This document shows positions 1 to 32,080 of a DNA stretch of 32,080 nt, one piece after another (position 1 is the first letter of the stretch; the number at the start of each line of letters is the position of its first letter). This DNA comes from Thiomicrorhabdus sp. (GTDB taxonomy: Bacteria > Pseudomonadota > Gammaproteobacteria > Thiomicrospirales > Thiomicrospiraceae): positions 1-32,080 of the forward strand of contig JAKISK010000013.1 of NCBI GenBank assembly GCA_021648625.1, given 5' to 3'. A program made the position numbers and the translations under genes. The notes beneath the pieces are model-generated. The model had not been told where the DNA came from, ran no database searches, and saw only the letters and a list, made by a program, of their open reading frames with translations.

Positions 1-347
1 GTATTTTAGGGGAAGTCACCAAAGAGTTTGCAGATATTTTACGACTAGCTGACCATATTTACATGGAAGAACTTGAAGCATGGGATTTGTACGATAAAAC
101 GTCTCAAGCATTTGCCGTGTTCTTGCCTGTTAAATCTGTGGGCGTGGTGGGCGATGCACGTCGTTACGATTACGTGGTGGCACTGCGTGCCGTAGAGACC
201 ATCGATTTTATGACCGCACGTTGGGCGCATCTACCGTATGATTTTTTAGAACATGTTTCAGGTAGAATCATTAATGAAATTCCACGAATTTCGCGAGTAA
301 CCTACGATATTTCGAGCAAACCGCCTGCGACCATTGAGTGGGAATAG
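1..347 (+). CDS. guaA: GMP synthase (glutamine-hydrolysing), C-terminal part; 5' end outside window
   Basis: Frame open from window start; ...[70 protein letters not shown] is the characteristic GuaA C-terminus. Confidence 0.95.
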
Positions 348-352
348 TGTTC

Positions 353-383
353 AAAAGGCTTTCATTACGAAAGCCTTTTTTTG
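353..383 (+). terminator. Rho-independent terminator after guaA
   Basis: AAAAGGCTTTC-ATTAC-GAAAGCCTTTTTTT hairpin plus T-run. Confidence 0.85.
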
Positions 384-412
384 TTGCAACAAGTGAATTT
401 AAGTAATCTGAC

Positions 413-943
413 GTGAAAGAGATAAAAATTTCTCCCCCCCCTACATTAACCGATTCTGAAATAGACGAATATTGGATGCAGCACGCTTATACGCTTGCCG
501 ATAAAGCCGCCCAACAAGGCGAAGTGCCTGTGGGCGCCGTATTGGTGCTAGACAATCAACTGATTGCAGAAGGCTGGAACCGTTCCATTCAAAATAATGA
601 CCCCACCGCACATGCCGAAATTATGGCGTTAAAGAGGGGGGGGGATAAAATTGGAAATTATCGCTTGATAGACACAACGCTGTATGTCACTTTAGAGCCT
701 TGCCCTATGTGCGCGGGGGCGATGGTTCATGCGCGTGTCAAACGCTTGGTTTATGGCGCGTTAGATTTAAAAACCGGTGCGGCAGGTTCTGTTTTTAACC
801 TTGTAAATAACAACAAATTAAACCATCAACTCGACATTCATTCAGGTGTCTTAGCACAACCGTGCAGTGAACAAATAAGTGCATTTTTTAAAGCACGCCG
901 TCAAATGCATAAGCGTCATAAAAAACAGTCTAAAAACATCTAA
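413..943 (+). CDS. tadA: tRNA-specific adenosine deaminase (GTG start likely)
   Basis: EVPVGAVLV, HAEIMAL, TLYVTLEPCPMCAGAMVHARVKRLVYGA zinc-deaminase motifs. Confidence 0.94.
   Translation: MKEIKISPPPTLTDSEIDEYWMQHAYTLADKAAQQGEVPVGAVLVLDNQLIAEGWNRSIQNNDPTAHAEIMALKRGGDKIGNYRLIDTTLYVTLEPCPMCAGAMVHARVKRLVYGALDLKTGAAGSVFNLVNNNKLNHQLDIHSGVLAQPCSEQISAFFKARRQMHKRHKKQSKNI
424..441 (-). repeat. G8-AGAAATTTTTA motif (dispersed poly-G/AT motif, site a)
   Basis: + strand TAAAAATTTCTCCCCCCCC region; reverse complement GGGGGGGGAGAAATTTTTA. Confidence 0.8.
636..652 (+). repeat. G9-ATAAAATT motif (site b)
   Basis: GGGGGGGGGATAAAATT inside tadA. Confidence 0.8.
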
Positions 944-1050
944 ATCCGTAACTTCAATGTGAACAGTAGGGTAAATGCTTATTGCCTCATGTTTGAAACA
1001 GTGCGAATATAGCTTGGTTAAAAAAACCTGTTTAAGGCAAAAAAAAAATT

Positions 1051-1626
1051 ATGCAAATAAGCGTTGACCCTGCCGAAGGCATTACCACCATAAAAATTTT
1101 ACCGGGCGAGTTTTACGTTTCTCAAAAAAATGAACGCATTGAGACCATATTAGGTTCCTGCATCTCAGCTTGCGTAAGAGACCCTGTGGCTGGTGTGGGG
1201 GGCATGAATCATTTTATGCTTCCCGTCAATAAAAACACGCGGGATGCGCAAGAGCTGTCCGATGCCAATCGATACGGCAACTTTGCAATGGAAAATCTTG
1301 TAAATACCTTATTATCAAAGGGTGCTAAACGAGAGCGGCTGGAGTTTAAATTGTTTGGTGGCGGCCGTATTATGAGCTCCATGACAAACATTGGTTGGTA
1401 TAACATTGGGTTTGCGTTTGACTATATTTATACCGAAGGCTTTAAAATTGTATCGCAAGATATTGGCGATATTTACCCGCGAAAGGTCTTGTATTACCCT
1501 TTAAGCGGGCGGGTGCGAGTGAGGCGTTTAAATGCAATGCATAATGAATCGCTTGTCGAACAAGAAAATACTTATATTAATAAAATTGAATCGAAGCCTG
1601 TTGGAGGCGACGTCGAACTTTTTTAA
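1051..1626 (+). CDS. cheD: Chemoreceptor glutamine deamidase CheD
   Basis: LGSCISACVRDPVAGVGGMNHFMLP; KLFGGGRIM; CheD family motifs. Confidence 0.92.
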   Translation: MQISVDPAEGITTIKILPGEFYVSQKNERIETILGSCISACVRDPVAGVGGMNHFMLPVNKNTRDAQELSDANRYGNFAMENLVNTLLSKGAKRERLEFKLFGGGRIMSSMTNIGWYNIGFAFDYIYTEGFKIVSQDIGDIYPRKVLYYPLSGRVRVRRLNAMHNESLVEQENTYINKIESKPVGGDVELF

Positions 1627-1637
1627 GGATGAATGCT

Positions 1638-3719
1638 ATGGATATGATGGAAACTTTTCGCCAAACTTACCTTGAAGAGAGCTTTGAAGGCTTGGATTTG
1701 ATGGAAACAGGCTTGTTAAATCTGCCAGAAGGTGTTCCCGATAATGAAAAAATTAATGAAATATTTCGTGCCGCACACTCCATAAAAGGCGGGAGTGGCA
1801 CGTTTGGGTTTAGCGAAATTGCAGGGTTTACCCACGTACTAGAAACGCTACTGGATGAGATGCGTGATGGTCGCCGTGAAGTGACGCAAGAGTCCACGGA
1901 TGCCATGTTGGCGGCGGTCGATATATTAAGAGACATGCTCACCAAACTGCAAAATCATGAGCCGATTGATGAAGTGCGTGCCGCAGAAGTTCAAAATCAA
2001 ATGGAAGTTATTTTAGGCAGTGCAGAAGCCGAAGGGGGGGGAGAAAATTCTGAAGAGGTGGTGGTTGCAACGGGCGGAGAATGGGCGATTCAAATATTGC
2101 CTGAAAAAGAGCTACTGCAAACAGGAAATGAGCCGCTTCGTATTTTTCGTGAACTTGAAACCTTGGGTGAATTAAGCGTTAAGGTCGACTTAGACGCTTT
2201 ACCAGACCTAGCCACGTTTGACCCCGAATCGTTATACATTAAATGGGAATTAACCCTGTCTGGCGATTCGGTTACAGAAGATGCCATTAAAGAAGTGTTT
2301 GAATGGATTGATGGCGATGGCGCTGAAATTATTATTACCGCACCTGCTGTGGCAAAAAAGCCCGTAGTGGAAACCGTGCCTGATCCGATCAAGGATGAGG
2401 ATAAACCGCCTGAAAAAACGGCAATAAAAGCAAAAGAAGCACCTAAAAAAGCAAAAAAATCGGCCGCCCAACCTGCCGCTAAAGCAGCCCCAAAACAAGA
2501 AGGGTCTATTCGTGTTGATCTGAGTAAAATAGATCAAATGGTAAACCTAGTGGGCGAGCTGGTTATTACCCAATCCATGTTGAGTCAGTTTGGTGAATAC
2601 GCCGAAGAAGCCAGCGATAATAATGCCGAAGGGGACTTTAGTTGGGTGGATAAACTCAAAGAAGGATTAATGCATTTAGAACGTCACACCCGAGAGTTGC
2701 AAGAGAGTGTGATGAACATCCGAATGCTCCCCGTGAGTTTTGCCTTTAACCGTATGCCCAGAATCGTGCATGATGTGAGCCAAAAACTAGGCAAAGAGAT
2801 AGACCTAGTAATGGAAGGCGAAGGCACCGAGCTAGATAAAACCATGTTGGAACAACTTACCGATCCATTGGTGCATATCGTACGAAACTCAATCGATCAT
2901 GGAATTGAAATACCTGATGTCCGTATTGCAGCGGGCAAGCCCGCCATGGGAACCGTAAAAATGGCCGCCTTTCATCAGGGAGGTAATATCATGATTCAAA
3001 TTACCGATGATGGCGCAGGCATTGATCATGAAGTGATTGAAGCCAAAGCCATTGAAAAAGGCGTAATTGAAGAAGATCATAATTTAACCCAAGATGAAAT
3101 TATTAACTTAATCTTTAATGCAGGGTTTTCAACCGCCGATGTTGTGAGTGATATATCGGGTCGTGGGGTAGGCATGGACGTAGTGCGCCGTAATATTAAA
3201 GGCTTAGGTGGCTCGGTAGATGTTAAAACCAAGTTAGGGGAAGGCAGTGTTTTCACGATCAGCTTACCACTCACGCTTGCCATTTTGGACGGCCAGTTGT
3301 GTACCGTTGGCAGTCAAACCTTTGTATTCCCACTGTTGTCTATTATTGAATCCATTCAGGTCGATCAGTCTTTAGTAAAAGGAATTGCGGGAGAAAGTGA
3401 ACTGTATAAATTACGAGACAGCTACATTCCTGTTATTCGACTGCATGAAAAATTGGGTGTGGAAGATTCCAAAAAAGAGTTATCCGATGGCCTATTAGTG
3501 GTCGTTGAATCCTCTGGACAGCGAGCAGGGATTTTTGTAGACGACCTACTGGGTCAACAACAAGTTGTCATTAAAAGTTTAGAGAATAACTTTATGAAAA
3601 TTGCAGGCGTGGCAGGCGCGACGATATTAGGTGATGGATCGGTTTCGCTTATTTTAGATGTGATGGACACGGTTTCAAACCATAAAGCACCCGCACCTGC
3701 TTCGTTAAATGTTGCTTAA
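1638..3719 (+). CDS. cheA: Chemotaxis histidine kinase CheA (track ORF starts 1629; AAGGA suggests ATG at 1638)
   Basis: HPt AAHSIKGGSGTFGF, N-box VHIVRNSIDHGIE, GRGVGMDVV, C-terminal CheW-like domain. Confidence 0.94.
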   Translation: MDMMETFRQTYLEESFEGLDLMETGLLNLPEGVPDNEKINEIFRAAHSIKGGSGTFGFSEIAGFTHVLETLLDEMRDGRREVTQESTDAMLAAVDILRDMLTKLQNHEPIDEVRAAEVQNQMEVILGSAEAEGGGENSEEVVVATGGEWAIQILPEKELLQTGNEPLRIFRELETLGELSVKVDLDALPDLATFDPESLYIKWELTLSGDSVTEDAIKEVFEWIDGDGAEIIITAPAVAKKPVVETVPDPIKDEDKPPEKTAIKAKEAPKKAKKSAAQPAAKAAPKQEGSIRVDLSKIDQMVNLVGELVITQSMLSQFGEYAEEASDNNAEGDFSWVDKLKEGLMHLERHTRELQESVMNIRMLPVSFAFNRMPRIVHDVSQKLGKEIDLVMEGEGTELDKTMLEQLTDPLVHIVRNSIDHGIEIPDVRIAAGKPAMGTVKMAAFHQGGNIMIQITDDGAGIDHEVIEAKAIEKGVIEEDHNLTQDEIINLIFNAGFSTADVVSDISGRGVGMDVVRRNIKGLGGSVDVKTKLGEGSVFTISLPLTLAILDGQLCTVGSQTFVFPLLSIIESIQVDQSLVKGIAGESELYKLRDSYIPVIRLHEKLGVEDSKKELSDGLLVVVESSGQRAGIFVDDLLGQQQVVIKSLENNFMKIAGVAGATILGDGSVSLILDVMDTVSNHKAPAPASLNVA
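2034..2049 (+). repeat. G8-AGAAAATT motif (site c)
   Basis: GGGGGGGGAGAAAATT in the cheA inter-domain linker. Confidence 0.8.
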
Positions 3720-3739
3720 ATTTATAGGACAGTAAAATA

Positions 3740-4321
3740 ATGGCCAGTCATGAGTTAGCCTTAGGGGCTAAAGAAGTTCAAGAAACCATTTTGATGTTAA
3801 ATTTATCCGTTGCTCAAATTGAGTTATCGATTTCAGATGGTGATAATTCAGTCAATACCTTGATTGATTCGTTTGCATTTATGTCTGAGCACATTCAGCA
3901 AATTCAAGCCAGCAGTCAACAGATTGCAGACTTGGCAAACGATGAAAGTGAAGGGGGTATAAATGAACAACAATCACGGTTAATTAACGAAGCCTCAGAG
4001 CTTTCAGCCAAAATGCAACAAGCCGTGATTGCCTTTCAATTTTACGACAAATTAAGTCAACGTTTAGAGCACGTCTCTCGCGGGTTATCGGCGCTGGCAG
4101 AGATTGTCTCACATGAAATGCACGTTAAAGACGAAGCGCAATGGGAGCGTTTTAAAGCCACCGTTCGCAAAGGCACCACCATGCGAGAAGAGGAAGAACT
4201 CTTTGAATTAATCTTTGACATGAACATGCCCGTTAATGAAGCCATTGCCGTCATGAAAGAGCGCATGCGAGAACGAATGAATGAAGAAGATAATGCGGAT
4301 GATGATATTGATTTCTTTTAA
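3740..4321 (+). CDS. Candidate CheZ-like chemotaxis phosphatase / CheA-associated protein
   Basis: Directly after cheA; helical protein with AVIAFQFYDKLSQRLEHV segment and acidic-hydrophobic C-terminus ADDDIDFF. Confidence 0.55.
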   Translation: MASHELALGAKEVQETILMLNLSVAQIELSISDGDNSVNTLIDSFAFMSEHIQQIQASSQQIADLANDESEGGINEQQSRLINEASELSAKMQQAVIAFQFYDKLSQRLEHVSRGLSALAEIVSHEMHVKDEAQWERFKATVRKGTTMREEEELFELIFDMNMPVNEAIAVMKERMRERMNEEDNADDDIDFF

Positions 4322-4346
4322 TCATTGATTTACGTTTTTAACGAAT

Positions 4347-4377
4347 AAAAAAGCACAGAAATTTCTGTGCTTTTTTT
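4347..4377 (+). terminator. Rho-independent terminator
   Basis: AAAAAAGCACAGAAATTTCTGTGCTTTTTTT. Confidence 0.88.
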
Positions 4378-4460
4378 GTTTTAAAGCCTTGAAAAAAAAA
4401 GGCTAACCCCTATTGAGTAGGCAGTTAATAATTTTAATTTTTCAAAATGGAGAATCCCTG

Positions 4461-6359
4461 ATGAGTACAACAGAAACCCATGCGTTTCAAACCGAAGTGA
4501 ATCAACTGTTAAAATTAATGATTCATGCGCTCTATTCAAACAAAGAAATATTTTTGCGTGAGTTAGTTTCTAATGCGTCTGATGCATTGGATAAATTACG
4601 TTTTGAAGCCGTGTCTAATGATGCGTTAACCGAAGGTGAAGAAGAACTTTACATTCAGGTTGAGTTTGACAAAGAGGGCGGTACGGTCACGATCTCAGAT
4701 AACGGTATTGGGATGACACGCGATGAAGTCATTGCCAATATTGGAACCATTGCAAATTCAGGAACCAAAAAGTTTTTAGAGAATATGACGGGCGACCAAG
4801 CCAAAGATTCACATTTGATTGGTCAGTTTGGAGTAGGGTTTTATTCCTCCTTTATTGTTGCAGACGAAGTGACCCTCATTACTCGTAAAGCGGGTAGCCC
4901 TGTTGGTGAAGCCACTAAATGGATCTCTCAAGGTGAAGGCGAGTTTACGTTAGAAACCGTAGAAAAAACGCAAAAAGGAACCGAAATCACGTTGCATATC
5001 AAAGAAGATATGAGCGAATTTTTAGAAGAAGCGCGTTTAAAAAACATCATTACCACCTATTCTGATCACATTAGCTTTCCAATCAAAATGCCCGCCTCAG
5101 AGTGGGACGAAGAAGCCAAAGAGCAAAAACCAATCGGTAAGTTTGAGCAGGTTAACAAAGCCACGGCACTTTGGACACAATCCAAGTCGGATTTAAGTGA
5201 AGAAGATTATAAAAACTTTTATCAAACCCTAACGCATGATTTTGAAGAGCCAATGGTGCATTTGCATAACAAGGTAGAAGGAACGCTGGAATACACCTCT
5301 TTACTGTATATTCCTAAAAAAGCCCCGTTTGATTTGTACGAGCGTGATCGTCGTTACGGCCTAAAACTGTATGTAAAACGTGTCTTCATTATGGACGATA
5401 CCGAACAGCTAATGCCCTCTTACTTACGCTTTATTAAAGGGGTGATTGATTCAGCAGATTTACCGTTGAATGTATCGCGTGAAATTTTGCAGAGCAATAA
5501 AGTCGTCGATAAAATTCGTTCCGCCTCCGTTAAACGTATTTTAACGGCACTTACCAAAATGGCAAACAACAAAGATGACCAAGAAAACTACAATCTTTTT
5601 TGGGATCAGTTTGGTCAAGTTATGAAAGAAGGGCTGGTTGAAGATTTTGCCAACAAAGACAAAATCGCCAAACTGGTTCGTTTTGCCTCAACGCACGATG
5701 AAAGCACGCAAGAGCAACGTGTATCGTTTGAGCAGTACGTTGACCGCATGAAAGCGGATCAAGAAAGCATTTATTACATTGTTGCGGATACTCATGCCGC
5801 CGCAAAAGGCAGCCCGCATCTTGAAATGTTTCGTAAAAAAGGCATTGAAGTTATTTTGTTGTCCGATCGTATTGATGAGTGGCTTGTCTCTCACTTAACT
5901 GACTTTGAAGGCAAAGCACTTAAATCCATCACCTCTGCGGATTTAAAAGAGTTTGAAGACGAGGCCGAAAAAGACCTGTCCGAAGATGAAAAGAAAACCC
6001 GTGATGATTTAGTCGGTCGCATTAAAAGTGCCATTGAAGAGTCCGTTTCCGATGTACGCATGACCACTCGTTTAACCGATTCACCCGCGTGTGTGGTGAG
6101 TGCCGAAGGCGATATGTCCGCGCACATGGTTCGCATGATGGAGCAAATGGGACAATCCATTCCAAAACAAAAACCCGTTTTAGAGCTAAACCCAGACCAT
6201 GCACTGGTTAAAAAGCTAGAAAATATTAAAGACGATAAAAAGCTAAAAGAGTGGTCATTGTTCTTGTTAGAGCAAGCGAAATTGGCCGAAGGCGATACCT
6301 TAGAAAACCCAGCGGACTTTATTAAGCGTATGAACGCGTTATTAAGCGAAGCACTTTAA
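4461..6359 (+). CDS. htpG: Hsp90 chaperone HtpG (track ORF begins at 4413 TTG; GGAGAA then ATG at 4461 is more likely)
   Basis: [68 protein letters not shown]. Confidence 0.97.
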
Positions 6360-6364
6360 TACTA

Positions 6365-6525
6365 TGAGACCTTTGCACGAAAGGATGTACGGATAAAAAA
6401 GGCTAAAATATACCTGATTTTCGTTGAAAACCTTGTGAATAGCTAGCTATTCCCTGTGGTTCCCGCCTCAATCAGACATATTTTATCACTTTTTTCTCTC
6501 GCACCCCTCACGTGCAAAGGTCTCA
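6365..6525. mobile_element. MITE-like element with long imperfect inverted repeats (IS5-family-type ends), flanked by CTA
   Basis: TGAGACCTTTGCACG...CGTGCAAAGGTCTCA ends; similarity of both arms extends about 55 bp; CTA at 6362-6364 and 6526-6528; no ORF. Confidence 0.75.
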
Positions 6526-6550
6526 CTATAAAAAATAGTTTTTAAAATTT

Positions 6551-6590
6551 AAAACCCCAAATAACCAAGTAAGGTTATTTGGGGTTTTTT
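6551..6590 (+). terminator. Rho-independent terminator
   Basis: AAAACCCCAAATAACC-AAGTAA-GGTTATTTGGGGTTTTTT. Confidence 0.88.
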
Positions 6591-6681
6591 CGTTTTAGAG
6601 CAACGCGTTACATCAAAATGTGGCACAATAGCGCCCATTCAGTCCCCCTAATAATAATTATAATTGAGCAGGAAAAATATT

Positions 6682-8286
6682 TTGATTTCAACCGCAAACA
6701 TTACCATGCAATTTGGTGAAAAACCCCTTTTTGAAAACATCTCTGTTAAATTTGGAGAAGGCAAACGTTACGGCCTAATTGGCGCTAATGGGTGTGGAAA
6801 ATCAACCTTTATGAAAATACTAGGGGGCGATTTAGAACAAACCAATGGCGTGGTGAGCATTGATGAAAACGTGCGCGTAGGTAAGTTAAAGCAAGATCAA
6901 TTTGCTTACGAAGAATACAGTGTAATCGACACCGTAATCATGGGTCAAGAAGAGCTGTGGGAAGTAAAGCGTGAGCGTGACCGTATTTACAGCTTACCCG
7001 CCATGAGCGAAACCGAAGGCATGTTGGTCGCAGACCTAGAAATACAATTTGGTGAAATGGACGGTTACACCGCCGAATCGCGTGCGGGAGAGCTATTACT
7101 TGGCCTAGAAATTCCTGTCGAACAGCATTTTGGACCCATGAGTGAAGTGGCACCCGGTTGGAAATTACGCGTGCTATTAGCGCAAGCACTGTTTGCAGAT
7201 CCCGATATTTTACTGCTCGATGAGCCAACCAACAACTTAGACATGAACACCATCCGTTGGTTAGAAAACGTGCTAAATGAACGCAAAAGCACCATGATCA
7301 TTATCTCGCATGATCGTCACTTCCTAAACAGCGTGTGTACCCACATGGCCGATTTAGACTATGGTGAACTGCGTGTTTACCCAGGAAACTACGATCAATA
7401 CATGACCGCTGCCGCCATGATTCAAGATCAACTACACTCCGATAACGCCAAAAAACAAACCCAAATTAATGATCTCAAAAGCTTTGTAAGCCGTTTTTCG
7501 GCCAATGCCTCCAAAGCAAAACAGGCCACGTCAAGAGCCAAATTGCTGGATAAAATAGAGCTAACCGAAATCAAAGCCTCCAGTCGAGTCAATCCCTTTA
7601 TACGTTTTGAGCAAGACAAAAAACTATTTCGTACCGCATTAGAAATCAAAAAACTCAACAAAACCTATTCGGACAACGAAGGGGACAACAACGAAGTGCT
7701 TAACAACCTAGAGCTAATGCTAGAAGTAAAAGAACGTTTAGCCGTGATAGGTCCCAACGGAGTTGGTAAAACCACCTTACTTAAATGTTTAATGGGCGAG
7801 ACAGAACTCACCTCGGGAACCATTAAATGGTCCGAAAATGTAAAGTTAGGCTATTACGCACAAGATCACGCCAGCGATTTTGAAGAAGATATGAGCTTAA
7901 TGGACTGGATGGGGCAGTGGAAGCAAAAAGGCGATGACGAACAATCCCTTCGTGCCGTGCTAGGGCGTTTATTATTCTCACAAAAAGACATCGATAAATC
8001 CGTTAAAGTTCTGTCAGGGGGCGAACAAGGGCGCATGTTATTTGGTAAGTTAATGCTGCAAAAACCAAATATTCTCATCATGGATGAACCCACCAATCAC
8101 CTAGACATGGAATCCATCGAATCGCTTAACCAAGCAATGATTGATTTTCCAGGCACCATTATCTTTGTTTCACACGATAGAGAGTTTGTATCATCCCTAG
8201 CAACACGCTTATTGGTACTAAACGACAACGATTACTTTGATTTTAGAGGTGATTATGAGTCCTATTTGTCTACATTAATTAATTGA
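6682..8286 (+). CDS. ybiT: ABC-F family ATPase, YbiT-like (track ORF starts 6664; TTG at 6682 preceded by AGGAAA better matches the family start)
   Basis: [45 protein letters not shown]; two ABC cassettes; linker between them. Confidence 0.88.
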
Positions 8287-8322
8287 TTATGATCGTTCTA
8301 CGATAGAGCAAATTGATTGCGA

Positions 8323-8353
8323 GGGGGGGGGATAAATTTTATCCCCCCCCCCC
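8323..8353. repeat. Head-to-head inverted pair of the poly-G/AT motif (sites d1 and d2)
   Basis: GGGGGGGGGATAAATTTTATCCCCCCCCCCC, 36 bp after the ybiT stop codon. Confidence 0.88.
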
Positions 8354-8430
8354 ATATCACCACAAAAAAAGACTGTTTTTAGTTTGAAAAGTTTGTTTAA
8401 GGGGGAGCGTCTCTGTTTTCTGTTTTTCCT

Positions 8431-8444
8431 AACGCCTAAATTAT
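8431..8444. repeat. Short direct repeat AACGCCTAAATTAT (partner at 9224-9237)
   Basis: 13/14 match with AACGCCTTAATTAT on the other side of the metallopeptidase gene. Confidence 0.4.
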
Positions 8445-8454
8445 GCGACTTAAT

Positions 8455-9183
8455 TTACACCTTAGTTTTTAAGCTAAAGACACTACTAAATTCTTTACCC
8501 TGCCGTACTTTTGACAACATGGAATACAACTCTTTAGCTGGATATGTAGCCAATATTTCTTGAACTGCGGCCTTTGCTGAACGGTAATTTTTAAGATTTT
8601 CTTCTTTGCTACTCGTCCAAAACTCACTCGGACTATTAAGTGTTTTTACCCTATTGATCTCTTGTTGGCTGAATAACTTATAATCAACCTTATAGTGATC
8701 TCGCAGGTCAACCTGCATTGCGATACCTTCATCAAACCAAGTTGGGATCTTGGTTTGGTAAGTCCAGTAACCTAATATTTCCCTCATTTGTGCATGCATT
8801 AATTCATGCGCAAATAAACTAACATTAATTTTTTGATGGTTAATAACGATATAATTTTTCCAAGGTGCGTTAAAAGCCTTACCTGGAAAATTTCCCAGCC
8901 CAAACTTTTTAGCATTATCTGGTGTTCCAGTTATAACGATTGTTGGCATAGCGGTAAAAGAACCATATTTATTTCTAATTCTCTCTTTTGATTCACTGAG
9001 TAAAATAAGTATTTTTTCAGATTCATTTTTTTCAAGATTTGAGTCTATATAAATATTTTCTGAGACATTATTAAAGTCTGAGTTTTCTATTGTTGAAAGC
9101 CAAAACACATGTGAATAAGCAAATGTTGCACCTGCAAATACAATAGCGACAAACCCAATTACGATTATAGCCAGTTTTTTCAT
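8455..9183 (-). CDS. Membrane-anchored/secreted gluzincin-type metallopeptidase (track ORF begins 9207; AGGAGG precedes ATG at 9183)
   Basis: N-terminal hydrophobic segment; LFAHELMHAQM (HExxH) with downstream WFDEGIAMQ. Confidence 0.7.
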   Translation of the reverse strand: MKKLAIIVIGFVAIVFAGATFAYSHVFWLSTIENSDFNNVSENIYIDSNLEKNESEKILILLSESKERIRNKYGSFTAMPTIVITGTPDNAKKFGLGNFPGKAFNAPWKNYIVINHQKINVSLFAHELMHAQMREILGYWTYQTKIPTWFDEGIAMQVDLRDHYKVDYKLFSQQEINRVKTLNSPSEFWTSSKEENLKNYRSAKAAVQEILATYPAKELYSMLSKVRQGKEFSSVFSLKTKV

Positions 9184-9223
9184 CTGAAACCTCCTGAGTA
9201 GTCTCATTCCTATTTTTACGCAT

Positions 9224-9237
9224 AACGCCTTAATTAT
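9224..9237. repeat. Short direct repeat AACGCCTTAATTAT (partner at 8431-8444)
   Basis: See 8431-8444. Confidence 0.4.
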
Positions 9238-9352
9238 AAAGCTTTTTCTTCAGGCCATAATTCTATTTCCCTCTGTTCTCCAAATGCCTGATTTGCAGTT
9301 AAATATGTTAACTTGTTGTTTCCAATATTTTTAATACCATGGAGTGTCAACA

Positions 9353-10204
9353 CTATTTCGTACCTAGATTATTTTCAATTTGAGCAATTTTATTTAACCT
9401 AAGCTGCTCGAACTCTATTGGTGATAAATACTCATTTGTACTATGAGGTCTATCGTGGTTGTAATAGCCGATATACTCACTTACGACACGCTTCATATGA
9501 TCGGCTTCTATTAAGCGTTTAAGTTGATAAATAACTTCTGTTTTCAATGTTTTAAAGAAGCTTTCTATCACGGCATTGTCCCAACAGTTCCCGCGACGAC
9601 TCATGCTTTGTTTCAGTCCCCAAGAATTTAGCAGTGTACGGTAGTCATTACTAATAAATTGACTCCCTTGGTCTGTATGTACCATTAAACCTTTCGGTGG
9701 ATTTCGACTCCATAAGGCTCGCTTAAGCGCGGTTTCCGTAAGTTCTGAGCGCATATTGTTTTCAAGTGACCAACCTACGACCTTGCGTGAATAAAGGTCT
9801 ATGTAGCAAGCAAGGTAAAGCTTTCCTTGTGTTGTTTTGATCTCGGTGATGTCTCCGACCCACACTTGATTGGGGTAGCTTACCTCAAACTCTCTATTAA
9901 GCAGGTTAGGTTGAATTCTTGAACTATTTGCTGGGGCAGTGCTTCCTTTTTTAAACTTGCGTTGTGTTTTTACGATTAATTCGAGTGTTTTCATTATGTA
10001 ACCAATCTTACGACGACTGAGAACAATCTTTTTTTTGTTGAAAAGGTGGTGCTTTATTTGACGTGTACCTCCGTTTCTTTTCAGTGCGTAGAACGCATCT
10101 TCAACTAGCTTATTGGTTTTTTGCTGTTGGGCTTCTTGTTTGGTTTTATTGAGTTTTGTCCAACTAAAATAGCTACTTTTTTGAAGTTCTAAAACGTGAA
10201 GCAT
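9353..10204 (-). CDS. IS3-family transposase OrfB (DDE integrase core)
   Basis: YPNQVWVGDITEIKTTQGKLYLACYIDLYSRKVVGWS, VHTDQGSQF, MSRRGNCWDNAVIESFFKTLKTE, YNHDRPH. Confidence 0.93.
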   Translation of the reverse strand: MLHVLELQKSSYFSWTKLNKTKQEAQQQKTNKLVEDAFYALKRNGGTRQIKHHLFNKKKIVLSRRKIGYIMKTLELIVKTQRKFKKGSTAPANSSRIQPNLLNREFEVSYPNQVWVGDITEIKTTQGKLYLACYIDLYSRKVVGWSLENNMRSELTETALKRALWSRNPPKGLMVHTDQGSQFISNDYRTLLNSWGLKQSMSRRGNCWDNAVIESFFKTLKTEVIYQLKRLIEADHMKRVVSEYIGYYNHDRPHSTNEYLSPIEFEQLRLNKIAQIENNLGTK

Positions 10205-10251
10205 GACGTTTAAACTGTATTCTTCGAGATGGCTGGCTATCCAAGCGTATT

Positions 10252-10335
10252 TCAGTTCTCGAGACTCGCGAAATACGCTGTTGCCTTTTTTAGGATGTCA
10301 CGTTCCATTTTGGTTTGTTTTAGTTCCGTTTTTAA
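10252..10335 (-). pseudogene. IS3-family OrfA 3' remnant
   Basis: Reverse-strand translation ELKQTKMERDILKKATAYFASLEN* with A AAA AAG frameshift heptamer at 10285-10291; upstream part missing. Confidence 0.75.
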
Positions 10336-10347
10336 GCATAAACTACA

Positions 10348-11679
10348 TTACTTGTATCTTGATGACATATGTTTACTTATTACTCTCAAACATTCATTTA
10401 TAGGCACTTCTTCAGACTGATCAATATCAATCCAAAACACATTCGGCTTACTATCACAAAATAGCTTTAAGTTATTATTAACTTGAGCTTCGGTTTCTTT
10501 TAGTGTCATCTTAAGGTTCCTATTACAAATTACTTCTGGATTTTCTCCCAAACATATAACTAAATCAGGCTCTGGTATAAAAAATTGCGCTAATTTAATT
10601 ATCCACACGGGTAACTTGATGCGTTCTCTTTTGGAGCCAGTGAGATAGTCATAAAAATATGTATCAAACACCCAAATACATGATTTCTTTACTTTTTTAG
10701 GGTAAACTTTAATCCAATAACCGACTATATAATCAACTAAATAGTAGAGGAATAACATCATTGAAACAATAAAGCTCGATTTTTTTTGTGTATCGAGGGG
10801 GCTACTAGATCGTCTGTTTTTTTTATTACTCCATAATGTGGCTATACTTGGTATTAGATTAGGACGAGAGTGCTCATAATATAATTCGTTATGTGATGCT
10901 TCGTTGAGAACCTCCATTACCTTATTTATAACTGTCGTTTTACGTGTGCCATCAGCACCAAGAAAAGCTATCGTATAGCCAGGAGGGGAAAAGAAGCGGT
11001 AAGCTTTGAATAGCTTTAACTTTAAGTTTAACACCTTGGTTTTGAAGTGTTTAGTAAGTTGTTTTTGACCTAGTATTGCTAGCTTTGTTATAATTTTTGG
11101 ACTGTAATTACTTTGAAGCGCTTCCGATAGGTCGTCCAAAAAATCAACTGAGTATATTTTAGAAAGTTCCTGTCTATATAAATATTTATTTTTGCCCCAA
11201 GCTATTTTAGCTGGCTCAAAATATTTCAGTTGTATTTTCTTATTATTTAGAGCTTCTTTTAAAAATGCAATTAAATTTGAATCCTCATCATTTGCAACCT
11301 TTATACCATTGTGTGTATGAACTCTTGATAAAAGAAAATCAACTGGGAACATGGAGCTACTTTTATACGGTAATATTGATTCATGAACATCTATTTGCAA
11401 TGCATACCAGCAAGCAGCGTTAAAACCTGTAACGCAAATCCTAGGAGATAATTGCCCGTATCGTATAATAATTTCCCCTTCCGTTCTTTGCAAGACTCTA
11501 TATAAAGCTTTATAGAACCTATTAATGTCCTTGCTTTTCACAAGAATATCTAAATCACTTCCCCCTAATGAAGTTGGCAAAGTATCGTAATTTCTAAGAA
11601 CACAATACTGTATTTGTTGAGCGTTTAACTCAGTGAAAAAGGGCACAAGAAAAATCTTGTTATCGACTAAACTAGACAA
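10348..11679 (-). CDS. Nucleotidyltransferase-like N-terminal domain fused to thymidylate-kinase-like P-loop domain (copy 1)
   Basis: YCVLRNYDTLPTSLGGSDLDILV (NT-like); TIAFLGADGTRKTTVINKV (P-loop-like); PDLVICL; same architecture as 15408-16742. Confidence 0.65.
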   Translation of the reverse strand: MSSLVDNKIFLVPFFTELNAQQIQYCVLRNYDTLPTSLGGSDLDILVKSKDINRFYKALYRVLQRTEGEIIIRYGQLSPRICVTGFNAACWYALQIDVHESILPYKSSSMFPVDFLLSRVHTHNGIKVANDEDSNLIAFLKEALNNKKIQLKYFEPAKIAWGKNKYLYRQELSKIYSVDFLDDLSEALQSNYSPKIITKLAILGQKQLTKHFKTKVLNLKLKLFKAYRFFSPPGYTIAFLGADGTRKTTVINKVMEVLNEASHNELYYEHSRPNLIPSIATLWSNKKNRRSSSPLDTQKKSSFIVSMMLFLYYLVDYIVGYWIKVYPKKVKKSCIWVFDTYFYDYLTGSKRERIKLPVWIIKLAQFFIPEPDLVICLGENPEVICNRNLKMTLKETEAQVNNNLKLFCDSKPNVFWIDIDQSEEVPINECLRVISKHMSSRYK

Positions 11680-11795
11680 TGCAGGTTCCTTTAATGTTTT
11701 AGCTTAAAAGTATCTAGGCAATAAATTATTATCACATTTTACCTACAAAACTAATTCTGCTCAGATATATAAATGGCGAACTTTTTTATATTGAA

Positions 11796-12890
11796 TCAAA
11801 TCAATGCAAAATTTTCATCAGATATTGCTATATTGATTACTGTAATTTTAGTGTGATAATCATCAAAATCAACACTACCCTCTTTATGACAAATAAAGAT
11901 CGATTTTAACAAATATATAACAATCATTATTTTTTTTTGAGACTCTGAAAATTTATTTAAATTTTTTACCTGATATTCCATATCAAACTGTCGAATAAGG
12001 CTCATATAAATATCCAAGTGAGTTTTTCGATTAACTAAACTCTCAACTTGATAAACAAAATGCAATACATCCATCCAAACCAAGCCAGAAAGATCTGCAT
12101 GCTCCCAGTCAAAAACAAAAAGCTCTCCACCTTGTTTTTTTCGAATATTCCATGGAGCAAAATCCCCATGCTCAATGGCTTGCATGATCGGAAAATTTTC
12201 AATTGACCCTAATGATTGATACACCCTGTCAATAACCTTCATCAGTCGTTGATCGCTCACAACAAGCTTCAAGTTCAACATCAATGACTCAATAGTATCC
12301 CAAAAACTTGTAACCTCATTTTTTACCAACGAATCAAGATAATGTAAGTGCGCTAAAGACAACAATTCCCCTGAACTTTTATTGGAGCCTACAGACTGTA
12401 TTGAATATGACATTTTCGGATTTTCAAACGTCCCTGAGGACAGTATTTGTGGAAAGTCACCGGCAACATTTTGACTCATAAGCACCTTAAGTACTTCAAC
12501 TTCATGCTCAACAACCTTGCGCGCAGCTGGTAACAATGCAATTCGTGCATAAGATAGCTCATCACCTTCTAAATTCATTATTTTTAAGGTTGACTTACTT
12601 CTAGGACCCACATCAGAAACAAGTACTCCAACCACTTTAATATTAGAAAGCTCAAGACTCTTTAACACCTCATTTAAATGCGGGCATAAGCGATTAATAC
12701 AGTCAATCTTCTCTATATAATTAAATTTTGATAATAAAGGTAAAAATATATAGTTAAAAAACTTATATATATGCCCTAATAGTCTCGACGGATAATACAT
12801 CTGCAATGCAGAGCGCATTACTCTGCCATTTTCAGTAGGTAGCAACAAACGAATCGAGCCATTTTTTCGCCTTAATACTAAGTAATTCAA
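11796..12890 (-). CDS. Aminoglycoside phosphotransferase/choline-kinase-fold protein
   Basis: Brenner-type HGDFAPWNIR and FVFDWEHADLSG metal-binding segment. Confidence 0.72.
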   Translation of the reverse strand: MNYLVLRRKNGSIRLLLPTENGRVMRSALQMYYPSRLLGHIYKFFNYIFLPLLSKFNYIEKIDCINRLCPHLNEVLKSLELSNIKVVGVLVSDVGPRSKSTLKIMNLEGDELSYARIALLPAARKVVEHEVEVLKVLMSQNVAGDFPQILSSGTFENPKMSYSIQSVGSNKSSGELLSLAHLHYLDSLVKNEVTSFWDTIESLMLNLKLVVSDQRLMKVIDRVYQSLGSIENFPIMQAIEHGDFAPWNIRKKQGGELFVFDWEHADLSGLVWMDVLHFVYQVESLVNRKTHLDIYMSLIRQFDMEYQVKNLNKFSESQKKIMIVIYLLKSIFICHKEGSVDFDDYHTKITVINIAISDENFALI

Positions 12891-14161
12891 GAGTGAGCCC
12901 TCGCTAAATTCTTCTGTTTTATAAAAAGTACAATCAAACCTGCCACTACGCCTGAAATTAATGCCAGCATAATCCCCGCTTCATGTAAACTAGAAACTGT
13001 AACCATCGCTACCATAATAGAGACCAAAGCCCACCAAAAGCTGGATACTGCTAACGTAGCAACGCTTCCCAAAACCCTATAATAAAAAGAACCTATTCTA
13101 TACAAATACATAAATAGGTAATACACTCCTTGAAATATAATCAAATAGGCAAACACACGATATTCACTACCATAAAAGAAAACGATAAGCCATTCACTAA
13201 AAAAAACAAGAACGACAATAAATAACATAAGAGCCAATGTGCCTAATAACGCCATTTTCTTTAGGTATACAGTCATCTTTTTATAGCCATATTTTTCAAA
13301 TTTCAAGGATGTTTGAACAATAATCACATTATCCATCCATTGAAAAAAAACATTAATCGGGCCGAGTAAATTTTGAATCGCCTTAATAGCCGCAGCAGCT
13401 TGAGCACCAATCATTCCTGCTCCAACAAGAATAACCCCTGAGCCACCTAACCACTGTAGCTGCCAAGAATAAAGATAGTCACGATTAACTCTCCAATATT
13501 TGACTAACAACCTTCTCGAATATCCAAAATTAGGCCTTAGCCTAAGGAAATATATTGTCAGAACGGCCGTTAAAAAAAATGTAATAAAGTACACCATAAA
13601 AGCTCTTTCAACACTGAGTTGCTCATTCCAAAACAACACAAATAAACATACAAACTGTCCTCCGTAAGCCACTATGTCAATAATGAGTACCGCTCTTGGA
13701 TTAGAAGTTGCATAAAGGTACCGCCTTAACCAGTCTTGAATCATAAACCCAAATACCGTAACGCCTATAATTAGGTGCAAAGATCGTAAACTAAGCTCTT
13801 CTGAAAAATAACCAATCAAAAATGTAAAAAGATAAACCAATATACTGGCCGCTAAAGAAACCAATAATGCATAGCCAAAATAACCTCGCACCAAAAAACT
13901 TTTATATCTTATTCTCTCTACGGGAGGAAGAATGGACATCATTTGAGCAACAACTAAAGATTGTAGGAATGTATTTGCATATAACAGTAACGCTAAGCCT
14001 ACTACATATATACCAAAGTCTTCAATACCCAAACCTCTTGCTAATAAAATACCAATACAAAAATTAGATGCAGAGACAAGCCCTTGATCAAGTAAAGACC
14101 ATAACTTAGAATTTTTAGAGGGGAGGTTTAGTTTTTTCATTTTATTTTTAACAAGAATCAC
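12887..14161 (-). CDS. Wzx-like polysaccharide flippase (MATE/MOP superfamily)
   Basis: Multiple TM segments; N-terminal SLLDQGLVSASNFCIGILLARGLGIEDFGIYVVGLALLLY typical of O-antigen/EPS translocases. Confidence 0.8.
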   Translation of the reverse strand: MILVKNKMKKLNLPSKNSKLWSLLDQGLVSASNFCIGILLARGLGIEDFGIYVVGLALLLYANTFLQSLVVAQMMSILPPVERIRYKSFLVRGYFGYALLVSLAASILVYLFTFLIGYFSEELSLRSLHLIIGVTVFGFMIQDWLRRYLYATSNPRAVLIIDIVAYGGQFVCLFVLFWNEQLSVERAFMVYFITFFLTAVLTIYFLRLRPNFGYSRRLLVKYWRVNRDYLYSWQLQWLGGSGVILVGAGMIGAQAAAAIKAIQNLLGPINVFFQWMDNVIIVQTSLKFEKYGYKKMTVYLKKMALLGTLALMLFIVVLVFFSEWLIVFFYGSEYRVFAYLIIFQGVYYLFMYLYRIGSFYYRVLGSVATLAVSSFWWALVSIMVAMVTVSSLHEAGIMLALISGVVAGLIVLFIKQKNLARAHS

Positions 14162-15402
14162 TTCGGACTATAATCACTCGGTTTATTCTGTTCACCAATC
14201 TTTTTTACTAACTTTGTCCAGGTATGCGTTTTAGCATGTTTTTGTACCCGTTTAGAGGCATCATTTAAAACAGTTATATTGCTATAATAAGCCATCGCAA
14301 CTTCTAAATCCTTAACCAGATCCGCTTCACTCTTATTAATAACGGAAACGTTACCTACCTCCCCGCTCCCCAAAATTTGACCTGGCCCTCCTATGTCTAA
14401 GCAGATTATTGGTAATCCATGAGACATGGCCTCAAGAACAACCATTCCACCAGAGTCATGTAAACTAGGAAATAGCAACACATCATGCGCCATATAAAAG
14501 TCATCTATCTGCTCTTTAGAAACCCAATCGATCCAAGTTAGTTTTTCCTCAATTTCTAAATCTATAGCAATTTGTTCCCATAATTTTTTAGCCTTACCTG
14601 TTCCGACCATGGTAAGTGTTGCATTTGGAAATTTATGACTATACTCTGAAAATGCCCTTAACCCCAGCCCCATGCCTTTCCATTCAAGAAAGCGCCCAAT
14701 AAATAAAAATTTAACCCCCTTATCTACATTAAATTTTTTAAGTTTAGAATCAGGTAATTCACTTTGGCTTAACGCAATAGCTAATTGAATTGATACTTTT
14801 TTATGAAATCGCTTAGGTATTAAATTTTTAGTTTGCTCAGAAGTAACAAAAACATGAGTGCTGCGTGAAAATATCAACCACATTCTTGGGTCTAGCTTTA
14901 TAAACAAATTTAAGAAGTCTCTAACTAAGTCTGCAAACCATTGCGACCAACTGTAATGCTTTCTGAGTCTAAATGGCACAGATTCTCCACCTGCAACAGG
15001 CCCAAAGAAAAAAGGTTTATTTAAAAAAATCAAATAGCTTGGCTGTCTTACACCTACAAATGTTATATGTTGTACATAGTCAATATCTATATTTTTTATT
15101 AATCGTTTAGCCACTCGGTAAATACCAAGTTGCCATAGCCCATAATACATCTGCACCCCAAAAGGTATCTTTTTAGCCTTCAAAAATGGGGTAGGCAGAT
15201 CATAATAGATAAAATGTACATTTTTAGTATTGGGAATGCTATCACGTGCCCCCTCTATAGCCGTTTTATTATTAGCTCTAGTTAGGACATGTAATTCATG
15301 ACCCAATTTAGCAAGCTCACAGACCCAGGCCCAACCCACACCTGGCTCGGAACCTTTGTTGGGTTCACAAGCATAGGCTGAAAGTAATATTGTTTGGGGC
15401 AC
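14158..15402 (-). CDS. Glycosyltransferase family 4 (GT-B)
   Basis: SAYACEPNKGSEPGVGWAWVCELAKLGHELHVLTR; FIGRFLEWKGMGLGLRAF; LFPSLHDSGGMVVLEAMSHGLPIICLDIGGPG. Confidence 0.88.
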   Translation of the reverse strand: MPQTILLSAYACEPNKGSEPGVGWAWVCELAKLGHELHVLTRANNKTAIEGARDSIPNTKNVHFIYYDLPTPFLKAKKIPFGVQMYYGLWQLGIYRVAKRLIKNIDIDYVQHITFVGVRQPSYLIFLNKPFFFGPVAGGESVPFRLRKHYSWSQWFADLVRDFLNLFIKLDPRMWLIFSRSTHVFVTSEQTKNLIPKRFHKKVSIQLAIALSQSELPDSKLKKFNVDKGVKFLFIGRFLEWKGMGLGLRAFSEYSHKFPNATLTMVGTGKAKKLWEQIAIDLEIEEKLTWIDWVSKEQIDDFYMAHDVLLFPSLHDSGGMVVLEAMSHGLPIICLDIGGPGQILGSGEVGNVSVINKSEADLVKDLEVAMAYYSNITVLNDASKRVQKHAKTHTWTKLVKKIGEQNKPSDYSPK

Positions 15403-15407
15403 TTCAA

Positions 15408-16742
15408 TTACTCCTTAATTTGCCGAAGAGCATTTCTTTCTAACTTTGACAAAAGTACAGACAACACTTGCTCACACGTTTTTTCTATTTCAACGTTTGT
15501 ATCAATAAGGTAAGCATTCTCTAAATTTCGAGGTAATGCCTCATATTTTTTCACCTGCTCTGTAGCAATGGAAAGTGACACCTCTCCTTTTCTCTCAACA
15601 AGTACCTGAGCAGGAGCTGTCAATACCAACCATATATCTGGCTTGGGTATAAACAACTCAAAAACTGACGTTAATCTAAAGCTATTAGGAAGCCTGTAAC
15701 GATAGGAATCTACTAACATATCATGATAATATCGATCAAATACGATCAACGTAGAAGACATTTTTTTAGGCCAAATAAACCGTAACCAACCGAACCAATA
15801 ATCTAAAGTAAAAAGGATTAATTTTAATACACCAAAGAAAAAAGATCTTGGTGACTGTGCATGAGGGTTTGCCACACTCGTACCTGCGTTAACCTTTCCA
15901 AAATGAGGGCGTAAATGGTAATATTGCGTTTTTCTAAATGCATCCCGAATACTATCCATCACAAAATCGATAATGGTCGACTTACCACTACCATCAGGGC
16001 CTAGAACTGCAATAACAAGCCCTGTTGGATTGAACGCTCTGCTCCATTTTCGTTGCATGTTTTTAACTTTGCTCCCCCAAGCATCCATCTTACTTTCCAT
16101 ATGGTTATGATTACAAGCATCTACCTGCAATACTCTAATGTTACTCTGAAACCAATTGAGGTTTCCTATCTGTATTGCTTTCTCCACATTCAGAGAGAGT
16201 TCCACACTAAATAACTCTTTCAAAGCCAATCGACATACGCTCTCATTCGATTCAAACAACAACTGAAAATATTCCAAGTGAGCGACATCAAAAGAGCTTT
16301 TAGCCAGTCTCTTTATTAAATAATATTTGAAATTGTCTTTTATACAGGGAACCCATAAACCATCAGAATTTTTAACTTTATTGTGTAAAACTTTTTTATT
16401 TTTTAACCATAACTGTCCATCTGTTCGGTAGTCATAGCATGCATCCAATGCAATACAGGCAAGCTCCATTCCAAACTGCATACCAAACACATAATATGTA
16501 GCAGATATTTCATAACGTAAAACCTGCAAGAGCCTTGCTCTCCTTAATGCATTTTTTTTCGAAAATAACAGCTCAAGTTTGCAAAAGTCAGCCTCTGAAA
16601 CCATAAAACCAACATCAGAATCAATTGTCTCAGGGTAGCCATTTACATTTCCTAAAAGCACATAGTCAATTTGATTTTTTTCAAGCTCATTACAAAACTC
16701 ATAAAACATTTCAATACATTTATTTTTTATACCCTGCGACAT
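15408..16742 (-). CDS. Nucleotidyltransferase-like N-terminal domain fused to thymidylate-kinase-like P-loop domain (copy 2)
   Basis: YVLLGNVNGYPETIDSDVGFMV; LVIAVLGPDGSGKSTIIDFV (intact Walker A); YYHLRPHFG; LIVFDRYYHDMLVD. Confidence 0.68.
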   Translation of the reverse strand: MSQGIKNKCIEMFYEFCNELEKNQIDYVLLGNVNGYPETIDSDVGFMVSEADFCKLELLFSKKNALRRARLLQVLRYEISATYYVFGMQFGMELACIALDACYDYRTDGQLWLKNKKVLHNKVKNSDGLWVPCIKDNFKYYLIKRLAKSSFDVAHLEYFQLLFESNESVCRLALKELFSVELSLNVEKAIQIGNLNWFQSNIRVLQVDACNHNHMESKMDAWGSKVKNMQRKWSRAFNPTGLVIAVLGPDGSGKSTIIDFVMDSIRDAFRKTQYYHLRPHFGKVNAGTSVANPHAQSPRSFFFGVLKLILFTLDYWFGWLRFIWPKKMSSTLIVFDRYYHDMLVDSYRYRLPNSFRLTSVFELFIPKPDIWLVLTAPAQVLVERKGEVSLSIATEQVKKYEALPRNLENAYLIDTNVEIEKTCEQVLSVLLSKLERNALRQIKE

Positions 16743-16828
16743 GCAATTCAGTGTCCTTTTAAAAGTTATTTAAGCTAAATATTCATGCTTTTTGTATAAA
16801 AAAGAGAATAAAAAAACTTCTTTATTAT

Positions 16829-17536
16829 TTACAACGCTACAGCTCTGCCAAAAACAAACTCTTTTTGCTTAACATCAAGTTGATTAAACAAGGCTTTAAT
16901 AAAATCATCCTGATTTTGATAAGCAAGCTCAACATCTTCTGTTATCGAAGAAACTCTAAATAGTAATCCATCAGGAATCTTCCCTGAAAAACCATATTTC
17001 AGTTGAATTAATTTTCTACTCACGCCAGGTAAAGTAACTTTATCTCCAATCACTATCCAATAAGTAATCGGCTCAACTCTCCCTGGTGCGGTGGCTAAAA
17101 GCCTGCGAACTAATAACGTTCTCTCTGCATCCAGCTTTATTTTTTCATCTCTAATATGAGTAATTTGAAACCCTTGAGCAGGATAACAAAACTCAGGACG
17201 ATGAACCTGATTTTGGTCACTACTTTGATCTGTCCCATAGGCTAAAGATAAAAAAACATCGTCACTGTTTTTATTCTTATAGTGCCTTTCCAGAATGTCT
17301 GAATAAATTTCATTTAAACTCTCTTCAACATCAGGTGCTTTAATTAAAGCCAGCTCTATTTTACTGGCCTTCCAATCACCTAGTTGTTTTGGAACAATGC
17401 TCTTTAATGATTCTTGGTTTTTTAAATTGGCCATATACTCAGTCGGCTTTAAATAATTTACGGTAAAGTATGAAAAAACCATCAAAATTGAAATTATTAT
17501 TACAGGCAGATTAAACATTTTCATTTTGACCCTCAC
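16829..17536 (-). CDS. epsI: Exosortase-associated EpsI family protein (DUF3485)
   Basis: LGDWKA, QVHRPEFCYPAQGFQI, RRLLA...GRVEPITYWIVIGD; adjacent to exosortase. Confidence 0.87.
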   Translation of the reverse strand: MRVKMKMFNLPVIIISILMVFSYFTVNYLKPTEYMANLKNQESLKSIVPKQLGDWKASKIELALIKAPDVEESLNEIYSDILERHYKNKNSDDVFLSLAYGTDQSSDQNQVHRPEFCYPAQGFQITHIRDEKIKLDAERTLLVRRLLATAPGRVEPITYWIVIGDKVTLPGVSRKLIQLKYGFSGKIPDGLLFRVSSITEDVELAYQNQDDFIKALFNQLDVKQKEFVFGRAVAL

Positions 17537-18428
17537 TTTTTTTCATTTTTTTAGAAAGCCACCTTAAAAAAGTATCCGTAAAAATAATAAAGACCAAAGC
17601 AACAAAAAACAGTACAAAACCAGCAAAGTCATGTAAAAAACCTTGCCCAGCCTCATCGCCATAGTGAAAAGTAATTAATACCAAAACAATAACCCTTATC
17701 ACATTCGCAATAAAAGCGATTGGAACAATAAGAATGGCTAATGTTATATTTCTAAGTGCGGAAGTGCTTTTAATTAGATATAAATAAAGCAGTCCCATCG
17801 CTTCTAAAGAGATAATCGTGTGTACTCCAGCACATGCATCCGCTACCAACAATTTATAATAACCAATTTGTAATATCACGCCTGTTCGAGCGATTGGATA
17901 ATCAAAAAAATGAAGTATATTTTCAGATACATAGGAAACGGCTATTTTTAACGGTAACGTTATCATTGCTAAAACAGCGCCAGGAATAGGAACTAAAAAC
18001 AATAAAAATAAAATAGGGAACCATAATCTTTTTACACTAGAATATCCAAAAAAAGCTAGAAAAAATCCAAATAGTAAAAAAAACTGTGATAAAACGGCAA
18101 ACTCTAGTAGGCTTTGTGATTTTCCGATAATGTATAAAAATGCACTCATTAACATACATAAATAACCCATAACTTTACTAGATGATGTACTGTCATTAGG
18201 GTCTAAAGACTTCCAATTACTCCAAAATAAAAAAATAACGATTGCAAAAACAATTGGCCCATGTGCTTGTTCATCGGTTACCCATACTTCATTGAATAAT
18301 TGAGCATATATAGACCAATAAAGCAGTACAAAAGCAGCTAAAAAAGGGACAATAATTGAAAGTTTTGTTATTTCAACCGTATTCATTTTATTAAAAACTT
18401 TATTGTTTATTAAGTTCAAACCATCCAC
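17511..18428 (-). CDS. xrtB: Exosortase, XrtB-like (ATG at 18386 possible start)
   Basis: Polytopic; VADACAGVHTIISLEAMGLLYLYL (Cys), IANVIRVIVLV (Arg), FLHDFAGFVLFF (His) catalytic positions; epsI neighbour. Confidence 0.87.
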   Translation of the reverse strand: MDGLNLINNKVFNKMNTVEITKLSIIVPFLAAFVLLYWSIYAQLFNEVWVTDEQAHGPIVFAIVIFLFWSNWKSLDPNDSTSSSKVMGYLCMLMSAFLYIIGKSQSLLEFAVLSQFFLLFGFFLAFFGYSSVKRLWFPILFLLFLVPIPGAVLAMITLPLKIAVSYVSENILHFFDYPIARTGVILQIGYYKLLVADACAGVHTIISLEAMGLLYLYLIKSTSALRNITLAILIVPIAFIANVIRVIVLVLITFHYGDEAGQGFLHDFAGFVLFFVALVFIIFTDTFLRWLSKKMKKSEGQNENV

Positions 18429-18483
18429 CCTTTTTTAACCAAACTCAAGCTTACATTTACGTATACCGTATTGCCGTTAAACA

Positions 18484-19887
18484 CTATTTTGAGCGTCCAT
18501 AAACATCTTCGATACGAACAATATCATCTTCACCCGTGTACTCGCCTACCTGCACTTCAATCATAACCAAATCTATTTTTCCTTGATTTTCTAAACGGTG
18601 TAGCTGACCCATTTGTATGTAAGTCGATTCATTAGGGCGTACTAAAAACTCTTTGGAATCAACGGTAACTGTTGCTGTACCAGAGACAACAATCCAGTGC
18701 TCATTACGGTGAAAATGTTTTTGTAAAGAGAGCTTATTACCAGGCTTAACCACAATACGCTTTACTTTATACTGCTCTGAAGCCTCTAAAACTTCATAGA
18801 TTCCCCATGGACGATGTGCTAAGCGATGAATCTCTGCCAATTCTGGAGCATTTTTTTTAATTTCAGCCACGACCTGCTTTACTTTTTGAGAGCTGGCTTT
18901 ACTTGAAATTAAAATGGCGTCTGAAGTATCTACAATTAATAAGTCATTGACATCAATTAACGCAATTTGACGCTCTCTTGTTACAAGTAAATTATTATTC
19001 GAATCAATACAAATAGGGGGGGGAGAATTTTCTAATCTTGATAAAACCGCATTATTGTCTTTTGCTTGCTTTACCTCTTCAAACAGTGCATCAAAGCTTC
19101 CTAAATCAGACCAACCTATATCACAAGGAACAACTTTCACTCGACTTGAGCGTTCCATGACCGCGTAATCAATGCTGTCTTCTGGAATAGCTTTCATTGC
19201 GGCTAAATCAATATGCCACTCTGAATCATTTTTATTTTTTGGCATCGCGCTTAAACATGCCTGATACATCTCTGGTGCATATTTTTTAAGCTCTTCAAGA
19301 AAGACACTGGCCTTAAAGCAGAACATTCCTGAATTCCAGTAATAATTTCCTTTATTAAGATAAGACTGTGCGGTTTCTAAATTGGGTTTTTCTTTAAATG
19401 AAAGAACCTCATGCCCTTTTGATTCAATGTAGCCAAAACCGACTTCTGGATACGTTGGTTTTATTCCAAAGGTCACTAGATTATTTTTTTCGGCTAATGC
19501 TTTGGCATTTAAAATGGCTTTCTCATACGCTTGTTGATCTTTTATTAAATGATCCGAGGTGGTTACCAGCACGAGTTCATCACCTTTACCGTCTGCCTCT
19601 ATAGCCAAACAAGCTAACGCAATAGCAGGTGCGGTGTTGCGCCCTACTGGCTCAAGCAAAAACTCTAAGGGGCGTGAAGCAACTTGCTCTAACTGGTCAA
19701 TGGCTAAAAAGTATTGTTCACGATTAGAGACAATAAATAACTGCTCGCAAACCGCTTGGTTACGCAACACGGTCTCTTGAAACAGTGAACGATCATTAAA
19801 TAATCGTACAAATTGTTTAGGGAGCATCGTGCGACTTAAGGGCCATAATCGAGTGCCAGAACCGCCACATAAAATAATATTGATCAT
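18484..19887 (-). CDS. manC: Mannose-1-phosphate guanylyltransferase / mannose-6-phosphate isomerase (start at 19887 overlapping the gmm stop codon as ATGA)
   Basis: [31 protein letters not shown]-terminal RPWGIYEVLE...VKPGNKLSLQKHFHRNEHWIVVSGTA. Confidence 0.95.
   Translation of the reverse strand: MINIILCGGSGTRLWPLSRTMLPKQFVRLFNDRSLFQETVLRNQAVCEQLFIVSNREQYFLAIDQLEQVASRPLEFLLEPVGRNTAPAIALACLAIEADGKGDELVLVTTSDHLIKDQQAYEKAILNAKALAEKNNLVTFGIKPTYPEVGFGYIESKGHEVLSFKEKPNLETAQSYLNKGNYYWNSGMFCFKASVFLEELKKYAPEMYQACLSAMPKNKNDSEWHIDLAAMKAIPEDSIDYAVMERSSRVKVVPCDIGWSDLGSFDALFEEVKQAKDNNAVLSRLENSPPPICIDSNNNLLVTRERQIALIDVNDLLIVDTSDAILISSKASSQKVKQVVAEIKKNAPELAEIHRLAHRPWGIYEVLEASEQYKVKRIVVKPGNKLSLQKHFHRNEHWIVVSGTATVTVDSKEFLVRPNESTYIQMGQLHRLENQGKIDLVMIEVQVGEYTGEDDIVRIEDVYGRSK
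19016..19031 (+). repeat. G8-AGAATTTT motif (site e)
   Basis: GGGGGGGGAGAATTTT, antisense within manC. Confidence 0.8.
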
Positions 19888-20393
19888 TTCTTTTGTAAAC
19901 TCTCTTGCGCTAGCCATTTAACTAATTCAGGTAAAAAAACTTTACTGTATTCATGTACTGACTCATCCTTTTTCAGGGAATCCATCTCTAACCAACGGTA
20001 CCTTCCATGCTGTTGTTTTGGAAAACTGAGTTCACGACGTTCAGCCCTAAAAACGTGTGTCGCATTAATATAGTGTGTTGAAACATTCTGACTAAAAAAA
20101 CTATCACTATAAAAATGTTCGTATAAACCCAGTAGCGTTACTTGATTTAATCCCGTTAACATTAGACCTAGTTCACTTTTAGAGATACGCTGCAAAGCTT
20201 GATCTAAGGTTTCATTTTTATATACTCTGCCACCTGGCACAAACCAAACCCCTTTTGCGGGTGCATTTAACCGCTCACCCACCAAAACTTCATTTTGTTG
20301 ATTTAAAACTACTAAGTCCATTGCAAACAGAGGTGAGTTTTGCACCACCTGTTTAAAGCTACTTAAGGGTAAAGGGTTATTTTCGATAGTCAT
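19884..20393 (-). CDS. gmm: GDP-mannose mannosyl hydrolase (Nudix)
   Basis: [50 protein letters not shown]. Confidence 0.9.
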
Positions 20394-21351
20394 TTTGATG
20401 CGCTAAAAACCAAGCATAGGTTTTCATTAACCCATCTTCTAAGCTTACATTCGCTTTCCAACCTAAACGCTCTAAACGAGAAACATTCATCAACTTTCTG
20501 GGGGCGCCATCAGGCTTTGAGGCATCAAATTCAATACGACCTTTAAAGCCAACCACTTTCGCAACGGTTTCGACTAACTCTCTAATGGTGCAATCTATGC
20601 CTGTACCTACATTAATATGCGAGAGCATGGATTGTGTTTCTTGCTGATAAATATCTTTCTCTAAATTCATAACAAAAATAGAGGCTTCTGCCATTTCATC
20701 AACGTATAAAAATTCACGCATTGGCTTACCTGATCCCCAAGCGGTCACAACAGAATCATTATTTAACTTTGCTTCATGAAAACGTCTTAATAGCGCGGGA
20801 ATCACATGGGAGTTTTCAGGATGAAAGTTATCATTTTCACCATACAGGTTTGTTGGCATCACACTTCGGTAATCTCTACCGTACTGACGGTTATAACTTT
20901 CACACAACTTAATTCCAGCTATTTTGGCAATGGCATAAGGTTCATTTGTTGGTTCAAGTTCTCCCGTTAAAAGAGCACTCTCCTTCATCGGCTGAGGGGC
21001 TTGCTTAGGGTAAATACAAGAGGAGCCTAAAAACAGGAGCTGTTGCACCCCATTTAGATGTGCAGAATGCACAATATTGGCTTCAATCATTAAGTTTTCA
21101 TAAATAAACTCAGCGGGGTATTCATTATTTGCATGAATGCCTCCTACTTTGGCCGCCGCAAGATATACTTGATCAATATTGTTTTTCTTAAAAAAATGAT
21201 TAACCACCTGCTGGTTTGTTAAGTCCAACTCTGAACGTGTTGCAGTGATGACCTGATTACCTGGTTCTTGAAGCAGTAATCGAACAATGGCTGATCCAAC
21301 CATTCCTTTATGGCCGGCTACAAAAATTGTTTTAGCTTGACTTGAAGACAT
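20377..21351 (-). CDS. fcl: GDP-L-fucose synthase
   Basis: [63 protein letters not shown]. Confidence 0.94.
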
Positions 21352-21355
21352 TTAC

Positions 21356-22513
21356 TTACTCCACGGCCACTGGAATATCATGACCGTGCTCTTTTAATAA
21401 CGCATGACGTTGTGCTATTTTTAAATCTTCAGAAACCATCTCTGAGCACATCTCTTGCACGGTAATTTCAGGTGTCCACCCCAGTTTTTGTTTTGCTTTT
21501 GAAGGGTCGCCCAATAGGGTTTCAACCTCCGCAGGGCGAAAATAACGTGGATCAATTTGCATAATCACATCGCCTACTTTTAAGGCTGGCGCTTTATCTC
21601 CGTCAATCGCGGTAATGGTTGCTGTTTCATCAATACCTTCGCCATTAAATGCTAATGTAATACCTAGTTCTTGAGCGGACCAAGCAATAAATTGACGCAC
21701 CGAATATTGAACCCCCGTCGCAATGACAAAATCATCGGCTACGTCTTGTTGCAACATCATCCATTGCATACGAACATAGTCTTTTGCATGTCCCCAATCA
21801 CGTAATGCATCAATATTCCCCATATACAAACAGGACTCTAGCCCTTGTGCAACATTGGCTAAACCACGGGTTATTTTTCGAGTAACAAAGGTTTCGCCCC
21901 GACGAGGCGATTCATGGTTGAATAAAATACCATTACAAGCGTACATTCCATAAGATTCACGATAGTTTACAACGATCCAATAAGCATACATTTTAGCTAC
22001 CGCATAGGGTGATCTAGGGTAAAAAGGCGTTGTCTCTTTTTGCGGTGTTTCTTGAACTTCGCCATACAGCTCTGATGTAGAGGCTTGGTAAAACTTTGTT
22101 TTCTTTTCTAAACCTAAAAGACGAATGGCTTCCAGTAACCTCAAGGTTCCTATAGCATCTACATCGGCCGTATACTCTGGCGATTCAAATGAAACCGCCA
22201 CATGCGATTGAGCTCCTAAGTTATACACTTCATCTGGCTGAACTTCTTGCAAAATTCGTGTTAGATTAGAGGAGTCGGTTAAATCACCATAATGTAAAAT
22301 GAAGTTTTTATTATCGACATGAGGATCTTGGTATATGTGATCCACTCTCTGTGTATTAAATGAAGAGGCACGACGTTTAATTCCATGTACTTCATAGCCT
22401 TTTTCTAATAAAAACTCTGCCAAATATGAGCCATCTTGACCTGTTACGCCTGTTATTAATGCAACTTTATTAGACACCACACCACACCTTATACTAAAAA
22501 TAAAACTCACCAA
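21356..22513 (-). CDS. gmd: GDP-mannose 4,6-dehydratase (true start may be the GTG near 22477)
   Basis: [77 protein letters not shown]. Confidence 0.95.
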
Positions 22514-22559
22514 ACATGACCAAAGCCTTATTCAGCATTCAATTTAAAAAATCTATCTC

Positions 22560-23420
22560 TCAACGCTTCGCGTTATTCAAAACAACACCAACAGGCTCCG
22601 CACCCGCAACGCTGATTTGTTGTTTTGCAAGTTCTACGTCTGCAATTTTTGCCTCATTTTTATTCACAACTAACAATACCCCTTTTGTTACAGCTGCCAT
22701 TGACTGTGCATCGGAGCTTTCAAGAATAGCCGGGGTATCGATAATAATAATGTCATAACGCTCTTCTAGAGCGCCGATTAAGTTACCAAATCGTGCATGA
22801 CCTAGCAATTCTAAAGGGTTTGGAGGAATGGTACCTGAAGATAGCAACGATAAATTCTCAATTTTAGGGATCACTTGAATTGCATCCAGCCCTGCTCGTT
22901 TAACCAAGACATCTGATAGCCCAATTCTGCCTGCAGTGTAAAACATTTTTTGCTGCGTAGGTGTTCGCATATCAGCATCCACTAATAAGGTGTTTTGCCC
23001 TAGCTGAGCAAAAAGAACGGCTAAATTAGCGGCAATGTAACTTGTGCCCTGCTGAGCGGTAGGTGCGGTAATCACTAATGATTTGTTTTCGGTAAACCAG
23101 CGAAGTGACAATTGACTTCTTAAAGCTCTAAGGGCTTCAATTTCTTTTCCGTAAATGTAAAAAGCGCTAATCACACTTGGGTCAATGGAATCATCTCCCA
23201 CGGTCAAGCAAGAGTAATCAAATTGCCTTGATACCACTTGCATAATATCTTCTTCAGTAATAAGCCCTAACTGAACTGCGGCATCACCAAAGCGTAAACC
23301 TTGCTCTTGTTGTGTTTTTACAATTAAGTCGGCATCTTGCGGTTTTAACTTTCCAGCCTCTAATAGTAAGTGGCCGATGGTGCGTTTATTTGGGCTGGTT
23401 TCAATCAGTTGATTTTCCAC
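22560..23420 (-). CDS. epsG: EPS chain-length/tyrosine-kinase-like EpsG
   Basis: N-terminal T2SSE_N-like segment; BY-kinase/ParA-like LLVDADMRTPTQQKMF, IIIIDTPAILESSDAQ. Confidence 0.83.
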   Translation of the reverse strand: MENQLIETSPNKRTIGHLLLEAGKLKPQDADLIVKTQQEQGLRFGDAAVQLGLITEEDIMQVVSRQFDYSCLTVGDDSIDPSVISAFYIYGKEIEALRALRSQLSLRWFTENKSLVITAPTAQQGTSYIAANLAVLFAQLGQNTLLVDADMRTPTQQKMFYTAGRIGLSDVLVKRAGLDAIQVIPKIENLSLLSSGTIPPNPLELLGHARFGNLIGALEERYDIIIIDTPAILESSDAQSMAAVTKGVLLVVNKNEAKIADVELAKQQISVAGAEPVGVVLNNAKR

Positions 23421-23435
23421 GTTAACTCCTAGAAT

Positions 23436-24830
23436 TTATGTTGATTTACGGCTTGGCGCCATCAATCGTTTTGTGGAAGGTTTCGAAAAAGGGATTTCGC
23501 CCAATACAGGAAGGCCAACTCCCTGCACAACATCATATTCTGTTCGTACTCGCCGGTTCAACAACTCAGCCAATAGGGCAATGGCAATGGCTAAAATTGA
23601 CCCTAAAAATACCGATAAAATAACATTAACCACTACATTTGGCTTGCTAGGCTTAATAGGAGGAACAGCAACATTAAGAACGGATACGTCACTTTCTTGA
23701 GACGCACCTTCTAAGGCTACCTGGCTCAAGCGCTGTGTTGCAAGGCTTAAAATTTGCTGCGCGTCTAACACATCACGTGTAAAAATATCTAGCATGTTAC
23801 GATTGTCATTAATGCCCAATAACACTTGCTTTTGCACTTCAATCGCACTTTCAAGCTCAGCTATTTTTTTCTGAGCGATGGCTACATCACTTCTAATTCG
23901 ATCTTTTGCAAAGCGAAACTCCGATGCTAACTTGCGACTTAAACTGCGTACTTCAGATCTTGCCGCGCGATATTCAGGATGTTGATCACTTAAACGCTCT
24001 GCTAACTCAGAAAGCTTTACCTCTGAACGTGCAAGAGACACTTTAAGATCTCTAATAATAGGATCCGCTAAAACAGCACTGTCTAACTTATTTACCCCCC
24101 CCTTTAACACCGCTTCTTGTCTTGATTTTTGATGGAGAAACTCTGACTGTGCAATCACCAACTGCTGAGAAAGCTGAGATAATCGTGCCGTTTCAACGTC
24201 CATTCGCTTATCTGCAGAAACAATCCCTTTTTCTCTTTGATAGTCAGACAGCCGCTTCTGCGCGACAATCAAATCAAAACGCATCTTTTCAACCTGAGCC
24301 TTAAACCACTCTGAAGCCCTCTTAGAGGGCTCAATTTTTAATTGCAAGTTCGTTTCAATATAAGCCTCAGCAAAAGCATTTGCAAAAGTGGCCGCGGAGT
24401 CTGGGTTATTCGATTCATACCCTAAAGTGATCACACTACTTTCACGAGAGGGTACAACATTAAGACTCCGTAATAACAAGCCCGCAAGCCAATTACGAAC
24501 ATCCCCCTTTCCCTCCGTTGCCTCATAAAATGAGTCAAGCACGTCTGGGTTGGTATAAAGCTCTAATTTATCCACCACTTTTAATGCCACATTTTGACTG
24601 CTAATAATGTCGACCTGCGTGGCTAAATACCCTGGAATCAACTGGCTAGGGGCACTATAGCCTGTAATAGGGTCAACACCTTTATAATTTATAACCAAGG
24701 CCGTACTGCTTTCATAGGTCTTAGGCAATACAAGGCTAATAACGACTGCTGAAATAACCGTAACCAATAAAGCAAAAAGAGCTATTTTTTTTCTTGCCTT
24801 CAATACAATCAAAAACTGGTAAAAACTCAT
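23436..24830 (-). CDS. epsF: EPS chain-length determinant EpsF (Wzz-type)
   Basis: N- and C-terminal TM helices with coiled-coil; TYESSTALVINYKGVDPITG; VPPIKPSKPNVVVNVILS. Confidence 0.85.
   Translation of the reverse strand: MSFYQFLIVLKARKKIALFALLVTVISAVVISLVLPKTYESSTALVINYKGVDPITGYSAPSQLIPGYLATQVDIISSQNVALKVVDKLELYTNPDVLDSFYEATEGKGDVRNWLAGLLLRSLNVVPSRESSVITLGYESNNPDSAATFANAFAEAYIETNLQLKIEPSKRASEWFKAQVEKMRFDLIVAQKRLSDYQREKGIVSADKRMDVETARLSQLSQQLVIAQSEFLHQKSRQEAVLKGGVNKLDSAVLADPIIRDLKVSLARSEVKLSELAERLSDQHPEYRAARSEVRSLSRKLASEFRFAKDRIRSDVAIAQKKIAELESAIEVQKQVLLGINDNRNMLDIFTRDVLDAQQILSLATQRLSQVALEGASQESDVSVLNVAVPPIKPSKPNVVVNVILSVFLGSILAIAIALLAELLNRRVRTEYDVVQGVGLPVLGEIPFSKPSTKRLMAPSRKST
24088..24102 (-). 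repeat. G8-TAAATAA motif (site f, most divergent)
   Basis: Reverse complement GGGGGGGGTAAATAA within epsF. Confidence 0.65.
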
Positions 24831-24842
24831 TCTATTTAACCC

Positions 24843-25634
24843 TTAAAATAATCGTTCTTGAATAACAATAACATCATCGGCCAAAATTTCCGATGACAGA
24901 GAAGCACTCAGTTTAACTAGCTTACCCTCTTCATTTCGACGATCAATTTCAATCCCTCGAACCGTTCCTCTAGCAGAAATACCGCCACCCGCAGATATTG
25001 ATTGTGCCACTGTCATCCCTAGCTTGTAGCGATACACACCTGGACGATTAGCTTCACCAAACACATAAAAAACAGGTGCCTCTGGAACGTAAACAATATC
25101 ACCTGCTATCATTTTTATATTACTTCGCTTGACAACATCTACACTGGATTTAAGATAAAGTTGATCAATATTCACAGAAAATCGCTTAGGTGGATTCTCC
25201 GACATCCGAAGAATTGTTATCACACTAGAACCTTTTGCCGATACCCCGCCTGAAAGCGCAATAAAGTCAAACAGTGATTTCGCTCCTGATTCAATCGAGT
25301 ATTTACCTGGTTTCATAACCTGCCCCAAAACTGAGACCTGCTGACCGCTGGATTGCAACACAATAACGTTCACTTGTGCCTGCTTCAAAAACCCTTCTGC
25401 AACCAATCGACTAGCAATCAACTGCTCTGTTTCTGGCGCACTCAAACCCCCAACCTTAACCTCTCCAATCAAAGGAAAGCTTAACATTCCAGAAGCCGAT
25501 ATCTTTGCCTCTGTCATCAAGTCTGGATTGCCATAGACTGACACACGAACCATATCGCCGTCATCCAGCACACTATCAACCGCAAACACCGCCGTTGAAA
25601 AGAATAAAAACAACGCAACAATCAATTTTTTCAT
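24843..25634 (-). CDS. epsE: Polysaccharide export protein EpsE (Wza/SLBB family)
   Basis: Signal peptide; DDGDMVRVSVYGNPDLM; VSVLGQVMKPGKYSIESGAKSLFDFIALSGG. Confidence 0.88.
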   Translation of the reverse strand: MKKLIVALFLFFSTAVFAVDSVLDDGDMVRVSVYGNPDLMTEAKISASGMLSFPLIGEVKVGGLSAPETEQLIASRLVAEGFLKQAQVNVIVLQSSGQQVSVLGQVMKPGKYSIESGAKSLFDFIALSGGVSAKGSSVITILRMSENPPKRFSVNIDQLYLKSSVDVVKRSNIKMIAGDIVYVPEAPVFYVFGEANRPGVYRYKLGMTVAQSISAGGGISARGTVRGIEIDRRNEEGKLVKLSASLSSEILADDVIVIQERLF

Positions 25635-25677
25635 AATACACTTCTTCTTGTTTTGAAAGAGAACAAACCCATCTCAT

Positions 25678-26919
25678 TTAAAATTTAACGTTAACGCCCA
25701 GAACAATGGATTGCGACTGATAATCTCTTAACCGTTGCGTAGAGTCTCTTAGACTTTGACTAAGCCTCAATGAAATATCTAGCATTCGATAGGGCTGGTA
25801 AGTTACCCCAGCAACAATCCAATCATAACGCTCTTTAAATCCGCTGTCTGACCCAACATAATCCCTAGTTTCATGCTTAAGCTGACCATTAAAAGAGACT
25901 TTTTCAGACAGCCGCCAAGCACCGCTCAATGCATAACCGGTATTTTCACTAAACGTTGAGTCTACATTATTACTGGACACCAAATGACGGTATAAACTTA
26001 CATCCAACATAGTTTTTGCGGTAGGGAGCCATGCGTAAGCAATTTCAGTATTAAACCCATCATTATCCCACTTAGAAAGCGTTGGATGCGTTCGCGCATT
26101 CCAACCAATATCCGCCGACAATTTACTTTTAACTGTTACCTGCCAAACCACATTTAACAACAAAGAATTTTGCTGATATTCATTATCAATAACACTTGAT
26201 GACGTTAATTCTCGCCTAGGATATTCGCCGTCTTCACGCTGCCACGTCATACCCACTCGATTACCCGCGTGCGTAATGTAATTCCAGAAAAGTGCTTTCT
26301 TAACGCTTTTTCGATTGCTTGCTTGCAATACCTGCAACTCATAGCTTAAATCGTAGTCAGACAGCTTAACACCCATCTCCCAGTCTGGTGCATAGCGCCA
26401 TTTAGCAAGAAAATTAAGGGTTTGTTGGTCTTTTTTACTTGAAGTCTGCGCATTGGTATTCGAAAAATCACTAAGCGTTTGTTTTTGACTCCAACCCAAC
26501 TGCCCCGTCAAATAACTGCCAAACAACCAATTCCACTTAAGACTTAAGTCCTGACCCGTGTAATCCAAGTTTGAATTATTTTCAAACCGATTATCCGTAA
26601 TTGAAAAATCCGCCAGTATTTTCTGACGGCTCAATTCCCAATCAACAGCAAGCCCTGCTTTGGCTTGATAAATCGTATCATCCTTACTAATGGACGAAGC
26701 ACTCGTATTATCATCCGAATCCAAACGATATAAATTATCATCCTTTACTACGCTAAAATCTACATAAGGGGTCAACTCTCCCTCTGCATTTACAGCGGGG
26801 CTAACGATACCAGAAACCAAGAGAAAAAATAGAACACTTAGTTGACGCACATCAATTAAGTTGCGCTTACTGCAACCTCTACAGTATTTATTTTGAATCT
26901 GGGGCAAATTGTCCAACAT
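25678..26919 (-). CDS. epsL: Outer-membrane beta-barrel EPS protein, EpsL-like
   Basis: Signal peptide then alternating aromatic/polar strands ending in VNVKF; position in XrtB EPS locus. Confidence 0.72.
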   Translation of the reverse strand: MLDNLPQIQNKYCRGCSKRNLIDVRQLSVLFFLLVSGIVSPAVNAEGELTPYVDFSVVKDDNLYRLDSDDNTSASSISKDDTIYQAKAGLAVDWELSRQKILADFSITDNRFENNSNLDYTGQDLSLKWNWLFGSYLTGQLGWSQKQTLSDFSNTNAQTSSKKDQQTLNFLAKWRYAPDWEMGVKLSDYDLSYELQVLQASNRKSVKKALFWNYITHAGNRVGMTWQREDGEYPRRELTSSSVIDNEYQQNSLLLNVVWQVTVKSKLSADIGWNARTHPTLSKWDNDGFNTEIAYAWLPTAKTMLDVSLYRHLVSSNNVDSTFSENTGYALSGAWRLSEKVSFNGQLKHETRDYVGSDSGFKERYDWIVAGVTYQPYRMLDISLRLSQSLRDSTQRLRDYQSQSIVLGVNVKF

Positions 26920-27748
26920 ACTCCACCTCAGCGGTCTCTTTTAATGAATCAACCAGCTTTTTAGAAGCCTTCTTACGAGCCTCCAACAACAACTGTCCTG
27001 CAATCGCCCCCTTAGCCTCTTCCAAAGTAACCGACTGATCTAAAAGCCTATGCAACTCCACCACCAACAGACCGTCGGTCATTTTTAAATAGCCAACATC
27101 ACCTGCCTGCAGCGCACTCAAAAAATGAAGGACTGGGCCAGCAATCTTCCCTTCTGCTTTAGCCTCGCTCATTCTTTTATATTTAATATCCTTTTGCTCC
27201 AACAAGGCCACAACCTGCTTAATCGTGTGCCCCTGCTTTACTTGCTCAATCAATTGCTCAACCTGTTCATCGCCCGCTGAAATGGCCAGCTTCGTAAATA
27301 CATACATTTTTCGTTCCGCAAACAACTCTGGAGAATCATCATAAAACCGCTGCACCTGCTCGTCCGTGGGCTTAGCGACCGACTCCAGTGCTCTTTGCAC
27401 ATAACGCTCAATTAATACCTTATTTTTCGCCTCTTCTAGCGCACTCAGCACCGCTGGCTCACGGTCTATTTTTACACCTTTAGCCGCCTGCAACACCAGT
27501 GTCTTTTCAACCAAATTATCCAACGCTTTCTTCTCAAGATCCCCTCTAGAGTACTCACCTTCTGGCGCTCTAACACGAGACAACAACTGATTAAGCTGGT
27601 GAATGGTTACCTCTTCACCATTCACCTTCGCAACCACCTGCGTATTTTCCGCAGACTCTGACTCCTCACCACCGCAACCAGAAAGCAAGCCGATTACTGA
27701 AAAAAAGATACCGTAACAAATAAACTTTAACATAAACAACAACCTCAA
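26888..27748 (-). CDS. epsD: EpsD family peptidyl-prolyl cis-trans isomerase, lipoprotein
   Basis: Lipobox LLSGC; VVAKVNGEEVTIHQLNQLL; SurA-like helical N-region; EPS locus context. Confidence 0.82.
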   Translation of the reverse strand: MRLLFMLKFICYGIFFSVIGLLSGCGGEESESAENTQVVAKVNGEEVTIHQLNQLLSRVRAPEGEYSRGDLEKKALDNLVEKTLVLQAAKGVKIDREPAVLSALEEAKNKVLIERYVQRALESVAKPTDEQVQRFYDDSPELFAERKMYVFTKLAISAGDEQVEQLIEQVKQGHTIKQVVALLEQKDIKYKRMSEAKAEGKIAGPVLHFLSALQAGDVGYLKMTDGLLVVELHRLLDQSVTLEEAKGAIAGQLLLEARKKASKKLVDSLKETAEVEYVGQFAPDSK

Positions 27749-27956
27749 TTATTTCAACTAACCGAACAATACCGCATTAGTGAACGTAAAAAACAAAATA
27801 ACGCCACTTTACCACACACTAAAAAAGACACACTATCAAAAAAGACGCACAACCTAAGCAATTATATCAAGTTTGCACATAAAAAAAGCCAGAGCTACCC
27901 AGCTTAGCACCCATAAAAGAACCAAGCAATAGGCAAGCCCTAGCTTTTCAAAAATC

Positions 27957-28032
27957 TGGCTCCCGATGCTGGACTCGAACCAGCGACATACGGATTAACA
28001 GTCCGGCGTTCTACCAACTGAACTAATCGGGA
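27957..28032 (-). tRNA. tRNA-Asn (anticodon GTT), CCA encoded
   Basis: Reverse strand TCCCGATTAGTTCAGTTGGTAGAACGCCGGACTGTTAATCCGTATGTCGCTGGTTCGAGTCCAGCATCGGGAGCCA folds as cloverleaf. Confidence 0.96.
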
Positions 28033-28230
28033 TTGAAAAACATCAAATAAACCATTCGATATGGGGCGTATTATAGGGCGTTTTTTTTTAGTCGCAAGTA
28101 TTTTTTAACTTTTTTATTTAAAAACAGTTTCTTTTTGCGTTTCCTAAAAAATCACCCTTATAATTACGCATTGTCGATCATTTGTACTAAAATACCCTCA
28201 ATTTTAAAATAACCAAAACAGGACCACGCC

Positions 28231-29112
28231 ATGAAAAAAGTTGTAATCCCCGTTGCTGGCTTAGGCACTCGATTTTTACCCGCAACCAAAGCCATTCCCA
28301 AAGAGATGATTACCTTAGTGGATCAACCGCTGATTCAGTACGTGGTACAAGAAGCAGTGAGTGCGGGCTTTACCGACATTATCTTGGTGACTCACTCAAG
28401 TAAGCAAGCCATTGAAAACCACTTTGACCATAACTTTGAATTAGAGGTGAGCTTAGCGCGTAAAAACAAGGTTGCTCTCATAGAAAAGCTTAAGGCAATT
28501 ATCCCCCCCCATATTAACATCATCTCCGTTCGCCAACCCGAACCACTTGGACTAGGCCATGCCGTGCTGTGTGCCGCCCCGGTCATTGGCGATGAGCACT
28601 TTGCGGTGATTTTACCCGATGTCATCTTAAACACTGGTTCAAACGACCTAAAACAGATGGTCACGGCATTCACAAAAAGCGATCAAAGCCAAATCATGGT
28701 TGAAAAAGTACCGAAAAACGAGGTAGACAAATATGGCATTGCCGATTGTGGCGGTGAAGCACTTGAACCCACGGATTCAAAACCCATGAAAGGCGTTGTT
28801 GAAAAGCCGTCACCCAAAAACGCTCCATCTAATTTATCGGTCACAGGGCGATATGTGCTAGACAACAGTGTACTTAACTTACTTAAAACCACCCCCAAAG
28901 GCGCAGGTAATGAGATTCAACTCACCGATGCCATTGCAGAGCTGATTGAAAGCAAGGGCGTTCAAGCCTACTGTTTAGAGGGTAAAAGCTATGACTGCGG
29001 TGATAAACTAGGATACATGAAAGCCTCTGTGCAATTTGCTGCGAATCATCCTGAGCTTGGAAAAGAGTTTTCCCGCTGGTTACAAACGTTTAAGACCGAA
29101 CTGACAAAATGA
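28231..29112 (+). CDS. galU: UTP-glucose-1-phosphate uridylyltransferase
   Basis: VVIPVAGLGTRFLPATKAIPKEMITLVDQPLIQYVVQEA. Confidence 0.96.
   Translation: MKKVVIPVAGLGTRFLPATKAIPKEMITLVDQPLIQYVVQEAVSAGFTDIILVTHSSKQAIENHFDHNFELEVSLARKNKVALIEKLKAIIPPHINIISVRQPEPLGLGHAVLCAAPVIGDEHFAVILPDVILNTGSNDLKQMVTAFTKSDQSQIMVEKVPKNEVDKYGIADCGGEALEPTDSKPMKGVVEKPSPKNAPSNLSVTGRYVLDNSVLNLLKTTPKGAGNEIQLTDAIAELIESKGVQAYCLEGKSYDCGDKLGYMKASVQFAANHPELGKEFSRWLQTFKTELTK
28497..28510 (-). repeat. G8-ATAATT motif (site g)
   Basis: Reverse complement GGGGGGGGATAATT within galU. Confidence 0.75.
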
Positions 29113-30686
29113 TTCATACCCACGCGTACGCCATGTTACAACCGCTTGCAGAATCTATGAAGGCGCAACACCTTAAGGAACTTTTTGCTCAAGATTCTGA
29201 GCGCTTTAAACCATTCCATCTTGAAAAAGAGGGGTTACTCTTTGACTTTTCAAAACAAAAAATCAACACAGAGATCATTGACGAACTGCTCAACCTTGCC
29301 ACTGAACAGCAACTAGACACGTGGATTGAACGATTGTTTAACGGCGATAAAATTAATCACACCGAAAACCGTGCCGCTTGGCACACGGCTTTACGAGATG
29401 TTAGCTCGCCAAATCCTGAGGTAGCCAAACAGTGGCGCAAGATGGAATCACTGGTGAATCAAGTTCACCAAAAACAGTTTAGGGGCTACTCAGGAAAACC
29501 CATTTTAGACATCATTAACATTGGTGTAGGAGGAAGTGATCTAGGCCCTCTTATGGTGACGCACGCGCTTGATAAAGACAAACATGAACATGCACCTGAT
29601 GTCCATTTTGTCTCAACGCTAGACGCTCAACAGCTTCATAAGCTACTCAAGCGCTTAGACCCTGCCACAACATTATTTGTTGTCGCCTCTAAATCATTTG
29701 CCACCATTGACACGCTCTCGCTTGCCGACACAGCTAAAGAATGGATAGAGGCGCACGCTCCAAACCAAGAGGTCGTCATGAATCATTTTGTCGGCATCTC
29801 TACTAACCCGACTAAAATGTCCAAATGGGGAATTCTTCTTAGACATCAGTTGATTTTTTGGGAATGGGTAGGAGGTCGATTTTCATTATGGTCCACCATT
29901 GGCTTTAGCATCGCACTAAGGTTGGGAATGCAAGGATATAACGACATGCTGGCGGGCGCGCACGCCATGGATCAACACTTTAAGCAAACACCTTTTAAGC
30001 AAAACATTCCGGTACTGTTGGGATTAATTGGCGTATGGAATACCAATTTCTTAAACCTATCTGCTCAGGCGATCTTACCTTACGACTCCCGTTTAAAGTA
30101 CTTTGCCAGCTACTTAGAACAGCTCGAAATGGAGAGCAACGGCAAACGCACCAAGCGAGATGGAACGGCTATCACTTATCGAACCTGCCCTATTTTATGG
30201 GGAGAGGTGGGTCCCAATGCACAGCACGCTTTTTATCAACTGTTGCACCAAGGGACAGAGCGCGTGATGTCTGATTTTATTCTTTTTTCACAAGGCGTAT
30301 CTCAACCAGACCGAGACCGAGACCGAGAAAATTATCACCATAATCTAAACATTGCCAACTGTTTAGCACAGAGCCGAGCCATGATGTCAGGAGATGCCAA
30401 TGAAGACCTGCATAAAGATTACCCTGGCGATCAAGTGTCCAATACGTTACTGTTAAAAAAACTGGATGCCTACCATTTAGGGATGCTGGTCGCCTTGTAC
30501 GAACATAAGGTATTTGTGCAGTCGGTTATTTGGGACATTAACCCCTTTGATCAATGGGGGGTGGAGCTTGGTAAAAAACTGGCCGTCGATATTTTCGAAC
30601 ACATTAAAGCGCAATCTGTCGATGATCTAGACAGCTCCACCGCCAACCTTCTAAAAAATATTTGGAAACAACGCCATGAAAATTAA
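29109..30686 (+). CDS. pgi: Glucose-6-phosphate isomerase
   Basis: NIGVGGSDLGPLMV; SKSFATIDTLS; GGRFSLWSTIGFSIAL; VALYEHKVFVQSVIWDINPFDQWGVELGK. Confidence 0.96.
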   Translation: MIHTHAYAMLQPLAESMKAQHLKELFAQDSERFKPFHLEKEGLLFDFSKQKINTEIIDELLNLATEQQLDTWIERLFNGDKINHTENRAAWHTALRDVSSPNPEVAKQWRKMESLVNQVHQKQFRGYSGKPILDIINIGVGGSDLGPLMVTHALDKDKHEHAPDVHFVSTLDAQQLHKLLKRLDPATTLFVVASKSFATIDTLSLADTAKEWIEAHAPNQEVVMNHFVGISTNPTKMSKWGILLRHQLIFWEWVGGRFSLWSTIGFSIALRLGMQGYNDMLAGAHAMDQHFKQTPFKQNIPVLLGLIGVWNTNFLNLSAQAILPYDSRLKYFASYLEQLEMESNGKRTKRDGTAITYRTCPILWGEVGPNAQHAFYQLLHQGTERVMSDFILFSQGVSQPDRDRDRENYHHNLNIANCLAQSRAMMSGDANEDLHKDYPGDQVSNTLLLKKLDAYHLGMLVALYEHKVFVQSVIWDINPFDQWGVELGKKLAVDIFEHIKAQSVDDLDSSTANLLKNIWKQRHEN

Positions 30687-31920
30687 TGTATTTGGTGACA
30701 ACATCAGTGCGTTAGTCTGCGCAGGCTGTTTAGCTGAGACGGGCAACCACGTTGTTCTTGTGGGGCATCGAGACAATGAGCATTCTGAACCAAACTTAAC
30801 CAAACTATTAGACACTCAAATCGATGCTGGACGGCTAAATATTTCAAGCGCATTTGATATTGAGACCGAATACCAAATTATCTCCTTTGATCCCGAACAA
30901 TGCGAAGAGGGCAAGCGTATCGCACTTTCCTTGTCAAAAGGGCACAACCCAGATCGTTGCATCATTATTCGCTCCAACTTTACGATGGGCACCACCAAAA
31001 CCATTGAAAAACTGGCTAAAACTCCCTGTATTGTAAACCCCGATTTTGCCTCAGAAGGACGAGCTATTCAGGACTTTCGGCGCCCAGACCGTATTATTAT
31101 TGGTCACCGAACGCCTGAAACGCTTACCCAGTTTAAACGCCTATTTGCCCCCTTTAATCGCAATCAAAATGTAATGATTGAAATGTCACCTGAATCGGCC
31201 GAGCTGACTAAATATGCCACTAATGCGATGCTTGCCACACGAATTTCACTCATGAACGAACTGGCAGAGGCATCCGAATCGTTAGGGGCCGACATTGAAG
31301 AGGTTCGCCAAGGCATTGGCGCGGATCAACGTATAGGAACCTCTTACCTTTACGCAGGAATCGGCTTTGGCGGTACTCATTTTGCCAAAGACCTTTACCG
31401 CATTCACAATCTCATTAATCCTTCTGGTTCCAAAGAGGGATTACTTGATGCTGTGATTCGCATCAACGATCAACAAAAAGAGGCGCTATTTCGCAAGGCT
31501 TGGCAACACTTTGATTGCCATCTTGAAGACAAAATCATTACACTGTGGGGCATTAGCTACAAACCCAACTCCACCTCCATTGAAGGTGCTCCCAGCTTAG
31601 AACTGATTAAGGCCTTCTTAAACCAAGGTTCAATCTTACAAATTTTTGACCCCATGCTGGATGCTGATTTTACAATGTGGATGCGAGAAAACCTCTCTTT
31701 AGAGCAACAAAAAAGAGTGCACATTGCAACCGATATGTATGAAGCCACACAAAATTCCGATGCCTTATGTTTGGTTACCGAATGGCAAGCCTTTTTATCG
31801 CTCGATTTAGAGCAACTTAAAGCCAAGATGAGAACCCCACTGATTTTAGACGGTCGCAACCTCTACGATAAAACATGGCTCAATGACAACCAATTTACTT
31901 ATTACGGCATTGGCCGATAA
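30676..31920 (+). CDS. UDP-glucose dehydrogenase-like protein with altered NAD motif and no catalytic Cys (possible pseudoenzyme)
   Basis: NPDFASEGRAIQDFRRPDRIIIG, SAELTKYATNAMLATRISLMNE, GIGFGGTHFAKD, LWGISYKPNSTSIEGAPS align with the Ugd family; N-terminus VFGDNISALVCAGCLAETGNHV. Confidence 0.85.
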   Translation: MKINVFGDNISALVCAGCLAETGNHVVLVGHRDNEHSEPNLTKLLDTQIDAGRLNISSAFDIETEYQIISFDPEQCEEGKRIALSLSKGHNPDRCIIIRSNFTMGTTKTIEKLAKTPCIVNPDFASEGRAIQDFRRPDRIIIGHRTPETLTQFKRLFAPFNRNQNVMIEMSPESAELTKYATNAMLATRISLMNELAEASESLGADIEEVRQGIGADQRIGTSYLYAGIGFGGTHFAKDLYRIHNLINPSGSKEGLLDAVIRINDQQKEALFRKAWQHFDCHLEDKIITLWGISYKPNSTSIEGAPSLELIKAFLNQGSILQIFDPMLDADFTMWMRENLSLEQQKRVHIATDMYEATQNSDALCLVTEWQAFLSLDLEQLKAKMRTPLILDGRNLYDKTWLNDNQFTYYGIGR

Positions 31921-31935
31921 CACGGAAACAACCGC

Positions 31936-32080
31936 ATGACACACAACTTAACCGCCTTTAAAGCCTACGATATCCGTGGAAAAGTCCCTGAGCAACTCAA
32001 CGAAGCACTCGCTTATCAAATTGGCCGAGCTTACGCCAGTGAACTCAATCCCAAACAGGTGGTGATTGGCTACGACATTC
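31936..32080 (+). CDS. Phosphomannomutase/phosphoglucomutase, N-terminus (runs off window)
   Basis: [48 protein letters not shown]. Confidence 0.9.

Follow-up and report, generated by a model that had tools for sequence, protein, structure and literature searches.

Self-specific DNA uptake sequences with terminator-forming pairs have so far been described for the Pasteurellaceae and Neisseriaceae. The uptake sequence (USS) of Haemophilus influenzae consists of a core followed by an nrwwwww tail, and its close pairs number 50 in the +- arrangement, 25 in the -+ arrangement and 1 on the same strand (Kingsford et al. 2007, PMC1852404). The gaps within these pairs peak near 8 and 19-22, and pairs have been co-opted as terminators (PMC1852404). 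Pairs of the Neisseria DUS are almost only +- (226:5), and as terminators their hairpins have long stems and a tail with fewer T's, and are overrepresented where two genes meet tail to tail (PMC1852404). Herein, we describe a comparable arrangement in a 32,080-nucleotide stretch of DNA (the window). It belongs to G000, a Thiomicrorhabdus assembly of 1.92 Mb in 96 contigs that is 80% complete and whose nearest ybiT relatives are Thiomicrorhabdus MAGs.

The ybiT-like ABC-F ATPase gene of the window (6664-8286, + strand; genus orthologs 82-92% identical) ends with a TGA at 8284-8286. After 36 nt, an inverted pair of G-tracts follows, consisting of G9 at 8323-8331, ATAAATTTTAT at 8332-8342 and C11 at 8343-8353, where the exact tract lengths are uncertain because the genome is a metagenome assembly. 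The first-pass annotation had described a near-palindrome starting 36 bp past the stop codon, with each arm being one copy of a dispersed motif and with no U-tract. All of this was borne out by the sequence and by a logo of 452 tracts. The left copy reads A G9 ATAAATTT (8322-8339, + strand) and the right copy T G11 ATAAAATT (8336-8354, - strand), its tail overlapping that of the left copy. The + strand RNA is predicted to form a hairpin with a 13-bp stem and a 3-nt loop at -30.2 kcal/mol (z -4.95), and a single hairpin with a 3-nt loop is predicted for RNA from either strand. No U-tract directly follows the stem on either strand, and a search of both strands of 8150-8600 found no hairpin with a T-run or canonical terminator. 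An Rfam search of the window returned no match at the pair, one tRNA being the sole match. The pair lies in a tail-to-tail gap, as the convergent neighbor in the ORF list (8455-9207, - strand) ends at 8455 with its stop about 100 nt away.

The motif to which both arms belong is dispersed throughout the genome. Tracts of 7 G or more number about 790, and the 452 aligned tracts gave the asymmetric consensus A-G7-10-W-R-AAAATTT, i.e., A-G7-10-(A/T)(A/G)AAAATTT, with information nearly nil past +8. The length of the core is not fixed, as the G-tract spans 7 to 10 or more, and tract counts drop only slowly between lengths 6 and 9. The A/T tail accompanies 78-84% of tracts with at least 8 G, compared with 21% of tracts of 5, and only one A/T tract is recognized in the motif. 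The window contains 4 occurrences of the pattern GGGGGGGATAA, where 0.02 would be expected, and the genome contains 52, compared with 37 for the reversed control pattern, which is also high because G-tracts are over-represented whatever their flanks. Tracts are mostly single and lie in both orientations; about 60% are intragenic, and intergenic density is four-fold higher. Adjacent tracts share the same orientation in 457 cases and are opposed in 433, a near 1:1 ratio without strand bias, and a Chi/KOPS-type polar motif was rejected on this basis. Neither even motif spacing nor motif depletion in compositionally atypical genes gave a signal in the genome. Single copies in the window were detected by tract scan inside tadA (434-441, - strand), inside cheA (2034-2041, + strand), antisense inside a mannose-1-phosphate guanylyltransferase-like gene (19016-19023, + strand) and inside a polysaccharide chain-length (Wzz-like) gene (24095-24102, - strand), along with a motif-like tract, G8-ATAA, antisense inside galU (28499-28510, - strand). 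A lower-GC segment at 9353-18428, which holds an IS3-type transposase-like ORF together with polysaccharide and exosortase-like genes, contains no tract of at least 6 G, and tracts are present on both sides of it.

Inverted pairs of the motif are numerous. Genome-wide pair counts covered 1.66 of the 1.92 Mb, as stretches, and expectations were taken from position shuffles preserving the intergenic excess. Convergent pairs exceeded the shuffles 5-10 times, with 24 at gaps of up to 20 nt (4.4 expected, shuffle maximum 11) and 25 at gaps of 21-32 nt (2.5 expected, shuffle maximum 7), and their gaps concentrate at 8-13 and 22-26. For the same two gap classes, divergent pairs numbered 9 and 7 (4.4 and 2.4 expected), and same-strand pairs were depleted to 1 and 3 (8.9 and 4.8 expected). 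The first-pass annotation, which had named a lack of further inverted pairs in the genome as one half of what would refute it and had asked how far such pairs lie from stop codons, is upheld in that half, and the intergenic pairs favor gene 3' ends. A 3' end was the nearest gene end for 29 of 38 intergenic pairs of all kinds, compared with 43% expected (p=5e-5), with genes taken from a simple codon-score caller rather than a curated annotation. A 3'-end preference is also seen for single intergenic tracts (85 of 147), which makes the bias of the pairs partly a general one. A T-run stood beside 10 of the 24 short convergent pairs, compared with 25% of singles and 17% of random intergenic sites; this excess, above random sites and not clearly above singles, is only suggestive.

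These features parallel the H. influenzae USS and its Pasteurellaceae counterparts, in that hundreds of dispersed copies occur on both strands, within and between genes, a G-rich core is followed by an n-r-w5 tail (here W-R-W5-6), inverted pairs have two preferred gaps, +- exceeds -+, same-strand pairs are rare and copies are co-opted at gene 3' ends, with inverted pairs at terminators. The analogy to Haemophilus and Neisseria that had been drawn at first reading therefore holds in detail for tail, pair orientation and spacing (PMC1852404). In contrast to the USS, the core is a run of G that varies in length where the USS has AAGTGCGGT, so that the fixed-length conserved core of an uptake sequence is missing, the motif is about half as dense with a single visible A/T tract, and it comes from a different order of Gammaproteobacteria. 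The pairs share with the Neisseria DUS terminators the long-stem hairpin, the T-poor tail and the tail-to-tail setting, although the core is unrelated and divergent pairs also occur here. We regard the motif as USS-like in layout, with a putative uptake function. Among competence genes, ComEC scored above cut-off in G018, G019, G024 and G025 and was in two pieces in G020, and full ComEC was not found in G000, which is 80% complete. DprA is present in G000, and a PilQ-like protein occurs in all six motif-bearing genomes, below the family cut-off.

Based on these results, we consider it probable that the motif is a clade-specific uptake-type sequence whose inverted pairs have been co-opted as 3'-end hairpins or terminators. 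The dispersed, orientation-neutral motif would then most likely be of the DNA-uptake type, its core being a homopolymer of G; two nearby copies in opposite orientation would let the transcript fold into a G:C-rich hairpin, and selection would retain these pairs where genes end, in the role of terminator or 3'-end barrier. We infer that DNA uptake drives the motif. A competing explanation, to which we assign a minor yet real share of probability, accepts the pair as a genuine 3'-end terminator or hairpin and takes the motif to be the site of a nucleoid, repair or chromosome-organization protein, unrelated to uptake. This would fit the observation that the high-copy motif of other genus members, ACCAGGCCTGGT, is palindromic, unlike known uptake sequences, and that competence genes do not track the G-tract motif, ComEC also being present in relatives lacking it. 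However, the motif shows no strand polarity, and its A/T tail and pair geometry closely match those of the USS, which argues against this alternative.

The 3' end of ybiT offers what reads as a direct before-and-after picture of terminator replacement. All 18 motif-free relatives checked carry a canonical hairpin with a T-run just after ybiT; 14 of these were caught by the automatic finder, and those of G002, G005, G006 and G012, whose stems are imperfect or have long loops, were assessed visually from the sequence. In G000, G024 and G025, an inverted G-tract pair located 28-36 nt past the ybiT stop takes the place of the canonical terminator, and in G024 and G025 the orthologous pair is followed by a T-run. 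Neither pair nor terminator was found after ybiT in G019 and G020, where the downstream sequence is different. G020 also carries two ybiT-like loci (L298 and L308), about 90% identical to that of the window and neither with a pair or terminator, possibly reflecting a duplication or a mixed bin. Other gene ends can be compared as well: two with a pair in G018 are also paired in G000, one having the motifs oppositely oriented, and at the site of one G019 pair G000 has a canonical terminator. Pairs and terminators thus swap at the same sites, and nothing else indicates as strongly that the pair takes over the job of a terminator. Similar to a canonical intrinsic (Rho-independent) terminator, the window pair would give a G:C-rich hairpin just past the stop, at the site of the relatives' canonical one; it differs in lacking the U-tract and in having genome-wide motif copies as both arms. 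The pair at 8323-8353 would accordingly stand in for the intrinsic terminator kept after ybiT in other Thiomicrorhabdus, and its tail-to-tail position could let it serve both strands. We infer a role in stopping transcription or protecting the RNA 3' end at this site; given the missing U-tract, the pair may be a weak terminator, may work together with Rho or may serve only to shield the 3' end of the RNA.

It is improbable that the pair merely results from motif density and is itself without function. The missing U-tract at 8323-8353 is compatible with it, as are the intragenic pairs, 13 of 50 convergent pairs, or about one quarter, being called inside genes. However, the enrichment of inverted pairs, the depletion of same-strand pairs, the 3'-end bias and the replacement of a canonical terminator at ybiT speak against it. 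The proposal that the paired motif is a functional unit stands in part, supported by arms that are motif copies, by pair enrichment, 3'-end bias and terminator replacement, and weakened by the U-tract that is absent here and present at the orthologous pairs of two relatives.

The motif is numerous in only 6 of the 32 genus genomes (G000, G018, G019, G020, G024 and G025), forming one Thiomicrorhabdus clade, and the full motif was found in none of 31 genomes from six other genera of the order. The five motif genomes that have tadA form one group in a tadA tree built with the motif columns removed (support 100/97), and all five (G000, G019, G020, G024 and G025) carry a motif copy at an identical site, which lies at 635-651 (+ strand) in the window. 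At this site, the alignment shows other genus members with equal length and Ala-Gly instead of the motif-encoded Gly-Gly. The tadA copy was therefore built by substitutions. Of the coding copies with a comparable relative, 55 of 62 have no nearby gap, although gaps accompany coding motif sites somewhat more often (11%) than sites chosen at random (5%). Single coding copies thus arose mostly by substitution, and an insertion origin for single copies was mostly rejected.

The same data bear on the idea that the arms came with the insertion of a mobile, REP/MITE-like palindromic repeat after ybiT, which we judge very unlikely. The genome does contain a distinct MITE family, and in a few long-gap pairs the similarity extends into longer flanks, TTTGTTGAACCATA or TTTTAGCATGRTA (L065:3763-3799, L065:6100-6136, L080:290-327 and L060:14432-14472), a hint that small repeat units were the vehicle by which some pairs spread. 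Against it, copies are mostly single, those in coding DNA usually have no gap nearby, short pairs lack conserved flanks, the window pair has none of the flanks shared by the long-gap pairs and neither a target duplication nor an inserted block accompanies the tadA copy. Assembly artefacts or phase-variation (contingency) repeats are least credible of all, for although homopolymers are prone to slippage and the genome was assembled from a metagenome, the A/T tails are conserved, the tracts recur in six separate genomes with the tadA site common to five, and they run across housekeeping genes in both orientations.

If the uptake-type explanation is correct, the sulfur-oxidizing Thiotrichales would provide an apparently independent case, similar in its A/T tail, in the geometry of its pairs and in their co-option as terminators, and the origin of the signal could be tested through close relatives with the motif, without it or with a different one. 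The presence of a slippage-prone poly-G core inside housekeeping genes also implies that the motif is strongly driven. More tentatively, a new G-core uptake signal may have arisen in this Thiomicrorhabdus clade, rewriting residues of conserved proteins and replacing ancestral terminators with paired signals, a scenario that we hold to be possible, if somewhat doubtful. The genus would then show signal switching, between ACCAGGCCTGGT and the G-tract motif, beyond the Pasteurellaceae and Neisseriaceae.

We found no report of the G-tract motif or of ACCAGGCCTGGT in the literature. The latter, a 12-bp palindrome, has 718 copies in G001 and 197-557 in G002, G006, G008, G012, G013, G015, G028 and G029, with 0 copies in the G-tract clade and 0 for its reversed control. 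Several of its copies lie just past stop codons, at sites orthologous to G-tract pairs (G001 stretches L256-L275). The MITE-like family of G000 comprises dozens of copies, each about 165-190 bp long, which are bounded by the terminal inverted repeats ACCCTAATCCCCAGATAG and contain an internal hairpin between A and T runs, for example at L104:6873-7035, L085:12879-13041 and L072:344-506.
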